Below are positions 1 through 64,000 of a stretch of 64,000 nt of DNA, one piece after another. Both the position numbers and the translations under genes were made by a program. The stretch is from Bacteroidales bacterium (GTDB lineage: Bacteria > Bacteroidota > Bacteroidia > Bacteroidales > UBA932): contig JAFZRX010000007.1 in NCBI GenBank assembly GCA_017619675.1, positions 123,382 through 187,381 of the forward strand, in the 5' to 3' direction. The notes beneath the pieces are model-generated. The model saw only the letters and a program-made list of their open reading frames with translations. It did not search any database and was not told where the DNA came from. Numbering within the stretch: position 1 is the first letter of the stretch; each line of letters begins with the position of its first letter.

Positions 1-497
1 GAGCACGTGCAGGTACTGCTGGAATAACCTTTCAGAAGGTCTTCTATCAATGGCCTCGGGGCCGGTTCAAATGCAGCCTCGTTAATCTGCCCAACTTTCT
101 TGTAGTCAACGTCGTCAACAAGGACAGTCCTTCCAATGACCAGGCCCAGTTCAGGATCCTTTTCAAAGTAAGCCACCCTTTTCTCTACCGAATTGTCAGG
201 TATGTAATTGTCGGAATCAGTCCAGTTCAGGTACTCGCCTTTGAATATCTTCAGGCCTTGGTTGATTGCGGCGCTCTGCCCCGCGTTTTCCTGATAAATG
301 TAAATGAACTGATATCCCCTGGCCTTAAGTTTTTCTCCATAAGCCAGGGCCATCTCCTCCGTCCTGTCCCTTGATCCGTCATTCACGAATATCACCTCTA
401 TGGCAGGATAAGTCTGGGCAAGGATGGAATTGAAATACCTGTCCAGATACTTTTCTCCATTGTAGCAGGGCGTTATTATGCTTACCAGCTTAGCCAT
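1..497 (-). CDS. Family 2 glycosyltransferase, C-terminus cut by window edge
   Basis: About 165 N-terminal residues of a GT-A fold glycosyltransferase are present; the gene runs off the left edge. It begins MAKLVSIITPCYNGEKYL, the usual first beta strand of GT2 enzymes, has FVNDGSRDRT near residue 40 and a TDSDN motif (the DxD-type nucleotide-sugar/metal site) near residue 98. It should transfer a sugar from a nucleotide donor onto the lipid-linked surface glycan at the inner face of the membrane. Its ATG (495-497) overlaps the 3' end of the flippase gene by 8 bp, so it is the last visible gene of the seven-gene unit that starts at 7691. Donor and acceptor cannot be told. Confidence 0.9.
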   Translation of the reverse strand, partial: MAKLVSIITPCYNGEKYLDRYFNSILAQTYPAIEVIFVNDGSRDRTEEMALAYGEKLKARGYQFIYIYQENAGQSAAINQGLKIFKGEYLNWTDSDNYIPDNSVEKRVAYFEKDPELGLVIGRTVLVDDVDYKKVGQINEAAFEPAPRPLIEDLLKGYSSSTCTC

Positions 498-2037
498 TTT
501 TCTTACGAATTTTGGACCATATATCTTTTGCCTTCTCGATCACGGCCGCCCTCATAGGTTTGTCAAATACTATGAAGAAAACGGTAGCACATACAGATAT
601 CGTGGATACCGTGCATACTGAAAGGAAACGCCACCAGGATGAACCGTCAAACTGATAGTACACCAGTGCAGTAAGGGCTATGGATATGGCCGCGGAAGCC
701 AGATCCGGAAGAATTGTATTCTTCAGGAACATGCCCCTGTCAAACTCAGGGATATTCTTCTTCACTGAGTGAAGATTGGAAATAACAACGAACAGCAAAA
801 GGAAGTACTTTGCGACATAAGGTACGATGGGGCTCCATCCTAACCACAAGAAGACATATGTTATGGGGACCACTGAAACCCAGATCGATCCATTTACCAC
901 ACTCATGAAACGGATATCCCCGCTTGCGTGAATCGCATAAACCAAAGGAAGGAAGATGGCTACCAGCAAACCGAATCCCAGGCCCAGTGAACAGAAAATC
1001 GCAGAATATTCCGGTGGATTCTCAAGCCACAGGTCAATTACAAACTGACTCTCAAAAAAGAATGGGAGCGACAACAGCATCAGAAGGGAATACGAGTATT
1101 TTGATGCCGTAATCATCAGTTCTTCCATCTTGCGGATATTGCCCATCGCATATGACTTGACAATAGGCGGTTTGATGGCGGTCAGGAAATTCTGCGAGAA
1201 GCCGTTCACTGCAGTACAGATCACTCCTGCTTTTCCGGCCGCGGAATTGATGGCCGGGCCAAAGAACATGTTCAAAACCACGCTCACACCCTGGTCCCTT
1301 GCCATGGAACTGAAATTGCCCATGAGGTCCCAGCTGGAGAAAGACAGTATAGGTTTTATCAGATTCCAGTCCTTGACGATATGGAAATGGCACTCTTCGA
1401 AATGGCGTATACAATACACCCTGTAGATCATGCGGACAAGGGTCCTGACACATAGAACCAGAATTCCATAAGTGATCAGTTTATCCATTGGGGATATCTT
1501 GATCAGATAGCATATCAAGAGTTTGAGCGTAACCTCAAGCAGGCTCATGTATGCGAACGTTCCCATCTTCTCGTGCGATATGATGGAAGCGCTGTAAGGG
1601 ACCTGCGTGATGCTCAGAAGTGTGGCAAAGGCCGATAACTGATACACCACTTTTGCGGCGTGCATCCTGTCATCGGGAATAACCAGCTTCTTGTCCAGGA
1701 GCCACAGACCTACCGTCTCCAAAAGGATCAGAATGACTATGGCAAGGATGATATGAACCATCAAGGCGGCTGAGAATGTCTGCTTCAGCCTCTCTTTGTT
1801 GTCCTTGCCCAGCTCATACGTCAGGAATCGTGAGGTGGCTCCGGACAGGGCGCCGTTGAGGAACATGAACATACCCACAGCGCCGCCGACAATATTGTAA
1901 ATGCCGTCATCAACAACCCCCAGGACGCTGAGGATTACCCTTGACGTGTACAGCGACACGGCCATGGTAAGAGCCATGCGCATATACAGCATCAGCGTGT
2001 TCTTTGCTATCGTCCTATTTGAGGAAATCTCTGCCAT
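490..2037 (-). CDS. Polysaccharide flippase (Wzx/MATE-like)
   Basis: 515 residues with hydrophobic segments along the whole length (about 12-14 helices). The N-terminus (NRTIAKNTLMLYMRM, then LYTSRVILSVLG and GIYNIVGG) is typical of oligosaccharide flippases of the MOP superfamily found in Bacteroidales capsule and O-antigen loci. Expected role: moving the undecaprenyl-linked repeat unit, made by neighbouring transferases, to the periplasmic face. It lies 6 bp after the acyltransferase gene and overlaps the downstream glycosyltransferase by 8 bp, so it is translated within the same unit. Family assignment is firm; the transported glycan is unknown. Confidence 0.88.
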   Translation of the reverse strand: MAEISSNRTIAKNTLMLYMRMALTMAVSLYTSRVILSVLGVVDDGIYNIVGGAVGMFMFLNGALSGATSRFLTYELGKDNKERLKQTFSAALMVHIILAIVILILLETVGLWLLDKKLVIPDDRMHAAKVVYQLSAFATLLSITQVPYSASIISHEKMGTFAYMSLLEVTLKLLICYLIKISPMDKLITYGILVLCVRTLVRMIYRVYCIRHFEECHFHIVKDWNLIKPILSFSSWDLMGNFSSMARDQGVSVVLNMFFGPAINSAAGKAGVICTAVNGFSQNFLTAIKPPIVKSYAMGNIRKMEELMITASKYSYSLLMLLSLPFFFESQFVIDLWLENPPEYSAIFCSLGLGFGLLVAIFLPLVYAIHASGDIRFMSVVNGSIWVSVVPITYVFLWLGWSPIVPYVAKYFLLLFVVISNLHSVKKNIPEFDRGMFLKNTILPDLASAAISIALTALVYYQFDGSSWWRFLSVCTVSTISVCATVFFIVFDKPMRAAVIEKAKDIWSKIRKKNG

Positions 2038-2043
2038 TTTCGC

Positions 2044-3084
2044 CTAAATGTTCAGTCTTTTCAACAATGTCTTGTCAATCTTCTGCCAGACAAAGATCCT
2101 TATCTTGTCCAGCAACACACAAGCCATGAACACTACTGCCAGGAAGCACAATATCAAGATACTCCTCAACGCAACGGGGTAATTGGAGTAGATATGCCAG
2201 ACCGCATCCTGGAAATAGCGGAAGATAAAACCGTTGATATGGATTATATAAACCGCAAATGCAGATGCCGCTATCCAGTTTATCGCCTTTGAGCATGGCA
2301 TATCAATATTGACAAAAGCCATGAGCAATGCTACGGAAGAAAGGATTATGACTGGATTGACATGCGAGAACGTTATTTTTACCGCATACTCCGTATGGAA
2401 ATCCATTCTGACAAGGAACCATATGAAGAACGCCAATACCAGCGACAGTCCAAGATATGACAACACGCATAACTTCTCCCGGGAAAGGAAGCTGATGGGA
2501 TAAAGCCTGAGATACCTGGCCAGCAGGTACAGGCCGCAGAAGGCCACCACAGACGCCCCGTAATTGAACTCCGGAGCCGAATCACTCCATCCATATATCG
2601 TCTGGAATGCAAAGAAGCAGATCAACACAATCTCAAATGTCCGTTTGGACGCCTTCCCCACAAAAGCATTCAGGACTGGGGAAAGGATAAACAGACAGAT
2701 ATATGATTTAACAAACCAATAGCATTTCGTAATCATGAACGCCTTGAACACAGACTTCAGATGTATGGCGCCGAATCCCTTTACAAGTCCGAAAATCAAC
2801 AGGATCGATATGGTAAAGAACAATACCTGGAAAAGCAGCGAGAACAACTTTTTCAACGTTGGCTTTATACCGAACCAACCGGAAATAAGCACAAAGACAT
2901 CAACAGCCACGAATGAAAGGCACTGAACCAAGAAACGCACAAAAGTATTACCGGGTGCTGCCAGACATTCTACTGTATAAGGGGTGCCTATGCCCAGAAA
3001 ATTTGCATGCTGCACCAATACCAGGAACATCGCCAGTATTCGCAACAGTTCAATATTGGAACTTCTTTGAGATGAAGTTGTCAT
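2044..3084 (-). CDS. Acyltransferase 3 family membrane protein (glycan O-acylation)
   Basis: 346 residues, about ten membrane helices, with the N-terminal pattern SNIELLRILAMFLVLVQHANF in which the His is the conserved catalytic residue of acyltransferase-3 (OafA/WecH-like) proteins. These move acetyl or succinyl groups onto surface sugars. The start codon overlaps the stop of the upstream SDR gene by 4 bp (ATGA type), a sign of translational coupling. It is one of three AT3 proteins in the window (others at 20223 and 30185). Acyl group and target sugar are not deducible. Confidence 0.85.
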   Translation of the reverse strand: MTTSSQRSSNIELLRILAMFLVLVQHANFLGIGTPYTVECLAAPGNTFVRFLVQCLSFVAVDVFVLISGWFGIKPTLKKLFSLLFQVLFFTISILLIFGLVKGFGAIHLKSVFKAFMITKCYWFVKSYICLFILSPVLNAFVGKASKRTFEIVLICFFAFQTIYGWSDSAPEFNYGASVVAFCGLYLLARYLRLYPISFLSREKLCVLSYLGLSLVLAFFIWFLVRMDFHTEYAVKITFSHVNPVIILSSVALLMAFVNIDMPCSKAINWIAASAFAVYIIHINGFIFRYFQDAVWHIYSNYPVALRSILILCFLAVVFMACVLLDKIRIFVWQKIDKTLLKRLNI

Positions 3085-4199
3085 TTCTTTTTTATGTCAG
3101 ATAGGACGTCTTTCCAGAATTCTTTATTGTATGCAATGCGATCCTTGAAAGACGCAGTCTTTATATAATTCCTGAAACCGGTTTTGAATCCACTTCTCCG
3201 CAAGCCCTGCCTTTTAACTTCCTTGCAGATTATAAAATCCCACAGGGCGTCAAAGCGCCAGTCAATGCCTTTCTGATAGTTCTGGCTGCGGTACGCCTCA
3301 ACGGTCCTTGCAAGGCCTTCCTCCAGGGAAATCTTTTGTTTGAACTCCGGAATCAAGGCTTTGATCTTTGAGTTGTCAATCACAGCATCGTACGCTCTTC
3401 CGGCAATCTCCCCTTCCCTGCCGGGGCAATACTTCTTCAGCCGGGCCGAAGGGATGTCCAGACGGATCACCTCCTTGCCCAGGACCTTGCCCAGGGCATC
3501 CAGCACCTCCGCCCAGGAAGAGGGAGTGTCTCCGCAGATGTTGAAGGCCTGACTATACGCCTCTGTATTCCCTATAAGCCCGATAACCCCTACCGCGAAA
3601 TCCTCCACACGAATCATATTCCAGCGCGCTGCACCCCCGTCCCAGGTAATGACCGGCTTCCCAACCAGAATCCTTGCAACCAATGTCCAGTGATAGCCAT
3701 AAGGAGGCATTAATCCGTATGGAATCCTAGTATCATCATACGTTACGCAAGGGCGGACAATGGAGTAACTGATCCCATATTCTACCGCTTTCTGTTCTAG
3801 ATACTGCTCGCACTCCCATTTGTCGGTGGAATAATTCCATTCCTTGAATCCTTTTGGGGAATCCTCCGTCTTGACGCCGGGAATTGAAGTGTCATATACA
3901 CAAGCCGTGGAGATAAAGACATATTGCCTTGCAAAGTCCTTGAACAATTCCAGGCTGTATTCAATCTGTTTCTTGTTATAGCACAGGAAGTCCACCACTG
4001 CATCATACATCCGGCCCTTGAGAGCGTTGCGCAGGTAATCCGCATCCTTGATGTCGGATTGGATCAGTTCCACACCCTGCGGTATGCGCCCTTTCCTTTT
4101 ACCTCTGTTTATAACAGAGACATCAAGGCCTTTATCCAAAGCCTCCCGAACCACTGCGGTGCTCAGGACCCCCGTACCTCCTACTATCAACAACTTCAT
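3081..4199 (-). CDS. Extended SDR, NAD-dependent epimerase/dehydratase family
   Basis: 372 residues from the ATG at 4199; an in-frame extension to 4298 would lie inside the upstream gene and lacks family similarity, so it is rejected. The protein starts with the dinucleotide fold LLIVGGTGVLSTAVV and carries a YSTDK sequence fitting the YxxxK catalytic pair near residue 140. It should act on a nucleotide-activated sugar (epimerisation, dehydration or reduction). Its start lies 1 bp after the stop of the fusion gene at 4201, and its stop overlaps the acyltransferase start. The C-terminal ~60 residues are basic and not of the usual SDR type. Exact substrate unknown. Confidence 0.82.
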   Translation of the reverse strand: MKLLIVGGTGVLSTAVVREALDKGLDVSVINRGKRKGRIPQGVELIQSDIKDADYLRNALKGRMYDAVVDFLCYNKKQIEYSLELFKDFARQYVFISTACVYDTSIPGVKTEDSPKGFKEWNYSTDKWECEQYLEQKAVEYGISYSIVRPCVTYDDTRIPYGLMPPYGYHWTLVARILVGKPVITWDGGAARWNMIRVEDFAVGVIGLIGNTEAYSQAFNICGDTPSSWAEVLDALGKVLGKEVIRLDIPSARLKKYCPGREGEIAGRAYDAVIDNSKIKALIPEFKQKISLEEGLARTVEAYRSQNYQKGIDWRFDALWDFIICKEVKRQGLRRSGFKTGFRNYIKTASFKDRIAYNKEFWKDVLSDIKKK

Positions 4200-4200
4200 G

Positions 4201-5997
4201 CTACTTCCACTCAACATCCTGATCGATAACCTTGGCAGGTACTCCCGCCACCACGCTGTGCGGCGGCACATCCTTGGTGACCACCGCTCCGGCCGCAATA
4301 ACGGCTCCGTCGCCGATGGTAACTCCCTTGAGAATCATGGCCCTCTGGCCTATCCAGACCCTGTTTCCTATCTTTATGGGAGCCGATACCTGATATCCTT
4401 CCTTCAAAATCTGATGAGCGTCATATGAACGGATTATCACATCCCTTCCAATGAAGCAGCCATCTCCAATCTCAATCTTGTCCCCACAGGTGATCTGCAC
4501 GTTCTCGTTTATGAAACCGCTGCCCTTGATATGGAGAGTCCCTCCTTCAATCACTCGGATATAACTGCCGGCAAAGACGGAGAACGGCTTGTCCACCTGC
4601 ATGGTCGCATCCTTCTCCAAAAGGATCCTGGTCTCCAGCCTGGATTTCCTCACCTGCTTGACTCCCACTTTCACGCGGTTCTTCAGGATTAGTTTCGAAC
4701 CCGGATCCAACTGAACCACAGTGTACTTCTGGTTCATGAGCGGGGCGCTCGTCCCCTTCTTGACCTGGGATGATAAATAGTTGTACTTGATGAAGGTCGC
4801 CCATGCGGGGATGGACAGCCCCAGGTCTGAAAACCTGTTACGTATCTTGTCAAATATCTTCATATACTTGTTTAACTCGGGACGCCCATTGCCATTGGGG
4901 AAGTACTTGAGGGCAAGTTTGTCAAACGGCATGGCGTCCAGATCGGCAAAGAAACTCTCCCTTGTCTTGAAGGCGGAGGAAAGAGAGTGATTCATGGCAG
5001 GATTGCCAACAGACGCCTCCTTCTGGGAAAACTCCTTGTAGACTATATCTCCCTTGACGGTGTCAAAGAGAGCCGCGCCCTTGTCGGAATTGATCATAAC
5101 CATTGACGTCCCTTTATCCTGATCCATCGAAGGATCCAGTTTCTCTATGCCCCAGAAATCGGCAAGGGTTATGTCCGCCTTCTGGGGGAAGCACTTGAAC
5201 TTGCAGTCATAACAGCTTGGGCGCACAAAGTTGTTATACTGCAGATATCCTATGAAGAAGAGATCGTGCCAACGGTCCTTGCAATAGACCTTTCCGTTCT
5301 CAAACTTCACCCTGATTGAGAAGTTGTGCCACCCTTTCTCCTTGGACTTGAACTTGATATCCCTGGCGCGTGAGCCATATTTCTTCTCCAGCATATCCAT
5401 GTAGGACAGGAAAACCTTTGGAGAGTTGACACCACGGCATATGAAGTCTGCCGTTACAAGATTGTCATAATCCTTGCCAAGGACCTTGTACAGAGCCTGC
5501 ACCTGGCAGGGCGTACCGCAGAAGAAAACGTTCCTTCCCTCTTTCAGCCTGGTTTCAATTGCCTGATATACGGACGAAGCGTTGCTCTGCAGATACTTTG
5601 AACTGCGTATCTCTGGAAGCCTTTCACGCTTGTCTGTGATTATCTGCGATACCGTATGGTCCTGGTTGTACACCGCACCTCCCACAAACGCATCCTTGTC
5701 GAACATCTTGTCAGCCAGCATGGAATGCACTCCTCCGGAGGTGCTGTCCAGGCGGATGGCTTCGTCCTTGTTATAAGCGGCGTATACGACAGGTCTGTCG
5801 TATCGTTCAATAAAGTCAGCCTGGCTTATTACGGGGCACACGCGCTCACACAGGCCGCAATCAACGCATCGGGATTCATCCACCTGCGGATACCAGAAGC
5901 CTTCGTTGTCTGTCTTGAACGAGATGGCTCCGCAAGGACATACATCCCCGCAGGCATTGCATCCGCAGCAGTTGACTTTATTTGTTATGGATATCAT
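4201..5997 (-). CDS. Fusion: F420H2 dehydrogenase beta-like Fe-S protein plus hexapeptide-repeat acyltransferase
   Basis: 598 residues in two parts. Residues ~1-60 hold two ferredoxin motifs ([12 protein letters not shown] and [12 protein letters not shown]), followed to ~340 by an FrhB/FdhB-like region with several more cysteines ([16 protein letters not shown]). From ~430 to the end is a left-handed beta-helix acyltransferase: repeated I-G-(D/N)-x-x motifs, SYDAHQIL with a likely catalytic His, and the closing AGVPAKVI typical of the NodL/MaaA group. FrhB-like proteins are common but poorly understood in Bacteroidales capsule loci; the acyltransferase is normally a separate gene. It overlaps the LicD gene upstream by 20 bp. 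Redox function in glycan synthesis is unproven. Confidence 0.85.
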
Positions 5998-6796
5998 CCT
6001 TTGTGGTATCGAAACTGATGAATTGCGGGTAGTGGGTCACCCTCTTTTCCACCGGAGGAAGGGTCATATAATCATCTCCGTAGATATTGCTGAGGTACAG
6101 GTTCCAGTTGCGGGGGACATTGTACATCTTGCCCTCGAATTCCAATTGGGCGTATGGTTCGAACTCACTGATGGGGATTGTTTCCTTTACCAGATTGTAC
6201 GGACTGCCGTAATTCAGGTAGTACTTCGCATCCGTATTCTCAAAGCGCGTCATCAGCTTGGTTTCCCATTTGAAAAACCATCTCACCGGCATCCAGCGGG
6301 TAAGCCAGTACACGATCCTCGTCTTCAGGTCCCGGCCTTCCAGGCCCTCCCATCTGACCGTGGTTATCGCATCCAGCTTATGGATAAAGGTTGGAAGTTT
6401 AGACTTCGCCGTCCATTCCGGTCCTGGAACTTTGTCCTGGACAAAGATATCCACGTATATAGACTGCCTCTGGCCATTCGGCTCAATGAAGAGCGTATTC
6501 CTCTTGCAGTACTTGGCGAAACAGCGTCCGTAGGTGGGGTTTGTCATATAATAGTCCAGGAAGAAGTCAGGGTCATTGGATTTGGATGTTATCTCAATGA
6601 AACGGTTATAGTCCGCCCTGGGCATCTTGACATCCACGTCGTCATCCCAGGGGATGAATCCCTTATGCCTGACAGCACCAAGACAGGTGCCTCCGGTCAG
6701 GCAATAGCGAAGACCGTTTTCGTTGCAGATGCGGACTATCGCATCCAATATCTGCAGCTGAACCTCCCTGAGCCTATTTCTTATCGCGTCTTCCAA
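5978..6796 (-). CDS. LicD family phosphotransferase (first copy)
   Basis: 272 residues. Carries the LicD signature [22 protein letters not shown] (residues ~34-56), the DDD part being the metal/nucleotide site of the nucleotidyltransferase-fold enzymes that move phosphocholine or other phospho-alcohol groups from CDP/CMP donors onto glycans. The only plausible start is TTG at 6796, 16 bp after the preceding LicD stop, because an in-frame stop lies just upstream (6803-6805) and no ATG precedes the conserved block. It overlaps the next gene by 20 bp. It is only distantly similar to the copies at 6813 and 11633, so a distinct acceptor site is likely. Confidence 0.88.
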
Positions 6797-6812
6797 AACG
6801 AGTCAGATGTCC

Positions 6813-7691
6813 TTATTCTGTGCGCAGTTTATTCCGTAAATCCTCCGGCATCTCCTTTTTCCAATAAAAGAACTGGAACTCATGAAGCGGGGTCCGCTGA
6901 TCTTCAGGAGGCAGCTGCATATAATCACCAAAAGCAAGGCGAAGATCCGTGTCATAATCTTTCATGGCATAGAACTTCAGGCCCTCAAAATCAAGCAGGA
7001 CAAAATCATCGAAGTATTCTGTCTTCAAATAGTTCTTGCTGCCGGTTCCGGGAATTGCCAACTGGGAATAATGACCCGTGGTCCCAAACGGTATCCTCTT
7101 GATCTCTTTGATAAAATTATCCATATACTGGACCGCCTTTTTCTTGTAAATCTGATGGAAGGGCCAGAGTTTCAGTATTGAGGCCAGAACATTTGCCTTG
7201 AAATTGTTAGTCTTATAGATACCGTTCAACCGGGCCCTGTATTTATACGTTCCCGTATGAAGCTCCTGCATCTTGTAATAATGGGCAAGGTACTCGTCCG
7301 GGTCATCCTCAACGCTGTCTACGGGGAACACATCTATCCACATACCGGTATACCCTCCTCCGCAAAGCCAGGAATTCTTGATGGAACGGGTGTAGACGTC
7401 ATCACAGATACGTGCAAATCCAATAAAGCATCCAGGGTCGTTCTGATGGCAATGCAGGGACAATCCTTCCATCTTGAAAGAAGCGCAGAATCTGTCAAAG
7501 TCCGGGCGGAGCATCAAAACGTCGATATCGTCATCCCACGGGATGAAACCTTTATGCCTGACCGCTCCTATCAACGTGCCATATGCCAGTGAATAATGGA
7601 TATCATTGTCCACACAAAAGGCATGAAGTTTCTTCAACAGATAGAGACTTACATCTTGTTTGTCTTTAAGGGAAAGGTATTTCTTTTTCAT
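6813..7691 (-). CDS. LicD family phosphotransferase (second copy)
   Basis: 292 residues with the LicD block [20 protein letters not shown] near residues 38-58 and the conserved C-terminal half (W-IDVFPVD, then YGDYMQLPPEDQR near the end). Predicted to transfer a phosphodiester-linked substituent from a CDP- or CMP-activated donor onto the surface glycan. It is the first gene of the seven-gene unit leading left to the window edge; a TAnnTTTG box (7802-7809) lies upstream in a 141-bp intergenic gap. Which donor it uses (CDP-ribitol-like from 8880, or CMP-phosphonate from 14741) cannot be read from sequence. Confidence 0.9.
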   Translation of the reverse strand: MKKKYLSLKDKQDVSLYLLKKLHAFCVDNDIHYSLAYGTLIGAVRHKGFIPWDDDIDVLMLRPDFDRFCASFKMEGLSLHCHQNDPGCFIGFARICDDVYTRSIKNSWLCGGGYTGMWIDVFPVDSVEDDPDEYLAHYYKMQELHTGTYKYRARLNGIYKTNNFKANVLASILKLWPFHQIYKKKAVQYMDNFIKEIKRIPFGTTGHYSQLAIPGTGSKNYLKTEYFDDFVLLDFEGLKFYAMKDYDTDLRLAFGDYMQLPPEDQRTPLHEFQFFYWKKEMPEDLRNKLRTE

Positions 7692-7801
7692 CTGGAAAAA
7701 CTATTATTGAAGGGATAACTATACAGCTTCGCCAATGCACGGGAAAACACCGCACATAAGATACAGTGAGATTAATGCCGGATTGGGCACGATTAACAGT
7801 G

Positions 7802-7809
7802 CAAAGATA
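7802..7809 (-). promoter_or_regulatory. Promoter -7 box for the LicD-to-GT unit
   Basis: TATCTTTG on the minus strand matches the Bacteroidota -7 consensus TAnnTTTG. No clear TTTG is found 19-21 bp upstream. It would start a transcript with a leader of roughly 100 nt ahead of the ATG at 7691. Confidence 0.5.
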
Positions 7810-7832
7810 GTAAAAAAAGGGGGTTACTGAAA

Positions 7833-8870
7833 CTACCCTTTCAATATATTGAAAGTTCTCCGTACGGCATCCCCAAAACTGCGGGAAGAAGACCACCCCA
7901 ATGAGGACAGTTTTTCAGTAGCGAGGATAGCTTTTGTGGCAACTGAATATCCCCTGGATTCAACCTCGGAAGGAAGGTCAAAGACCACTTCTTTGCCGGC
8001 AAGGGAGGCGCATGCCTGCGCGAAAGCGGCAAGCCGGACATTGCAGGGGTCGCAGGCAATGTTATATGCCTGTCCGCATTCTCCATTCAGCATTACATAA
8101 AGGATTGCCTGAACGGCATCGGCGACGTATGTATATGAGAAAAGCTGTGTGCCCTTGCTCTTGAGGACGATATCCTCACCTGCCAGCGCTTTAAGGATAA
8201 ACTGCGACGACGCCTTGGTGTCGCTCATCAGCATGGTTGGCCCGAAAAGGCGGCTCAGGCGGACAATCTTACAGTCTAAACCATACTCAGCGATATAGGA
8301 CTGGCACAATGCTTCGCTTACCCTTTTTGACTCAGTATAGCAGGCCCTGGACGTAGCCAGGTTTAGTTTTCCGGTGTAGCCCTCGTCAAATGGATCTTCC
8401 CCGTTTCCATAAACTTCAACTGTAGATGGATACAGGACGGCAGCGCCGCACTGAAGAGCCTTCTTAAGGGCGAATTCAGCACCCTTGACGTTGATTTCAA
8501 CTGTCTCTACCGGAAATTTGGAATATGCAAGGGGATGTGTGTTGCTGGCTAGCGGGATGATATAATCCACATTCAAATCCTCAGGGAAAGGATCACGGAC
8601 ATCCTGTTCAAGAAAATGGAAAAACGGACTGGAATAATACTCCCCTAACCTGGCTGAGGCCCGTTCTCTATTACGTCCTACAGCATAGACCACAACCCCG
8701 GCTTTGCGCTGAAGGTTGTATTTCATAAGGGCGTCTATCAGACACACGCCAACCATTCCGCTGGCGCCAGTTATCAACACCGATTTTCCTTTAAGTGCCT
8801 CGATTCCTTTAACGCCCAGGATATAGTCCAGGTCTTCCTGATAGTATTTATTCTTCTTGTCCAGTGCCAT
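7833..8870 (-). CDS. Extended SDR (NAD-dependent epimerase/reductase) paired with the cytidylyltransferase
   Basis: 345 residues. The Rossmann motif VLITGASGMVG is at residues ~30-40 and the catalytic pair YTESK near residue 180 (CYTESKRVSEALC), a normal extended-SDR layout. It ends a three-gene unit: glycosyltransferase (10621), IspD/TarI-like cytidylyltransferase (9587), then this gene with a 9-bp gap. The pairing of a TarI-like enzyme with an SDR next to LicD genes recalls CDP-alditol synthesis, as in Bcs1 of Haemophilus where reductase and cytidylyltransferase are fused, but this SDR is of the extended type and may act on a nucleotide sugar instead. Confidence 0.82.
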   Translation of the reverse strand: MALDKKNKYYQEDLDYILGVKGIEALKGKSVLITGASGMVGVCLIDALMKYNLQRKAGVVVYAVGRNRERASARLGEYYSSPFFHFLEQDVRDPFPEDLNVDYIIPLASNTHPLAYSKFPVETVEINVKGAEFALKKALQCGAAVLYPSTVEVYGNGEDPFDEGYTGKLNLATSRACYTESKRVSEALCQSYIAEYGLDCKIVRLSRLFGPTMLMSDTKASSQFILKALAGEDIVLKSKGTQLFSYTYVADAVQAILYVMLNGECGQAYNIACDPCNVRLAAFAQACASLAGKEVVFDLPSEVESRGYSVATKAILATEKLSSLGWSSSRSFGDAVRRTFNILKG

Positions 8871-8879
8871 AACTAAAGA

Positions 8880-9587
8880 CTATTCTTCTCTTGCAAGATA
8901 ACCTTTGAACAGTTCAAGATCGTCTTTTGTGGTCAGTTTGATGTTCTTGTCCGAACCGGCGGCAAAATGAAGGGTTTCTCCCAGTTCAACCATCATTGTG
9001 TTGGTATAGGCAGAGCCGTAGATTCCTATCTCCTTTTCAAAAGCCTCATGATATGCCCAGTCAAGCTTTGAGAACTGATAGGCCTGGGGAGTTGCGACCC
9101 TCCTTAAAGTTTCGCGTGGAATATACTGCCTGGTCGTGGATGGATCGGATTCATTGATTATGAATATCTGCTCGTTGTACGGCATTGAAGTAACGGCATT
9201 ACCATATTCGCAGGCCTTCCGGATAACATCGGTAAGGACAAATTCGTCAACAAGAGGGCGGATTCCATCATGAATTATGGCAATATCATCAGGAGAACAT
9301 TTATCCTCAAGATTGAATACACCGTTCCTAATGGATTCCTGTCCCGTTTTTCCTCCTGTGACTATCCATTTGAGCTTATCGATACCAAACTGCCTGGCAT
9401 AGGCGCTCACCATATCCTGCCATCCGTCAATGCAAACGACTTCTATTGCATCAATCATTGGATGACGCTGGAAACCTTCCAGTGTATATATTAGAATGGG
9501 CTTATCATGGACTGTGATGAATTGCTTGGGAATATCCTGCCCCATCCTATGTCCGGAACCGCCTGCTATTATAATTGCTACATTCAT
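8880..9587 (-). CDS. IspD/TarI-family cytidylyltransferase
   Basis: 235 residues, normal family length. The CTP-binding loop is AGGSGHRMGQDIPKQF (residues ~8-23), with IIHDGIRPLVD around residue 105 and the ending KLTTKDDLELFKGYL typical of TarI/IspD. It joins CTP to a polyol phosphate (ribitol-5-P for TarI, methylerythritol-4-P for IspD). Its position between a glycosyltransferase (2-bp gap) and an SDR, beside LicD genes, favours a role in making a CDP-alditol for a phosphodiester-linked glycan; the housekeeping IspD alternative cannot be excluded from sequence alone. Confidence 0.85.
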   Translation of the reverse strand: MNVAIIIAGGSGHRMGQDIPKQFITVHDKPILIYTLEGFQRHPMIDAIEVVCIDGWQDMVSAYARQFGIDKLKWIVTGGKTGQESIRNGVFNLEDKCSPDDIAIIHDGIRPLVDEFVLTDVIRKACEYGNAVTSMPYNEQIFIINESDPSTTRQYIPRETLRRVATPQAYQFSKLDWAYHEAFEKEIGIYGSAYTNTMMVELGETLHFAAGSDKNIKLTTKDDLELFKGYLAREE

Positions 9588-9589
9588 TC

Positions 9590-10621
9590 TTAACTGTTTC
9601 CCTTGATTAACTTTCTCAAAAACTTACAAAAATCCAAATATAGGAAAGTGATTCCATTTCTAGAATAATGACGGCGAAAATCTTTTATATAATTGAACCG
9701 TCCGTACTTCCTGACATGCAAATCATCTCTCACTGACATGTAGAAAAAACCACTGGCCTTTTCTAGTTTCTCATCAAAATCAACCAGCTCTGATATATTT
9801 AATTGACGAGGATATAGTATAAGATAATGCTTATATATGCGAATAATATAAAAACGAATGATTGATTCAAGAAACACCAGATTTGACTGATCTGTTACCG
9901 CTTTATTATCCTCATAATACTTGACCAGGTTCAATACTACCCTGTTCTCCATCCACATATTCTTTGAGCGGTACTCTATCCCTACGGTCTGTCCTTCCCT
10001 GCCTCTCAGATAATGATATAGTTTTTTCGGGTAATACATGGCAGTCCGGACACTGCTGAATGGTATTGTATCCCACTCCAGATCCGTATAGGATATCCCT
10101 TCAGTCTGGGTGTAGCCTATTGCCCTTAAAAAAGCGGTCTTATAGGTCAGATAGTAATGATGGATCCTGGTTATGCCTCTTTCCAGCAAGTCATTCAGGT
10201 TCAAAACTGTTCCGGAAGGGAGATTCAATGAAGAACGTATAAGGACATCACCTGATTCATTCACTGAAACCCATTCCGTGAACACTACGTCTACTTCGCA
10301 ACTTTGAAGAAAGGTGAGATAGTCCCGGCAATTATCACTGAAAGAATCGTCGGCATCCAGAATCTTGACATACTTTCCGGATGCCAGAGAGAGCCCCATA
10401 TTGACACAACTACCATATTGCCCATTCTCTTTCTCAATCACCCTGAAGACATCCGGACACCTGGACTCATACTCTTTTGCGATATCCTTGGAGCGATCTG
10501 TAGATCCGTCAATAATGACAAGAACTTCCAAATCATCTCTCTCTGACGGCAAAGAACCAAGACACGCTGCCAGGTAGCCTTCCATGTTATAAGTAGGAAC
10601 TATGATTGTCAGTGTCTTCAT
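9590..10621 (-). CDS. Family 2 glycosyltransferase
   Basis: 343 residues. GT-A fold start TLTIIVPTYNMEGYLAACLGSL, then VIIDGSTDRSKDIA and KILDADDSF (DxD site, ~residue 90). The ~100 C-terminal residues are rich in Arg, Tyr and aromatic residues, suggesting membrane association. It heads the three-gene unit with the cytidylyltransferase and SDR. Its codons are more A/T-rich than those of the hydrolase half of the window, as is common in surface-glycan genes gained by transfer. Sugar specificity unknown. Confidence 0.88.
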   Translation of the reverse strand: MKTLTIIVPTYNMEGYLAACLGSLPSERDDLEVLVIIDGSTDRSKDIAKEYESRCPDVFRVIEKENGQYGSCVNMGLSLASGKYVKILDADDSFSDNCRDYLTFLQSCEVDVVFTEWVSVNESGDVLIRSSLNLPSGTVLNLNDLLERGITRIHHYYLTYKTAFLRAIGYTQTEGISYTDLEWDTIPFSSVRTAMYYPKKLYHYLRGREGQTVGIEYRSKNMWMENRVVLNLVKYYEDNKAVTDQSNLVFLESIIRFYIIRIYKHYLILYPRQLNISELVDFDEKLEKASGFFYMSVRDDLHVRKYGRFNYIKDFRRHYSRNGITFLYLDFCKFLRKLIKGNS

Positions 10622-10695
10622 GCCGGATATTCAGTTCGGCAAATTTCTTAATTCTTTGTCAATAATACAATTCTAATAAGTTCCCCGTTTTTTCC

Positions 10696-10703
10696 TATAT
10701 TTG
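10696..10703 (+). promoter_or_regulatory. Promoter -7 box of lipoprotein 10724
   Basis: TATATTTG fits TAnnTTTG and ends 20 bp before the ATG at 10724. No good TTTG is seen at the standard distance upstream. Confidence 0.5.
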
Positions 10704-10723
10704 AAACCGACGAATCGTAATCC

Positions 10724-11632
10724 ATGAAGACAGTCTATAGGATTCTTGTTTCTTTCTTGATCATTGCTTCTTTGGCGTCCTGCGGCAAAGAGCAACTGCC
10801 ATCCATAGACTCTTTGATACAGGACGCGACCGAAACCCCTGAGATCCAGAGGTTTGTACCCCAGCAATTATTTCCACTCTCTTCCTTGGGGATAGGGCCT
10901 TATTCTAAAAATTCTCAAGGGATGGATATCTATAATGACGATATCTTGTTCCAGGCAGGTGTGGAGAACACGCTCATTCACCTGATCAGCTTAAAAGATT
11001 CTAAAGTTCTTGGCTCAGTAGAGTTCGCGACGCCAACAGGTGAACCATGCCATATGAACAATATTAATTGCGGCCCCAAGTATAACCTTGAAGACTCTTT
11101 CCCTATTCTATACCTGAGCCAGACGACAGACTCCAAGGCCTGTTTTGTATTAAGGATCAGCAACGATGCCAGCCATTACGAACTGATTCAAACGATCCGC
11201 TATGATGGAGCGGATCATTATAAAAGCAACAGCTCCTTCGACTGGTTCATTGATTTGCAGAATAACCTTATTTACACTTACGGCAAGTACAATGGCAACG
11301 CCAATCAAAGAGAAATAATGAAATTCAGTCTCCCTCCGCTGGAGAATAAAGAAGTCATTTTCACCGATAAAGACATACTTGACAGCTTTGTCCTGGACAA
11401 CCAGTCCATATACCAAGGCAGCAAAATAATTGACGGGTTATTGTATTGCCCTGTGGGCTACGGCAACACCCAACATCCAGGGCGCCTTATCATCATAGAT
11501 CTTGACAAGAAAGAAGTTGTCAACGATATTCCATTGAACTGCGGAGAGCCCGAATCAATAGGGCAATTTAAGAACGGGGCTATCATATGCGGTGGCGGCC
11601 GCAATCCACTTTACTATTTTATCCGGTTGTAG
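10724..11632 (+). CDS. Lipoprotein of unknown function, predicted beta-propeller (paralogue of 16852)
   Basis: 302 residues. Signal peptide with lipobox LASC, Cys at ~residue 20, so a membrane-anchored lipoprotein. The body has alternating strand-like segments of the type IHLISLKDSKVLGSVEF and LIIIDLDKKEVVNDI that look like propeller blades, plus conserved MNNINCG, DWFID and QSIYQGSK. It is clearly related over its full length to the product at 16852, and the two bracket the phosphonate operon on the opposite strand. Its stop lies directly against the convergent LicD gene (11633). No family name is recognised; a glycan- or protein-binding surface role is a guess. Confidence 0.75.
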   Translation: MKTVYRILVSFLIIASLASCGKEQLPSIDSLIQDATETPEIQRFVPQQLFPLSSLGIGPYSKNSQGMDIYNDDILFQAGVENTLIHLISLKDSKVLGSVEFATPTGEPCHMNNINCGPKYNLEDSFPILYLSQTTDSKACFVLRISNDASHYELIQTIRYDGADHYKSNSSFDWFIDLQNNLIYTYGKYNGNANQREIMKFSLPPLENKEVIFTDKDILDSFVLDNQSIYQGSKIIDGLLYCPVGYGNTQHPGRLIIIDLDKKEVVNDIPLNCGEPESIGQFKNGAIICGGGRNPLYYFIRL

Positions 11633-12454
11633 TTACTTTCTCCAATAGAACCTGTGGTTATGCCTTGGCTTGCGCTTGTCCTCCGGAGGTGGAACCATGT
11701 AATCGCCATAAATGTCAGTAAGGAACTCGTCGTAACCTTGTATTATTGAAAAGTCCTTTCCTTCAAAAGAGGCGGTTGTGAAGGACTCAAACACTTCTGT
11801 CCTCGTCCGGTTCCTCAGTCCATATACAGGAAAAACCATTAATCCGGCATTAGCGGTTGTGCCATATGGCGTCTTTTCCAATATTGACATCATCTTCCGC
11901 CATACGGCATTGGTGCTTCGCCAGCTGTACAAAAGTTTCTTCTTGAGAACACTCAGGTTTTTCCTGAATGTATATACAGACATAAACGGGCCTCTTCCCT
12001 GCCTTATCCTTTGATTCTCCTGCGTTAAATCCTGCATAGACTTAACAGTGCGCGAGAACTCTTCCATATCGTCAGGGACGCCGTCTATAGGCAGGACATC
12101 TATCCACAGGCCCAGATTACGCTGACGATATGTCCAACGCCACCTAGTTTTGCATCGAGTCTTCTCTATGTCCACTATCCGCCCAAAATTCAGGAAAGAA
12201 TTGCCTAATTCAGGGGCGAAACATTTTAAGCCTTTGCAGTTGAATGAGTGAATGAATCTTTCATACTCCGGCCTGGTCATCATAATATCCACATCGTCAT
12301 CCCATGGAATGAAACCCTTGTGACGTATAGCCCCCAACAGGGTGCCGAAGCCTAACGAGTATTTGATCCCATTCTCGTTGCAGAAAGAATCCACTTCTTC
12401 CAATATGCGGACAGAACCTTCTTTGATATCCTGTAATGTTAACAAACCTTTCAT
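11633..12454 (-). CDS. LicD family phosphotransferase (third copy)
   Basis: 273 residues with LicD signature [20 protein letters not shown] near residues 35-54, LWIDVLPIDGVP in the middle and YGDYMVPPPEDKRKPRHNH at the end. It follows the phosphonate operon at 56 bp on the same strand and probably has its own promoter (12492-12499). By position this is the best candidate for moving the CMP-activated phosphonate onto the glycan; LicD proteins move phospho-alcohols from CDP donors in known cases. It is closer in sequence to the copy at 6813 than to the copy at 5978. Confidence 0.9.
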   Translation of the reverse strand: MKGLLTLQDIKEGSVRILEEVDSFCNENGIKYSLGFGTLLGAIRHKGFIPWDDDVDIMMTRPEYERFIHSFNCKGLKCFAPELGNSFLNFGRIVDIEKTRCKTRWRWTYRQRNLGLWIDVLPIDGVPDDMEEFSRTVKSMQDLTQENQRIRQGRGPFMSVYTFRKNLSVLKKKLLYSWRSTNAVWRKMMSILEKTPYGTTANAGLMVFPVYGLRNRTRTEVFESFTTASFEGKDFSIIQGYDEFLTDIYGDYMVPPPEDKRKPRHNHRFYWRK

Positions 12455-12491
12455 AAAAAAGACTAAAAAAGGGATAGAGCCTAAGTCTCAG

Positions 12492-12499
12492 CAAATATA
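12492..12499 (-). promoter_or_regulatory. Promoter -7 box of the third licD gene
   Basis: TATATTTG on the minus strand, in the 56-bp gap between the dehydrogenase stop and the LicD start, 37 bp before the ATG at 12454. It indicates that this licD can be transcribed apart from the phosphonate genes. Confidence 0.5.
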
Positions 12500-12510
12500 A
12501 ATCTTTGGAA

Positions 12511-13608
12511 TTATTTATCCTGCAATATTTTATAATAAATCTGATTTATAGCATCAGTCCCTAATGAAACCGGATTATTCTTCAAACGGATTGGATTAAC
12601 AGCACTGACCAAGGTTTCCAGATCATTTTCGATATTATCAGAAGAAGGACTGTTCAGATCCAGATCCTTAAGAACAGTTCTAAAGAAACACAACGCCTGC
12701 CGGACATCTGTTGTTCCTAAAGCCCCGGCTATGCTTTGAAATGTTTCACTTAGATACTTCTCCCCCCGAATATCTTTACACAACGAGATATTGGATATCA
12801 TATACTCCCAGATGTCCGGGAGACATACGGCAACGGCGTGACCGTGAGGAAGTCCATACATTGAAGTCAGCTTGTAACTGAACGCGTGGGGGGCGGTAGT
12901 CTGAGTTATACAGATAGCCCTGCCTGAGTAATTGGCAGCAAGCATTATTCTTTCAGCCGCCTCAGCCGAATTGTTAAAGATATAATCCCTCCAGTTCTGA
13001 ATAATGGTCTCAACGGCAATCCTGGAGTATTCCTTACTCTCATCCGTAGAATTCACTGACCACCAGGATTCTATTCCCTGGCAGAGAGCATCCATCATGG
13101 TGCACTTCTTCTGATAAAGAGGTAATGTCTCCAATACTTCAGGCTCCAGAATGGCTATGTCCGGAACGATGCTGTCGTGGGTTACACTTTGCTTTTTCCC
13201 GTCGTAATAAATCACAGCGAAACGAGTGGACTCGCTCCCTGTCCCTGCCGTTGTAGGGATTGCTATCAGTTTTACGCCAGTATCTTCATATGGCTGATCC
13301 AGGTAGAGGCCGCTTTCTGACATCCGGCAATAAAGCTTAATACATTTGGCGACATCTATCGCGCTTCCTCCTCCTACTGCCAGAAGGGTGTCGCATTGTT
13401 CTGAATTAAAAAGAATGACTCCCTCACATACTGATTCGTAAAGAGGGTTTGAAGAGAACCGGTCAAACTTTACATAAGGGACACGGATTGATTCAATCTC
13501 TTTCTTTATACTCAAATATGGGAAAGAGCTGTCACATACAACCATAACCTTGGAGGCCCCCTCCAAAGCCTCAGTTAAACGCTCTATGCCGAAGAAAATG
13601 GTCTGCAT
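12511..13608 (-). CDS. Iron-type alcohol dehydrogenase, probable phosphonoacetaldehyde reductase
   Basis: 365 residues, group III Fe-alcohol dehydrogenase. The cofactor motif LAVGGGSAIDVAK is at residues ~78-90, IPTTAGTGSE near 120, and metal-site residues can be seen in MMDALCQGIES, APHAFSY and LPHGHAVA. In classical members the second segment reads DALxHxxE; here that His is Gln, so metal binding may be altered. The gene lies 2 bp after phosphonopyruvate decarboxylase, where capsule phosphonate loci usually have the AEP transaminase. The inferred reaction is NAD(P)H reduction of phosphonoacetaldehyde to 2-hydroxyethylphosphonate, as PhpC does in phosphinothricin producers. Confidence 0.8.
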   Translation of the reverse strand: MQTIFFGIERLTEALEGASKVMVVCDSSFPYLSIKKEIESIRVPYVKFDRFSSNPLYESVCEGVILFNSEQCDTLLAVGGGSAIDVAKCIKLYCRMSESGLYLDQPYEDTGVKLIAIPTTAGTGSESTRFAVIYYDGKKQSVTHDSIVPDIAILEPEVLETLPLYQKKCTMMDALCQGIESWWSVNSTDESKEYSRIAVETIIQNWRDYIFNNSAEAAERIMLAANYSGRAICITQTTAPHAFSYKLTSMYGLPHGHAVAVCLPDIWEYMISNISLCKDIRGEKYLSETFQSIAGALGTTDVRQALCFFRTVLKDLDLNSPSSDNIENDLETLVSAVNPIRLKNNPVSLGTDAINQIYYKILQDK

Positions 13609-13610
13609 GA

Positions 13611-14738
13611 CTAACTGTCTTTCAAAAAGGACATCAAGGCTTCCTTATTCTGAACTGGAGTTGTTGTAGGGCGGCCTAAATCTTTGCGATTGCCCTTCCT
13701 GACCTTAATCTCAATAAATACCGGCCCCTCCAGATTCTTCGCTTCGCTCAGAATGACATTTAAATCCGCTTTGTTGTCCACGCTATAAACATGAGGATAC
13801 CCGACAGATTTTGCCACAGACGGCAAGTCAATTCTGAGGCCGACGGTCGGTTGTCCGCCAACTGAATCGTGAGCGCCATTATTAAAGACTACGTGCACGT
13901 AATTCTTTGGGGATTTGCTGGCAATAATTGCCATTCCTCCCATATGCATAATGCAGGCGCCATCGCCATCAAAACACCAGACCTTTCTGTCAGTCTTCTC
14001 CAAAGCTATTCCTAGGGCGATCTGGGATGCGTGCCCCATTGAACCTACCGTCAGGAAATCCCTTTCGTGGTTCTGCCCCATGGCGACTCTGTACTCGAAC
14101 AGTTCCCTGCTGATCATTCCCGTTGTTGAAACAATAATATCTTTGTCTCCGAGTACAGATGCAACAGAGCCTATGGCTTCCTCCCGGGACATAGGATAAA
14201 AGGCCACATCGCTTGTTAAAGGATATGGTTCAAAGGTGTCTTTCTCTACAACTAAAGCCACTGTTTCTTTCGACTCAGACATATGGCTGATCAATAGGGA
14301 AATCTGTTCTGAGGCTTTTGCTTCATCTTTACTAAGAACCTGATACTTGATCCCCATCACATCCAACAAATCAGTAGTTATCTTTCCTTGTTTGACATGT
14401 TGAGGCTCATCATGAACGCCGGGCTGGCCGCGCCATCCAATCAATAAAAAGACGGGGATACTGTAGACTTCCTTATCCGTCAATGACGCGAGAGGATTGA
14501 CAGTGTTACCCTCCCCCGAATTCTGCATATACACCATGCCTGGTTTTCCTGTAGCAAGATAATGACCGGCGGCCAAGGCTACAGCAGATCCCTCATTGGC
14601 AGCAATGATGTTGTGGCTCTCGTCAACAGTATCAAAAATATATGCGCAGATGTTTTTTAACAGGCTGTCAGGGACTCCCGCAAAAAAGTTGATACCATTG
14701 TCACATAATGTATCAATGAAAAACTTAGGGCTTATCAT
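13611..14738 (-). CDS. aepY: Phosphonopyruvate decarboxylase
   Basis: 375 residues, TPP-dependent. The activating Glu lies in AANEGSAVALAAGHY (~residue 48), the substrate loop GWRGQPGVHDEPQH is typical of phosphonopyruvate/sulfopyruvate decarboxylases, and the TPP motif GDGACIMHMGG with the later FNNGAHDSVGGQP is present (~residues 258-295). It removes CO2 from phosphonopyruvate to give phosphonoacetaldehyde, which makes the unfavourable PEP mutase step irreversible. It lies between the mutase and the dehydrogenase with 2-bp gaps on both sides. The neighbouring mutase excludes the sulfopyruvate alternative. Confidence 0.92.
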   Translation of the reverse strand: MISPKFFIDTLCDNGINFFAGVPDSLLKNICAYIFDTVDESHNIIAANEGSAVALAAGHYLATGKPGMVYMQNSGEGNTVNPLASLTDKEVYSIPVFLLIGWRGQPGVHDEPQHVKQGKITTDLLDVMGIKYQVLSKDEAKASEQISLLISHMSESKETVALVVEKDTFEPYPLTSDVAFYPMSREEAIGSVASVLGDKDIIVSTTGMISRELFEYRVAMGQNHERDFLTVGSMGHASQIALGIALEKTDRKVWCFDGDGACIMHMGGMAIIASKSPKNYVHVVFNNGAHDSVGGQPTVGLRIDLPSVAKSVGYPHVYSVDNKADLNVILSEAKNLEGPVFIEIKVRKGNRKDLGRPTTTPVQNKEALMSFLKDS

Positions 14739-14740
14739 CT

Positions 14741-16750
14741 CTATTCTTCAGGTATCAAGGTAATAATGTCTTTGATGGACATACAGATGTCGTCACACTC
14801 TTTAGCCCTATGGTGTTCAAGAATGGTCCTGGCCGCATTCTGCATAGCAGGGAATCCACTTCTGGTAAGCTGGTTGGCATAGATGACCACGTTTACGCCA
14901 ATCTGACGGAATTCGTCTTCAGTTACAGAATTGAAAGAGGTTGGGACTACAACGATGTATGTCGAAGAATCCTCTTTCCTGAACTTATTGACAAATTCGA
15001 AAATCTCAGCAGGATCTTTTTTTCTGGAATGTATCATAATGGCATCGGCGCCCGCCTTCACATAAGAGAAAGCTCTAGTAAGGGCATCTTCCATCCCTTG
15101 TTCAAGAATAAGACTCTCGATACGGGCGCAGATCATGAAATCGCGCGTTTTCTGAGCAGCCTTGCCTGCCGTAATCTTAGTGCAGAAGTTCTCTATTGTG
15201 TCCTGTGTCTGTTTTACTTCCGTTCCAAACAAAGAGTTCTTCTTAAGGCCGGTTTTATCCTCTATGATAACCATGGACACACCCATTCGCTCCAGGGATC
15301 TGACTGTATAGATGAAGTGCTCTGTAAGGCCGCCGGTATCTCCGTCAAAGATAATTGGCTTTGTGGTAACCTCCATGATATCATCAATGGTGCGGAATCT
15401 AGAAGTCATATCTACCAATTCAATGTCAGGCTTTCCTTTAGCTGTAGAATCGCAAAGAGACGATATCCACATTGCATCAAACTGATAGGTCTTTCCATCC
15501 TGAAGGACTGTAGTCTTCTCAGCTATAAGACCGGTAATGCCACTATGAGCCTCTATTGCAGTAACCAGGCCTTTCATGTTAAGGAGTTTCTTCAGTCTAC
15601 CTCTCCGGAGGTCAGGCATAGCGAGTTCCGCCCTGTTCCTCTTATCCAATTCCTTGAGCTTAGGATCTGATGAATATGGATATTCTACCAGTTGTCCACC
15701 GTACTCATTAAGGATATTGATAACCTCCTGGCGTATCGGCTTTTGAAAACCGTTTACCCAATCATCTCCGTGAACGACATAATCAGGTTTCAATGCTCTA
15801 AGGTTATCGGCATAGCTTAATGTCTTTTGTTCCACAACCCTCTCAACTCCGGCAATATTGGAAATCAAGGCCTTACGTTCTTCAAAAGGCACGAGTGGAA
15901 ACCTTTTATAACTGGCGACAGCTTCATCCGACAAGACTCCAACAATCAATTTACCCAAGCGCCTGGCCCGTTTTATTATTGCAATATGGCCGGAATGGAT
16001 AAAATCTGTCGAAAAACACATATAAACTGTTCGGTCGTCCACCATTCTGAGCCGTTCTGTAATTATACTGAGATCATCTGGGGTGTCAATTTCAGAACAA
16101 AGCATATCTTTGACATCTAGAGGTTTGATTATGCATTTGTCTGATACTTCGTTGAATGCCTTCTCTGCATAACAATTCACTTTATCGGCTTCACAGAAGT
16201 TCTCAATTGCTTTCAACCAGACCAGCCAATCCGCTATTTTGAGTTTATACAGAGGCTGTGCGGCCATGGCGTTGTCAAAGAACTCAATTCCAACCTTTTC
16301 AATTAATCCGTCTTTAATGACAGCCTTGAAATCTTTCTCAGGCAATGGCAATGTACTGCTTACCGCCATGCAACTCTCCGGACTATTGATAACTGTTTCG
16401 AAAACAAGATTTTCAAATACCAAGTCTCCGTGCATCAAAACAATATCGTCATCTTTCAGGAATTCCCTGGCGCAATAGATGCTGTAGATATAGTTGGTCT
16501 TGTCATAAACCGGATTATTGACAAATGTTATCTTGAGCGGTAGTTGCAAAAAGTTGCAATAATCGATAAGAACTTTATCATAGTAACCGGTTGTCATAAC
16601 AACCTCTTTAATCCCATATTCAGATATTTGCCTCAACTGCCGGCTGAGAATAGTGTTATTATGAGAAACCTCAGTCATACATTTAGGATGCTCGCTAGAT
16701 AACACCCCCATCCTTCGTCCTAATCCAGAGTTAAGTATAAGCGCCTTCAT
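14741..16750 (-). CDS. aepX: Tri-domain phosphonate enzyme: LicC-like NTP transferase, cytidylyltransferase-like domain, PEP mutase
   Basis: 669 residues. Residues 1-~235: sugar-nucleotidyltransferase fold with LILNSGLGRRMG and EHPKCMTEV, like LicC/PntC. Residues ~240-370: a second nucleotidyltransferase-type domain with the HxGH-like HSGH and VLSDEAVASYKR. Residues ~385-669: PEP mutase of the isocitrate-lyase superfamily, with FDGDTGG for metal binding and EDKTGLKKNS, the segment that separates PEP mutases from lyases. The enzyme should convert PEP to phosphonopyruvate and also attach CMP to the finished phosphonate. It heads the operon; promoter box at 16784-16791. Two-domain versions are known; two nucleotidyl domains ahead of the mutase is less usual. 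Confidence 0.9.
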   Translation of the reverse strand: MKALILNSGLGRRMGVLSSEHPKCMTEVSHNNTILSRQLRQISEYGIKEVVMTTGYYDKVLIDYCNFLQLPLKITFVNNPVYDKTNYIYSIYCAREFLKDDDIVLMHGDLVFENLVFETVINSPESCMAVSSTLPLPEKDFKAVIKDGLIEKVGIEFFDNAMAAQPLYKLKIADWLVWLKAIENFCEADKVNCYAEKAFNEVSDKCIIKPLDVKDMLCSEIDTPDDLSIITERLRMVDDRTVYMCFSTDFIHSGHIAIIKRARRLGKLIVGVLSDEAVASYKRFPLVPFEERKALISNIAGVERVVEQKTLSYADNLRALKPDYVVHGDDWVNGFQKPIRQEVINILNEYGGQLVEYPYSSDPKLKELDKRNRAELAMPDLRRGRLKKLLNMKGLVTAIEAHSGITGLIAEKTTVLQDGKTYQFDAMWISSLCDSTAKGKPDIELVDMTSRFRTIDDIMEVTTKPIIFDGDTGGLTEHFIYTVRSLERMGVSMVIIEDKTGLKKNSLFGTEVKQTQDTIENFCTKITAGKAAQKTRDFMICARIESLILEQGMEDALTRAFSYVKAGADAIMIHSRKKDPAEIFEFVNKFRKEDSSTYIVVVPTSFNSVTEDEFRQIGVNVVIYANQLTRSGFPAMQNAARTILEHHRAKECDDICMSIKDIITLIPEE

Positions 16751-16783
16751 TATTACAAAACAACTTTAAGGTCCCTAAATATA

Positions 16784-16791
16784 CAAATATA
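16784..16791 (-). promoter_or_regulatory. Promoter -7 box of the phosphonate operon
   Basis: TATATTTG on the minus strand, 33 bp before the ATG at 16750. It faces away from the -7 box of lipoprotein 16852 in a short divergent region rich in A and T. Confidence 0.55.
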
Positions 16792-16834
16792 GTTAAAGAA
16801 TTAATCCTCTTTTATTTATTTGGTCAAATCTTCA

Positions 16835-16842
16835 TATATTTG
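16835..16842 (+). promoter_or_regulatory. Promoter -7 box of lipoprotein 16852
   Basis: TATATTTG on the plus strand. It overlaps the TTG codon at 16840 that would otherwise extend the reading frame, so that TTG cannot be the start. Transcription would begin near 16849, only a few bases before the ATG. Confidence 0.55.
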
Positions 16843-16851
16843 AAGAAATGC

Positions 16852-17772
16852 ATGATTATTATGTTCCGACCTCTTGGTTTTCTTGCCATATTACTGATTG
16901 CCTCTCCTCTATGTTCCTGCGGGAAGGAACCCCTTTCTCCTGCAGAGAAGAAGGTAGACCCGAAGATTGAAGTTGACGAAACGGTACCCCAGTATACTCT
17001 CAAAGGTTTGTTCAGGATGTCCGTATTTGGTGTCTCCCTTTTTACAAAGAACTCACAAGGCATGGATATCGCGGATGACCGGTTCCTCATCCAGTCGGGC
17101 ACTGATGACAACACTATCCATATCATTGATCTGGATAACATGAAAGCCGTCGGTTCTCTGGGATTCAAGGCACCTAATGGAGAGTCTTCGCATATGAACA
17201 ATATCAACTGCGGCAACAAATTATCCCCTTCTGACCAATTCCCTATCTTATATATCAGTCAAACTCAAAAGTCGCATGCCTGTTTCGTGATCAAGGTATC
17301 TGATGACGCACAGTCATATGAAGTGCTCCAAACTATCAAGTACATAGGAAAGGGCCATTATCATAACAATTGTTCTTACGACTGGTTCATAGATTTGGAG
17401 AATCAATTCATTTACACCTACGGGCACTATAACGGTAACAGGGAGAAGAGAGAAATCATGAAATTCCCGCTCCCCTCTTTGGACGAAACTGAAGTTACCT
17501 ATACTGATGATGATATCCTTGACAGTTTTGTGCTGGAGAATCAGTCCATTTACCAGGGCAGTAAGATTATCAACGGACTGTTATATGCTCCTGTCGGAGC
17601 AGGAAGCGCCCTTTATCCAAGCCGTCTGATCATTATCGATCTCGATAATAAGGAAGTAGTTGAAGATATTACTCTAAACTGCGGTGAGCCGGAAGCGATA
17701 GGAAAGTATAAGAATGGTGCCATCATATGCAGAGGCGGCTGGGATCCCTATTATTACTTAATCACCTTATAG
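16852..17772 (+). CDS. Lipoprotein of unknown function, predicted beta-propeller (paralogue of 10724)
   Basis: About 306 residues. Start taken at ATG 16852 (16861 is also possible) because upstream codons lie in the promoter box. Hydrophobic leader with lipobox CSCG. It shares with the 10724 product the sequences KNSQGMDI, HMNNINCG, DWFID, YTYG.YNGN, DDILDSFVL and QSIYQGSK, and the same length, which shows a gene duplication. It stands directly divergent from the phosphonate operon and 47 bp before the MBOAT gene. Strand-rich repeats suggest a propeller; function unknown. The pair could be surface proteins that recognise the phosphonate glycan, but nothing in sequence proves it. Confidence 0.75.
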   Translation: MIIMFRPLGFLAILLIASPLCSCGKEPLSPAEKKVDPKIEVDETVPQYTLKGLFRMSVFGVSLFTKNSQGMDIADDRFLIQSGTDDNTIHIIDLDNMKAVGSLGFKAPNGESSHMNNINCGNKLSPSDQFPILYISQTQKSHACFVIKVSDDAQSYEVLQTIKYIGKGHYHNNCSYDWFIDLENQFIYTYGHYNGNREKREIMKFPLPSLDETEVTYTDDDILDSFVLENQSIYQGSKIINGLLYAPVGAGSALYPSRLIIIDLDNKEVVEDITLNCGEPEAIGKYKNGAIICRGGWDPYYYLITL

Positions 17773-17788
17773 CCTGCTGTTTTTTTAG

Positions 17789-17796
17789 TATCTTTG
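17789..17796 (+). promoter_or_regulatory. Promoter -7 box of the MBOAT gene
   Basis: TATCTTTG between the lipoprotein stop and the MBOAT start, 23 bp before ATG 17820; it suggests that the MBOAT/SGNH pair has its own promoter. Confidence 0.5.
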
Positions 17797-17819
17797 GCGT
17801 CGCAATCAAGTACTGAATC

Positions 17820-19235
17820 ATGCTTTTCAATTCTCTGGAATTCCTGCTGTTTTTCCCAATAGTATGTATCATCTACTTCCTGTTGGGAAAGAATAAGTAC
17901 AGGAATCCCTTCCTGCTGATCGCCAGTTACTATTTCTATATGAATTGGAAACCGGTTTATGCGGTTCTGATTCTTACCTCGACTATCCTGACCTACGGTT
18001 GCGGTCTTCTGGTAGAAAAGTATGCGGGAGAAAAAAAGAAGCAAAAGGCTTTCCTGACCGTCAGCCTGGTGCTGAACTTCGGGATCCTGTTCGTTTTCAA
18101 ATACTTCAATTTCATAAACGAGAGCGTCTTCGGCCTTCTTTCCAGTGTCGGCCTGAGATGGAATGTCCCCCATCTGGATGTTTTGTTGCCTGTGGGTATT
18201 TCATTCTATACCTTCCAGGCGGTAGGTTATTCCATTGACGTCTACAGGGGCAGCATCAAGGCGGAAAGGAACTTTCTCACTTACGCTCTCTTTGTATCGT
18301 TTTTCCCTCAGCTTGTGGCCGGCCCTATCGAACGCGCCAAGAATCTGCTGCCGCAGTTTCATCAGGAGCATTCATTCAACGCGGACGATGTCATTGAAGG
18401 CTGCAAGCAGATGATATGGGGCTTCTTCATGAAGTTATGCGTAGCGGACGTCCTGAGTGAATATGTAGATGCTGTCTATAACAATGTGGCCCAGCACAAT
18501 GGTGCCAGCATGGCCGTAGCTACAATTTTCTTCGCATTCCAGGTTTATTGTGACTTTGCGGGATACTCAAATATTGCGATAGGTTCAGCCAGGGTGATGG
18601 GCTATAATCTCATGCAGAATTTCAGGCAACCGTATCTGTCATTGTCAATAAAGGAGTTCTGGAGAAGGTGGCATATTTCCCTTTCAACCTGGTTCATGGA
18701 TTACCTGTACATACCGCTTGGAGGAAACAGGGTTAAATATGCGCGCCATCTGCTCAACTTGATGATAACCTTCCTTGTAAGCGGTCTATGGCACGGGGCC
18801 AACTGGACGTTTGTAATCTGGGGAGCCCTTCACGGATCATACCTGGTTATTGAGAACATAATCAGGAAATATGTTTATTCCCCTAAGGAGGACTCCTTTA
18901 TTTCCAGGGCGTTCAGCACTGCCGTCTGCTTCTTCTTCGTATGTTTTGCCTGGATTTTCTTCAGGGCGAACTCCATCCAGGACGCTTTCACGGTTGTAAG
19001 GAAGATCTTTACCGACTGGGGGCCTCTGTTCACCCAGATAACAGTCTTCCTCCATGGTATTGCGGCTATACTGATACTTGTAGCCAAGGATATCAAGGAC
19101 AACTTTGGCCTTGAGATTCATCTGATGCATTCAAAGTACTATGCTGTCCGGCTGGCCTCCGTGGTCTTTCTGATTTCGTATATCCTGTTGTTCGGCGCAC
19201 TGAGTTCCGGAGCCTTCATTTATTTCCAATTCTGA
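17820..19235 (+). CDS. MBOAT-family O-acyltransferase (AlgI/DltB-like)
   Basis: 471 residues with about ten to twelve membrane helices. Family motifs: FNSLEFLLFFPIV at the N-terminus, LLPVGISFYTFQAVGYSIDVYRG (~residues 120-142), FPQLVAGPIERAKNLLPQF, and the catalytic-His segment SGLWHGANWTFVIWGALHG (~residue 320). Such proteins carry an acyl group across the membrane and pass it to a periplasmic SGNH partner that acylates an exported polymer, as in alginate and teichoic-acid modification. The partner gene follows after 1 bp. The acceptor is presumably the surface glycan made by this locus. Confidence 0.92.
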   Translation: MLFNSLEFLLFFPIVCIIYFLLGKNKYRNPFLLIASYYFYMNWKPVYAVLILTSTILTYGCGLLVEKYAGEKKKQKAFLTVSLVLNFGILFVFKYFNFINESVFGLLSSVGLRWNVPHLDVLLPVGISFYTFQAVGYSIDVYRGSIKAERNFLTYALFVSFFPQLVAGPIERAKNLLPQFHQEHSFNADDVIEGCKQMIWGFFMKLCVADVLSEYVDAVYNNVAQHNGASMAVATIFFAFQVYCDFAGYSNIAIGSARVMGYNLMQNFRQPYLSLSIKEFWRRWHISLSTWFMDYLYIPLGGNRVKYARHLLNLMITFLVSGLWHGANWTFVIWGALHGSYLVIENIIRKYVYSPKEDSFISRAFSTAVCFFFVCFAWIFFRANSIQDAFTVVRKIFTDWGPLFTQITVFLHGIAAILILVAKDIKDNFGLEIHLMHSKYYAVRLASVVFLISYILLFGALSSGAFIYFQF

Positions 19236-19236
19236 C

Positions 19237-20178
19237 ATGAAGAAAAAGAATCTATATCTCCTGGTTTCCGTGCTTGCCGTAATAGGATCGCTGGTCGTCG
19301 TGGACCTGATTGTAGGCAAGGTAGGCGAAATTGCCCTAAAGAAGATGCCGGATTTTGCGTTCACCCAGGTTTCAAAAGACAATTTCAGGCTTAACCGCGT
19401 AGAAACAGATATCGTTATAATTGGTTCCTCAAGGTGCACTCGTCACTATGTTTCTTCAATGCTAAGAGACAGTATAAACACCTTTGTATCAGGGGATTAT
19501 TCAATCTTCAACTGCGGTGTGGACGGCAGGACCGTCAACACTAACTCCTGCGCAGCCGAGTCCATAATGGACAGGTATACTCCTAAACTTCTGATCTTTG
19601 ATGTCTCCGATGCGGAGTTTGCGGCAGGGCCTCGTATGGAAGAGATGGAATCATCCGCGCTGAATTACAATGACAACAAGTTTGTCAGGGAATACATAAA
19701 CGACTTTGGCTTTAAAGAACGGGTTAAGATCTTCTCCAACATGTTCCGTTTCAACAGAAGGTTTGCACATATAGCCCAATCTTTCATCAACGAAACGGAG
19801 AATACAGGATATGAGCCCATCTACGGCGGGATGACCGCTGAGCCGGAAACAGAACCCAGGGCGAAGACAACTACCCATAAAGTTGACGACTATAGCCGCA
19901 AGGTCTTTACCCGGGTATTGGAAACCGCCAAAGAGAAGGGGGTCTATATTATCGTCGCCACCTCACCAAGATTCCGGCCAACCGACAACAATCCCTTCCT
20001 GGCTGACTTGTGCCACCAGTACGACATCCCTTATATTGAGATATACGACCTGGATATTTTCAATACCCATCCCGAATACTTCAAGGACAAGAGTCACCTC
20101 AACGATGAGGGAGCCCACATCTATACAGACCTGTTCTTCCAGGCCCTGAAGCCATATTTAGAGCCGCTGATGCAGTAA
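19237..20178 (+). CDS. SGNH/GDSL-like periplasmic protein, MBOAT partner
   Basis: 313 residues with one N-terminal membrane anchor (LYLLVSVLAVIGSLVVVDLIVG). It has an SGNH-like block I, IIGSSRCTRHYV near residue 65, and a C-terminal DKSHLNDEGAHIYTDLF with the Asp-x-x-His pair, the same layout as AlgX/AlgJ/DltD-type acyltransferase partners. It probably completes acyl transfer in the periplasm together with the MBOAT protein encoded 1 bp upstream. The nucleophile is taken to be the Ser of GSS. Confidence 0.78.
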   Translation: MKKKNLYLLVSVLAVIGSLVVVDLIVGKVGEIALKKMPDFAFTQVSKDNFRLNRVETDIVIIGSSRCTRHYVSSMLRDSINTFVSGDYSIFNCGVDGRTVNTNSCAAESIMDRYTPKLLIFDVSDAEFAAGPRMEEMESSALNYNDNKFVREYINDFGFKERVKIFSNMFRFNRRFAHIAQSFINETENTGYEPIYGGMTAEPETEPRAKTTTHKVDDYSRKVFTRVLETAKEKGVYIIVATSPRFRPTDNNPFLADLCHQYDIPYIEIYDLDIFNTHPEYFKDKSHLNDEGAHIYTDLFFQALKPYLEPLMQ

Positions 20179-20222
20179 TAAGTTGAGCCGCAAAGAATCA
20201 TTGGCACTCAATGGTTTGCCGT

Positions 20223-21254
20223 TCAGTCCTGTGCTTCTTTCAAGGGCACCCTTCTGTCAAATACTTTGTATGCCGGCAGGAGAACGTGATGAAGGGCATA
20301 ACACAAAAGGAACACTATCACTGACATCAGGACACTTATAAGGTATCCGTTATCCAGTCCCCAGAAATAAACGATCAGGTTAATGAACAGATACTGTGTT
20401 CCTACTACAGAGATCAATGACTTTGACAGTGACGTTATGAAACCCGTCTTTGGGAAAGGCAGGAGCGAAAACGAAAAGATCATGGCGCTTCCGATCATTC
20501 CGTTCAGATAAAAGAGGAGCACGTTGGCGCCTTTCAAGAAAAGCTTGAGATATACAGGCAAGGCGGATGCGTCTTCCCCATAAAGCGTATAGGACAGACT
20601 TCCGAATTTGATGCTGACCATGGAGACCCTTCCATGAATCTTTGTAATCAACACCGTCAGGACCAGGCATACCGCAGAAGGAATCAACCACTTGACCGAT
20701 TCTTTTCTCTTAAGCAAGAAATCCCTGCCATAGAAACCCGCCATATAAAACGGGAAGGCCATCAAGCCATTGGACAATTCAAAGGGAAGACGTTTATCCA
20801 ATACCACGGGAAGGAACAGGAGTACTGCCCAGATAATGACAGGGACGACCTTGTTCTTCAATCCAAGAATACAATCTCCAAAAACGTGGCACCAGAAAAG
20901 CGCAAACAAGAACCATAGGATTCCCTTATATCTTCCAGTGGCTGTCAACACTATGAAATCACGGATCTGGCCAAAGAACGGCTTGCCATAGAACAATGAA
21001 TTGGTGGCAATGGACAAAAAGATGAAAATGGCAATTGGCCAGAGGATACGTTTGATATACCGTCCCCAGTCAATCTTCCCATAATAACGGTGAAAGACTC
21101 CGCTTATGATGAAGAAAAGGGGCATATGGAATGCATAGAGGTATAACCTGACAGTCGAGTCACTTGAAAAAAGATGACCATATATCACCAGAAAGGTTGT
21201 GATGACCTTTGCGACATCTAGATAGTAACAACGTGCGGATTTCTCTTCTGCCAT
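20223..21254 (-). CDS. Acyltransferase 3 family membrane protein
   Basis: 343 residues, about ten helices. The N-terminal DVAKVITTFLVIYGHLF holds the conserved His of AT3 proteins, and FHMPLFFIISGVF is the next typical helix. It probably O-acylates a surface sugar, using cytoplasmic acyl-CoA. It stands alone on its strand, convergent to the SGNH gene (45-bp gap) and divergent from the SGNH lipoprotein at 21338; a near-consensus TAACTTTA lies ahead of it. Confidence 0.85.
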   Translation of the reverse strand: MAEEKSARCYYLDVAKVITTFLVIYGHLFSSDSTVRLYLYAFHMPLFFIISGVFHRYYGKIDWGRYIKRILWPIAIFIFLSIATNSLFYGKPFFGQIRDFIVLTATGRYKGILWFLFALFWCHVFGDCILGLKNKVVPVIIWAVLLFLPVVLDKRLPFELSNGLMAFPFYMAGFYGRDFLLKRKESVKWLIPSAVCLVLTVLITKIHGRVSMVSIKFGSLSYTLYGEDASALPVYLKLFLKGANVLLFYLNGMIGSAMIFSFSLLPFPKTGFITSLSKSLISVVGTQYLFINLIVYFWGLDNGYLISVLMSVIVFLLCYALHHVLLPAYKVFDRRVPLKEAQD

Positions 21255-21302
21255 AGTTCAAGAATAACCTTATAAAGTTACGCATTTTTTACTTACGATT
21301 TT

Positions 21303-21310
21303 TAACTTTG
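21303..21310 (+). promoter_or_regulatory. Promoter -7 box of lipoprotein 21338
   Basis: TAACTTTG, exact TAnnTTTG match, ends 27 bp before ATG 21338. A TTG inside the box (21308) opens the frame artificially and is not the start. Confidence 0.5.
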
Positions 21311-21337
21311 TATGGCACTGATTCAGAAATAGTAATA

Positions 21338-22210
21338 ATGCGACTTCGGGTTTCATTTTTATTGGTTGTCCTTTTCTTCCTCCCGTTCCTTTCCTGTCAG
21401 AAAATTGGAGAGGATGTCAATCCGTGGGACATTCCTGAAGAAGAGTTGCCTTCTACCAAGTCTGATATCAGGATCGCTGTCCTTGGTGACAGCATCTCCA
21501 CATTCGCAGGCTTTCTGGCCTCTGACACCCAAGGATACCAAGGGGCCGCGTATAAATCCTATTACCCCACAGGTGATGTAAGGAAGATCAATGATACATG
21601 GTGGTATAAACTGTGTCAGTTGTTGGGAGCCGACATAAACAACCTCTGCAACTGCTCATGGAGCGGATCACGCGTAACCGGCAACTCAAAGTCAGACACT
21701 GATGCCAGCGCGGGCTGCTCTAACAGAAGGATTGCCGACCTGTCAGTTAAAGGATTCACCCCTGACCTGGTAATATGCTATATTTCCTGCAACGATTGGG
21801 CGAACAGTGTCCCGATTGGTGATTGGACATCTTCTGACCCTATCCCGGAGGACGGAAACGTATCCTCTCTTAGAGAGGCATATGCCCTGATGATCCATAA
21901 GATACGTCAACAATACCCTTCTTCCATGGTTGCATGCCTGACTAACCTGGACGATTATAAACGGGACAAGACCCCGGGTTGGCCGTCAAACAACACCGAA
22001 GGGGTCACCGTTGAGGAGTGGAATCAGAATATCAAGGTAATTTCTTCCGCCTTTGACTGCATCACCATTGACCTCCAGACCTGCGGAATCAATTATGAAA
22101 ATGTTTCCAAGTACACCGTAGATGGCGGACTTCATCCCAACAGTGCCGGAATGACCCTGATTGCAAAGAAAATAGCGTCAGAACTGTCTCCTCTTTTGGA
22201 AAAACAATAG
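21338..22210 (+). CDS. SGNH/GDSL hydrolase lipoprotein
   Basis: 290 residues from ATG 21338. Signal peptide with lipobox LSCQ. Block I IAVLGDSISTFAG carries the nucleophilic Ser (~residue 50), the GSR segment WSGSRVTGN is near block II, YISCNDWANS resembles block III, and DGGLHPNSAGMTLIA near the end supplies Asp and His. These lipoproteins remove acyl esters from glycans (CE2/CE3/CE20-like or related). It may trim or recycle acyl groups on the surface glycan or on a dietary polymer; substrate unknown. Confidence 0.85.
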   Translation: MRLRVSFLLVVLFFLPFLSCQKIGEDVNPWDIPEEELPSTKSDIRIAVLGDSISTFAGFLASDTQGYQGAAYKSYYPTGDVRKINDTWWYKLCQLLGADINNLCNCSWSGSRVTGNSKSDTDASAGCSNRRIADLSVKGFTPDLVICYISCNDWANSVPIGDWTSSDPIPEDGNVSSLREAYALMIHKIRQQYPSSMVACLTNLDDYKRDKTPGWPSNNTEGVTVEEWNQNIKVISSAFDCITIDLQTCGINYENVSKYTVDGGLHPNSAGMTLIAKKIASELSPLLEKQ

Positions 22211-22218
22211 TCACACCG

Positions 22219-22953
22219 CTATAGCTCAAGGCCCTCCCCAAGGGTGAGGAACTGATATTTCTGGGTGGGGATCTGCTGTTTCATCAGGTCCATCCAGAGG
22301 CCGGGGTCTCCGCGGTGGGCGGGGCACATTCCAAAGTGGCAGGGGATGGACAGGCCGGGCTTAAGCGCTTTTGCGAGTTCGACATTCTCCTGTTCGTTCA
22401 AGTTTCCCCAGGCGCCGTTGATTGGGGCGATGAGGATATCTATGGGGCCTCGTTTGAGGTATTCGTCTTTCCAGTCCAGATGGAGGCAGGTGTCGCCCAC
22501 TTCCACGATTCTCTTGCCGTCAAATTCTATGATAACTCCTACGGCAAGGGGAGCCAGCTGGCCGTGGTCACATTTGATAATGGTTATGTCAAAATCTCCG
22601 CGGACAAGGTGGTCTCCGGGCCTTACATAAGTAACTCGTGACGGATCCAGTTTCAACTGCTCCACATCCCGCTGGCAATCATAGGCGCATATCAGCTTGG
22701 TAACCCTGTTATCCATCAGCTTGGGCATTGCGTCAATGTCAAAGTGGTCTCTGTGGAAATGCGTCGCAATGAGGTTGTCCACGATGATTTCTTCAGGCTT
22801 GAATATCTCCGGCATAAGCCTGTGGAACCCCACCGGGTCATCCGATGCCAGATAATTGGAGAGATAAAAATCTATCCCGAGGGTCTGGGCTGACTTGCTC
22901 TTGAAGACATACCCGGCCTGACCCATGAAAAACAGTTTTGTCACTTGTTCCAT
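22219..22953 (-). CDS. MBL-fold metallo-hydrolase, UlaG-like
   Basis: 244 residues. The metal motif is ATHFHRDHFD (HxHxDH, residues ~63-72), with later single His and Asp residues (DHGQL, VEVGDTCLHLD, PCHFG) in the order found in UlaG-like lactonases and N-acyl-ethanolamine-type hydrolases. No signal peptide, so it acts in the cytoplasm. It follows sodB by 18 bp and is probably cotranscribed. UlaG opens L-ascorbate-6-phosphate lactone, but no ascorbate genes are nearby, so the substrate is left open. Confidence 0.85.
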   Translation of the reverse strand: MEQVTKLFFMGQAGYVFKSKSAQTLGIDFYLSNYLASDDPVGFHRLMPEIFKPEEIIVDNLIATHFHRDHFDIDAMPKLMDNRVTKLICAYDCQRDVEQLKLDPSRVTYVRPGDHLVRGDFDITIIKCDHGQLAPLAVGVIIEFDGKRIVEVGDTCLHLDWKDEYLKRGPIDILIAPINGAWGNLNEQENVELAKALKPGLSIPCHFGMCPAHRGDPGLWMDLMKQQIPTQKYQFLTLGEGLEL

Positions 22954-22971
22954 ACCTTCAGTTGTATTGAA

Positions 22972-23565
22972 TTACTTGTAGCGGCGTTCTATCTCGTCCC
23001 AGTTGATTATCTGCCACAGGGCGGCCAGGTGGGCGGCGCGGCGGTTCTGGTAGTCAAGGTAGTATGCGTGTTCCCAGACGTCGAAGGTGAGGAGGGGCTT
23101 GAGGCCGCGGGTGAGGGGGTTGCCGGCGCCGGGCTCCTGAGTTATGACGATGGAGCCGTCCTGCGCGGCGGCGAGCCACACCCAGCCGCTGCCGAAGAGC
23201 CCCGCTCCCTTGGCTTCGAAGTCCGCCTGGAAGGCGGCGAAGGAGCCCCACTGGGCCTCGATGCGGGCCTTCAGACGCCCGGTCGGACCGGGCATGACTG
23301 CGGAGGCGGCGGTAGCGGGTTTGAACTGCGTGAAGTAGAGATTGTGGTTCAGGATCTGGCCGGCGTTGTTGAAGACGGCGCCGGCGGGGGCTGTGAGGAC
23401 AATCTCCTCCAGAGTCTTTCCCTCGAAGGGGCTGCCTGGCAGCAGCTTGTTCAGGTTATCGACATAGGTCTGGAGATGCTTTCCGTGGTGGAATGAGATG
23501 GTGTTGGCGCTGATCACGGGTTCGAGCGCATCGGGGGTGTATGGCAGTTCAATCAGTGTAAACAT
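22972..23565 (-). CDS. sodB: Superoxide dismutase, Fe/Mn type
   Basis: 197 residues, full family length. Metal ligands can be placed at His26 (ISFHHGKH), the His of ILNHNLYF near residue 74, and Asp/His of DVWEHAYYLDY near residue 160. It converts superoxide to hydrogen peroxide and oxygen in the cytoplasm, the usual protection of anaerobic Bacteroidales during air exposure. It has a good own promoter (23588-23619). Codon use is strongly G/C-biased here. Confidence 0.96.
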   Translation of the reverse strand: MFTLIELPYTPDALEPVISANTISFHHGKHLQTYVDNLNKLLPGSPFEGKTLEEIVLTAPAGAVFNNAGQILNHNLYFTQFKPATAASAVMPGPTGRLKARIEAQWGSFAAFQADFEAKGAGLFGSGWVWLAAAQDGSIVITQEPGAGNPLTRGLKPLLTFDVWEHAYYLDYQNRRAAHLAALWQIINWDEIERRYK

Positions 23566-23587
23566 ATCGTGGTCATTTTATGCTATA

Positions 23588-23619
23588 CAAATCTAATACG
23601 GATAATGCTTGATTCCAAG
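23588..23619 (-). promoter_or_regulatory. sodB promoter
   Basis: On the minus strand CTTG (23619-23616), 20-bp spacer, then TAGATTTG (23595-23588). Both parts fit the Bacteroidota layout. It shares bases with the opposite promoter for the amide hydrolase, so the two genes may compete for RNA polymerase. Confidence 0.6.
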
Positions 23620-23638
23620 GGGAAAGTGCTTAACTTTG
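23608..23638 (+). promoter_or_regulatory. Promoter of the linear amide hydrolase gene
   Basis: CTTG (23608-23611), 19-bp spacer, TAACTTTG (23631-23638). Start of transcription near 23645 excludes TTG 23643 as start codon and supports ATG 23661. Confidence 0.6.
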
Positions 23639-23660
23639 TTAATTGGTAAAAGATAACACC

Positions 23661-24797
23661 ATGAAGAAAGCATTACTCTGGATACTGGGCATCATTGCTG
23701 CGATCTGCATCGCCGTCCTTTGCGTTTGGGGCGGAGAAATTGCCACAATAAAGACCATCAAATCAGTTGGAGGCAACCAGTACCTCTATCAGATGGAATA
23801 CAAGGCCGCATATGACCTTGACGATGTCATTGACAACGACGTGGACACCAATTCCGAACTGCTGGATTACATCGTAGGGCGGATTGGAAAGGGCCTCCCA
23901 ATAAAGATGAAGAGCGCCCAGGTGGCCGATGAGAACGGCGAACTGGCAACCTTCAACTGCACCAGTTTCCAGGCTGCCAAGGCTGACGGCCAAGGTTTCT
24001 GGTACGGCCGCAACTACGACTATTTCAAGAATCCCACCATGGTAACCATATCCCATCCAAAGAAGGGATACGCCTCCATAGCGGTGAGCGACATGTCCCA
24101 TTTTGGTTATTCGCTGGAGAAACTTCCTGAATCCCTCATGGGAAAGGTCAGCTGCCTAGCGGCCATCTACGCCCCCGTTGACGGCGTGAACGAAAAGGGT
24201 CTCTGCACCTCCATCATGGCCCTTCCAAAGCAGGCTTCCCAGCAGGATACCCCTAAACCCGATGTGGGCACCTCCGTGATAATGAGGCTCTGGCTGGACC
24301 GATGCGCCACCGTGCAGGAGGCGCTGGACCTCGCTTCCACGGTTGACATCCGCCACGACGCCACTGTGGGCTCCGGCTATCATTACATGATTGCCGATTC
24401 CGCCGGCAACTGCGTGGTGCTCGAGTTCGACAAGGAGGATGGCTGGAAGTCAATGGTGGTGAGCAAGGAACCCACCCAGAACTACATGCTGGTGACCAAC
24501 CACCTGCTTTCTCCCAAATACCGCACGGACGAGCCCGACGAGGCCGTGGGCAACCCCCACAGCCGCAGCTGGTGGCGCTATGAGGTTGCCACGGAGTACC
24601 TGGAGAACCACCGCGGCATCCTGACCCTTGACCAGGCCCAGGAATGCCTGGCCATGGTCCACTGGAAAGACCTGTTATGGGATACCGGCACCGTGGAAGA
24701 CACCCAGTTCAGCAACGTCTATGACCAGAGGAACATTACCCTGGACCTCCGGAACTGGAACGATTACGACACCACCGTCCACTTTGAACTGAATTAG
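23661..24797 (+). CDS. Linear amide C-N hydrolase (choloylglycine hydrolase/acyltransferase-like, Ntn fold)
   Basis: 378 residues from ATG 23661. One N-terminal membrane helix or uncleaved signal (residues 2-22) anchors it outside the cytoplasmic membrane. Cys100 in TFNCTSFQ, followed by WYGRNYDYF, fits the N-terminal-nucleophile site of the choloylglycine hydrolase/acid-ceramidase superfamily; the ~99 residues before it may be a cleaved propeptide. GSGYHYMIADSAGNCVVLE also fits the fold. The family cuts bile-salt amides, N-acyl-amino acids and beta-lactams. Bile-salt hydrolase activity is possible but not shown, as the enzyme is longer than typical BSH. Confidence 0.85.
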   Translation: MKKALLWILGIIAAICIAVLCVWGGEIATIKTIKSVGGNQYLYQMEYKAAYDLDDVIDNDVDTNSELLDYIVGRIGKGLPIKMKSAQVADENGELATFNCTSFQAAKADGQGFWYGRNYDYFKNPTMVTISHPKKGYASIAVSDMSHFGYSLEKLPESLMGKVSCLAAIYAPVDGVNEKGLCTSIMALPKQASQQDTPKPDVGTSVIMRLWLDRCATVQEALDLASTVDIRHDATVGSGYHYMIADSAGNCVVLEFDKEDGWKSMVVSKEPTQNYMLVTNHLLSPKYRTDEPDEAVGNPHSRSWWRYEVATEYLENHRGILTLDQAQECLAMVHWKDLLWDTGTVEDTQFSNVYDQRNITLDLRNWNDYDTTVHFELN

Positions 24798-24805
24798 ACT
24801 CCTAT

Positions 24806-25324
24806 TTAGATTGCCTTTACGTACGCACGGGGAATCTGGATGCGGGCGCGCAGGAGCCCGCAGACGCTGATGACCAGGAAAGTGCGGTTGGGCAGCATTT
24901 CCACTTCACCCTCCACGCCGGTGAGGTTGCCGGCCACCACGCGCACCTTCTGCCCAGGCTCAAAGGCCTGGTCAGGCGGGCAGAGCGTGGCCGGATCCTC
25001 CTCCATCACGCGGATGAAGTCTTCCAGCTGCTTGATGGGCACTTCCAGGAGGGTCCTGGTGGCGTGGTCGATCAGATATTTCAGAGGAAGGCCGTAGCCG
25101 TTGGCCAGGGCCAGCGCCTGGGGCTTGGTGCAATACAGGAATATCAGGTTTGGGATGACGGGCGCCTCCACCTTGCAGCGCTTGTGACCGCGGACGCGGG
25201 TCACTTCCCTGCTGGGGATGTAATTACGGATGCCCAGATCGCCCAGGCGCGTCCTCATCTTAAGTTCGTGCCCGCTTCGCACCCTTGCCGCAAACCAGCG
25301 TCTGTCTGCCACTGAACCTTCCAT
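24806..25324 (-). CDS. UpxY-like NusG-family transcription antiterminator
   Basis: 172 residues. N-terminal NGN domain (RWFAARVRSGHELKMRTRL, then VIPNLIFLYCTK) and C-terminal KOW motif (FEPGQKVRVVAGNLTGVEGEVEML). UpxY proteins in Bacteroides are the first genes of capsule loci and let RNA polymerase read through the leader. Here the gene lies 7 bp after a GH51 arabinofuranosidase and about 3.5 kb before the first minus-strand glycan gene, with plus-strand genes between. It points towards the glycan locus but is not in one transcript with it. Confidence 0.88.
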   Translation of the reverse strand: MEGSVADRRWFAARVRSGHELKMRTRLGDLGIRNYIPSREVTRVRGHKRCKVEAPVIPNLIFLYCTKPQALALANGYGLPLKYLIDHATRTLLEVPIKQLEDFIRVMEEDPATLCPPDQAFEPGQKVRVVAGNLTGVEGEVEMLPNRTFLVISVCGLLRARIQIPRAYVKAI

Positions 25325-25331
25325 TTGAGAT

Positions 25332-27521
25332 CTATTTATACTGAAGTTTAAACACGTTTACTGAATATGGCTCTAGCGTATAGGTGAATTTCTTGCCGAA
25401 ACCTCCCTGCACGCTCTCCTGCGGAACAATGTTCCGGGGATTGTCAATGCTGTTTGTATCCTGACCGGAAGCGGACTTGATCACCGTCACCGCAGCCTTG
25501 GACATAACCTTTGAGACACCCTGTATGTCCGCCTGGAAAGGATATTCGTTACCGGATACGTTGATGACCTTGAGGTAGATGTAGTCCGCGTCCTTGGTCA
25601 CGCAATAGAATACATTCTCAAAATTTGTATCCGGATCTATGGGCGCATTGGCTATGGACGAAGCCGGGAGTTCCGTTCCAAGGTTGTTCGCGAACACTGA
25701 CTGCACATAGTAGGAAGGAGCCGCATAGGCCTCAACGGCATTGTAGCCCAGCAGGTTGTTATCCCACTGCATCTCGTTGACATTCACAAAGATAGGGGCA
25801 TAGCAGGTCATCCTGACAAGGTCAGCGTTGCGCTCGCATCCGGACAGGTACGCAGCATCGGAGAGGGCCGCCAGCCAGTTGGTGGTAGGCGCTCCCTCGC
25901 GGGTGGCGTACTCCCCTACGAACACCTTGGGGCTGTCGTGGCTAAAGTTCTCCGGGTCGTACCGGTGCGCCTCCGTGAGGGCGCCCTGTGAAATCCTGAT
26001 ATACTGGTGGATGTCGATCATATCCGGGGTCATGGTATCTATGTCACGGCTGGCCGCTATCAGCGTCAGTTCAGGATGAACCTTCTTTATGGCGTCGTAC
26101 ATCTGCTTGTAGCGGTCCGGATAGGTGTAGCCGCGCCTCTCCCAGAAATCCTCGTTGCCAAGTTCCACGTATTTGAGCTTGAAAGGCTCCACGCGGCCGT
26201 GGCGGGCGCGAAGCGCGCCCCACAGGGTCTCAGTGGATCCCGTCAGGTACTCAATCTCGTCCAGGGCTTCCTGTATGTAGGGCTCCAGCTTCTCCCCCGT
26301 GAAGGGGCTGCCGCTCTGGGTGTCCAGGTACATTCCGGAGAACACCACAAGGATGGGCTCCATCCCCAGGTCTTCGCACCAGTACATGAATTCAAGCAGG
26401 CCCATTCCGTCAGAGGAATGGTAGTTCCAGGGCGAAGAATGGGTGGGACGTATCTCCACGGGACCTATCATCTCCTTCCATTTGAAACGGGTTTCGGGGC
26501 CGCGGCCCTGCAGGTAGTTTCCGCCGGGGAAGCGGAGGAACTTGGGATGCATTGCGGCCATCAGTTCCATCAAGTCCTTTCGGTTGCCGTTGGGGCGGTC
26601 ATTATACGTGGGAGGGAAAAGTGACACGAAACTTATCCAGAACTTGCCGTTGGCGGTGGAGGTCAGGGTAAAACGGGTGTCGTCAGTGGCTGCGACATCG
26701 CCTGTGGTGAGGGTCAGTTCGTACTTTGCCCAGTCAGAGGTTATGGCCGGAACAGTGGCGCTGGCGTAGACGGTCTTGGCATCGTTGCTCTCTATGGCAA
26801 CGGTGACGGGACCGTTGAAGCCAGGGGCGGCCTTGGCGTAGAAGGAGGCCTTATAGGTGGTGTTGGGCCATACGGGGATGCCCCAGTAGCCTTCGTTGTA
26901 AATGCCTGCGCGGGAGCTGCCATCGGCATTGGAAATCTCAATGCGGGCGTTGTTCTTCACTATGGTGAAGGAAGACTGGTCTATGTTGTCGGCAGCGATA
27001 GTGACCTTGGCGGAGCCTTCCTGCACCGGGTTCCAGTAATAGAGGCCCTTGACATATCTGTCATTGGGGTTTGGTGGGACGACGGGGGGCGTCTGGGACG
27101 GGCGCTGGGCCTGGGCCTGCTGCGCCTGCGCCTGGGCCTGGGCCCGGCGCATCTCGCGCTGGCCCGGCAGCATGGGCAGCCCCTGCCGCCCCTGGGAATC
27201 TCCGTTCAGCATGGGGCGTCTGGGATGCTCGCCCGGCTGCGGCTGCATTGGCGCCTGCGGCACCGTCTCCCCCGGGCGGAGGTAGTAGATTTCCGGGGCG
27301 GCGAAGGCACGGTTGCGTATGAGTTCGGCGTATAGGCCTCCGTCATAGGAATAATTGATTTCCTCAGTCATGAGGCCGTACATCAGCGGGCTCACGTCGG
27401 ATGTGACCTGGTCCGCCCGCACCGTCACGGTGAGGGCGTCCTGGTCCCATTTGGCGGAACAGGCGCTGAACAGGACGACGGCAGCACACATTGCCGTCAT
27501 CATTGTAATCATTCTCTTCAT
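25332..27521 (-). CDS. GH51-type alpha-L-arabinofuranosidase lipoprotein
   Basis: 729 residues. Lipobox FSAC near residue 20. The catalytic barrel holds FPGGNYLQG, the acid/base Glu457 in ELGNEDF and the nucleophile Glu537 in VFVGEYATREG, the standard GH51 pair. A carbohydrate-binding-like beta domain (~residues 155-300) precedes the barrel and a beta-sandwich follows. Residues ~85-150 are a low-complexity Gln/Ala/Pro/Arg insertion not usual in the family. It releases L-arabinose side chains from arabinan, arabinoxylan or arabinogalactan. Promoter box at 27548-27555; the UpxY-like gene follows after 7 bp. Confidence 0.9.
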   Translation of the reverse strand: MKRMITMMTAMCAAVVLFSACSAKWDQDALTVTVRADQVTSDVSPLMYGLMTEEINYSYDGGLYAELIRNRAFAAPEIYYLRPGETVPQAPMQPQPGEHPRRPMLNGDSQGRQGLPMLPGQREMRRAQAQAQAQQAQAQRPSQTPPVVPPNPNDRYVKGLYYWNPVQEGSAKVTIAADNIDQSSFTIVKNNARIEISNADGSSRAGIYNEGYWGIPVWPNTTYKASFYAKAAPGFNGPVTVAIESNDAKTVYASATVPAITSDWAKYELTLTTGDVAATDDTRFTLTSTANGKFWISFVSLFPPTYNDRPNGNRKDLMELMAAMHPKFLRFPGGNYLQGRGPETRFKWKEMIGPVEIRPTHSSPWNYHSSDGMGLLEFMYWCEDLGMEPILVVFSGMYLDTQSGSPFTGEKLEPYIQEALDEIEYLTGSTETLWGALRARHGRVEPFKLKYVELGNEDFWERRGYTYPDRYKQMYDAIKKVHPELTLIAASRDIDTMTPDMIDIHQYIRISQGALTEAHRYDPENFSHDSPKVFVGEYATREGAPTTNWLAALSDAAYLSGCERNADLVRMTCYAPIFVNVNEMQWDNNLLGYNAVEAYAAPSYYVQSVFANNLGTELPASSIANAPIDPDTNFENVFYCVTKDADYIYLKVINVSGNEYPFQADIQGVSKVMSKAAVTVIKSASGQDTNSIDNPRNIVPQESVQGGFGKKFTYTLEPYSVNVFKLQYK

Positions 27522-27542
27522 AGGTAACTGGCTAAAGTGTCG

Positions 27543-28403
27543 TTACCCAAAGATAATGGTTTTATTCTTGAAAGTGAGGATTTTTCTTTCCAGATGCTTC
27601 TTTACCGCGCGGGAGAGCACAATCTTCTCCAGGTCCTTGCCCTTCAGGGCCAGGGACTCCGGAGTATCCTTGTGCGTGATGCGAACCACGTCCTGCTCTA
27701 TGATGGGGCCTGCGTCCAGTTCCGCCGTCACATAGTGGCTGGTTGCGCCTACAATCTTCACTCCCCTCTCGTATGCCTGGTGATACGGCTTGGCGCCCAC
27801 GAACGCCGGCAGGAAGGAATGGTGTATGTTGATGATATTATGCGGATACGCCGCGATGAACTTGTCGCCTATGATCTGCATGTAGCGCGCGAGAACTATG
27901 AAATCGACCTTCTCCTCCGCCATCAGCGCCATCTGCTCCTCCTCCACCTGGGCCTGGTTAGAATGGTCCGGGGCGATGCTCCACACATGGAAGGGAATCT
28001 TGAACTGCTCTGCCACGTAGCGAAGGTCCTCGTGATTGCTGACGATGCAGGGGATCTCCACCTCCATCTCTCCGGCTTCGTACCTCGCCAGGAGGTCATA
28101 GAGGCAATGGCTCATCTTGCTCACGAAGATGGCCATGCGCGGCTTGCGGTCGCTGAAATAAACATGATAGTCAATGCCGTAGCGCTTGCTGTACAGCGTA
28201 CCAAAGTACTCGCTAATCTTCTCGCGGGGGATCTGGAAACCGTCCAGTTCCCACTCCAGGCGCATGAAGAAATGCTTGTCAACATTGTCCGTATACTGGT
28301 CCAGATAGACAATGTTTCCGTTGTTGTCCGATATGAATTTGGTAATTTCCGTAATGATACCCTTCTTGTCAGGGCAATGTAGGAGGAGAATCGCTGTATT
28401 CAT
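27543..28403 (-). CDS. purU: Formyltetrahydrofolate deformylase
   Basis: 286 residues from ATG 28403; a GTG two codons earlier (28409) is less likely. N-terminal ACT domain (LLLHCPDKKGIITEITKFI) and C-terminal formyltransferase-fold hydrolase with FIVLARYMQI, IINIHHSFLPAFVGAKPYHQA and GATSHYVTAELDAGPIIEQD, which include the Asn-His-Asp active site. It turns 10-formyl-THF into formate and THF, balancing one-carbon units. Single gene with box TATCTTTG at 28430-28437. Confidence 0.95.
   Translation of the reverse strand: MNTAILLLHCPDKKGIITEITKFISDNNGNIVYLDQYTDNVDKHFFMRLEWELDGFQIPREKISEYFGTLYSKRYGIDYHVYFSDRKPRMAIFVSKMSHCLYDLLARYEAGEMEVEIPCIVSNHEDLRYVAEQFKIPFHVWSIAPDHSNQAQVEEEQMALMAEEKVDFIVLARYMQIIGDKFIAAYPHNIINIHHSFLPAFVGAKPYHQAYERGVKIVGATSHYVTAELDAGPIIEQDVVRITHKDTPESLALKGKDLEKIVLSRAVKKHLERKILTFKNKTIIFG
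27548..27555 (-). promoter_or_regulatory. Promoter -7 box of the GH51 gene
   Basis: TATCTTTG on the minus strand, inside the last codons of purU and 26 bp before the GH51 ATG (27521). It separates GH51/UpxY from purU. Confidence 0.45.
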
Positions 28404-28429
28404 TTTCACTACTAACTGTTAACCAGCCA

Positions 28430-28437
28430 CAAAGATA
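28430..28437 (-). promoter_or_regulatory. purU promoter -7 box
   Basis: TATCTTTG on the minus strand, 26 bp before ATG 28403; divergent to the box at 28459-28466. Confidence 0.5.
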
Positions 28438-28458
28438 GACATTTTCCGAAAATATTTT

Positions 28459-28466
28459 TATATTTG
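28459..28466 (+). promoter_or_regulatory. Promoter -7 box of gene 28489
   Basis: TATATTTG, 22 bp before ATG 28489; back to back with the purU promoter. Confidence 0.5.
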
Positions 28467-28488
28467 AAATTGGTAAACAAGGGCCTCA

Positions 28489-29148
28489 ATGAATTCAACC
28501 TTAAAAAGCTTCATACTGGATTCCCTGGCAATCATCCTGGGTATCTTCATAACGTTCGCTTTCCAGGAGTGGATTGACCGTGCCCATGACCGTAAGGAAG
28601 TCCGTTCCGCCCTGTGGCTGGTCCGTACGGAGATACTGACCAACCTGGAAGACGTAAACACTCTCAGGGATTATCTCAAGCAGGAACGCGCCTCGGCGCA
28701 ATACCTTATCAATCACAGGAATGACCTGGACTCCTGCCCTGTGGACTCCGTTCAGTACCACAGCGGAATGATCCTGGCGGAAGTCAACGCATCGGTCAGC
28801 AACGACGCCCTGGAGATGCTCAAATCCTCGTCCCTTTTCCAGAAACTTGGCAACAGCCTCCTGGCAATGAAGATCATCCGGGCATATGACAGCTGCAACC
28901 TGATAATGGAAATGGTTGACGACCATATCACGGCCCGCAACGCCAGGTTCGAGAATTCAATAAATGAGAACAACGTCAACAAGATTTCTACGGACGGAGG
29001 CATAGACATCCCTGAGTTCATCAGGACTGACTACGGCCTGTATTCCATGAAATGGCTGGCAAACCAGATAATCATTGAACAGACTTCAGACATATCTGAC
29101 GTCGATGAAGCCCTCAAGTCAATAGACGACTATATACGCAGACACTAA
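28489..29148 (+). CDS. Membrane-anchored protein of unknown function
   Basis: 219 residues. One N-terminal membrane helix (residues ~8-25, ILDSLAIILGIFITFAF) followed by FQEWIDRAHDRKEVRSAL, then a helical, probably periplasmic or cytoplasmic domain. The N-terminal arrangement resembles Bacteroidota DUF6090-like proteins (a short anchor, then a helical body), but the name is tentative. The body has LDSCPVDSVQYHSG and SSLFQKLGNSLLAMKIIRAYD with no catalytic motif recognised. It is followed by a small Lys/Pro-rich protein after 23 bp. Confidence 0.65.
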   Translation: MNSTLKSFILDSLAIILGIFITFAFQEWIDRAHDRKEVRSALWLVRTEILTNLEDVNTLRDYLKQERASAQYLINHRNDLDSCPVDSVQYHSGMILAEVNASVSNDALEMLKSSSLFQKLGNSLLAMKIIRAYDSCNLIMEMVDDHITARNARFENSINENNVNKISTDGGIDIPEFIRTDYGLYSMKWLANQIIIEQTSDISDVDEALKSIDDYIRRH

Positions 29149-29171
29149 GTTTCATCTAAATATTCCAGACT

Positions 29172-29411
29172 ATGCAGAAAGAAGCACCAGGAAAGGTTAT
29201 CATCACCCCGCGTCCCCCGGCAGGCAGCCAGGATGACGGAGAAGGAATGGTTCTTAAAAGCGCCATGCCCCCTCTGAAGGAAATTGAGCGTCCTGCACCT
29301 GCAGATGTAAAGGCACAGGCTCCGGTCAAAGACGAAAAGAAACTTCCTAAGGTAAAAGCCCCTGACCTGAAAGACAAAGCCAAGGTCTGCGGCCCAAAAT
29401 TGGGAAAATAA
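29172..29411 (+). CDS. Small Lys/Pro/Ala-rich protein, unknown
   Basis: 79 residues with no predicted fold: Pro, Lys and Ala make up about half (for example PAPADVKAQAPVKDEKK). Intrinsically disordered and basic, without signal peptide. It is placed between the anchored protein (28489) and the glycosylase-like gene (29416), 4 bp before the TTG start of the latter. Reality of the gene is supported only by spacing and direction. Confidence 0.5.
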   Translation: MQKEAPGKVIITPRPPAGSQDDGEGMVLKSAMPPLKEIERPAPADVKAQAPVKDEKKLPKVKAPDLKDKAKVCGPKLGK

Positions 29412-29415
29412 CCAA

Positions 29416-30000
29416 TTGAGCAGCGAAGAGAGTCATCCGCTGGAACCATTTCTGCCACCGGGCGCAAGGATTCTGTTTCTAGGCAGTTTCCCTCCTCCGC
29501 GCGCCCGGTGGTCGATGGATTTCTTTTACCCTAATTTCAACAACGATTTCTGGCGCATAATGGGCCTGGTGCACTTTGGTGATGCCGGCCGCTTTGTTGC
29601 GCCGGGCGGCAGGCGCTTCAACTGCGAGGCCGTAGTTGAATTCTGCCGCGGCGCCGGCCTCGCTTTCTACGACACTGCCTCAAGGGTCAACCGCCTCAAG
29701 GACAACGCCAGCGACGCTTTCCTGCAAATTCTTGAACCCACAGACGTAGGTGCCCTCCTCTCCCAAATACCTGAATGCCACACCGTGGTCACCACCGGCG
29801 GCAAGGCCTCCGAGCAATTCTTCGAACTGCTCGGAGCGGACAGCCCCGCCGCGGTTCCGGCTCCCGGCACATACGCGGACGTGGTCGCGTTCGGGCGCGC
29901 GGTCCGGTGGTGGCGTATGCCATCCACCTCCCGCGCCTACCCGCTCCCCCTCCCCGCAAAAGCCGCCGCCTACGCCCAGCTCTGGCCCAAGACCCAATGA
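29416..30000 (+). CDS. Uracil-DNA glycosylase-like protein (mismatch-specific type)
   Basis: 194 residues. Starts with TTG at 29416, as no ATG lies before the conserved block ILFLGSFPPPRARWSMDFFYPNFNNDFWRIMG (key residues GSFPP and NNDFWR, ~17-46). This is the active-site pattern of a uracil-DNA-glycosylase superfamily branch, with VVTTGGKAS and a final RWWRMPSTSRAYPL as the DNA-contact loop. It should remove uracil or mismatched bases. The end overlaps the next small gene by 4 bp (ATGA). Confidence 0.78.
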   Translation: MSSEESHPLEPFLPPGARILFLGSFPPPRARWSMDFFYPNFNNDFWRIMGLVHFGDAGRFVAPGGRRFNCEAVVEFCRGAGLAFYDTASRVNRLKDNASDAFLQILEPTDVGALLSQIPECHTVVTTGGKASEQFFELLGADSPAAVPAPGTYADVVAFGRAVRWWRMPSTSRAYPLPLPAKAAAYAQLWPKTQ

Positions 30001-30188
30001 AAAAGATCCAGTATACCGGCACCAACTACCAGGAAGTCAAAGACTTCTGCGGCGACAAAATCCTTGCCCCCTACTTCTGCATGGGCTTCTCAATGCTTTC
30101 CTTGATGACTGACGATGGCTTTGTCTCCGTCCAGGAAGGAGACACAATAATCCAGACTTCAGACGGCCATTTCTCCCTTGAACCCTAG
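29997..30188 (+). CDS. Small protein, phage-type unknown family
   Basis: 63 residues from the ATG overlapping the glycosylase stop (ATGA, 29997-30000); a longer in-frame extension to 29775 lies inside the glycosylase and is rejected. The C-terminal VQEGDTIIQTSDGHFSLEP resembles the ending of small phage-related proteins that read like V..GDwIi...G.f.p. It is probably cotranslated with the glycosylase. Its stop overlaps the convergent acyltransferase stop by 3-4 bp. Confidence 0.6.
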   Translation: MKKIQYTGTNYQEVKDFCGDKILAPYFCMGFSMLSLMTDDGFVSVQEGDTIIQTSDGHFSLEP

Positions 30189-31297
30189 CAGCCCACGATG
30201 TATTTGCTGCCGGGAAGGAGGGATATCAACTTGGTACAGATAGCCGAGCACACAAAGGTGCAGACGGCCATGAACGGGATGGACGCTACGGTTGGCAACT
30301 GGAGAATCTGCATTGACACCACAGCCCACATGTGCAGCCAGAAGATGTGCATCAGGAACATTCCGTAACTCATTCGGGACAGGGATTCCAGCCACTTGGG
30401 GGCCTTGAACTCACTGCCGGCATTCCGCCCTATGCAGGAGAACATCAGGAACGCTCCGGTAGTGGCGCAGACAACGTTCAGCGTACAGAACCGCCAGCCA
30501 ACCTCCAGGACGGGCGTATCCAGAATAACTCCCGGCACGGCCTGCACGTAATATGACCATATTGTGACGGCGGATCCCACAGCCAGGAGCGCTCCTCCCA
30601 CCAGCAGTCTCTTCCGGACGCTCCAATCTATATGCACACGGATATAATGCGCCAGAACCAGATACCCAAGGTATCCTGAGAAATACCACAGCAGATGGAA
30701 CTCATTCCAGAAGCACTCCCCCCACAATTCTCCAAACCACCTGCGAAGGAAAGGCATGCAGCTGGAGATTAGGAAAAGAAGTATGAAGAACCTCTCTTCC
30801 CTGGCCGATGCCTGCTCCAGCCATGGAGAAATTACGGGAATGAAAAGATACAGGCTGAAGAGCGGGAACATGAACCAGAAATGGCCCGCAAGCGTAGGGA
30901 AATTCAAAGGAATATGCGCCAGGTCCCTCAAAGAGGTTGCCGTATCTATCTGCCCCCAAAGCAGCGGCAACGTGCAATACAGCACCGTAAAGATCAGGAA
31001 AGGCGGAAGGATTTTCCCGAAGCGGTGACGATAGAACTCCCGCGCGCTTTGCTCCTTCTTCTTTGGAGCCAGCAGATATGCCGACACTATTATGAACAGC
31101 GGCACTGAAATCCTTGAGAAACCGTCATATAAGGATACCCACAGCCTGTCCGTCTGATTTGCCAGTATGGCCTGCGGCCCGGCCATGTCAGTGGCCCCGG
31201 GGCCCGGATAATAATTCTCCGCCGCATGGACCAGCATCACCAGAAAACAGGCGAACACACGGACGTAATCCAAAAACGCTATCCTTTCCTTTTCCAT
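30185..31297 (-). CDS. Acyltransferase 3 family membrane protein (WecH-like)
   Basis: 370 residues, about ten helices. RIAFLDYVRVFACFLVMLVHAAENYY holds the conserved His (~residue 22), and SRISVPLFIIVSAYLL follows. It modifies a surface sugar by O-acylation. It stands alone between the GlsB terminator (31307-31336) and the convergent small gene at 29997. No promoter box was identified with confidence in the 57 bp upstream, so start of its transcript is unclear. Confidence 0.86.
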   Translation of the reverse strand: MEKERIAFLDYVRVFACFLVMLVHAAENYYPGPGATDMAGPQAILANQTDRLWVSLYDGFSRISVPLFIIVSAYLLAPKKKEQSAREFYRHRFGKILPPFLIFTVLYCTLPLLWGQIDTATSLRDLAHIPLNFPTLAGHFWFMFPLFSLYLFIPVISPWLEQASAREERFFILLFLISSCMPFLRRWFGELWGECFWNEFHLLWYFSGYLGYLVLAHYIRVHIDWSVRKRLLVGGALLAVGSAVTIWSYYVQAVPGVILDTPVLEVGWRFCTLNVVCATTGAFLMFSCIGRNAGSEFKAPKWLESLSRMSYGMFLMHIFWLHMWAVVSMQILQLPTVASIPFMAVCTFVCSAICTKLISLLPGSKYIVGC

Positions 31298-31306
31298 TTC
31301 AGATAC

Positions 31307-31336
31307 AAAAAAACAGCCCCCCGCAAGGAGGGGCTG
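31307..31336 (-). terminator. Intrinsic terminator of the glsB-like gene
   Basis: On the minus strand a CAGCCCC/GGGGCTG stem with inner CC/GG pair and a 4-nt loop is followed by seven T. It lies 18 bp after the stop of 31355 and ends that transcript before the acyltransferase gene. Confidence 0.85.
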
Positions 31337-31354
31337 ATCTAAAATATGGTCTGA

Positions 31355-31600
31355 CTATTTCTTCTTGAATAATGAAACCACCCAGAGCAGTACAACTGCT
31401 CCAACTACAGCGGTGAGGATCTGGCCAATGATAGTGCCGCCAAATGACACGCCAAGCCAGTTCAGAAGGTTTCCTCCGATGAATCCTCCGAGGATACCTA
31501 CCAGCAGATTAACAAGGAAGCCGAAGCCGAATCCCTTTACGAGCCTTCCTGCAAGGAATCCTGCAAGCGCTCCAATGAGTATTGTTATTAAAATTCCCAT
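31355..31600 (-). CDS. GlsB/YeaQ/YmgE-family stress-response membrane protein
   Basis: 81 residues, three short helices with many Gly residues (LIGALAGFLAGRLVKGFGFG, LVGILGGFIGG, TAVVGAVVLLWVV) and a Lys-rich tail, the standard transglycosylase-associated (PF04226-like) protein. Small inner-membrane protein of unknown activity, linked with envelope and bile stress in other bacteria. Single gene with a TATATTTG box 24 bp upstream and its own terminator. Confidence 0.93.
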   Translation of the reverse strand: MGILITILIGALAGFLAGRLVKGFGFGFLVNLLVGILGGFIGGNLLNWLGVSFGGTIIGQILTAVVGAVVLLWVVSLFKKK

Positions 31601-31624
31601 GATGAATAGATTTTAGTTACACTT

Positions 31625-31632
31625 CAAATATA
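31625..31632 (-). promoter_or_regulatory. Promoter -7 box of the glsB-like gene
   Basis: TATATTTG on the minus strand, 24 bp before ATG 31600. Confidence 0.55.
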
Positions 31633-31660
31633 GTAAAAAAACAATACTCCGACAAGGCTT

Positions 31661-33238
31661 CTACTCTTCTGTCAAAGAAGTTGATGCAGGTACCGTAACG
31701 GTATTCTCGTAGCAGTCGAACATCTTGTCCACTTCCTCCTTCGCCTTGACAGGGGTCAGAAGGCTGACTACCGGAACGATAACCAGTCCCAGAACCATTG
31801 CCAGAACACCTGCGTTGATAGGAGATGAGAAGTAAGGGCTGATGAAAGTCTTTCCCGTGAACGTGCCGTACATACAGCCGCACATTACCAGGACGCCCGC
31901 TATGAACGAAGCCCATACGGAAGCGGTTGTGGTGCGCTTCCAGTAAAGGCCGTACAGGAACGGGGCCAGGAAGGCTCCGGCAAGGGCTCCCCAGGAAATA
32001 CCCATCAGTTGCGCGATGAACGTTACTGAACTCTTGGCCTGGACTATTGCGATTACAGAAGAAACTACGATGAAGAATACCACCAGCAGGCGGATGCTGA
32101 GGAGCTTGTTGCGCTCTCCCAGATGCTCGCCCTTGCGCGCCTTTGCCACCGCCGGATCAATGATATCCAGCGTAAGGGTGGAACCCGATGTGAGCACCAG
32201 CGAAGACAGCGTTGACATTGATGCGGAAAGCACCAGGATGATTACAACGCCGATCATCAGGTCCGGAAGAGACGCCAGCATTGAAGGAACGATGCTGTCG
32301 TAAACCGGAGTCCCTGCCGCGGTGTACTCTATGCTGGAGCCGTACAGACGGCCGAAACCTCCAAGGAAGTAGCATCCTCCAGCCACTATGATGGCGAAGA
32401 ATGTGGAGATGAACGTTCCCTTGCGGATGGCGGCCTCGTTGCGGATGGCGTAGAACTTACCCACCATCTGCGGGAGACCCCAGGTACCAAGCGAAGTCAG
32501 CAGCACCACTCCCAGCAGATAGATTGGCTGGGGGCCAAGGAACGATACGAAGGCGCCGCTGAGGCCGGGAGCGCTTTCCGCAGGAATGTGCGACAGGCTC
32601 TCCACGGCGGCGCTGAATCCTCCGTTTCCGCTGAGGACAGATGCAATGACGGCGATGATACCCACCAGCATGATCATTCCCTGGATGAAGTCATTGACCG
32701 CCGTAGCCATATAACCGCCTACCCACACATAGATGCCCGTGAGCACCGCCATTCCCAGCACGCACCATACATAATCTATATTGAACGCCATGCTGAAAAG
32801 ACGTGAGAGGCCGTTATACAACGATGCTGTATAAGGGATGAGGAAAATGAAAACGATTACGGACGCGGCCACCTTGAGGGCGTTGCTCAGGAAGCGCTTG
32901 CCAAAGAAATCAGGCATTGTGGCGCTCTGCAGATACTGGGTCATAAGGCGCGTGCGGCGGCCCAGGATCCTCCATGCGAGCAATGAACCGATAAGGGCGT
33001 TTCCAATACCGATCCAGGTAGCGGCCAGACCATACTTCCAGCCGAACTGTCCGGCATAGCCCACAAAGATTACTGCGGAAAAATAAGATGTACCGAATGC
33101 GAATGCGGTAAGCCAGGAGCCAACGTTACGGCCTCCAAGCACAAAGCCCTGCACGTCAGAGGCGGTACGGCGGCAATAAATGCCAACGCCTACCATAACT
33201 GCGAAGAACAGGACCAGGAGAATAATTTTCAGAAACAT
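31661..33238 (-). CDS. Sodium/solute symporter (SSS family)
   Basis: 525 residues from ATG 33238; an in-frame extension to 33364 is rejected because it reads into the divergent promoter region. Thirteen or so membrane helices, with WLTAFAFGTSYFSAVIFVGYAGQFGWKYG (~residues 37-65) and ATMPDFFGKRF typical of SSS transporters. Na+-coupled uptake of a sugar, amino acid or organic acid. No neighbour points to the solute; the region contains several glycan hydrolases, so a sugar is plausible. The C-terminus is soluble and acidic. Confidence 0.9.
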   Translation of the reverse strand: MFLKIILLVLFFAVMVGVGIYCRRTASDVQGFVLGGRNVGSWLTAFAFGTSYFSAVIFVGYAGQFGWKYGLAATWIGIGNALIGSLLAWRILGRRTRLMTQYLQSATMPDFFGKRFLSNALKVAASVIVFIFLIPYTASLYNGLSRLFSMAFNIDYVWCVLGMAVLTGIYVWVGGYMATAVNDFIQGMIMLVGIIAVIASVLSGNGGFSAAVESLSHIPAESAPGLSGAFVSFLGPQPIYLLGVVLLTSLGTWGLPQMVGKFYAIRNEAAIRKGTFISTFFAIIVAGGCYFLGGFGRLYGSSIEYTAAGTPVYDSIVPSMLASLPDLMIGVVIILVLSASMSTLSSLVLTSGSTLTLDIIDPAVAKARKGEHLGERNKLLSIRLLVVFFIVVSSVIAIVQAKSSVTFIAQLMGISWGALAGAFLAPFLYGLYWKRTTTASVWASFIAGVLVMCGCMYGTFTGKTFISPYFSSPINAGVLAMVLGLVIVPVVSLLTPVKAKEEVDKMFDCYENTVTVPASTSLTEE

Positions 33239-33320
33239 AATAGTAAGGTAATACAGTCTGTAAAGGTAATACAAATAACTTTTTTTTGAAAAAGAAATGA
33301 CAATATTCAAAAAAAGACCA

Positions 33321-33328
33321 TAACTTTG
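33321..33328 (+). promoter_or_regulatory. Promoter -7 box of the TPR/HTH regulator
   Basis: TAACTTTG only 7 bp before ATG 33336, so the transcript would be almost leaderless. Confidence 0.5.
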
Positions 33329-33335
33329 AATGAAT

Positions 33336-34976
33336 ATGCGGCGTATACTGACCCTGATCTTCACCTCCTGTGTAATTTTATCCTGTGCAAGTCACAGGCA
33401 GGTCCATTCTGACCTGAAACAGGCGGACGCCATCATGTTCCAGCACCCGGACAGCGCCCTCGCCATCCTTCAGGGCATAAGCCCAAACGAACTGATTACT
33501 CAGGAAGAACGCGCATACCACGCCCTCCTGCTATCCCAGGCCCTTGACAGGAACGGTATAATTGTTAAGAACGACAGCATAATCACCCCTGCCCTGGACT
33601 ATTACCGCAATCACGGAAGCCAGGACCTCAAACTCCGGAACTGCTACTATGCCGCCACCATCGCGGAAAACGCCGGAGACACTGAGGCCGCCATGGAGTG
33701 GCTCGCCCGCGGCGAGGCCCACATCCCCCAGGCGAACGACCTGTACCACGCAGGCCACATCTACCTGATGAAATCCAGGCTGTACAAGGACCAGTATGAC
33801 TATTCCGCGGCGCTTGACAACGACCTCAAGTCCAGTTCCTACTTCAAGGAGAACCAATATCTGCCAAAATACGCCCTCTCCCAAATCTCCCTGGCCGATG
33901 ACTACCTCCATATGGACAACCTTGCCGCAGCTGGAGAGGCTCTCGATGTCCTAGTGCCATATTGGAACGACCTGAGCATTAATGTCAAGGCGAACTATTT
34001 TGAGACCAGGATTGACGTCGCTGCAGCCGCTAACGACACCCTATATGTCACAGCGCTCAAGGATTCCTGCTTCTCACAGATTTCAAACAGGGCCCTTCGC
34101 CCCTGGCTTGCCATATCTTATGCCTATTCATCCAGTGGAATGCTGGATTCCGCCCTCTACGTGCTAGGAGAGTACTCCAGATATTTCCCTGAATCCCTGG
34201 ACAGTGACTATTATACCCGTCTAGCGGAGGTATACGAGAAACAGGGTGACTACACTTCCTCCGTCGCAATGCTCAAGAAGGCGAACGAAGCGGACAAGAA
34301 GTTCATAAAGGAAGTGATGAACTCCGACACCCGCTTCATGGAAGAGCGATACAGGACCCAGCTGGAACAACTCCGTCAGAGACACCTCATCACAACCCTG
34401 ATTTCGTTATTCGTCGGTCTCCTGCTGATAGGATGGATAGTCATATACTTTATACGCAGGGCTTGGAAGAAAACACAGTTCAGCCTGAACAACCTGAGCA
34501 GCCAGTATGAAACCCTACAGAAGGAGAGGGACGCCCTCTGGGAGGCTCATCAGAAATCCGACATGATGAACGAGGAGACCAGGAAGGTTGTCACCGAGCG
34601 CCTTGCCTTGCTTGACAAGGTACTTCTGGGGCACATAACATCCAATCCCGCGGATTCGAAGGCGGCCAACGAGGGCATCGGCAAACTCCTCCAGAACAAG
34701 GACGAATTCATTAACTCCACGGCCATTTCGTTCGCCGCCAGCCACCCCAAGTTCGTAGACTTCCTGAAGCAACACAACCTGACCCGGTGGGAGATCGGCT
34801 ACTGCTGCCTTTTCCTCATGGGAATGTATTCCAAGGATATTGAGCCGCACTTCAGCAAGGCCGCCAGCAACACCTATAACAGCACAATCAGGAACAAGCT
34901 GGGCTTGTCCCTGAATGGCCAGAAGCTCAAGACCTATCTGCTTGAGACTTGCAAGAATCTTGAATCCGAATCCTGA
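33336..34976 (+). CDS. TPR sensor protein with membrane helix and C-terminal LuxR-like helix-turn-helix
   Basis: 546 residues from ATG 33336 (ATG 33330 lies too close to the -7 box). Lipobox-like LSCA near residue 18, about six TPR-like helix pairs (~residues 25-320), one membrane helix (ITTLISLFVGLLLIGWIVIYFI, ~355), a coiled coil, and a C-terminal domain FLKQHNLTRWEIGYCCLFLMG..SKDIEPHF....NTYNSTIRNKLGL that follows the LuxR/GerE helix pattern. Such Bacteroidota proteins are thought to pass an outside signal directly to DNA. The stop abuts the convergent GH31 gene; a link to it is a guess. Confidence 0.8.
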   Translation: MRRILTLIFTSCVILSCASHRQVHSDLKQADAIMFQHPDSALAILQGISPNELITQEERAYHALLLSQALDRNGIIVKNDSIITPALDYYRNHGSQDLKLRNCYYAATIAENAGDTEAAMEWLARGEAHIPQANDLYHAGHIYLMKSRLYKDQYDYSAALDNDLKSSSYFKENQYLPKYALSQISLADDYLHMDNLAAAGEALDVLVPYWNDLSINVKANYFETRIDVAAAANDTLYVTALKDSCFSQISNRALRPWLAISYAYSSSGMLDSALYVLGEYSRYFPESLDSDYYTRLAEVYEKQGDYTSSVAMLKKANEADKKFIKEVMNSDTRFMEERYRTQLEQLRQRHLITTLISLFVGLLLIGWIVIYFIRRAWKKTQFSLNNLSSQYETLQKERDALWEAHQKSDMMNEETRKVVTERLALLDKVLLGHITSNPADSKAANEGIGKLLQNKDEFINSTAISFAASHPKFVDFLKQHNLTRWEIGYCCLFLMGMYSKDIEPHFSKAASNTYNSTIRNKLGLSLNGQKLKTYLLETCKNLESES

Positions 34977-37217
34977 TTATTTCAGCCTCTTGAATACCGG
35001 GATGGCCTCCATATCCACGGGGACATCGCAATACTGACCGCCTATATAGACGGAGCCGTTGCGTATATCCTCCCATCCGGCATTGTTCGTTGGGAGGTAT
35101 ACCCTCCATGATGACACTCCACCCTCTGTAACGGGGCAAACCAGATAGTCCGGGCCGAACATGAACTCGCAGTCCTGCTGCAGGGCCTGCTCGTCCTGAG
35201 GGAAGTCAAAAATGAGCGGACGCATCAAGGTATAGTCCTCCTTCCATACCTTTCCTGCATTCTCCAGGATATAAGGGAGAAGGGCCTCGCGCTGGGCAAT
35301 GGCGGCCTTGAACAGGCGCTCCGTCTCAGGAGAGTACTCCCAAGGCTCAGTGCGGCTCTGATAGCCGTGTACGCGCATGAACGGGAGATATACGGAAGCC
35401 TGGATCCAGCGTATCATCCTTTCCTGATAGTCAGGATCAGTGTACTGGTTGCCGGGGCGGAAGAATCCGCCTGCGTCGTAGGTCCACCAGGGCAGGCCGG
35501 CGGCCATCTGGCCGAGGCCGCCCGCTATCTGGCGGCGCAGGGTGGCCCAGTCGTTGCCCACGTCACCGCTCCAGGTCACGGCGCCGTAGCGCTGGATGCC
35601 AGGGAAGGAACTGCGCGTCAGGATGACGGGCAGTTTGCCCGGGGCATCCTTGCGAAGGCCGTCATATACGGTCTGGACAACCTTGAGGGGATAAACGTTG
35701 CGGTAGAATTCGCCGGGAATCTGGTCCGGGCCTATGCGGCGGCCCTTGAGGTCGTCATTCTCCGGCTCGGTGGCGTCCTGCCACCATGCGTCAATACCTA
35801 TGGGAACAAGCTTTTCGCTGAAGTTCTTCCAATAGAAGGCGGCTGCGTCGGGCTGGAAGAAGTCCACCCATTCCGTACCTTCAATATAATATCCTTTAGC
35901 CTCAACCTCCTTGCCCAGTTCGGAATCGCGGCCAATGCGTGACCATACGGACAGCATCAGGTGCTGGTCCATGGAGTGGAGTTCGTCCACCATGGCCTTT
36001 GGATCCGGGTATTTGCCTTCGTCAAACTGCATGGCGTTCCAGCCGTACTTGCCCCACCACTGCCAGTCCTGGACAACGGTGCCCACGGGGATTTTTTCCG
36101 CATTGAGCCTGCGGGCGGCGGTCAGGAGCTGGTCCTGGGTATCGTAGCGCTCGCGGCAATGGATATAGCGGAAAATCCAGTCCGGAAGGGCCGGGACGTG
36201 GCCGGAAAGGGTGCGGAAACTGTGCATTACGGCATCGGCGTTGCCGGCGAATACGGTATAGTCAAGTCCTTCCGCTACAGGTGAGGAGAAGGTTGTATTG
36301 TCCGCCACGGCGCGCCAGAAAACGACAGGCGCATCGCCAAAGGTACCCTGCACCTCAAGCGAATGCCTGCCGGCGGACAACTGCGCCTTGACGGCGGCGG
36401 TAGGCGGCAGCCAGGTGTTGGAAATGTCTATTATGGGCTCCCCGTCCACTGCAAGGTACTGGCGGCGGGCCATGTCGCGGCCTACGTCCAGCAGGAGGGC
36501 GTACTCTCCGTCTGAAGGTACGTCAATCTCACCGATGAAGGTCCTGTACATACGGAATTCGCGGCGGTTGCCCGCAGTGCCCGTGGCGTTCACGGTCACT
36601 GAGCCGCCGTCCGCCTGGGTTTCCGTAAGCTTGATGCTGTTGTCAGCCGGGTTGAAGTCCGTGAGGCCGTAGTTGTGCCAGAGCAGGCCCCAGCCGCGGC
36701 TGGAAATGATCATTGGCAGAGATATCTGCGTGTTGACCTGAGTAAGGCGCCTGGTGAGGCCGCGGACGTCCAGGTATCCGTCCTGGAACTGGCCGGTTCC
36801 GTAAAGGTGCTCCCCCTTTGGAGAGTCGAAGGCCTGGCTTACGGCAAAGGCGGGCGAGCCGTCCACGCTTACCGGCTGGATGCTGCGGCCGCCGGGCAGC
36901 TCCTGGAGCAGCACGCGGCCCTCCGCATCCAGGAAGCGGAGCGTCTGCGACTCCGCGCTCCACTGGGCGGCCATCCGTGCGGTGCGCACGGTGACGTTGC
37001 CGCCGTCGCGCTCCACCTTATATTTGGGTGTCTTTACCTTCTGGGTGTAAATAAGTTCTCCAAGTTCAGGCGCTCCTTCAGGAGTCAGTCTCACGCGGAT
37101 TGCGTCCGCGGTTACAGGCTCAAGGCAAAGGGTGCCCTGAGGGGTGTCAATATTGACGGCTCCGGGCCGGCATGCCGCCAGCGACAGGAGACAAATAAGT
37201 AAAGGAAATCTTCTCAT
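34977..37217 (-). CDS. GH31 alpha-glycosidase with PA14 insert, probable alpha-xylosidase, lipoprotein
   Basis: 746 residues, lipobox LAAC. Nucleophile Asp481 in WWQDATEPE, acid/base Asp552 in WSGDVGNDW, and RYIHCRERYDTQ/GTVVQDWQWWG at the barrel start. A PA14-like insertion (~residues 215-315, FRMYRTFIGEIDVPSDGEYALLL) sits before the barrel, as in Xyl31-type xyloglucan alpha-xylosidases. It therefore probably removes alpha-1,6-xylose from xyloglucan oligosaccharides at the cell surface or periplasm. The -7 box lies only 4 bp before the ATG (37222-37229), hinting at a leaderless transcript. Alpha-glucosidase activity remains possible. Confidence 0.9.
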   Translation of the reverse strand: MRRFPLLICLLSLAACRPGAVNIDTPQGTLCLEPVTADAIRVRLTPEGAPELGELIYTQKVKTPKYKVERDGGNVTVRTARMAAQWSAESQTLRFLDAEGRVLLQELPGGRSIQPVSVDGSPAFAVSQAFDSPKGEHLYGTGQFQDGYLDVRGLTRRLTQVNTQISLPMIISSRGWGLLWHNYGLTDFNPADNSIKLTETQADGGSVTVNATGTAGNRREFRMYRTFIGEIDVPSDGEYALLLDVGRDMARRQYLAVDGEPIIDISNTWLPPTAAVKAQLSAGRHSLEVQGTFGDAPVVFWRAVADNTTFSSPVAEGLDYTVFAGNADAVMHSFRTLSGHVPALPDWIFRYIHCRERYDTQDQLLTAARRLNAEKIPVGTVVQDWQWWGKYGWNAMQFDEGKYPDPKAMVDELHSMDQHLMLSVWSRIGRDSELGKEVEAKGYYIEGTEWVDFFQPDAAAFYWKNFSEKLVPIGIDAWWQDATEPENDDLKGRRIGPDQIPGEFYRNVYPLKVVQTVYDGLRKDAPGKLPVILTRSSFPGIQRYGAVTWSGDVGNDWATLRRQIAGGLGQMAAGLPWWTYDAGGFFRPGNQYTDPDYQERMIRWIQASVYLPFMRVHGYQSRTEPWEYSPETERLFKAAIAQREALLPYILENAGKVWKEDYTLMRPLIFDFPQDEQALQQDCEFMFGPDYLVCPVTEGGVSSWRVYLPTNNAGWEDIRNGSVYIGGQYCDVPVDMEAIPVFKRLK

Positions 37218-37221
37218 ATAA

Positions 37222-37229
37222 CAAATATA
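37222..37229 (-). promoter_or_regulatory. Promoter -7 box of GH31 gene
   Basis: TATATTTG on the minus strand, 4 bp before ATG 37217. The gap leaves no room for a leader. Confidence 0.45.
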
Positions 37230-37341
37230 AGGAAAAGTGATGTTTGCACAAAACCGATGTCAAAAAAGTCCTATATGAAGTTTATTTAAAACACCCTTAT
37301 TGATTATCAATGAGTTAGCAAGCAAAAAATAAAGTTTATTA

Positions 37342-37373
37342 TTTGCATGGAAACTAGTTTCTGCGTAACTTTG
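37342..37373 (+). promoter_or_regulatory. Strong consensus promoter of a short orphan transcript
   Basis: TTTG (37342-37345), 20-bp spacer, TAACTTTG (37366-37373): an exact match to both parts of the Bacteroidota consensus. No normal gene follows; the transcript would run to the terminator at 37463-37499. Confidence 0.7.
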
Positions 37374-37379
37374 CAATAG

Positions 37380-37500
37380 TTAGAAATAATAAGACATGAA
37401 GTTTCAGACTGGGATCTGTGAAAAACTTCAAACTCTATCTAGTATCTAATCATTGCACACAAAAAGAGAAGCCCCGCCGGGATGGCGCGGCTTCTCTTTG
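37380..37500 (+). ncRNA. Candidate small RNA or micropeptide transcript (~120 nt)
   Basis: Between a perfect promoter and a strong terminator hairpin in an otherwise empty 296-bp gap. The RNA would fold into a stem TGAAGTTT/AAACTTCA (37397-37404 with 37423-37430) with an inner CAGA/TCTG stem, then the GC-rich terminator. It also holds a 17-codon frame, ATG 37396 to TAA 37449, whose ATG touches the stem. It could be a trans-acting sRNA or an expressed micropeptide. No known RNA family is recognised. Confidence 0.5.
37463..37499. terminator. Bidirectional intrinsic terminator after GH43 and after the small RNA
   Basis: AAAGAGAAGCC (37463-37473) pairs with GGCTTCTCTTT (37489-37499) around a GC-rich loop. 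T-runs exist on both strands: TTTTT for the minus strand ending the GH43 gene (stop 37514), and TTTGATTTTG on the plus strand. Confidence 0.85.
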
Positions 37501-37513
37501 ATTTTGAAAATGC

Positions 37514-38872
37514 CTACTTAAAGTTGACCCAGTCTACCTCAACGTGGTTACCGTCTGTCATGAGCATGTAAAGGTTGTGAACTCCCTTCACGCTGTTCTC
37601 CACCGTTATGGATTTTTCAGCCCATACGGGACTTCCCGGAACGTTGACTGTGGCGATGAGCGGTCCGTCAACGGCGTCCGCGCGGAGCTCTATCTTGCCG
37701 CCTGCAAGGGAGTGTACCCTGATGGTGGCTTCCTTTACGCCGTCCTCGAAATCTACCCTGTCATAGCTGATCCAGCGGGGCTCCCTCTCCTGGGTGGTGT
37801 TCCACAGGATAGCCTTCCATCCGTCAAAGGTGTACTCTGAATTCAGGAAGTCAACAGCGACGTACTTGTCTGACTTGTCGGAGTAGCGGTCAATCTGGAT
37901 AAGGGACTTGGCCTTTGTTGTACCTACGCCACGGAGGGTTGGAGTTACCATCTGGATTGTTCCGTCAGGATTGAAATAAAGGTAATCTATGCAGACTGAG
38001 CGGTTCTTGTCAAAGTACGGGGAATAGTCGTTGTGATGATAGAACAGGTACCACTGGCCGTCCAGCTCTATGAATGAGTGGTGGTTGGTCCAGCAGATCG
38101 TCTCGGACTGCTCCATGAACTTGCCCATGAAGGTATAAGGACCCATGGGGTTGTCCGCCATACAGTATGCGAGGGTCTCGCGTGCGTCCTCTACCCAAGG
38201 GAACGTGTAATAATACTTGCCGTTGCGCTTGAACAGGAACGGGCCCTCGGTCTGTCCGCGGGGGATGCCGGTGATGGTGATAGGCTCTGAATCAAGTTCA
38301 AGCATGTTGTCCTTGAGGCGTGCCAGCTGGAGGCCGCGGCCTGACCATGCCAGGTACGGAGTGCCGTCGTCATCGATGAAGATGCAAGGGTCTATTCCGC
38401 CTATTCCCTGGATTGGTTTCTCCTCGGGAACGAACGGGCCGTACGGGGTGTCGGAAATGGCTACGCCTATTCCGTTACCTGCGAAACGAGCTCCGGGTTC
38501 CGGTTTCTGCGGAGCCGGGAAGTAGAAGTAATACTTGCCGTTGTGGTAGTTGCAGTCAGGAGCCCACATGCTGTAGCCGGCTGCATTCACCCAAGGAACG
38601 TTGTCCTGGTCGACGATTACCCCGTGGTCAACCCAGTCCACCAGGTTGTCGGAGGAATAAACATGATAATCCGCCATACAGAACCAATCCTTGCGGGCAT
38701 AATCTGCCGGCGCGGGAATGTCGTGTGACGGATATACATAAACTCTGCCTTCGAATACGTGTGCGGAAGGATCCGCGCTGAAAGCGTCCCTGATGATAGG
38801 GTTCTGGGCAGAGAGGCTAACTGTGGCAGCGATGGCTGCGACGAGGATTACTGCGATTCTCTTTAGTTTCAT
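37514..38872 (-). CDS. GH43 glycoside hydrolase with C-terminal CBM6-like domain
   Basis: 452 residues from ATG 38872 with a cleavable signal peptide ending at LSAQ. Five-blade propeller with the GH43 triad: Asp34 (SADPSA), Asp161 (GGIDPCIF) and Glu209 (GQTEGPFLF). Residues ~325-452 form a beta-sandwich like CBM6 (YVAVDFLN..YTFDGW ... HNLYMLMTDG). Expected arabinofuranosidase or xylosidase on arabinan/arabinoxylan. The longer frame from 38911 is unlikely as it begins inside a large inverted repeat (38867-38920) that also covers the ATG. Followed by a strong terminator. Confidence 0.9.
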   Translation of the reverse strand: MKLKRIAVILVAAIAATVSLSAQNPIIRDAFSADPSAHVFEGRVYVYPSHDIPAPADYARKDWFCMADYHVYSSDNLVDWVDHGVIVDQDNVPWVNAAGYSMWAPDCNYHNGKYYFYFPAPQKPEPGARFAGNGIGVAISDTPYGPFVPEEKPIQGIGGIDPCIFIDDDGTPYLAWSGRGLQLARLKDNMLELDSEPITITGIPRGQTEGPFLFKRNGKYYYTFPWVEDARETLAYCMADNPMGPYTFMGKFMEQSETICWTNHHSFIELDGQWYLFYHHNDYSPYFDKNRSVCIDYLYFNPDGTIQMVTPTLRGVGTTKAKSLIQIDRYSDKSDKYVAVDFLNSEYTFDGWKAILWNTTQEREPRWISYDRVDFEDGVKEATIRVHSLAGGKIELRADAVDGPLIATVNVPGSPVWAEKSITVENSVKGVHNLYMLMTDGNHVEVDWVNFK

Positions 38873-38920
38873 ATATTGCGTAATTGAATGATTTGTCCAA
38901 ATCTTACGCAATATATGAAA
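38867..38920. repeat. Nested 54-bp inverted repeat at the GH43 start
   Basis: Left arm TTTCATATATTGCGTAA (38867-38883) is perfectly complementary to right arm TTACGCAATATATGAAA (38904-38920); the 20-bp centre contains another palindrome, GATTTGTCCAAATC (38890-38903). It fills the whole gap between the DUF4252 stop and the GH43 start and covers the GH43 ATG. Could be an operator or an RNA fold that hides the start codon. Confidence 0.85.
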
Positions 38921-39391
38921 TTAATTTATCAATTCCTCTAATGCTTCCCTGGGCATCTCGCCATTTATGCAAATAAAGCTGCATTCGTCCTGCTCGTAGG
39001 ACATCATCACGAATCCCGTGACAATGGCGTCGTTCCCCATGGTGTACATGCGCATTACCTCGCCGTCCTCCTTGGCCTCCATGAGCATCTCGTAGGTGCC
39101 GCGCTTGATGAAGCGGTCAACGTCCTTCTTGATGTCATCGTTGATTGCCGGATTCTCGCTGCTGATGATGTACATTCCGGTGAGGGTCTTGATGATGGGA
39201 CCAAGGTTCACGCTCTCCCCTTCCAGGTCAATGTCAGGGATCTTCTTCATGAGCTTGAACATTGCCGGGGAAATGTACACTGCGCTCACACCTTCCGCCT
39301 CTGAATATTTGTTATAGATAGACTTGCCGTCCTGGGCAAGGGCACTGGTGCCAATCAATGCTGCCAGCGCGATCAAGATAAACTTTTTCAT
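38921..39391 (-). CDS. DUF4252-family secreted protein (distal copy)
   Basis: 156 residues with signal peptide (LIGTSALAQ). The body GVSAVYISPAMFKLMKKIP ... YEMLMEAKEDGEVMRMYT ... FVMMSYEQDECSFICINGEM fits DUF4252, periplasmic proteins common next to ECF sigma genes in Bacteroidota. Function unknown. Start overlaps the stop of the membrane protein at 39388 by 4 bp (ATGA), so it ends a four-gene unit starting at 40767. A second DUF4252 protein heads the same unit. Confidence 0.88.
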   Translation of the reverse strand: MKKFILIALAALIGTSALAQDGKSIYNKYSEAEGVSAVYISPAMFKLMKKIPDIDLEGESVNLGPIIKTLTGMYIISSENPAINDDIKKDVDRFIKRGTYEMLMEAKEDGEVMRMYTMGNDAIVTGFVMMSYEQDECSFICINGEMPREALEELIN

Positions 39392-39774
39392 TTTGTGCTA
39401 TTGATAATTCTGTTAACTGTATCCAATGATTCTTCTGCGAGCATGGCGGACTGCACACCGCGGTCCATCTGCTTTGAAATGAGGGCGAAAGTCTCCTCCA
39501 CCTTGGCGTACGCCAGGAGCGGGTCCTCATAGGTGTCCTTGGGGTTTCGCGGGATTATGAAGAAGACGCTGAGGCACGCGGCTGCGAACATGCTGAGCAG
39601 GGTGTATGTGAGCCACATGGACCTTTGATGCTTCCTTGCCGATGCGAACGCCGCGGCGGCAACGCTGTCCTTCACCGCGGAGCGGAGGTCCTCAGGGACG
39701 CGCACGCCGTCTTCGCGTGCAATCTGCTCCAGACGCTCATAACTTGTGTTCTCTATTTCCTGCAATGTTTTCAT
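39388..39774 (-). CDS. Membrane protein downstream of ECF sigma factor, probable anti-sigma factor
   Basis: 128 residues. Soluble N-terminal helical part (residues 1-50, with LEQIAREDGVRVPEDL), one membrane helix (WLTYTLLSMFAAACLSVFFII, ~residues 54-74) and a periplasmic tail. The start overlaps the sigma gene stop by 4 bp, the usual position of anti-sigma factors. No zinc-binding HxxxCxxC motif is seen, so the assignment rests on context and topology. Confidence 0.7.
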   Translation of the reverse strand: MKTLQEIENTSYERLEQIAREDGVRVPEDLRSAVKDSVAAAAFASARKHQRSMWLTYTLLSMFAAACLSVFFIIPRNPKDTYEDPLLAYAKVEETFALISKQMDRGVQSAMLAEESLDTVNRIINSTK

Positions 39775-40250
39775 ATCGCTTCCTTTATCTTTTTCCTGGC
39801 CCGGCTTATCATAACCCTTACAGCCAGATTGCTCATTCCCGTTTCTTTCGCTATCTGCTCGTAGTCCATTCCGCGGAGCAGTTTCATTTCAAGCACGGCC
39901 CTCTGCTTGGCCGGAAGTTTCCTGATTGCCCGCTGCAGCCTCTCTAACTGTTCCTTTGCCGCCTGCGGGCCGTCCGCCGTGTCGGGCGCCGCTATCTCGT
40001 CCGTCAGGTCCGCCCTTGGCCGGCGGTTCTCCTTCCTGATACGGTCTATGCACATGTTCTTGAGCAGCCTTATTCCGTAGCCCATGGGGTTGTGCACATT
40101 GTCCAGCGTATCCCTTGAATCCCAAAGCTTTATGTACAGGTCCTGCACGGCATCCCTTGCATCCTGGTCATCTTCCAGGATATAGAAGGCCACCTTGTAG
40201 AGGCCGTCCGTCAGAGGCAGGTAGATGTCGCAGAACTCCTTGTACTCCAT
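39771..40250 (-). CDS. ECF sigma-70 factor
   Basis: 159 residues, normal for an ECF sigma. Region 2: LTDGLYKVAFYILEDDQDARDAVQDLYIKLWDSRD (~residues 12-47, -10 recognition and core binding). Region 4: IRKLPAKQRAVLEMKLLRGMDYEQIAKETGMSNLAVRVMISRARKKIKEAI. Directs RNA polymerase to a small regulon, probably including its own operon. It sits between two DUF4252 genes and before the putative anti-sigma gene, with 1-bp and overlapping junctions. Confidence 0.94.
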   Translation of the reverse strand: MEYKEFCDIYLPLTDGLYKVAFYILEDDQDARDAVQDLYIKLWDSRDTLDNVHNPMGYGIRLLKNMCIDRIRKENRRPRADLTDEIAAPDTADGPQAAKEQLERLQRAIRKLPAKQRAVLEMKLLRGMDYEQIAKETGMSNLAVRVMISRARKKIKEAI

Positions 40251-40251
40251 A

Positions 40252-40767
40252 TCACTCTGACGCTATGGCCAATACCTTATCAAGGGAAATGGAACCAAAG
40301 AGGCATACCAGGGTGCAGTCATCCGGACTGAAAAGGACAAAGTCCTTGATCTTGTCGCCCTTGTCGTCCACAACTCCGTACATACGCATCATTTCAGATC
40401 CGTCCTTGACTTCCATGAGCATCTCGGCTCCGTCCAGGAGCCTGCCCACCCTTTGTGAAAAGCCTTGCCTGACCTCCGGCGCGCAGTCTGAGTATTCTAC
40501 CACCGCGAGTTTCTTTATGCCCTTCATCGCCCGCATTACGTCTTTCATTTCAGGGTCGTCGGAATGTGCCGCCCCTGTCTGTACCAAGGCTTTTACAATT
40601 CTAGTTCCCAGCCTTCCGACCTTGACGGCCTCGAAGCCGTCGTAGTGCTTGTACTCATTGATGAGCATTGAAATCTGTGTTCCAGGCACCGGCTTTGCCG
40701 GTTTTTCTGCGAGACCCGCCAGAGGCAGGGCCAAGGCTATGACGATTATGATGAACAGTCTTCTCAT
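40252..40767 (-). CDS. DUF4252-family secreted protein (proximal copy)
   Basis: 171 residues, signal peptide (LALPLAGLAEKP). Same pattern as the product at 38921: INEYKHYDGFEAVKVG, GRLLDGAEMLMEVKDGSEMMRMYGVVDD, FVLFSPDDCTLVCLFGSI. It is the first gene of the ECF sigma unit, 1 bp before the sigma gene. Two DUF4252 copies around a sigma/anti-sigma pair is a recurrent Bacteroidota arrangement; role unknown, possibly in signal sensing at the envelope. Confidence 0.87.
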   Translation of the reverse strand: MRRLFIIIVIALALPLAGLAEKPAKPVPGTQISMLINEYKHYDGFEAVKVGRLGTRIVKALVQTGAAHSDDPEMKDVMRAMKGIKKLAVVEYSDCAPEVRQGFSQRVGRLLDGAEMLMEVKDGSEMMRMYGVVDDKGDKIKDFVLFSPDDCTLVCLFGSISLDKVLAIASE

Positions 40768-40777
40768 TTTTAATTAG

Positions 40778-40809
40778 GAAGCCGGGAATTGGAAACCCGG
40801 ACCGGCTTC
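40778..40809. repeat. Hairpin between GH3 and the ECF sigma unit
   Basis: GAAGCCGG (40778-40785) pairs with CCGGCTTC (40802-40809). On the minus strand it follows the GH3 stop by 50 bp and precedes the DUF4252 start; no long T-run follows, so it is at best a weak or attenuating terminator. Confidence 0.55.
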
Positions 40810-40858
40810 ATTCAAATGACGCCGCAGTCCGGGATTTGTTACAGAATTATCATGAAAA

Positions 40859-43096
40859 TTATTTGATTTCTATGGAAGTGCTCGTGCGCAGGTCATCCGA
40901 AGCTGATCCCAGCAGCAGTTCAACCTGGCCCTTCTCAAGCTGCCAGCCGGTGTCAGACCACCAGCAGAGCTCGCTTACAGGGAACTCCAGGGTAACTTTC
41001 TTGCTCTCCCCCGCTCCCAGGGCAACCCTCTTGAACGCCTTGAGTTCCTTGGCCGGATATTCAACCTTGGCGTCCTTGCGGCTTACATACAACTGGGCCA
41101 CTTCCTCCGCCGGCATATCACCGGTATTCTTGAGGTCGAAGGTAACCTTAACGGTATCGCCCTCCTTGTACGCTTTCTTTGAAGCGGCAAGGCCGGAGTA
41201 CTCGAAGTCTACGTACGAGAGGCCATGGCCGAAGGCGTATGCCACCGGGACTCCCTTTGTGTCAAACCAGCGGTAGCCCACCAGGAGACCCTCAGTGTAC
41301 TTTGAGTCCGGGGTGACGCGGCGCATAGGGCCGCCTGCGGCCATGTCGGCGCGGTACATCCCGGTGAAAAGGTCTTCCTGGGTCTCCGCCCTGTTGGGGA
41401 AGTTGCCCATCGCGTAAGCCGGAGATTCCTCCAGCACGCGCGGATATGTGAACGGAAGTTTTCCGGACGGGGCCCTGTCACCAAAGAGCACCTCTGCAAG
41501 GGCGGTTCCGCCCTCTATTCCGTTCCACCAGCCCTGTACCATGGCCTTAGAGCAGGCCTCCACGGCTGCAAGTTCAAGCGGGCCGCCGGAGATAACAACG
41601 CTGACCATGTTGGGGTTGGCCTCTGCCAGAGCGGCAGCGATGGCTTCCTGGCCAACCGGGAGCTTGATGTTCTGGCGGTCGCTTCCCTCGGTCTCTATGT
41701 TCTTGTTGGTTCCGCAGAAGTAGAGCACCAGGTCCGCAGACTTGGCCAGTTCAACAGCCTCTGCAAGGAGGTCTGCGTCAGGCTCCTCGTCTATTGCCAT
41801 GGCCTGGAGAGGTCCGGGTGTCTGGCCGGGACGCACCCTTCCGCCAAAGTTCCTGTAACCGGGGGCGTAGAGCACCTTTATGGCGTTGCCGGCCCTGCGC
41901 TGGATACCCTGCAGGGGTGTGACCTCGTAAGGGGTCTTCACGCCCGCGCCCACACCGCCGGCGGCGGTGGACAGCACGGCGTTCTGGCCTATCACGGCTA
42001 TCGTCTTCACGTCCTTGGCTATAGGAAGTCCCTTGCCCTTGTTGCTGAGCAGCACTATGGAGCGGCGGGCCACCTCCAGGGCGGCCTGGCGGCTCTCAGG
42101 CTGCGAAGTCTGCACCAGGTTGCTCTTGTCCGCAGGGATGGGCTCTATGGCATAGCGCACGCGGAGCAGTTCGCGCACCTTGTCGTCAACCACCTTCTCG
42201 GACACCTTGCCCGCAGCGATGGAGTCGATGAGCGGAGGTCCAAGGTAGTTGTCTCCCGTCATCTGCACGTCGAGGCCGTGCAGCGCGGCTCCCATGGTGC
42301 TGTGCGTGGCTCCCCAGTCTGACACCGTGATGCCCTTGAAGCCCCATTCGCCGCGCAGGATCTCGTTCAGGAGGTGTTCGTTCTCAGAGCAGTAGTCTCC
42401 GTTCACCTTGTTGTACGCGGGCATTATGGCCATTGCGCCGGCCTCCTTTACGGTGGCCTCGAAAGGCTTGAGGTAGATCTCGCGCATCACCCTTTCGTCA
42501 ATAATCACGTTCACGCTGCCGCGGTTGGTCTCCTGGTTGTTTATGGCGAAGTGCTTCACGCAGGCGGCGGTTCCCGCATCCTGCATTCCCTTCACGTAGC
42601 CAACTGCAAGGGCGGCCGCAAGGGCCGGGTCCTCGCTCAGGTACTCGTAACTGCGGCCGCCCACGGGCAACCTCTGGATGTTGATGGCGGGGCCCAGCAT
42701 CACGTCCTTTCCGCGGAGGCGGGCCTCCACGCCAATCCCATGGCCGTAGTCATAGGCCAGGGAAGGGTCCCAGGTGGCGGCAAGCGCCGATCCCGTGGGG
42801 AAATACGTGGCGGAGTCCAGCTGCCAGCCCAGCGGGCGGAAGCCGTCTCCCAGTTCCTCGCGCACGCCGAACGGGCCGTCGGCGTACTTGATGTCCTGGA
42901 TTCCCAGGCGGGGAACGCCTTCGGAGGACATGATGGTCTTGGAGTGGAGCATCATCACCTTCTCCTCCAGGGACATCTGGGCGATAATCTTGTCAATCTC
43001 CTTGTCGTGCTTTGTAAGCAGGTCCTGGGGAGAGGTCTTGGCGCAGCCCGCCACAAGGGCCATGGCTGCCAATACCGGAATGATCAGTCTTCTCAT
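40859..43096 (-). CDS. GH3 beta-glycosidase lipoprotein
   Basis: 745 residues, lipobox VAGC. The nucleophile is Asp260 in TVSDWGATHS; the barrel starts with LSLEEKVMMLHSK..., KHFAINNQETNRG marks the substrate site, and the (alpha/beta)6 domain and C-terminal fibronectin-like domain (YKEGDTVKVTFDLKNTGDMPAEEVAQLYV) follow. Beta-glucosidase or beta-xylosidase of plant oligosaccharides at the cell envelope. It ends the operon hypD-activase-GH127-symporter-GH3, 1 bp after the symporter gene. Confidence 0.93.
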   Translation of the reverse strand: MRRLIIPVLAAMALVAGCAKTSPQDLLTKHDKEIDKIIAQMSLEEKVMMLHSKTIMSSEGVPRLGIQDIKYADGPFGVREELGDGFRPLGWQLDSATYFPTGSALAATWDPSLAYDYGHGIGVEARLRGKDVMLGPAINIQRLPVGGRSYEYLSEDPALAAALAVGYVKGMQDAGTAACVKHFAINNQETNRGSVNVIIDERVMREIYLKPFEATVKEAGAMAIMPAYNKVNGDYCSENEHLLNEILRGEWGFKGITVSDWGATHSTMGAALHGLDVQMTGDNYLGPPLIDSIAAGKVSEKVVDDKVRELLRVRYAIEPIPADKSNLVQTSQPESRQAALEVARRSIVLLSNKGKGLPIAKDVKTIAVIGQNAVLSTAAGGVGAGVKTPYEVTPLQGIQRRAGNAIKVLYAPGYRNFGGRVRPGQTPGPLQAMAIDEEPDADLLAEAVELAKSADLVLYFCGTNKNIETEGSDRQNIKLPVGQEAIAAALAEANPNMVSVVISGGPLELAAVEACSKAMVQGWWNGIEGGTALAEVLFGDRAPSGKLPFTYPRVLEESPAYAMGNFPNRAETQEDLFTGMYRADMAAGGPMRRVTPDSKYTEGLLVGYRWFDTKGVPVAYAFGHGLSYVDFEYSGLAASKKAYKEGDTVKVTFDLKNTGDMPAEEVAQLYVSRKDAKVEYPAKELKAFKRVALGAGESKKVTLEFPVSELCWWSDTGWQLEKGQVELLLGSASDDLRTSTSIEIK

Positions 43097-43097
43097 A

Positions 43098-44486
43098 TTA
43101 TTTCTTTATTGGATATTTCTTCTCTACGTCCTTGAGCGCGGCCAGCGCCTGCGGGAACAGGAACAGCAGGGACAGGACATTTATCCAGGTGGTAAGTCCA
43201 AGGCCCACGTCGCCCCATTTCCAGGCCGTGTCGGAACTGGTACAGGCCCCGAGCACAACCAAAGTTAGCATTAATATTCTATAAACCCATACGACGGCCT
43301 TCTCAGCCTTGCTTCCGGCTTTGCCGCTGCGGCTGAATATATATGCGATGCTGGATTCAGCGTAGAAGTAATACGCCATCAGGGTGGTGAATACGAAAAA
43401 TGTCAGCGCCACCGCCACAAAGGCGCTTCCAAAGCCGTGGAAAACGGTGTCAATGGCCGCCTGGGTGTAGCCCACGTAATTGCTTCCAAGCGCCGGGGCA
43501 GCCGCATAAAGCAGTTCACCGCTGCCGGAATCGACAATGTTGTAATTCCCGGTGCAGAGTATCATCAGGGCCGTAGCCGTACAAACCAGGATGGTGTCGA
43601 TGTATACGGAGAAAGCCTGCACCAGGCCCTGCTGGGCGGGCATTTCGTTCTCCGCGCTTGCGGAGACTATTGCCCCGCCGCCCTGGCCCGCCTCGTTGGA
43701 GAACAGGCCGCGCTTAACTCCCATGGCAAAGGTGTTTCCCAGCATTCCGCCCACCAGCGGATTAATGCCGAAGGCACTTCTCACAATCAGCCCCAGCATC
43801 CCCGGAACCACCTTGATGTTTGCACCGATTATTATCAACGCCATCAGGATATAGGCGATGGCCATGAACGGGGTCACCACCGTGGCCACGTTGGCGATGC
43901 GCTTCGCCCCGCCGATGATCACCAGGCTCAGCACGAACGCCAGCACAGCGCCGGACACCCACGGCTTAACTGCGAATGAATTCTCGAACGCCCCTGAAAC
44001 GCCGTTGGCCTGCGTCAGCACCAGCAGCATGCCATATCCCGCAATCGTCAATATGGCGAAAAGCATTCCCAGCCCCGGCTTCTTCAATCCTTTCTCTATG
44101 TAGGAAGCCGGGCCTCCGCGCAACTCGCCCTTATGCTTGAAGTTGTATATCTGCGCCAGCGTGGATTCCGTAAACGCGGTGGACGCTCCCAGGAATGCTA
44201 TGACCCACATCCAGAACACGGCACCGGGGCCTCCCAGGGCGATGGCCGTGGCCACGCCCACTATGTTCCCGGTGCCCACCCTTCCGGAAAGGGCCACGCA
44301 GAATGCCTGGAACGGGGAAAAACTTTTCTGGTCCGATGACTTCCGCCGCCCGAAGAGCAACTTTGCCATCAATCCTACCCTGCGTATCTGCACGCACCGC
44401 GTGCGTATGGTAAAATACAGTCCAGCCCCCACCAGCAGCACTATCAGCGCCGGGCTCCATATTATGTTGTAGATAATTTCAGTCAC
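43098..44486 (-). CDS. Sodium:alanine/glycine-type amino-acid symporter (AGCS family)
   Basis: 462 residues, about 10-11 helices. Family signature PFQAFCVALSGRVGTGNIVGVATAIALGGPGAVFWMWV (~residues 58-95) and GGPASYIEKGL. Takes up small neutral amino acids with Na+. The start is GTG (44484-44486), inside the last codons of the GH127 gene, so 8 bp overlap. In this operon the likely cargo is hydroxyproline, proline or a small glycosylated amino acid; AGCS members studied so far carry Ala/Gly, so this cargo is inference. Confidence 0.93.
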   Translation of the reverse strand: MTEIIYNIIWSPALIVLLVGAGLYFTIRTRCVQIRRVGLMAKLLFGRRKSSDQKSFSPFQAFCVALSGRVGTGNIVGVATAIALGGPGAVFWMWVIAFLGASTAFTESTLAQIYNFKHKGELRGGPASYIEKGLKKPGLGMLFAILTIAGYGMLLVLTQANGVSGAFENSFAVKPWVSGAVLAFVLSLVIIGGAKRIANVATVVTPFMAIAYILMALIIIGANIKVVPGMLGLIVRSAFGINPLVGGMLGNTFAMGVKRGLFSNEAGQGGGAIVSASAENEMPAQQGLVQAFSVYIDTILVCTATALMILCTGNYNIVDSGSGELLYAAAPALGSNYVGYTQAAIDTVFHGFGSAFVAVALTFFVFTTLMAYYFYAESSIAYIFSRSGKAGSKAEKAVVWVYRILMLTLVVLGACTSSDTAWKWGDVGLGLTTWINVLSLLFLFPQALAALKDVEKKYPIKK

Positions 44487-46914
44487 TTTCAGTCAAGTTC
44501 AGTCTAAGGTAATGTGTCCCACGTTCCGTCATATAATAGTCCGGATAGAATGTCTTTCCGTCCAGGGTCATCGTATATATGTTTCCGTTTGTACCGTCCG
44601 CACCGTCAGCCCCGTTGAGCACCAGGCCGTCCAGTCCCGGATCCAGCGTGAACTCCGCCTGGTCCCAGGAATTGATCTCCGGCGACGCCATCACCAGCGG
44701 GCCATACAACAGCGCTCCGAGCCATCTTGGCTCGAACGCTGTTGAAGGCCCGCCCTCCGCCGTGGCCGCAACCTCCATCTTATCAGGTCCGTAGAACAGA
44801 TGCGCGCCGAACGGCATCTCAATCTCCACCCTGTCCCCCGCTTTCCACTCACGCTCAGGGATTTCCACATAGGATGACGGCTGGTACTTCCTGCCAACCT
44901 TCCTGCCGTTCAGCCTTATCCTGAAGTCCTTTCCCACCCAGTAAGGAACGCGCAGTTTCATTGCAAAGCGGCCGCCTTCCTCTATGGTTATCACGGACTT
45001 CTCCGCAGGCCAGGCGCATTCCTGGCGCAGGGTGACGCCCTTCGCCTCCCAGTTTGCCACAGTAGGCAAATAAAGCCCAACCCAGATGGTATTGTCGGAT
45101 ACAAAATACGCCGCCTCCTGATATTTGACGTGATTCTCTGCGCCCGTTCCGCCGCAGCAGGATGACTGCGGGGTGCGGTTCCCGAACGGCTTGGCCGCAT
45201 TCAATCCCACCGCATACTGATACGTAACTCCGTAATGCTCAGGATGTACGGAACCTACCAGCTGGTTGTAGAGCACCCTTTCATAGTAGTCCATGTAGCG
45301 GGCGTCATCGGGATTGTAGCAGTTCAGGTCCTTGGTCAGTTTTGCCAGGTTGTAGGAACAACAGGTCTCGTTAATATTGGGATCCGGCGCCGTCTCCCCG
45401 TTCCTGCGAGTCTGGGCGTTGGTGTTCATGCTCAGCATCTGGGTGTAAGGCTGGCGGAACATCTCCCCGTTTCCAACGCCTCCCATGGCATACGCATACC
45501 GGCCCTGTACCAGATTCCAGAAATTGACCGCTATGTTGTAATAATATTCATTCCCAGTCGCCTGGAACTGCTTCAGGGAACCGATGATCATTGGGATATG
45601 CTGGTTGGCGTGGCGCGTGCGGATGTCGTCTATGCCGCGCGAGAGCGGCTCGTAGAAGGCCGGGGCGTCAAAGAAGCCCGCGGCCTGCGCCAGCCGCTCC
45701 TTCTCCGTGGGGTCGCTGACCATCACGGCAAGGCGCGACAGAACCTCCTGCATTCCGCCCACTTCCCCCGCTATGTACATGTTCCACATCTCATAGCGGT
45801 TTCCGGGGCGGGCCCGCCTTTCCTCCTGGGTTGCTCCGTCCGCATCCACGAAGGTGCGGTAGTTCAGCCTGTTCCATACCCACAGGCCCATGTCCTTGGC
45901 TATCAGCAGCGCCTTGGCTGCAATCTCCGGGTCATCGACATTCAATGCAATGTCAATGAGTCCCGCCAACTGTTTGTGTATGGTATAATACGGGGCCCAG
46001 ACGCCAGTGGTATTGTTATACGGAGTATATTTCTCAATCAGAATCGGATGCTGCGCCGGGATTGCATTTATATAGCCGTATCCGTACTTGGTGCAGTCCT
46101 TCTTGTAAACGTCAAAGGCCTCCCAGGTGCCTTCCATCTTAGCCAGTTCCTCCTCCGGGGCCAGGTCGCGCGCCTCGCGGTAGCGTCCCAGCGCCGGATC
46201 CCACACAAAGGTCAGTTCCTGGCAATAGCGCAGTTCGTCCACCATCCTCCTGATATTGGCCTTCAGGGCGGCCTTCAACGAAGGGTCATCAGTACCCGCA
46301 TATGCGAACGCCAATGCGGACATATAATGCCCGGATCCGTGTCCCTTCAACTTTGTGGTAGGAGAATCCCACCCGTTGGAACGGGTATACCCCTCCGTGC
46401 TCAGTCCATATGTATCCCGGTAATTATACAGCTCCTGGGTGATATCCAGGGAAAGCAGGTTCTCTATGTCCAGGTCGCGGTTGGAAGTGAGGCGGTTGTC
46501 CCCTATGAGGCGCACGCTTCCCAGCGGAAGCGGCTGCGCCTGCGGGGTCTTTGCCGGCACTTCCCACGCCCCGCCAACGACCTTCACCTGCGCATCCAGC
46601 GGATACCCTTCGGCCTCAGCGGAATCCCCAAGGATATAACCCCGCACTGTATATTCCGAACCCGCGGCCAAACCAGCCTCCTGCTCCTCCGTTTCCCGCG
46701 CGCTGTTCATCCACTTCACCTGCCTCCACTCCCCGGAACCGTCAGAATAACTCACCCACACCTGATACGGCAGCCTTGGCGCAGTCCCCTCAGGGGTCTC
46801 TACCCGTACTGCCTCGACTTTGCGTATCTCTTTATTCTTTCCACCACATCCGGCGAGAATCACCACTCCGCAGAGCAGCGCCGTAATCCAGGTAATTATT
46901 CGGTCAGGTTTCAT
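44479..46914 (-). CDS. GH127/GH146-type (DUF1680) beta-L-arabinofuranosidase lipoprotein
   Basis: 811 residues, lipobox LAGC. Residues ~30-120 form an Ig-like domain; the (alpha/alpha)6 barrel follows. Glu516 and Cys518 (NETCCSYN) with Cys586 and Cys587 (SSCCGGTG) match the Zn-thiolate set of HypBA1 from Bifidobacterium, in which a Cys is the nucleophile. HypBA1 removes beta-L-arabinofuranose from hydroxyproline-linked arabinosides of extensin. The gene lies 15 bp after the activase and overlaps the symporter. Family is firm; linkage specificity is inferred from the hydroxyproline genes beside it. Confidence 0.88.
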   Translation of the reverse strand: MKPDRIITWITALLCGVVILAGCGGKNKEIRKVEAVRVETPEGTAPRLPYQVWVSYSDGSGEWRQVKWMNSARETEEQEAGLAAGSEYTVRGYILGDSAEAEGYPLDAQVKVVGGAWEVPAKTPQAQPLPLGSVRLIGDNRLTSNRDLDIENLLSLDITQELYNYRDTYGLSTEGYTRSNGWDSPTTKLKGHGSGHYMSALAFAYAGTDDPSLKAALKANIRRMVDELRYCQELTFVWDPALGRYREARDLAPEEELAKMEGTWEAFDVYKKDCTKYGYGYINAIPAQHPILIEKYTPYNNTTGVWAPYYTIHKQLAGLIDIALNVDDPEIAAKALLIAKDMGLWVWNRLNYRTFVDADGATQEERRARPGNRYEMWNMYIAGEVGGMQEVLSRLAVMVSDPTEKERLAQAAGFFDAPAFYEPLSRGIDDIRTRHANQHIPMIIGSLKQFQATGNEYYYNIAVNFWNLVQGRYAYAMGGVGNGEMFRQPYTQMLSMNTNAQTRRNGETAPDPNINETCCSYNLAKLTKDLNCYNPDDARYMDYYERVLYNQLVGSVHPEHYGVTYQYAVGLNAAKPFGNRTPQSSCCGGTGAENHVKYQEAAYFVSDNTIWVGLYLPTVANWEAKGVTLRQECAWPAEKSVITIEEGGRFAMKLRVPYWVGKDFRIRLNGRKVGRKYQPSSYVEIPEREWKAGDRVEIEMPFGAHLFYGPDKMEVAATAEGGPSTAFEPRWLGALLYGPLVMASPEINSWDQAEFTLDPGLDGLVLNGADGADGTNGNIYTMTLDGKTFYPDYYMTERGTHYLRLNLTESD

Positions 46915-46929
46915 ATACAGTGTCTTTTA

Positions 46930-47838
46930 TTATCCACCAATCCGGCATTCTATGCCGCGTGCATTAAAAATCTCAAGCGCCGCTTCCTGTTCCTCTGCCG
47001 ACGGGGTCTCAAACGGGTAATTGTCCGGGTTGAAGGTGGACCACATGCGGCGGTGTTTGCCTTTGGCTACGTCGTGGTACGGGAGGAGGTCAACCTCCTG
47101 CGGCGGGGTTGGCAGGGAGAGGAGGAAGTCCGCGGCGGCGGTGAGGTTGTCCTGGTCCGCGTTCACGCCTTTTATGAGGGGGATGCGGATCCAGTAGGGG
47201 GCTTTCAGCTCGGAGAGGAGGCGTATGTTACTTAGAATCAGTTCGTTGTCTGCACCGGTGTATTTGCGGTGGAGGGCTGGGTCCATCAGTTTGAGGTCAA
47301 CCAGGAAGAGGTCGCAGTTGGGGACGGCGCGGCGGAGGGTTTGCGGCGGCACCAGCAGGCAGGTGTCCACGCAACGGTGGAAGCCGCGCCTGCCAAGTTC
47401 CTCCAGCAGGGCAACGGCGTAGTCAGCGTCAAGCAGCGGCTCTCCGCCGCACAGCGTGACGCCTCCGCCGCCGGTTTCCATCACTCCCCTTTCCTTTTCT
47501 ATCTCCGCCATCAATTGGTCCATGGGCCAGTCCTTGCCGCTGATTTCCAGGGCCGTGGTGGGGCAGGAGTCCGCGCAGGCGCCGCAGAGGACGCATACGT
47601 CTTTATCCTGGACTACGCCATCGGCAGTGAATGTCAGGGCTCCCGTTGGACAGGCGTCGATGCAGGTATGGCAACCTATGCATCTGCTCTGCTTGTACAG
47701 AAGCTGCGGCTGCGGGTCCCAGCTTTCCGGATTATGGCACCATACGCACCTGAGTGGGCAGCCCTTTAGGAATATGGTGGTGCGGATTCCGGGGCCGTCG
47801 TGTAGGGCGTATCGCTTGATGTCAAAAATCAGGGCCAT
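46930..47838 (-). CDS. Glycyl-radical enzyme activase (radical SAM), HypD activator
   Basis: 302 residues. SAM-cluster cysteines Cys27, Cys31, Cys34 (KGCPLRCVWCHNPE, CxxxCxxC), and two extra ferredoxin clusters CIGCHTCIDACP (~residues 53-64) and CVLCGACADSCP (~82-93), typical of PFL-activase relatives of dehydratase type. GGGVTLCGGEPLLDADY is the SAM-contact segment. It puts the glycyl radical onto the enzyme encoded 3 bp upstream. Oxygen-sensitive, cytoplasmic. Confidence 0.94.
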   Translation of the reverse strand: MALIFDIKRYALHDGPGIRTTIFLKGCPLRCVWCHNPESWDPQPQLLYKQSRCIGCHTCIDACPTGALTFTADGVVQDKDVCVLCGACADSCPTTALEISGKDWPMDQLMAEIEKERGVMETGGGGVTLCGGEPLLDADYAVALLEELGRRGFHRCVDTCLLVPPQTLRRAVPNCDLFLVDLKLMDPALHRKYTGADNELILSNIRLLSELKAPYWIRIPLIKGVNADQDNLTAAADFLLSLPTPPQEVDLLPYHDVAKGKHRRMWSTFNPDNYPFETPSAEEQEAALEIFNARGIECRIGG

Positions 47839-47841
47839 GGG

Positions 47842-50205
47842 TTAAAACTCTTGGTTCTGGGTGCGGGCTATGATTTCTTCCTGGAGCTGGGAGGTCATGT
47901 CGTTGAAATAGTCAGAGTAGCCGGCCACGCGGACAAGCAGGTCGCGGTACTGGTCCGGATGCCGCTGGGCGTCGCGGAGGGTCTCCGTATCGACTATGTT
48001 GAACTGGATATGGTGTCCGCCAAGGCGGAAGTATTCCCTGATGAGCTTGCCCAGTTTGGAAACGTCCTGGTCCGTCTTGAGGAGGGCCGGGGTGAACCGG
48101 ACGTTGAGAAGGGTGCCGCCGCTCCTGGTCTGGTCCAGTTTGCCCAGGGAGCGGATCACGGCGGTGGGGCCGTTGGTGTCCGCGCCGTGCGCAGGGGAGG
48201 TGCCGTCGGAAATGGCAAAATGGGCGAAGCGCCCGTCCGCTGAAGCCCCGCATACCTGGCCGAAATAGTTGTGGCAGGTGGTGGACAGCATGTTCAGGTA
48301 GGTCTTGCCGCCACGGGTGTTGGGGCGGCCTTCTATGGCGCCTACCAGGTCGTTGTATACACGGAGGGCTATGTCGTCCGCATAAGGGTTGTCATTGCCG
48401 AAGAACGGAGTGTGGTTGCGGATGTACTGGCGCATGACCTCATCACCCTGGAAGTTGCGCTGAAGGGCATTCAGCAACTGGTCCATGGTGTATCGGCCAT
48501 CCTGGAAGATATGCTTCTTAATTACTGACAGACAGTCTGTTATGGTTCCCAGGCCGGTGCACTGGATGTAGGTTGTATTGTACCTGGCGCCGCCGCTGTA
48601 GTAGTCCATCCCCTTGTCTATGCAGTCGTCTATGTACAGGCTCAGGAAGGTGGCCGGGGCGTAGAGGCTGAACATCCTTTCAATGTAGTTGTTCACGCTC
48701 AGTTTCAGGTTCACGAAGTACTCCATCTGGGCCTTCCAGGCAGCGTACAGTTGCTCGAAGTCCCTGAAGGTGCGGGGGTCTCCGGTCTTGAGGCCTATCT
48801 GCTTTCCAGTCTCCGGATCAATGCCGTCGTTAAGCGTTATTTCCAGGATCTTGGGGGTGTTCAGATAGCCTGTCAGAAGGTATGCTTCCTTGCCGAAGGC
48901 GCCCACCTCTATGCAGCCGGAGCAGCCGCCCTCGCGGGCGTCCTGAAGGCTCTTCCCCTGGCGGACCAGTTCCTGCACATAGGTGTCAGGATTGAATACT
49001 GAAGGGTATCCGAAACCCCTGCGTATTACCTTTATTCCGGCTTCCAGGAAGTCATCCGGGGTGTTCTTGGAAATGTGGATGCTGAGGCCCGGCTGCAGTT
49101 CGTGAAGTTCCTCCTGGATCTCCAGGATCATGTAGGAGAGGGGGTTCACGGCGCTGTTGCCGTCTCGGTCTATCCCGCCTATGTTGATGTTTGTGAAGTC
49201 ATTGTATGTGCCTGATTCCCTGGCGGTTATGCCTACCTTTGGAGGGGCGGGCTGGTTGTTGAACTTGATCCAGAGGCAGCTCAGCAGTTCCTTGGCTGAG
49301 TCATAGTTGAGAGTGCCGTCCTCCAGTCCCTTCTTGTAGAACGGATAGAGGTGCTGGTCAAGATGGCCCGGGTTCATGGAGTCCCAGCCGTTGAGTTCGG
49401 TGACGGTGCCCAGATGGACGAACCAGTACATCTGGATGGCCTCCCAGAGGTCACGCGGCGCGTGGGCGGGCACCCAGTCGCATACGGAGGCTATCTTTAA
49501 CAGTTCCTCCCTGCGGCGGGGGTTGCGCTCCGCGGCGGCCATTTCGCGCGCCAGCGCCGCATGGCGCTGCGCGAACAGTATGGCCGCGTCGCAGGAGATG
49601 GCCATCGCCTCCAGTTCCTGCTGCTTGTCCGTGGCTTGCGCATCGGCAATGTAATCCAACTCCGATATGCGCTTGGCTATGCGCTCCTTCATGTCCAGCA
49701 GCCCCTCGCGGTACATCCTGCCGTCCATGGCAGTGTGTCCCGCCGCGCGCTGCTCCATGAACTCCGTGAAAACGCCCGCATGATAGGCTTCCTCCCACTC
49801 TTTGGACACGTGCCCGAAGATGCGCTCGCGCTGGGTCTTTCCTTCCCAATAAGGGATGACCTCGCGCCTGTAAGTCTCTATGTCATCGGCACTTATGTGA
49901 TAGCTCTGGAGTTCGCGGGTGTCAAGCACGCGCAGGTCCTCCTCGCTGTGGCAGGTGAGCTCGGGGAAGGTGGGCACGGCCTTTGGACGCGGGCCCCTCT
50001 CGCCCACTATCAGCTCATCCGGACCAATGTATATGGTCTTCTTGGCGCAAATCTCGTAGAAGTTCCTGGCCCTGAGTATGGGTATGGGATATTTGCCGTA
50101 GTTCTCCTTGTAGAACTCCGTCTCTATCAGGGCCCTCTCGATGCTCAGGGTCGTTGGAGTCTCCACGCTTTCCTTGCGCAGGCGCTTTATCCTGTCATTC
50201 ATCAT
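47842..50205 (-). CDS. hypD: Glycyl-radical enzyme, trans-4-hydroxy-L-proline dehydratase (HypD)
   Basis: 787 residues. The thiyl Cys431 and Glu433 lie in GGCSGCIEVGAFGKEAY, nearly the same as in Clostridioides HypD, and Gly762 of RVAGYSDYF is the radical glycine. RESGTYNDFTNINIGG and NGWDSMNPGHLDQ also fit HypD rather than PFL or choline lyase. HypD removes water from hydroxyproline to give pyrroline-5-carboxylate, which ProC reduces to proline; no proC is in the window. First gene of the five-gene operon; box TATATTTG at 50224-50231. ATG 50205 or 50202. Confidence 0.9.
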   Translation of the reverse strand: MMNDRIKRLRKESVETPTTLSIERALIETEFYKENYGKYPIPILRARNFYEICAKKTIYIGPDELIVGERGPRPKAVPTFPELTCHSEEDLRVLDTRELQSYHISADDIETYRREVIPYWEGKTQRERIFGHVSKEWEEAYHAGVFTEFMEQRAAGHTAMDGRMYREGLLDMKERIAKRISELDYIADAQATDKQQELEAMAISCDAAILFAQRHAALAREMAAAERNPRRREELLKIASVCDWVPAHAPRDLWEAIQMYWFVHLGTVTELNGWDSMNPGHLDQHLYPFYKKGLEDGTLNYDSAKELLSCLWIKFNNQPAPPKVGITARESGTYNDFTNINIGGIDRDGNSAVNPLSYMILEIQEELHELQPGLSIHISKNTPDDFLEAGIKVIRRGFGYPSVFNPDTYVQELVRQGKSLQDAREGGCSGCIEVGAFGKEAYLLTGYLNTPKILEITLNDGIDPETGKQIGLKTGDPRTFRDFEQLYAAWKAQMEYFVNLKLSVNNYIERMFSLYAPATFLSLYIDDCIDKGMDYYSGGARYNTTYIQCTGLGTITDCLSVIKKHIFQDGRYTMDQLLNALQRNFQGDEVMRQYIRNHTPFFGNDNPYADDIALRVYNDLVGAIEGRPNTRGGKTYLNMLSTTCHNYFGQVCGASADGRFAHFAISDGTSPAHGADTNGPTAVIRSLGKLDQTRSGGTLLNVRFTPALLKTDQDVSKLGKLIREYFRLGGHHIQFNIVDTETLRDAQRHPDQYRDLLVRVAGYSDYFNDMTSQLQEEIIARTQNQEF

Positions 50206-50223
50206 CTTGCGAATAGTTCATTA

Positions 50224-50231
50224 CAAATATA
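50224..50231 (-). promoter_or_regulatory. Promoter -7 box of the hydroxyproline/arabinoside operon
   Basis: TATATTTG on the minus strand, 18 bp before ATG 50205. The rest of the 177-bp divergent gap (50206-50382) is A/T-rich, with TAACTTTC (50344-50351), one base off consensus, as a possible -7 box for the GH9 gene on the plus strand. Confidence 0.55.
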
Positions 50232-50382
50232 GTCATTTATCCGTTTTGCTGATAATGAACATGTTAAGAAGAACAATGCATTTTTAATTATTTTTATTAA
50301 TGTAATAAGTATTTAAAATGGGGCTTTAATAAATAATTTTTATTAACTTTCGGGGCTAGAATATCATTATTATCATTCCAAT

Positions 50383-52977
50383 ATGAGAAAAGTTTCTATT
50401 ATGATCGCAGCCGCCCTGTGGGCTCTCATGTCCCTTGGCGCAAGCGCACAGTCATTGAAACTCAATGACTTGGACTACTACGAGGACCGTGGCACAAACG
50501 TGCTGGTCTACAACAACATCTACAACGGAGGCTTCTATGACGAGAAGTTCGCCGGAATTGAGATCATCCAGAGAGGTGAGCGTATCTGCACCGGTGGTGG
50601 AATCAGGCTTGTGAACACCCCTGAGCAGTGGGACATCTTTGGAGTTATGACCAACAGGACAGTCAACCACGCTGACAGCAGCGTTGAGATCGAGCTGACC
50701 TACTCTGACTGGGATTTCGTATCCAAGCTCAGGGTATTCCCCAAGGACAAGGGAGTTGTCATCCAGGTTTACCTTGACAAGCCGGTTCCTGAGTTCCTTA
50801 TCGGCAAGGCCGGTATGAACATCGAGTTCTTCCCTGCTTCATACTTCGGAAAGAACTACATGGTTGACGGACTTGCAAGGCCTCTTCCCAAGTATCCTAT
50901 GGCACAGACAGAGGTTCACCCCGTATCTGAGAAGATCCCCCAGTACTTTGGAGAGTCCACATTCGACGACCGCGGCCGCGGAGACTTCCTTGTTCCCCTC
51001 CCGCTCTCAACCGGAAAGCAGATCACCCTTGCACCTGAGGATTCCGACCTCCGCGTAAGCGTTAAGTCTGACCTTGACCTCAACATCTACGACGGACGTC
51101 ACCTTGCACAGAACGGAATGTTCGTTCTCCGTTCCATCCTTCCTGCAGGAAAGACCGGCAAGGTTCTCGAGTGGTACCTTGAGCCCAGCGCAGACCAGAC
51201 TTGGGTACGCAAGCCCAACATCGGCTTCTCACAGGTAGGTTACACCCCTGCACAGAAGAAGGTTGCAGTTGTAGAGCTTGACAAGAACGACACTCCTGCC
51301 AAGACCGCCAACCTCCTCCGCATCAACCCTGACGGAACAAAGTCTATCGCAAAGCTTATCAACGCCAAGTTCTGGGGTGAGTATCACCACAGGTACAACT
51401 ACGTACAGCTTGACTTCTCAGACGTTAAGCAGCCTGGTCTTTACGCTATCGAATACAACGGCGTGGAGAGCAACGCATTCCCTATCGACAAGGACGTTTA
51501 CGAGGACAAGTGGCATCCTTCAATGGACATCTCACTTGTAGTGAACATGGACCACATGGAAGTTAACGAGGCTTACAGGGTATGGCACGGACGCGCCAAC
51601 ATGGACGACGCCCTCCAGGCTCCTCTGAACGTACGCCTCCATGACGGCTACACCATGGGCAACGAGACCAACACCAAGTACGCACCGCTGGAGCACATCC
51701 CCGGCCTTGCAATCGGTGGATGGTATGACGCAGGTGACTTCGACATCCAGTCCAACTCCGTAGTTACCACAACCCAGGACCTCGCCTACATGTGGCGCGC
51801 ATTCCGTCCTGAGAGGGACCAGACCCTCATCGACCACAAGACCCTCTACGCAGACATCCACGTTCCTGACGGAATTCCTGACAATGTACAGTACATCATG
51901 CAGGGTACCCTCAACATCAACGCACAGGTTGAGAACATCGGATTCGTAGCAGGCGTTATCGGCCAGCCGGACATGCACCACTATCATCACCTTGGCGATG
52001 CCATGACCCTCACAGACGGTCTCATCTACGATCCTACCCTGGCCCGTTACGAGGTTAAGGGCAACCGCTCAGGCACCCCTGACGACAGGTACGCCATCAC
52101 CGGACGTTTCAGCCCTGCCGGAACAATGGGAACCATCGTAGCCCTTGCCGCCGCATATCCCGCACTCAAGGAGTACTTCCCTGAGGAGGCCGAGCGCACC
52201 CTCAAGAACGCCCTCATGCTTTGGGACAAGTACTTCGAGGCAGCAGCTCCTAATGCAGCCGCCAACGCCAACAATCCGTTCGGCGGAAGGATGGGCATGG
52301 GTGGAGATCCACGTTTGCAGGCAGCCATCGAACTCTGGTTCGCTACAGGTGACCAGAAGTACAAGGACTTCTTCACACCTCTCGTAGAGGCCCAGCTCAA
52401 TCCTCAGCCCGTTCAGGCTCCGAGCATGGCAAACGGAAGGGGCGGCGTAGGCATGAACCTCTCTGCAGCCCTCCAGGTTTATCCTTACATGGACAAGAAG
52501 TTCCAGGACAAGGTTAAGGCCCTCATCCCTGACTATGTAAAGAGCATCACCGCAGTAGCGGAGGAGAATCCTTACGGAGTGAACATCGCAGGTGCAACTT
52601 GGGCTGGAAACAGCGGAATCATCAACAACGCATACAACTGCTACAAGGTATGGAAGCTGTTCCCTGACATGATCGATCCCGAGTATGTATTCGCAGGCCT
52701 CAACTACCTGTTCGGATGCCATCCTTACAACAACAAGTCCTTCATCACCGCAGTAGGCGTTACCACAAAGAACGTTGCCTACAGCAACAACAGGGCTGAC
52801 TATTCAGTAATCCCTGGCGGCGTTGTTCCCGGACTTCTCGTTAAGGAAGACTTCTTCGAGAACAAGGACGACTATCCGTTCCACTGGGGTGAGAACGAGT
52901 GCTGTATCAACGACGCTCCTAGGTATGTAGAACTCGTACTTGGTGCAATCGAGGTAGCAAACGCTCTCAACAAGTAG
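50383..52977 (+). CDS. GH9 endoglucanase-type hydrolase
   Basis: 864 residues with signal peptide ending at GASAQS. An N-terminal domain (~25-280) of unknown type, then an Ig-like CelD_N domain (NIGFSQVGYTPAQKK ... GLYAIEYNGVESNAF), then the (alpha/alpha)6 catalytic domain: Asp449 and Asp452 in GGWYDAGDFD, and Glu839 in GENECCINDAP. FGCHPYNNKSFITAVG is the GH9 signature. It cuts beta-1,4-glucan, xyloglucan or mixed glucan. Codon use is extreme (Lys AAG, Asn AAC, Phe TTC nearly throughout), which suggests a very high expression level. The tricorn-like gene follows after 13 bp. Confidence 0.92.
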   Translation: MRKVSIMIAAALWALMSLGASAQSLKLNDLDYYEDRGTNVLVYNNIYNGGFYDEKFAGIEIIQRGERICTGGGIRLVNTPEQWDIFGVMTNRTVNHADSSVEIELTYSDWDFVSKLRVFPKDKGVVIQVYLDKPVPEFLIGKAGMNIEFFPASYFGKNYMVDGLARPLPKYPMAQTEVHPVSEKIPQYFGESTFDDRGRGDFLVPLPLSTGKQITLAPEDSDLRVSVKSDLDLNIYDGRHLAQNGMFVLRSILPAGKTGKVLEWYLEPSADQTWVRKPNIGFSQVGYTPAQKKVAVVELDKNDTPAKTANLLRINPDGTKSIAKLINAKFWGEYHHRYNYVQLDFSDVKQPGLYAIEYNGVESNAFPIDKDVYEDKWHPSMDISLVVNMDHMEVNEAYRVWHGRANMDDALQAPLNVRLHDGYTMGNETNTKYAPLEHIPGLAIGGWYDAGDFDIQSNSVVTTTQDLAYMWRAFRPERDQTLIDHKTLYADIHVPDGIPDNVQYIMQGTLNINAQVENIGFVAGVIGQPDMHHYHHLGDAMTLTDGLIYDPTLARYEVKGNRSGTPDDRYAITGRFSPAGTMGTIVALAAAYPALKEYFPEEAERTLKNALMLWDKYFEAAAPNAAANANNPFGGRMGMGGDPRLQAAIELWFATGDQKYKDFFTPLVEAQLNPQPVQAPSMANGRGGVGMNLSAALQVYPYMDKKFQDKVKALIPDYVKSITAVAEENPYGVNIAGATWAGNSGIINNAYNCYKVWKLFPDMIDPEYVFAGLNYLFGCHPYNNKSFITAVGVTTKNVAYSNNRADYSVIPGGVVPGLLVKEDFFENKDDYPFHWGENECCINDAPRYVELVLGAIEVANALNK

Positions 52978-52990
52978 TTCATAACAGCCA

Positions 52991-55900
52991 ATGAAACGCA
53001 TACTCATCCTGGCTGTCGCCTTGAGCGCAGTATGCTCCGTTTCATTAGCCGACAATATCAGATTTGCTTCCCATCCATCTATGTCACCGGATGGGAAGCA
53101 AATTTATTTCAGCTATGACGGAGACATATTTTCTGTCCCTGCCTCCGGAGGGCAGGCAACAGCCGTAATCACAATGCCCGGAGTGCAGGATTCACCTCTG
53201 GTGTCTCCTGACGGCAAGTGGCTGGCCTTCAGTTCCGACATACAGGGGAACAGCGACGTGTACGCTGTTCCGCTGGGTGGAGGAAACGCAGTCCAGCTCA
53301 CGTTCCACGAGGCTCCTGACACGCCTGTTTCCTGGTCCGCGGATTCCAGGTACATCTATTTTGAATCCACGCGCGAGAGCGCGCGCAAGACATCCTTCAG
53401 GGTTCCCGTGGTCGGAGGGACGCCGGAACTGATGTTCGACGGTTTCTTCAATACCATCGTCAACCTTGTTGAGAATCCCAAGACCGGGGAGTTCCTGTTC
53501 AACGAGTCCATGGAGAGCCTCAGTTTCCCTACCAGGAAACGTTACGTGGGAGACCATAACCCCAACATAAAGTGCTGGAACCCAAAGACAAAGACCTACA
53601 CGGAACTGACCAGTTACATTGGAAAGGACCAGTGGCCCATGGCCGACAGGGACGGCAACATATACTATGTGAGCGACGAGCTGAACAAGGAGTCCAACAT
53701 AGTGAAATATGTCCCCGGAGGCGCTTCGCAGCAGCTGACCACCTTTGACAAGTCCGTGCAGTATCCCAACCTGGCCCATGGCGGATCCGCCATGGTATTC
53801 CTGAAGGATTACGAGATCCATGTCCTGGACCTCCTATCCGGAAAGGTGAACGTCCCGCAGATTGACATAGCGTCCGGAAGCGTGGAGGTGAGGCGGTCCT
53901 TCTCCGCCCAGAATCCCAGCGCTGCAGCCGTCTCTCCGGACGGCAAGAAGTTCGCGCTGGTCATCAGGGGCGGCCTGTACATCACGGATCCCAAGTGCAA
54001 GTTCCTCCAGAAACTGGACACCCCTCCTTACGAGAGGGTGGCTGAAGTTGTCTGGGCTGAAGACAGCAAGACCGTGTATTACACCAGGACAAACATGGGA
54101 TGGACCAACATATTCAAGATCGCGGCCGACGGTTCGGCTCCGGAAAGCGTGGTCTACCTGTCCCAGAACAATGTCAAGAACCTGACAATGAGCCACCTGG
54201 GAGACAGGATGGCCTTCGTGGACGGCAGCCATTCCGTAATGCTGCTTGACATGAGGACGGACGTGGCCCGCAAACTGGCCGACGCTGAATTCTGGTCATA
54301 CCAGGGCTATAGCCTCGCATTCTCGTTTGATGACTATTTCCTGGCCTTCGACGCCATGCACATGTTCGAGCCGGATATCTTCATCTACAGTTTCGCTGAC
54401 GGCACGCTTAAGAACCTTACGAACTCCGCTTCCATTGAGGAGAGCCCCGTGTTCTCCCCCGACGGAAAGGACATGTACCTGCTCGCCAACCCTACCTCCA
54501 CCTCGTACCCGAGGGGCGCGCGTTCCTCCCTGTACAAGCTTCCCCTGAGGAAGTACGAGACTCCTTTCAAGTCCGAAGCGGTGGACGCCCTGTTCGGGGA
54601 GAAGCCATCGGCAAAGAAGGATTCGGCGGTGGTCATAGACTACAAGGACATCCATTCAAGGCTGACGCGCGTGGAGCGCGAAGGCAGCCAGAGCAATCCT
54701 TACGTATTCAGGAACAGGGACAAGACCTACCTTCTCTACAATTCCATGGGATCCGCCCCGGCAAGCGTCTACTGCCTGGAGATCTCCGATCCGGAGGCGA
54801 AGCCCAAGCAGGTCAGGGACCTGACACCCGGCACGTTCTTCAGCTGCAAGGACGCGCTGTACAGCCTCAGCGGAGGGGCAATCTTCAAGATTGACCCCAA
54901 CGCGGCCACGGCAGCGAAGACCGCAGTTACCAAGGACGTGGAAGTGGTCCTGAACGATGAGTTCAGGCAGATGTTCTACGAGGTCTGGGCCGTGCTGGAG
55001 CAGAATTACTACGACGTCAATTTCCACGGCGCGGACTGGTATGCGATCAGGGACTATTACGGCTCTCTGCTGCCCTATGTAAGGACCAGGGCCGACCTAA
55101 GGACCATGATGGCGGACCTGCTGGGAGAGTTGAACTCTTCCCACATGGGATTCACCTCCAGCGGAGCCGAGGAGAGGCCGCAGACCTCGATCCATACCTA
55201 CGGCACCGGTATCATTTTCCAGAACGATGCGCCGTACAAAGTGGATTACGTATTGGTTGACTCCCCTGCCGACAAGGTTGAGATCGACCTCAGGAAGGGC
55301 GACGAACTGGTGGCTGTTGACGGAGTCAAGGTGGATCCAAAGCAGAACCGGGAGAAGTATTTTTCCGGCGCGGTGAACAAGGATGAGCTTAAGCTCACCT
55401 TCAGCCGCGGCGGGAAGGACTTTGACGTAAAGGTCCACACCTCATCGTTTTCCGCTGTCAAGAACCTGGCGTACAAGCGCTGGGAGGACCAGCGGGCGGA
55501 CGTGGTCAAGGAGAAGACCGGCGACAGGGTCGGTTACATCCACATGAGGGCCATGAGTGCGGAAGACCTGGACTCTTTCCTCCTGAAGATGCATACGGAG
55601 GTGTTCGACAAGGACGCCCTTATCCTGGACCTGCGCTACAACAACGGAGGCAACGTCCACAAGGAGGTGATTGATTTCCTTCGCGGGGAGGCGCATTTCC
55701 AGTGGGGTTACAGGGATTTCCCCAAGACCACTCATCCTAATGTGGCTCCCGGCGGAAAGCCTATCGTTGTCCTCGTGAATGAGCACAGCCTTTCTGACGC
55801 GGAGGTCACTTCCAACGGTATCAAGACCCTTGGAATTGCCAAGCTGGTGGGAACGGAGACCTACAGGTGGATAATATTCACCTCTTCCGCCAGGCTCATT

Positions 55901-56080
55901 GACGGCTCTACCTGCCGCCTCCCGGCCTGGGGCTGCTACAGCATCGTTGACGGATCTGACCTGGAAAATACCGGTGTAAAACCGGACATCTACGTCAAAA
56001 ACACCTTCCAGGACCGCCTGGAAGGCAAAGACCCCCAACTTGACGCCGCCATCGCGGAGGTTCTAAGAGAATTGAATTAA
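52991..56080 (+). CDS. Tricorn-like S41 family peptidase
   Basis: 1029 residues with signal peptide (VCSVSLAD). Residues ~25-560 are WD/TolB-type propeller repeats (MSPDGKQIYFSYDGDIFSV, VSPDGKWLAFSSD, FSPDGKDMYLL). A helical core-1 domain and PDZ domain (~730-830) lead to the S41 protease part; the likely nucleophile is Ser935 in HSLSDAEV. Exported protease that degrades peptides, maybe from cell-wall glycoproteins. Cotranscribed with GH9; its stop overlaps the convergent nitroreductase stop by 4 bp. Confidence 0.92.
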   Translation: MKRILILAVALSAVCSVSLADNIRFASHPSMSPDGKQIYFSYDGDIFSVPASGGQATAVITMPGVQDSPLVSPDGKWLAFSSDIQGNSDVYAVPLGGGNAVQLTFHEAPDTPVSWSADSRYIYFESTRESARKTSFRVPVVGGTPELMFDGFFNTIVNLVENPKTGEFLFNESMESLSFPTRKRYVGDHNPNIKCWNPKTKTYTELTSYIGKDQWPMADRDGNIYYVSDELNKESNIVKYVPGGASQQLTTFDKSVQYPNLAHGGSAMVFLKDYEIHVLDLLSGKVNVPQIDIASGSVEVRRSFSAQNPSAAAVSPDGKKFALVIRGGLYITDPKCKFLQKLDTPPYERVAEVVWAEDSKTVYYTRTNMGWTNIFKIAADGSAPESVVYLSQNNVKNLTMSHLGDRMAFVDGSHSVMLLDMRTDVARKLADAEFWSYQGYSLAFSFDDYFLAFDAMHMFEPDIFIYSFADGTLKNLTNSASIEESPVFSPDGKDMYLLANPTSTSYPRGARSSLYKLPLRKYETPFKSEAVDALFGEKPSAKKDSAVVIDYKDIHSRLTRVEREGSQSNPYVFRNRDKTYLLYNSMGSAPASVYCLEISDPEAKPKQVRDLTPGTFFSCKDALYSLSGGAIFKIDPNAATAAKTAVTKDVEVVLNDEFRQMFYEVWAVLEQNYYDVNFHGADWYAIRDYYGSLLPYVRTRADLRTMMADLLGELNSSHMGFTSSGAEERPQTSIHTYGTGIIFQNDAPYKVDYVLVDSPADKVEIDLRKGDELVAVDGVKVDPKQNREKYFSGAVNKDELKLTFSRGGKDFDVKVHTSSFSAVKNLAYKRWEDQRADVVKEKTGDRVGYIHMRAMSAEDLDSFLLKMHTEVFDKDALILDLRYNNGGNVHKEVIDFLRGEAHFQWGYRDFPKTTHPNVAPGGKPIVVLVNEHSLSDAEVTSNGIKTLGIAKLVGTETYRWIIFTSSARLIDGSTCRLPAWGCYSIVDGSDLENTGVKPDIYVKNTFQDRLEGKDPQLDAAIAEVLRELN

Positions 56081-56709
56081 TAGAATTTGACGATTTCGTC
56101 GAGGGATTTGCGGGCGGGACGGTTGGGGTCAGAGGCTCGGTATCCGAGGCTGATGACGGCCATGATCTGCTCCGTGTCAGGGATATTGAAGAGCTTGCGG
56201 AGACCGTCGGAGTCTCGCATTCCCATGATGAGGGTGTCAAAGCCCTGCTCGCGGGCCTTGAGGATGAAGTAGGCGTTGCTGACGCCGTTGTCATAGGCGC
56301 CCCAGCCGTCGCCCACTTCATTCACCTGGCTGCCGCGGCCGAAGCCTGACTGGCCCTTGACGAATGTGGAAACTATCATGACGGGGGCGCCCGCAGTGTT
56401 ACGTGCATTGCCGGCGCCCACCAGTTCTTTAACGGCCGCGACCTTCTGCGGGTCCATGGCCACGTAATAGCGGGTAGTCTGGGAATTGGCCCAGGAAGGG
56501 GCCTCCATCGCGGTGGCGACCAGGTCACGGACCTGGGCCTCGGAGATGGTGGTTCCTTCTTTGTAATCACGCACACTGCGCCTGGTGGCGACAATCTCGT
56601 CGAAGCTGGCCGATGCGGCGGCAGCCCCGTCCTTCTGGTTGCTGCCGCATCCCGGCAGCACCATGATGGCGGCCAAGGAAGCCGCGATAAGGGATAACTG
56701 TCTGATCAT
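56077..56709 (-). CDS. Nitroreductase-family lipoprotein
   Basis: 210 residues. Lipobox LPGC near residue 21, then ASFDEIVATRRSVRDYKEG (FMN phosphate contact RRS), APSWANSQTTRYYV and a final VISLGYRASDPNRPARKSLDEIVKFY, all typical of the FMN nitroreductase fold. A lipoprotein form is uncommon in general but known in Bacteroidota, and places the flavoprotein in the periplasm. It ends the unit CE1-M28-nitroreductase (26-bp gap). Substrate unknown. Confidence 0.9.
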   Translation of the reverse strand: MIRQLSLIAASLAAIMVLPGCGSNQKDGAAAASASFDEIVATRRSVRDYKEGTTISEAQVRDLVATAMEAPSWANSQTTRYYVAMDPQKVAAVKELVGAGNARNTAGAPVMIVSTFVKGQSGFGRGSQVNEVGDGWGAYDNGVSNAYFILKAREQGFDTLIMGMRDSDGLRKLFNIPDTEQIMAVISLGYRASDPNRPARKSLDEIVKFY

Positions 56710-56735
56710 ATCGTAGAAATAATAAGTGTCTGTCT

Positions 56736-58304
56736 TTATTGGCGCGGGGCGTTGGATAGGGACACTCCCACGCTGTATATAAGGTTAACGTTAGCCATGG
56801 TTCCTTCAAGGTCCCAGTCCTCGCGGTATTCGTCGCAGGGCTGGTGGTACCACATCTCCATAGGGTATTTGTTTGGGCGGGACGGGTCCACGGGGTTGTT
56901 GCCGTTCTCGACCACCAGGGCGCGCACGCCCTTCTTCACAAAGTTGTAGTGGTCCGAGCGGAAGAACCAACCGTCTGAATTGTCGTCGTCAAAGAAGATG
57001 TAGCGGCCCTGGGCGGCGGCAGCAGCCACGAAGTACTGGTCAAGGTCGCTCTCCCCGCCGCCCAGGATGGACACGTCGCGGGTAAGTTCGGCCGGACCTA
57101 TGCTCTCGAAATTGAGGCAGGCGGATGTCTTCTCCATGGGGAAGACAGGGTGGGCGCAGTAGTATTCGGAGCCAAAGAGGCCGCTCTCCTCTGACGATAC
57201 AAAGAGGAAGAGGATTGAGCGGCGCGGCCGCTGCGGAAGTTCGGTGAACTTCTTTGCGGCCAGCAGGGCGCCGGCCATGCCGGAGGCGTTGTCCGCCGCG
57301 CCGTTGTAGATGTTGTCGCCGGTTTCGTCCGGAGTTCCTATTCCCAGGTGGTCCCAGTGGGCGTTCATTACAACGGCCTCGTCGCTGATGTCAGTGCCGC
57401 GGAATATGGCTCCGACATTTCGGGTTTCCTGGATGATGAAACTCTCCGTCATCTTGATGTCGCCCTTCACGCCAAGGGAGAAGGACTTGAAGCCGGGGCG
57501 CTTGGCGGCTGCCAGCGCCGCGTCCATGTCCATTCCCGCGGCGGCGAAGAGCTTGCGCGCGCCGTCTTCGCGCAGCCAGCCCTTCACGGCCAGCTCGTCG
57601 GCGTTGCGCGTCTCGGGGTTGTAGAGCGCCAGGTTGTCCTCCAGATGCCCGTTCACACACACGGACCAGCCATAACTGGCTGCCTCCGTGTTGTGGAGCA
57701 CCAGGCATCCGGCGGCGCCCTGACGGCGCGCCTCCTCGAACTTGTACAGCCATCGGCCGTAATATGTCATGTTCCTTCCGCGGAACAGCGATGCGTCATA
57801 GTAGCCGGGATCGTTCACCATGGCAATCACTATCTTGCCCTTTACGTCAATGCCGGCATAGTCGTCCCAGCCGTATTCGGGGGCGTGGATTCCGAATCCG
57901 CAGAAAACGTATTCCGCCTTGGGGACCTCCACCTTGTCGGCCGCCCTGGCGGTCCATACCACCAGGTCGTCCGGATAAAGCAGGTCAGCCTTCTTCTTGC
58001 CCCTCACGCTTATCTTGTTTCCCACCGGCTTGGCGGTGACGGCCAGCATCTGGAACGGCTGGAACCAGCTCCCGCCAAAGGCGGGCTCCAGGCCCAGCTT
58101 TTCCAGCTCGCCCGCCAGGTAGTTTATGGTGATGTCCTCGTATTCGGTCATGGGTTTCCTTCCCCCGAACTCATCGGAGGCCAGGGTCTTTATCCACCGG
58201 CACATCAGCTGTTCGTCATCCACCCCCGCGGATGCCGTCACCTGCGCATGCGCCGCCTGCCCAAGGAGCAACGCTCCCGCCAATATGATCAGAATCCTTT
58301 TCAT
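56736..58304 (-). CDS. M28-family aminopeptidase with PA domain
   Basis: 522 residues from ATG 58304 with signal peptide (LLGQAAHAQ). A PA domain (~residues 120-260, GFGIHAPEYGWDDYAGIDVKGKIV) sits inside the peptidase. Zinc ligands are seen in NAHWDHLGIG, GAADNASGMAG and SSEESGLFGSEYY, with DHYNFVKKGVRAL near the end. Removes N-terminal amino acids from peptides in the periplasm. Gap to the esterase gene is 2 bp. The longer frame to 58361 lies within the esterase and is rejected. Confidence 0.93.
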   Translation of the reverse strand: MKRILIILAGALLLGQAAHAQVTASAGVDDEQLMCRWIKTLASDEFGGRKPMTEYEDITINYLAGELEKLGLEPAFGGSWFQPFQMLAVTAKPVGNKISVRGKKKADLLYPDDLVVWTARAADKVEVPKAEYVFCGFGIHAPEYGWDDYAGIDVKGKIVIAMVNDPGYYDASLFRGRNMTYYGRWLYKFEEARRQGAAGCLVLHNTEAASYGWSVCVNGHLEDNLALYNPETRNADELAVKGWLREDGARKLFAAAGMDMDAALAAAKRPGFKSFSLGVKGDIKMTESFIIQETRNVGAIFRGTDISDEAVVMNAHWDHLGIGTPDETGDNIYNGAADNASGMAGALLAAKKFTELPQRPRRSILFLFVSSEESGLFGSEYYCAHPVFPMEKTSACLNFESIGPAELTRDVSILGGGESDLDQYFVAAAAAQGRYIFFDDDNSDGWFFRSDHYNFVKKGVRALVVENGNNPVDPSRPNKYPMEMWYHQPCDEYREDWDLEGTMANVNLIYSVGVSLSNAPRQ

Positions 58305-58306
58305 GC

Positions 58307-59455
58307 CTATTTGAAGAGCATAGGGGCGAACATGTGGAGGGAACGCCTCCAGGTGAGCCACTCATGGCCGGTGCCCGGGGACTCGTAATAAACGTGCTTT
58401 ACTCCCAGGCTGTCCAGCGCCTTGTGCAGGTCATAGATGCCCTGGTACATTCCGGCAGGCTCGTCAGTTCCTATGCTGATGTAAAGAAGATGGTATTGGT
58501 CGTTATATGAAGTGGGATACATCTCGGAGTCGCGGCGGTCGCCGGGGCCGCGGCCGGAGCCGCTGAATCCGCCTATCCAGCCGAACAGTTCAGGATGGTC
58601 CAAGCCAATGGTGTAGGCCTGGAATCCGCCCAGCGAGAGGCCGCAGATGGCGCGGTTGTCGCGGTCCGTAAGGGTGCGATAGCGAGCGTCCATGGTGGGC
58701 AATGTCTCCTCTACTGTAACCTTCTCGAATGCATCGAAGTTGAACAGGTTGAAACCTGCTCCCGGCTCGGCATCTGCCAGAGTAGCCACAGCATGCTCGC
58801 AGACAATGATCATAGGCACGCACTCCCCTTCCGCGATCAGGTTGTCCATTATGTCGCGCATCATTCCCTGGGTGGCCCAGCCGGTCTCGTCCTCGCCGGC
58901 GCCGTGCATCAGATAGAGTACCGGGAAGCGCCTGTCCGGCTCAGACTTATACTGAGGGGGAAGATATACATAGTATGGACGTTCTGAAGCAGTCAACGCA
59001 GAATAATACTTGTCTATGAGGACCTCTCCGTGAGGGACTTTCTTCTCCAGATAATAGTCCACACCTGGCTCGGGAACCTCTATTCCGCTGCCCCAGTAAC
59101 CGGAGCCGAAGAACTGCTGACTGTTAGGGTCACTGACACGCTTCCCATCCACATTAAGCATATAATAGTGGAATCCCGGCACAAGGGGCTCCGTAGTCGC
59201 CTCCCAGATGCCGTCCTCTCCCTTTGTCATGGGGTATTGCTTGCCTCCCACATTCACTGATACTGATTCCGCGTCAGGGAAATCGTTGCGGAAAACGGTG
59301 GTAAGGTCCGGATTGATCTTTGGATATTCAGCGCCCTTTACGTTGGTTGTGGCGCTTGTAGGTTTGGTAAGTACACCAACCTGCTGCTTGTTCTGTGAGC
59401 AGGATACGAGGGCCGCCACAGCTATGACCAGCCCAATTGTGAAATGAAATCTCAT
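58307..59455 (-). CDS. CE1-type esterase lipoprotein (feruloyl/acetylxylan esterase)
   Basis: 382 residues from ATG 59455, lipobox VSCS. An N-terminal Ig-like/CBM48-like domain (~40-150, TVFRNDFPDAESVSVNVGG) precedes an alpha/beta hydrolase with nucleophile in ICGLSLGGFQ and His in SPGTGHEW, like the esterase-D/CE1 domain of xylanases. Removes ferulate or acetate from arabinoxylan. The start at 59455 is fixed by the strong promoter 59497-59528, which excludes the longer frame from 59527. It heads the three-gene unit. Confidence 0.92.
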   Translation of the reverse strand: MRFHFTIGLVIAVAALVSCSQNKQQVGVLTKPTSATTNVKGAEYPKINPDLTTVFRNDFPDAESVSVNVGGKQYPMTKGEDGIWEATTEPLVPGFHYYMLNVDGKRVSDPNSQQFFGSGYWGSGIEVPEPGVDYYLEKKVPHGEVLIDKYYSALTASERPYYVYLPPQYKSEPDRRFPVLYLMHGAGEDETGWATQGMMRDIMDNLIAEGECVPMIIVCEHAVATLADAEPGAGFNLFNFDAFEKVTVEETLPTMDARYRTLTDRDNRAICGLSLGGFQAYTIGLDHPELFGWIGGFSGSGRGPGDRRDSEMYPTSYNDQYHLLYISIGTDEPAGMYQGIYDLHKALDSLGVKHVYYESPGTGHEWLTWRRSLHMFAPMLFK

Positions 59456-59496
59456 GTCTATAGTTTTAGTTGGTTTTATAATTCTTATAACAAAAA

Positions 59497-59528
59497 CAAA
59501 TTTACCACATATTTGAAAAAGTCGCAAA
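59497..59528 (-). promoter_or_regulatory. Strong promoter of the CE1-M28-nitroreductase unit
   Basis: On the minus strand TTTG (59528-59525), 20-bp spacer, TAAATTTG (59504-59497): a full consensus. Leader of about 35 nt to ATG 59455. Confidence 0.7.
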
Positions 59529-59607
59529 CGTTTATTTTTAGCAATTAAACGTTTAACATACTGCTAGTTACAGACAGACTTCTATCTTAGCGGAAAATTT
59601 GTGAACT

Positions 59608-59961
59608 ATGAAAAAGATACTGGAAGTGCTCCAATACGGAGATCTCGACATCCGCTTCAATACGGATTTCGACGTAATGAAGAATCCTCAGGCCCTTGAG
59701 GATCTCGTGCCCAAGATTGCAATGGCAATGACCACCACCCTCTGGGGCGGCAACGAAATGTCAGTCCTGGCCATGATCCGCTCCCTGTGCATCGCGGACA
59801 TCGGCGTAAGCGTCAACAGAAAAGAAATGATAGAAATGCTGGACCATGCCACCGAACACCTGGCCCAGGCCATGCGCGACGCCCACGAGGCCATGGCCCG
59901 CTCCGGCATCACCGTCCAGACCTTCGGCCCCGGCGTCCCACCTCCCAAACGTCCCAACTAA
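59608..59961 (+). CDS. Conserved-looking cytoplasmic protein, unknown
   Basis: 117 residues, mostly helical: MKKILEVLQYGDLDIRFNTDFDVMKNPQALEDL..., then a Met-rich middle (IAMAMTTTLWGGNEMSVLAMIRSLCIADIGV) and a Pro-rich end. No signal peptide and no known motif. Lone gene between the CE1 promoter and the HigBA unit. TATCTTAG (59583-59590), one base off consensus, may be its -7 box. Confidence 0.6.
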   Translation: MKKILEVLQYGDLDIRFNTDFDVMKNPQALEDLVPKIAMAMTTTLWGGNEMSVLAMIRSLCIADIGVSVNRKEMIEMLDHATEHLAQAMRDAHEAMARSGITVQTFGPGVPPPKRPN

Positions 59962-59983
59962 CACAAAAGACATATCAATAATA

Positions 59984-59996
59984 TCTAAAATTTAGA
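59984..59996. promoter_or_regulatory. Palindromic operator candidate for HigA
   Basis: TCTAAAATTTAGA is a perfect 13-bp palindrome ending 6 bp before the -33 TTTG; a further half site TTTAGA lies at 60011-60016 between the -33 and -7 boxes. Fits autoregulation by the antitoxin. Confidence 0.6.
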
Positions 59997-60002
59997 AGAA
60001 TA

Positions 60003-60032
60003 TTTGTAATTTTAGAATAATGTTTATATTTG
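60003..60032 (+). promoter_or_regulatory. higBA promoter
   Basis: TTTG (60003-60006), 18-bp spacer, TATATTTG (60025-60032), 15 bp before ATG 60048. Confidence 0.55.
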
Positions 60033-60047
60033 CTGAAGAATTGAAGT

Positions 60048-60344
60048 ATGAGAGTCATCGCAAAAAAGACCATCGTTTTGTTTTACACAGAACACAAAGA
60101 TGCCAAGACAGCACTTGGGGAATGGTATGCAAAAACTGAGGATTCAGAATGGGAAAACTTCGCCCAGGTAAAGAAGACTTTCAATTCTGCAGATTATGTC
60201 GGAAACGGCAGGATAGTTTTCAACATAAAAGGAAGCCAGTACAGACTGGTGGCACTAGTCCTGTTCCGGATAAAGATGGTTTATATCCGCTTTATCGGGA
60301 CACATAAGGAATACGAACAGATCAATGACATTGAGAATATCTAG
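60048..60344 (+). CDS. higB: HigB-type toxin (mRNA interferase)
   Basis: 98 residues. The pattern IVLFYTEHKDAKTALGEWYAKTEDSEWENFAQVKKTF...ADYVGNGRIVFNIKGSQYRLVALVLFRIKMVYIRFIGTHKEYEQI is the HigB/PF09907 type of RelE-fold toxin, with the basic/aromatic residues Arg, Tyr, Arg and His of the RNA-cutting site in the last third. It cuts mRNA at the ribosome unless bound by HigA, encoded 3 bp downstream. Toxin-first order, as usual for hig. Confidence 0.92.
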   Translation: MRVIAKKTIVLFYTEHKDAKTALGEWYAKTEDSEWENFAQVKKTFNSADYVGNGRIVFNIKGSQYRLVALVLFRIKMVYIRFIGTHKEYEQINDIENI

Positions 60345-60347
60345 GCT

Positions 60348-60713
60348 ATGACACGTATAGAGAATGAGATGCAGTATAATTCTGCAATGCTGAGAATCAA
60401 CCAACTGCTGAAAGTGGTTGATGACAAGACCCCGGAAGATGATATCCTGAGTGTCGAACTGGTACTCCTGTCCAATCTGGTTGCAGACTACGAAGACGAA
60501 CACTATCCTGTCGAAAAACCGACACTAGTGGAGGTTCTGAAACTCCGGATGTATGAGATGGGATTAAGCCAATGCGCATTGGCTTCCTTGCTTGACATGA
60601 ACCAATCCAAGGTCAGCGAAATCCTTTCCGGAAAAAGCGAGCCCACCCTGAAACAGGCCCGGATAATCTCCCAAAAACTGGACATCAGCCCCGCAATAGT
60701 CCTTGGGGTATAA
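60348..60713 (+). CDS. higA: HigA-type antitoxin, XRE helix-turn-helix
   Basis: 121 residues. N-terminal helical part binds the toxin; the C-terminal HTH (SQCALASLLDMNQSKVSEILSGKSEPTLKQARIISQKL, residues ~75-112) is of XRE type and should bind the palindrome 59984-59996 upstream of higB. Neutralises HigB and represses the operon. Confidence 0.92.
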   Translation: MTRIENEMQYNSAMLRINQLLKVVDDKTPEDDILSVELVLLSNLVADYEDEHYPVEKPTLVEVLKLRMYEMGLSQCALASLLDMNQSKVSEILSGKSEPTLKQARIISQKLDISPAIVLGV

Positions 60714-60790
60714 CCTCAATGATATATTTGTGTAATACGCAGTGCTTCTTTCATTCAGGCGTTTTATAGATAGAGTATCCGATAATTATT

Positions 60791-60798
60791 TAAATTTG
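60791..60798 (+). promoter_or_regulatory. Promoter -7 box of lipoprotein 60804
   Basis: TAAATTTG, 5 bp before ATG 60804; the transcript would be leaderless or nearly so. Confidence 0.45.
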
Positions 60799-60803
60799 CA
60801 TCT

Positions 60804-61118
60804 ATGAAACACCTGCTTTCACTTATCACCTTAATAGCCGTTGCATTCCTGGCAGTGTCCTGCGGCAAGGATTCCATCACTCCTGAAGAACTGTTCAAGG
60901 ACAATTCAAAGGAAGCCAAGGTTACCATCATATCAAAAGGCGGTGAAACTGAAAACACTGTAACGACATTCTCCGATGTCTTTGTTTATAGAAAGAGCGA
61001 CATTGAAGGGCAGTCCTGGTTCCACGGAAGTAGCGGGGGAATAAAGGTTGGCGATTATCTGGTAGACGGCTACCTCTACTGCCCCCTCTATGATGAATAT
61101 GAGGCACGCCCCTGGTAG
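60804..61118 (+). CDS. Small lipoprotein, unknown
   Basis: 104 residues. Signal peptide with lipobox VSCG (Cys ~20), then an acidic/basic linker (SITPEELFKDNSKEAK) and a short strand-rich body ending YLYCPLYDEYEARPW. No recognised domain. The leader and the CGKDSITPEE start resemble those of the lipoproteins at 10724 and 16852 in type only. Lone gene after higBA, convergent with 61127. Confidence 0.65.
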   Translation: MKHLLSLITLIAVAFLAVSCGKDSITPEELFKDNSKEAKVTIISKGGETENTVTTFSDVFVYRKSDIEGQSWFHGSSGGIKVGDYLVDGYLYCPLYDEYEARPW

Positions 61119-61126
61119 GCAGGAGG

Positions 61127-61546
61127 TTAGAGGAGAGATATTTCAGTGACTATTTTCTTCTTAACCTCTATCTTGGCTCCGGCGGCGACAAGGTTTTTCG
61201 CTTTCTCGAAGACCGCGCCCTTGCTGGCCTCTGAATAAGATACGGTAATAGGAAGGGTTATATCGCCCTGGACAGGTGTACGGCGGGCGGAAAGGATATT
61301 CTTGACCCGGCTCTTGTCCGGGCAGGATATAACCTTGATCGAATATGAAACCGTAACGGTACTGCCCTTGTCAGCCACCTCAAAGGGGTTCTGCTCTGGT
61401 TCTACAGGATCCATGTACTGCTGTTTCCCAACCGGATGGTCTACCCTGCCGGTGGTTCTGGTAACGGAACTGTCCGAACTGTTGTTACTGCTTGTCTGAT
61501 TTGCCGGAGTACCGTCGGCGTTTCTACGAATTCTCTGTTCTGCCAT
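61127..61546 (-). CDS. Protein with L7/L12-like C-terminal segment, unknown
   Basis: 139 residues from ATG 61546 (a longer frame from 61612 would overlap the DUF3784 gene). Residues ~1-60 are Ser/Thr/Asn-rich and likely disordered (TSSNNSSDSSVTRTTG). The C-terminal ~70 residues end in GAVFEKAKNLVAAGAKIEVKKK, which recalls the end of the ribosomal L7/L12 C-terminal domain, where the sequence reads ...K..LE.AGA.VE.K. Function unknown; follows the DUF3784 gene by 17 bp. Confidence 0.6.
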   Translation of the reverse strand: MAEQRIRRNADGTPANQTSSNNSSDSSVTRTTGRVDHPVGKQQYMDPVEPEQNPFEVADKGSTVTVSYSIKVISCPDKSRVKNILSARRTPVQGDITLPITVSYSEASKGAVFEKAKNLVAAGAKIEVKKKIVTEISLL

Positions 61547-61563
61547 GGCTATTAGTTTTATTA

Positions 61564-61857
61564 TTATTTCTTCTTTGCCCAGGTGTTCGCGAGGAAAATA
61601 ACAACGATGCACGAGATCATTGTGAAGGTCATGAAATAACCTGTCGCCTCCAAAGTTCCATTACTGAGCAAAAACACTATAGGCGCAAGCACTATCAGGA
61701 AGCCTCCTATCAGATAACGGAGCCGTTTGACATTGTACTGGGACTTTTCCTCTTCGGAAGCGGTGTTATAACCCGCAATCAACTTGTCACCCTTCCCTAT
61801 CAGGATGACAATGCCCATAACTAAAAGCAGGGCTGCAACAATAATCACAATAACCAT
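61564..61857 (-). CDS. DUF3784-family membrane protein
   Basis: 97 residues from ATG 61857 (upstream codons lie in the promoter). Three membrane helices and between the first two the DUF3784 signature GKGDKLIAGYNTASEEEKSQYN. Small membrane proteins common in Firmicutes and Bacteroidota, no known activity. First of a two-gene unit with 61127. Strong promoter at 61879-61910. Confidence 0.88.
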   Translation of the reverse strand: MVIVIIVAALLLVMGIVILIGKGDKLIAGYNTASEEEKSQYNVKRLRYLIGGFLIVLAPIVFLLSNGTLEATGYFMTFTMISCIVVIFLANTWAKKK

Positions 61858-61878
61858 ACGACAACCGTTTTCTCCTAA

Positions 61879-61910
61879 CAAATATACAACTATTTGTGTC
61901 CGTGTGCAAA
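61879..61910 (-). promoter_or_regulatory. Promoter of the DUF3784 unit
   Basis: On the minus strand TTTG (61910-61907), 20-bp spacer, TATATTTG (61886-61879); 21 bp before ATG 61857. Full consensus. Confidence 0.7.
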
Positions 61911-61950
61911 AACAGCCCATTTTGCACCCCAGTATATTCTTTTACTGTCC

Positions 61951-62081
61951 TCCGGGTGCAGAAAGACCCGGATTTGCACCCGGCACCCATAAGATTGGAG
62001 GCGCGGAGCGGCGGGGGTTGAGCAGGACAGAGTCCTCCCGCCGCGGAAAAGCAGAAAACCAGCCGTTTTGGCTGGTTTTCT
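61951..62081 (+). other. Highly structured non-coding region ending in a terminator hairpin
   Basis: No gene is supported between 61858 and 62288. Here TCCGGGT (61951-61957) can pair with ACCCGGA (61966-61972), or CCGGGTGCA (61952-61960) with TGCACCCGG (61975-61983). A long hairpin follows: GCGGCGGG (62008-62015) with CCCGCCGC (62037-62044), inner AGGAC/GTCCT. Next is a perfect 12-bp stem (62053-62064 with 62070-62081). It may be an RNA with switching stems, on either strand; no promoter was found for the plus strand. Confidence 0.5.
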
Positions 62082-62087
62082 TTGCTT
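62053..62087 (+). terminator. Terminator-like hairpin before repeat copy 1
   Basis: AGAAAACCAGCC and GGCTGGTTTTCT form a perfect 12-bp stem with loop GTTTT, followed by a T-rich stretch. No plus-strand gene ends here, so it closes either an unseen RNA or is part of the repeat module. Confidence 0.7.
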
Positions 62088-62172
62088 TGTAGACCAAACA
62101 CTCCGAATCTCGAACCTCCGCTTTCTGGAAGGGTTGTTAGAGATTCAGCGATTCAATGATGCTTTACTCCGA
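62088..62172 (+). repeat. 85-bp direct repeat, copy 1
   Basis: Starts TGTAGACCAAACACTCCG. The first 36 bp are identical to copy 2 at 63775; over 85 bp about 84% agree. It lies upstream of the ferritin-like/gpx/ohrR cassette, just behind a terminator hairpin as copy 2 does. Confidence 0.9.
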
Positions 62173-62210
62173 AAATCGGATTTGGCTGAATTTTAATACT
62201 TTTTTTCAAA

Positions 62211-62226
62211 ATATCGCTTGCGATAT
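62211..62226. promoter_or_regulatory. OhrR/MarR operator candidate
   Basis: ATATCGCTTGCGATAT is a perfect 16-bp inverted repeat (7+2+7). It covers the CTTG -33 box of the cassette promoter, so binding of the OhrR encoded at 63285 would block RNA polymerase. Confidence 0.7.
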
Positions 62227-62247
62227 AAAAATTAAGTCGTATATTTG
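62217..62247 (+). promoter_or_regulatory. Promoter of the ferritin-like/gpx/ohrR operon
   Basis: CTTG (62217-62220), 19-bp spacer, TATATTTG (62240-62247); leader of about 35 nt to ATG 62289. The -33 box lies within the palindromic operator. Confidence 0.65.
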
Positions 62248-62288
62248 CATTGTGAACGATTTAAATAACAACTAAATATTCGAACATC

Positions 62289-62744
62289 ATGGACTTTACA
62301 AACACTATCCAGATCTCTCAGATGATCATCAACGAGCTTGCCGGCAGCGCTTTCGTACACAAGATGCAGGGACAATTGTTCAAAAGCCAGGGCTTCACTA
62401 AACTTGGCGAAAAGTACACCGGCCACTATACAGAGGAAATGGGCTGGGTGGAGAAATACACCGACCGCCTGCTTGACCTCGGCTATGTTCCTGAAGTGAA
62501 GGTCTGCAATGAGACCAAACTTGTCGAAGATCCCAAGGCCTACATTGAGGCTGACCTCAAACTCCAGAAGGAAGGTGTCGGGGCTCTTTACAAGATGATG
62601 CCCGCCCTCGCCGGAGATCCTACCACCTACGACCTCACCAAGGCCTATCTGCTGGATGAAGAAGAGGACCAGTACTGGGATGAGGAACAGCTGGACCTCA
62701 TTGAGAAGATCGGTTATCAGAACTGGCTTGTAAAACAGCTGTAA
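62289..62744 (+). CDS. Bacterioferritin-like four-helix protein with degenerate ferroxidase site
   Basis: 151 residues, bacterioferritin length and pattern (EEMGWVEKYTDRLLDLG, DLKLQKEG, DEEEDQYWDEEQLDLIEKIGYQNWL). Aligned with E. coli Bfr by eye, Glu16, Glu50 and the haem-ligand Met51 are kept, but His54 is Trp53, Glu94 is Gln93 and His130 is Asp127. The di-iron centre is thus probably lost; it may store iron passively, bind haem or protect DNA. First gene of the oxidative-stress operon, 1 bp before gpx. Confidence 0.8.
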   Translation: MDFTNTIQISQMIINELAGSAFVHKMQGQLFKSQGFTKLGEKYTGHYTEEMGWVEKYTDRLLDLGYVPEVKVCNETKLVEDPKAYIEADLKLQKEGVGALYKMMPALAGDPTTYDLTKAYLLDEEEDQYWDEEQLDLIEKIGYQNWLVKQL

Positions 62745-62745
62745 T

Positions 62746-63288
62746 ATGGCAAGGATTTATGACTTCAAGGCTCTTACCAATAAGGGCCTTGAATTTGACT
62801 TCGCACAGTTCAAAGGCAAGGTTCTGCTGATTGTCAACACCGCATCCAAGTGCGGTTTCACTCCGCAGTATGACGGGCTTGAGGCTCTCTACCAGAAGTA
62901 CAAGGACCAGGGACTTGTCATCGTGGGCTTCCCCTGCGACCAGTTCGCCCATCAGGAGCCGGGCTCCGACGAGGAGATTGCCGAGTTCTGCCGCATCAAT
63001 CACGGCGTCACTTTCCCGTTGATGGCCAAAATCGAAGTCAACGGCGAGAACGAGCATCCGGTTTTCAACTACCTCAAGTCTGTCGCCCCAACGGAAGAGT
63101 ATAAAGGTCTCAAAGGGAAAGCTACCCGCACGATGCTCAAAGGACTCAGCAAGAGCGCAAAGAAGGACAGCGACATCCTATGGAACTTCACCAAGTTCCT
63201 GATCAACCGCGACGGTACCATCGTCAAGCGCTTTGCACCAGTGGCGGAGCCCGTCTCCTTTGAAAAGGATATTGAAGAAATGTTATGA
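62746..63288 (+). CDS. Glutathione peroxidase-family thiol peroxidase
   Basis: 180 residues. Peroxidatic Cys36 in NTASKCGFTPQY (Cys, not selenocysteine), Gln in FPCDQFAHQEPGS and Trp-Asn in ILWNFTKFLI complete the tetrad; the Cys of FPCDQF is placed for a thioredoxin-type resolving role. It reduces organic and hydrogen peroxides, most likely with thioredoxin. It lies 1 bp after the ferritin-like gene and overlaps ohrR by 4 bp. Confidence 0.95.
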   Translation: MARIYDFKALTNKGLEFDFAQFKGKVLLIVNTASKCGFTPQYDGLEALYQKYKDQGLVIVGFPCDQFAHQEPGSDEEIAEFCRINHGVTFPLMAKIEVNGENEHPVFNYLKSVAPTEEYKGLKGKATRTMLKGLSKSAKKDSDILWNFTKFLINRDGTIVKRFAPVAEPVSFEKDIEEML

Positions 63289-63725
63289 TCGAGGAAAAGT
63301 GCAAACTGGAAAACCAACTCTGTTTCAGGCTGTACACGGCTTCACGTCTGATTACACAGGCCTACCATCCGCTGCTGTCGGAGCACGGACTGACCTACCC
63401 GCAGTACCTGGTGCTGCTGGTGCTGTGGGAAAAGGACGCGCAGCCGGTAAACGACATTGCCAAGCGTCTGCTGCTGGAGACCAATACTGTCACGCCACTT
63501 CTGAAGAGGATGGAGGCCGAGGGTATCGTGACCCGCAGCCAGGGTAAGAAAGACGCACGGCAGGTGATCGTAAAACTCACGAAAAAGGGCCGTGACCTCC
63601 AAAAGAAGTTGACCAATGTCCCCGAGACCGTCGGCAGCGCCGTCCTCTGCGAAAGTGTAATTCCGGAAACCGCTCCGGGATTGTTTGGGATGTTGGATGA
63701 TATCATCAATCAGCTCAAACGATAA
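63285..63725 (+). CDS. OhrR-like MarR-family organic-peroxide sensor repressor
   Basis: 146 residues. The start KLENQLCFRLYTASRLITQAY with Cys13 matches the redox Cys of OhrR (Cys15 in B. subtilis), then GLTYPQYLVLLVLWE and winged-helix LLLETNTVTPLLKRMEAEGIVTRSQGKKDARQVIVKLT. Oxidation of Cys13 should release it from DNA and open the operon; the palindrome 62211-62226 is the obvious target. The ATG overlaps the gpx stop (ATGA). Followed by a strong terminator. Confidence 0.92.
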   Translation: MIEEKCKLENQLCFRLYTASRLITQAYHPLLSEHGLTYPQYLVLLVLWEKDAQPVNDIAKRLLLETNTVTPLLKRMEAEGIVTRSQGKKDARQVIVKLTKKGRDLQKKLTNVPETVGSAVLCESVIPETAPGLFGMLDDIINQLKR

Positions 63726-63741
63726 CAGTTTCGATGAAAAG

Positions 63742-63771
63742 AAAAAGTCAGCCCCTTTGGCTGACTTTTTT
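63742..63771 (+). terminator. Terminator of the ohrR operon
   Basis: AAAAAGTCAGCC pairs perfectly with GGCTGACTTTTT around loop CCTTT, 16 bp after the ohrR stop, ending in six T. Confidence 0.9.
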
Positions 63772-63774
63772 CTA

Positions 63775-63859
63775 TGTAGACCAAACACTCCGAATCTCGA
63801 ACCTCCGCTTCATCGAAGGGCTGCTGGAAATCCAGCGATTCATAGAGGCTTTACACCGA
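63775..63859 (+). repeat. 85-bp direct repeat, copy 2
   Basis: Starts TGTAGACCAAACACTCCG as copy 1 at 62088, 4 bp after the ohrR terminator. Contains a small stem GCTGGA/TCCAGC not kept in copy 1. Together the copies bracket the ferritin-like/gpx/ohrR cassette. Confidence 0.9.
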
Positions 63860-63898
63860 TAAAGTAACTATGTTTGTAATCCAAATGAAGAACGCTCT

Positions 63899-63918
63899 CA
63901 GGGGCTTGTCGGCCCCTG
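63899..63918. repeat. Short GC-rich hairpin
   Basis: CAGGGGC (63899-63905) pairs with GCCCCTG (63912-63918) in the otherwise non-coding end of the window. No T-run follows. Confidence 0.5.
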
Positions 63919-63968
63919 CCGCTTGGCAAACCCCCGAGAAGTTTTTCATATGAAATAAAAGCTACTGA

Positions 63969-64000
63969 TATTTTTGGCTACATTTATTAAGCACAACATG
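63969..64000 (+). promoter_or_regulatory. Promoter -7 box and start codon of a gene leaving the window
   Basis: TATTTTTG (63969-63976) fits TAnnTTTG; an ATG occupies the last three bases (63998-64000), 21 bp downstream, the same distance as at other genes here. The gene itself is outside the window. Confidence 0.35.

Follow-up and report, generated by a model that had tools for sequence, protein, structure and literature searches.

A five-gene operon in a gut bacterium of the order Bacteroidales appears to join the stripping of arabinose from hydroxyproline (Hyp) and the use of Hyp itself. The operon lies in a stretch of 64,000 nt, called the window here. It probably lets gut Bacteroidales take Hyp from plant Hyp-rich glycoproteins, above all from extensins, which are structural proteins of plant cell walls, as an offshoot of a larger locus of the same genus. 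The features concerned are the following.

47842..50205, minus strand: hypD, trans-4-hydroxy-L-proline dehydratase (glycyl radical enzyme), 787 aa
46930..47838, minus strand: glycyl radical enzyme activase (radical SAM), probable HypD activase, 302 aa
44479..46914, minus strand: GH146-like beta-L-arabinofuranosidase-type protein with lipoprotein-like N-terminus, 811 aa, PF07944 and PF20736
43098..44486, minus strand: AGCS-family sodium:amino acid symporter, proposed Hyp carrier, 462 aa, GTG start
40859..43096, minus strand: GH3 enzyme with lipoprotein-like N-terminus, 745 aa, PF00933, PF01915 and PF14310
50224..50231, minus strand: TATATTTG, presumed Bacteroidetes-type -7 promoter box, read in the sequence
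50206..50382, no strand: 177-bp intergenic gap between hypD and the GH9 gene, without the genes that sister loci have here

The five window genes share the minus strand and are separated, from hypD to the GH3 gene, by 3, 15, -8 and 1 bp. The sequence TATATTTG at 50231-50224 of this strand is 18 bases upstream of the hypD ATG and is taken by us to be a Bacteroidetes-type -7 box; by eye, no -33 element was seen upstream of hypD. The earlier note on this DNA had described five genes on one strand with these gaps and one promoter box, and all of this was borne out, with exact coordinates. GH43, GH31 and GH9 genes flank the operon. Directly downstream, in window:38921-40767, are an ECF sigma factor, two DUF4252 proteins and a small protein. 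A GH51-type arabinofuranosidase is encoded in window:25332-27521 (minus strand) and has 31% identity to the GH51 of the relatives' locus described below.

By sequence the window HypD is genuine, and the conversion of Hyp to pyrroline-5-carboxylate (P5C) is predicted for it. It scores 1147.5 bits with the equivalog model NF043068, above the cut-off of 1100, and aligns with the solved HypD 6vxc over 781 residues with no gap. The ten active-site residues checked (H157, D275, S331, D336, F337, C431, E433, Y447, T642 and G762) are all kept, so that the CXE motif, the His/Asp/Asp network, the Ser/Tyr/Thr and Phe substrate residues and the radical glycine, presumably G762, are present. Roles for nine of the ten are given in the consulted part of PMC7077986. 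The best NCBIfam model of the activase is NF043069 (HypD activase), at 326.9 bits and below the cut-off of 425; the activase of one sister is also below it, at 321.4 bits. With the general model TIGR02494 the window activase scores 306.6 bits, above the cut-off of 174.35. A check of the rest of the genome for proC, raised by the earlier note, gave a match at G000:C16:135709-136005. The P5C dehydrogenase of the relatives' locus has no match in the window genome, an empty answer that is weak proof of absence.

The glycosidase had been described as a GH127-type, HypBA1-like enzyme. This assignment was replaced by GH146-like on the ranking of structure matches, in the single-sequence as well as in the profile search. 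In the former, 5opj is the top match (1e-45), followed by 8k7y and 8k7x; in the latter, 5opj (4e-54), 8k7y (3e-42) and 8k7x (7e-42) are all ahead of 4qjy, named GH127 (1e-10). No chain named HypBA1 is among the structure matches listed (four single-sequence, nine profile). We take 5opj to be BT0349 and 8k7x/8k7y to be Bll3HypBA1, both of GH146. In the alignment, the residues of 8k7y are spaced in keeping with the Bll3HypBA1 numbering in the part of PMC10850190 consulted, and with this numbering the acid/base E694 corresponds to E484 of the window protein, the Zn ligands and nucleophile to E516, C518, C586 and C587, and E578, H628 and N630 to E384, H435 and N437; T631 is changed, to Q438. All of these window residues are invariant in the 18 aligned sequences. 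The earlier reading that the Zn-thiolate residues Glu516, Cys518, Cys586 and Cys587 are kept thus stands. From the match ranking and the aligned residues, the glycosidase, which has the Zn/Cys catalytic set, is placed nearer to the structures of GH146 than to those of GH127.

According to the sections of PMC10850190 consulted, the GH146 enzymes XeHypBA1 and Bll4HypBA1 are active on Araf-beta1-Hyp and Bll3HypBA1 is hardly active on it; the family also includes beta-1,3-arabinoside enzymes that are almost inactive on Hyp-arabinosides, and BT0349, which cuts arabinan fragments and is placed in a rhamnogalacturonan I (RG-I) locus. Because members differ in their action on Araf-beta1-Hyp, GH146 membership alone leaves the substrate unsettled. 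At the C-terminus, most orthologs are extended by about 160 residues that the window glycosidase lacks. This glycosidase is one of two PF07944 proteins in the window genome. The second (L341, G000:C5:1989-3116, 361 bits) is on the same contig about 120 kb before the window, and its surroundings hold no gene matching the extensin-type locus. By eye, both the glycosidase and the GH3 enzyme look like lipoproteins. In Bacteroidetes lipoproteins, an acidic signal serves for surface export; none was seen by eye in either N-terminus, and so a periplasmic site is at least as likely for both glycosidases as the cell exterior, where the earlier note had placed arabinose removal.

The symporter scores 449.3 bits with TIGR00835 (agcS), above the cut-off of 272.65, and AgcS is its only solved relative (1e-68). 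The alignment of the two has an altered stretch in a late helix, AYYFYAE in the window protein versus GWSYYGE in AgcS; the literature search yielded nothing on the binding site of AgcS. The GH3 enzyme, with N, C and Fn3-like domains, has 8va7 as best solved match, and its best NCBIfam model, exo-alpha-1,6-L-arabinopyranosidase, gives 468.6 bits, far below the cut-off of 1300. Homologs of symporter and GH3 enzyme are found in 2 of the 135 loci scanned, L117 and L118.

These two loci come from a genome-wide scan of relatives, of which the best 80 of 416 were kept. L118 has all five genes in the same order, and its neighbours are GH9, S41, GH43 and GH31, as in the window. Protein identity to the window is 80-94% across the five genes, the gaps are 9, 27, -8 and 1 bp, and dN/dS from hypD to the GH3 gene is 0.060, 0.203, 0.084, 0.066 and 0.063, as under purifying selection. 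Since the order recurs at this identity with dN/dS of 0.06-0.20, the five-gene grouping is above chance. L117 has the last three operon genes with GH43 and GH31. It was considered as a natural site without hypD, and this reading was dropped because the same genome has hypD and the activase at the end of another contig (L281) with GH9 and S41 beside them. Transposase-like reading frames were seen by eye in L117:1-2196, before the glycosidase, and homology to the window starts at the glycosidase start codon. Insertion and assembly break both fit the split; the tail of the other contig was not found in L117. No homologs of hypD, activase, symporter or GH3 enzyme are in the flanks of the other 78 loci among the best 80 of 416, several of which are on short contigs. 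The exact order of the five genes is intact in a single other genome and broken up in another, but is not found in these 78. Bacteroidales or Bacteroidia MAGs are the nearest named records of the 80; one comes from yak rumen and another has the title RUG10680, and at least 37 of the 80 record titles name ruminant or horse.

Upstream of hypD, L281 has a zincin-like lipoprotein and a full-length aminopeptidase P match. In L118 (5381-6692) aminopeptidase P is in two pieces in different frames, an intermediate between L281 and the window, where tblastn gave no match for either protein. Because these genes upstream of hypD in sisters are absent at the window site, the window operon is probably a reduced version of a longer one.

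Glycosidase orthologs of 62-74% identity occur in 18 of 150 other genomes of the genus (two further matches at 35-37% left out), and HypD of 79-86% identity in 16 of 249 (leaving out a single match at 51% and twelve genomes whose matches are all near 30%). Nine of the 16 HypD genomes are among the 18 with the glycosidase (binomial P 3e-5 at a base rate of 18/150, without phylogeny correction). Five genomes (G446, G479, G647, G650 and G664) have both orthologs on one contig, 16-44 kb apart. In G479 and G647, annotated with Pfam, the two genes bracket a SusC/D locus with an alpha-galactosidase, DUF6055 (M106-type) lipoproteins, peptidases, aminopeptidase P and P5C dehydrogenase; for G446, G650 and G664 the comparison with these two used BLAST and gene calls, with Pfam on part of their proteins. 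The G479 locus encodes four DUF6055 proteins (three with BACON), DUF4859, two SusC/SusD pairs and a Reg_prop/Y_Y_Y/AraC regulator in which no kinase domain was found, and further GH51-type, CotH, M61, GH27, DPPIV-type S9, aldehyde dehydrogenase and M24 aminopeptidase P proteins. Model TIGR01236 identifies the aldehyde dehydrogenase as a P5C dehydrogenase (752.4 bits, cut-off 613.6). In G647 the activase, HypD, M24, M64, a 534-aa protein, aldehyde dehydrogenase, DUF6055, DUF4859, SusD, SusC and GH27 genes follow in a row on one strand, and the glycosidase gene is divergent from this row. G664 encodes a GH127 that is canonical by Pfam, with an 82% homolog in G479; the nearest NCBIfam model of the G664 protein is aceric acid hydrolase, a rhamnogalacturonan II (RG-II) enzyme, at 472.4 bits and below the cut-off of 950. 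A SusC/SusD pair is beside the catabolic genes in G479 and G647, and no called gene in the window, L341 or L342 matches the SusC/D of the relatives' loci.

DUF6055 is fused to GH27 in one protein of G650 and to GH97 in one of G647. Alpha-galactosidase-type fusions to DUF6055 at L339:6977-9472 (GH27, minus strand) and L298:1171-4032 (GH97, minus strand) are candidate O-glycopeptidases. All six DUF6055 proteins inspected have a HEIGH motif, and both His, the Glu and the Gly of the motif are invariant in the 11 aligned sequences. A DUF6055 protein is listed under peptidase family M106 in the part of PMC11241649 consulted. In 8 of the 11 HypD loci of the genus, aminopeptidase P has beside it a lipoprotein (about 286 aa; L337:5387-6247, plus strand) that carries an HExxH motif and for which no Pfam family was found. 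The gene inventory of the relatives fits extensin chemistry, namely Hyp-beta-arabinosides, Ser-alpha-galactose and Hyp peptides. The coupling of arabinose removal to Hyp dehydration, proposed earlier for the window, is strengthened because the same-genus locus holds orthologs of both halves together with P5C dehydrogenase and aminopeptidase P, and it also has alpha-galactosidase and SusC/D; the GH127 part of that proposal gives way to a GH146-like glycosidase. The window operon looks like a compact offshoot of this locus to which genes for an AGCS carrier and a GH3 enzyme have been added.

P5C dehydrogenase is near HypD in 10 of 11 genus loci and in none of 43 others (0/23 in other genera of the family, 0/20 in the order); for M24 the counts are 10/11, 2/23 and 4/20. 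Fisher P for genus versus other loci is 5e-10 and 3e-6, respectively, without phylogeny correction. The 11 genus loci were drawn from 16 genomes, some chosen because the glycosidase is on the contig; the count leaves out L085, L201 and L285, and L286 is the sole genus locus without P5C dehydrogenase and M24. Locus markers were counted by tblastn, because some loci had genes that escaped the codon-model gene caller. Cross-hits among SusC, SusD and DUF6055 paralogs and hits of the GH27-DUF6055 query to DUF6055 genes inflate those counts, and P5C dehydrogenase, M24 and HypD were relied on.

Of 50 genomes with a glycosidase ortholog, 30 have HypD at E <= 1e-200, versus 85 of 247 order-wide (Fisher P 0.001), and HypD over the model cut-off in 26 versus 81 (Fisher P 0.015); the 50 are a non-random choice and the 247 are not family-matched. 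HypD is missing from 19 or 20 of the 50, and 9 of 18 same-genus glycosidase genomes are outside the HypD genome set. The three closest glycosidase orthologs of the order sample (63-66%) are in G178, G205 and G106; the last two have HypD on contigs other than that of the glycosidase, and G178 is outside the HypD genome set. Among the 78 wider glycosidase loci (from the best 80 of 416), 19 have at least one of GH27, DUF6055, canonical GH127, the regulator and SusC, with hits below 28% left out; several of the 19 are of the same genus and others are from records titled Mediterranea, Bacteroides and Tannerella. The other 59 have no locus marker gene within the flank. Because of shared ancestry and unmatched sampling, the co-occurrence of glycosidase and HypD is too weak alone, and locus gene content carries the argument.

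The two halves could have been joined by chance, hypD and its activase having come to lie before an unrelated glycosidase-AGCS-GH3 operon for pectic arabinan or RG-II side chains, with Hyp derived from any protein, collagen included. The membership of BT0349, an RG-I locus enzyme, in GH146 (PMC10850190, as consulted), the GH43, GH31 and GH9 flank, the nearest model of the relatives' canonical GH127, aceric acid hydrolase (below cut-off), and the 78 other glycosidase orthologs among the best 80 of 416 without hypD nearby agree with this. However, in same-genus relatives a single locus that encodes peptidases, aminopeptidase P and P5C dehydrogenase is flanked by the two halves, and the adjacency of P5C dehydrogenase to HypD (10/11 versus 0/43) also argues against chance, which we regard as improbable. 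Hardly better are the prospects of a different target, an arabinogalactan protein (AGP) or other beta-L-Araf glycoprotein in place of extensin. GH51 and GH27 are not extensin-specific, and beta-L-Araf is also present in AGPs, arabinan and RG-II (PMC10850190, as consulted). But no galactanase family (GH43 subfamily 24, GH30 or GH16) was found among the relatives' locus proteins scanned. Extensin bears Ser-O-alpha-galactose, which the fusion of alpha-galactosidase to a DUF6055/M106-type domain fits. An AGP-type target is thus unlikely.

A more serious alternative, though we lean somewhat away from it, is that the AGCS protein scavenges Ala or Gly, abundant in wall proteins, and that Hyp reaches the cell solely in peptides, through some other route, with the glycosidases serving to de-arabinosylate peptides. 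Known substrates of the AGCS family are Ala, Gly and Gln, the 54 other HypD neighbourhoods gave no AGCS homolog, and aminopeptidase P adjoins HypD in 10 of 11 genus loci. Against this, the AGCS and glycosidase genes overlap by 8 bp both in the window and in L118, aminopeptidase P is missing from the window site, and the late-helix stretch that differs from AgcS may line the substrate site.

On the preferred reading, Hyp use from Hyp-rich glycoproteins, the GH146-like lipoprotein would remove beta-L-arabinofuranose from Hyp or Hyp peptides and the GH3 lipoprotein would trim some further residue. The AGCS carrier would then import free Hyp with Na+, which is the weakest step. Activated HypD, whose family and active site are established above, would dehydrate Hyp to P5C, and ProC, encoded elsewhere in the genome, would make proline from it; in the relatives, P5C dehydrogenase would take P5C to glutamate. 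Because the window genome has two PF07944 proteins only and no match to the locus P5C dehydrogenase, the window cell may live on fragments freed by others. For the relatives, we slightly favour a dedicated extensin system in plant-fed gut Bacteroidales. BACON-DUF6055/M106 O-glycopeptidases, some with DUF6055 fused to GH27 or GH97, would cut the Ser-galactosylated, Hyp-arabinosylated backbone, and SusC/D would import the glycopeptides. Beta-L-arabinofuranosidase-type enzymes and GH51 would strip these, aminopeptidase P would free Hyp, and HypD with P5C dehydrogenase would convert it to glutamate. The window would be the stripped-down scavenger form, with free Hyp taken in by the AGCS carrier.

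Polysaccharide utilisation loci of Bacteroidetes have SusC/SusD pairs, a regulator and glycosidases. The relatives' locus resembles them in its SusC/SusD pairs, Reg_prop/Y_Y_Y/AraC regulator and glycosidases and differs in the Hyp-catabolic genes and peptidases inside it; the window form shows no SusC/D. The HypD of Clostridioides difficile (6vxc; Backman et al. 2020, PMC7077986) is of the same enzyme family as that of the window, as the gapless alignment and kept residues above indicate; that work studied free Hyp, and the terms "gene cluster", "transporter" and "Bacteroid" are absent from its main text. The GH146 enzymes BT0349, Bll3HypBA1, Bll4HypBA1 and XeHypBA1 (PMC10850190) have the Zn ligands, nucleophile, acid/base and three further residues in common with the window glycosidase; they are distant from it (best solved match 1e-45), and the consulted text makes no tie to HypD. 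HypBA1/HypBA2 of Bifidobacterium longum remove beta-arabinosides from Hyp-rich glycoproteins, and there an ABC transporter imports the released beta-arabino-oligosaccharides, with no use of Hyp itself described in the parts of PMC7263609 and PMC10850190 consulted. Unlike HypBA1 of B. longum, the window enzyme is not GH127-like at the profile level. For Latescibacteria, use of Hyp-rich glycoproteins such as extensin was likewise predicted, from GH127 in a genome-wide list with arabinose as the product used; no HypD and no locus are described in the part of PMC4454575 consulted. A description of HypD joined to arabinosyl-Hyp removal was not found in the open-access literature, the scope of the search, with subscription papers mostly outside it. 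The parts are known; what appears new is that one operon couples them, and that an extensin-type locus stands behind it.

The anaerobic degradation of extensins and similar polymers is little known, according to the part of PMC4454575 consulted. Plant wall protein is a plausible source of Hyp in herbivore guts, the home of many of the relatives. If the reading is correct, the locus would tie a plant glycoprotein to glycyl-radical chemistry, DUF6055 would gain a testable function, and an enzyme set for stripping Hyp-rich proteins would be at hand. Both the backbone and the sugar of a plant cell-wall glycoprotein would then be eaten via one regulated unit.
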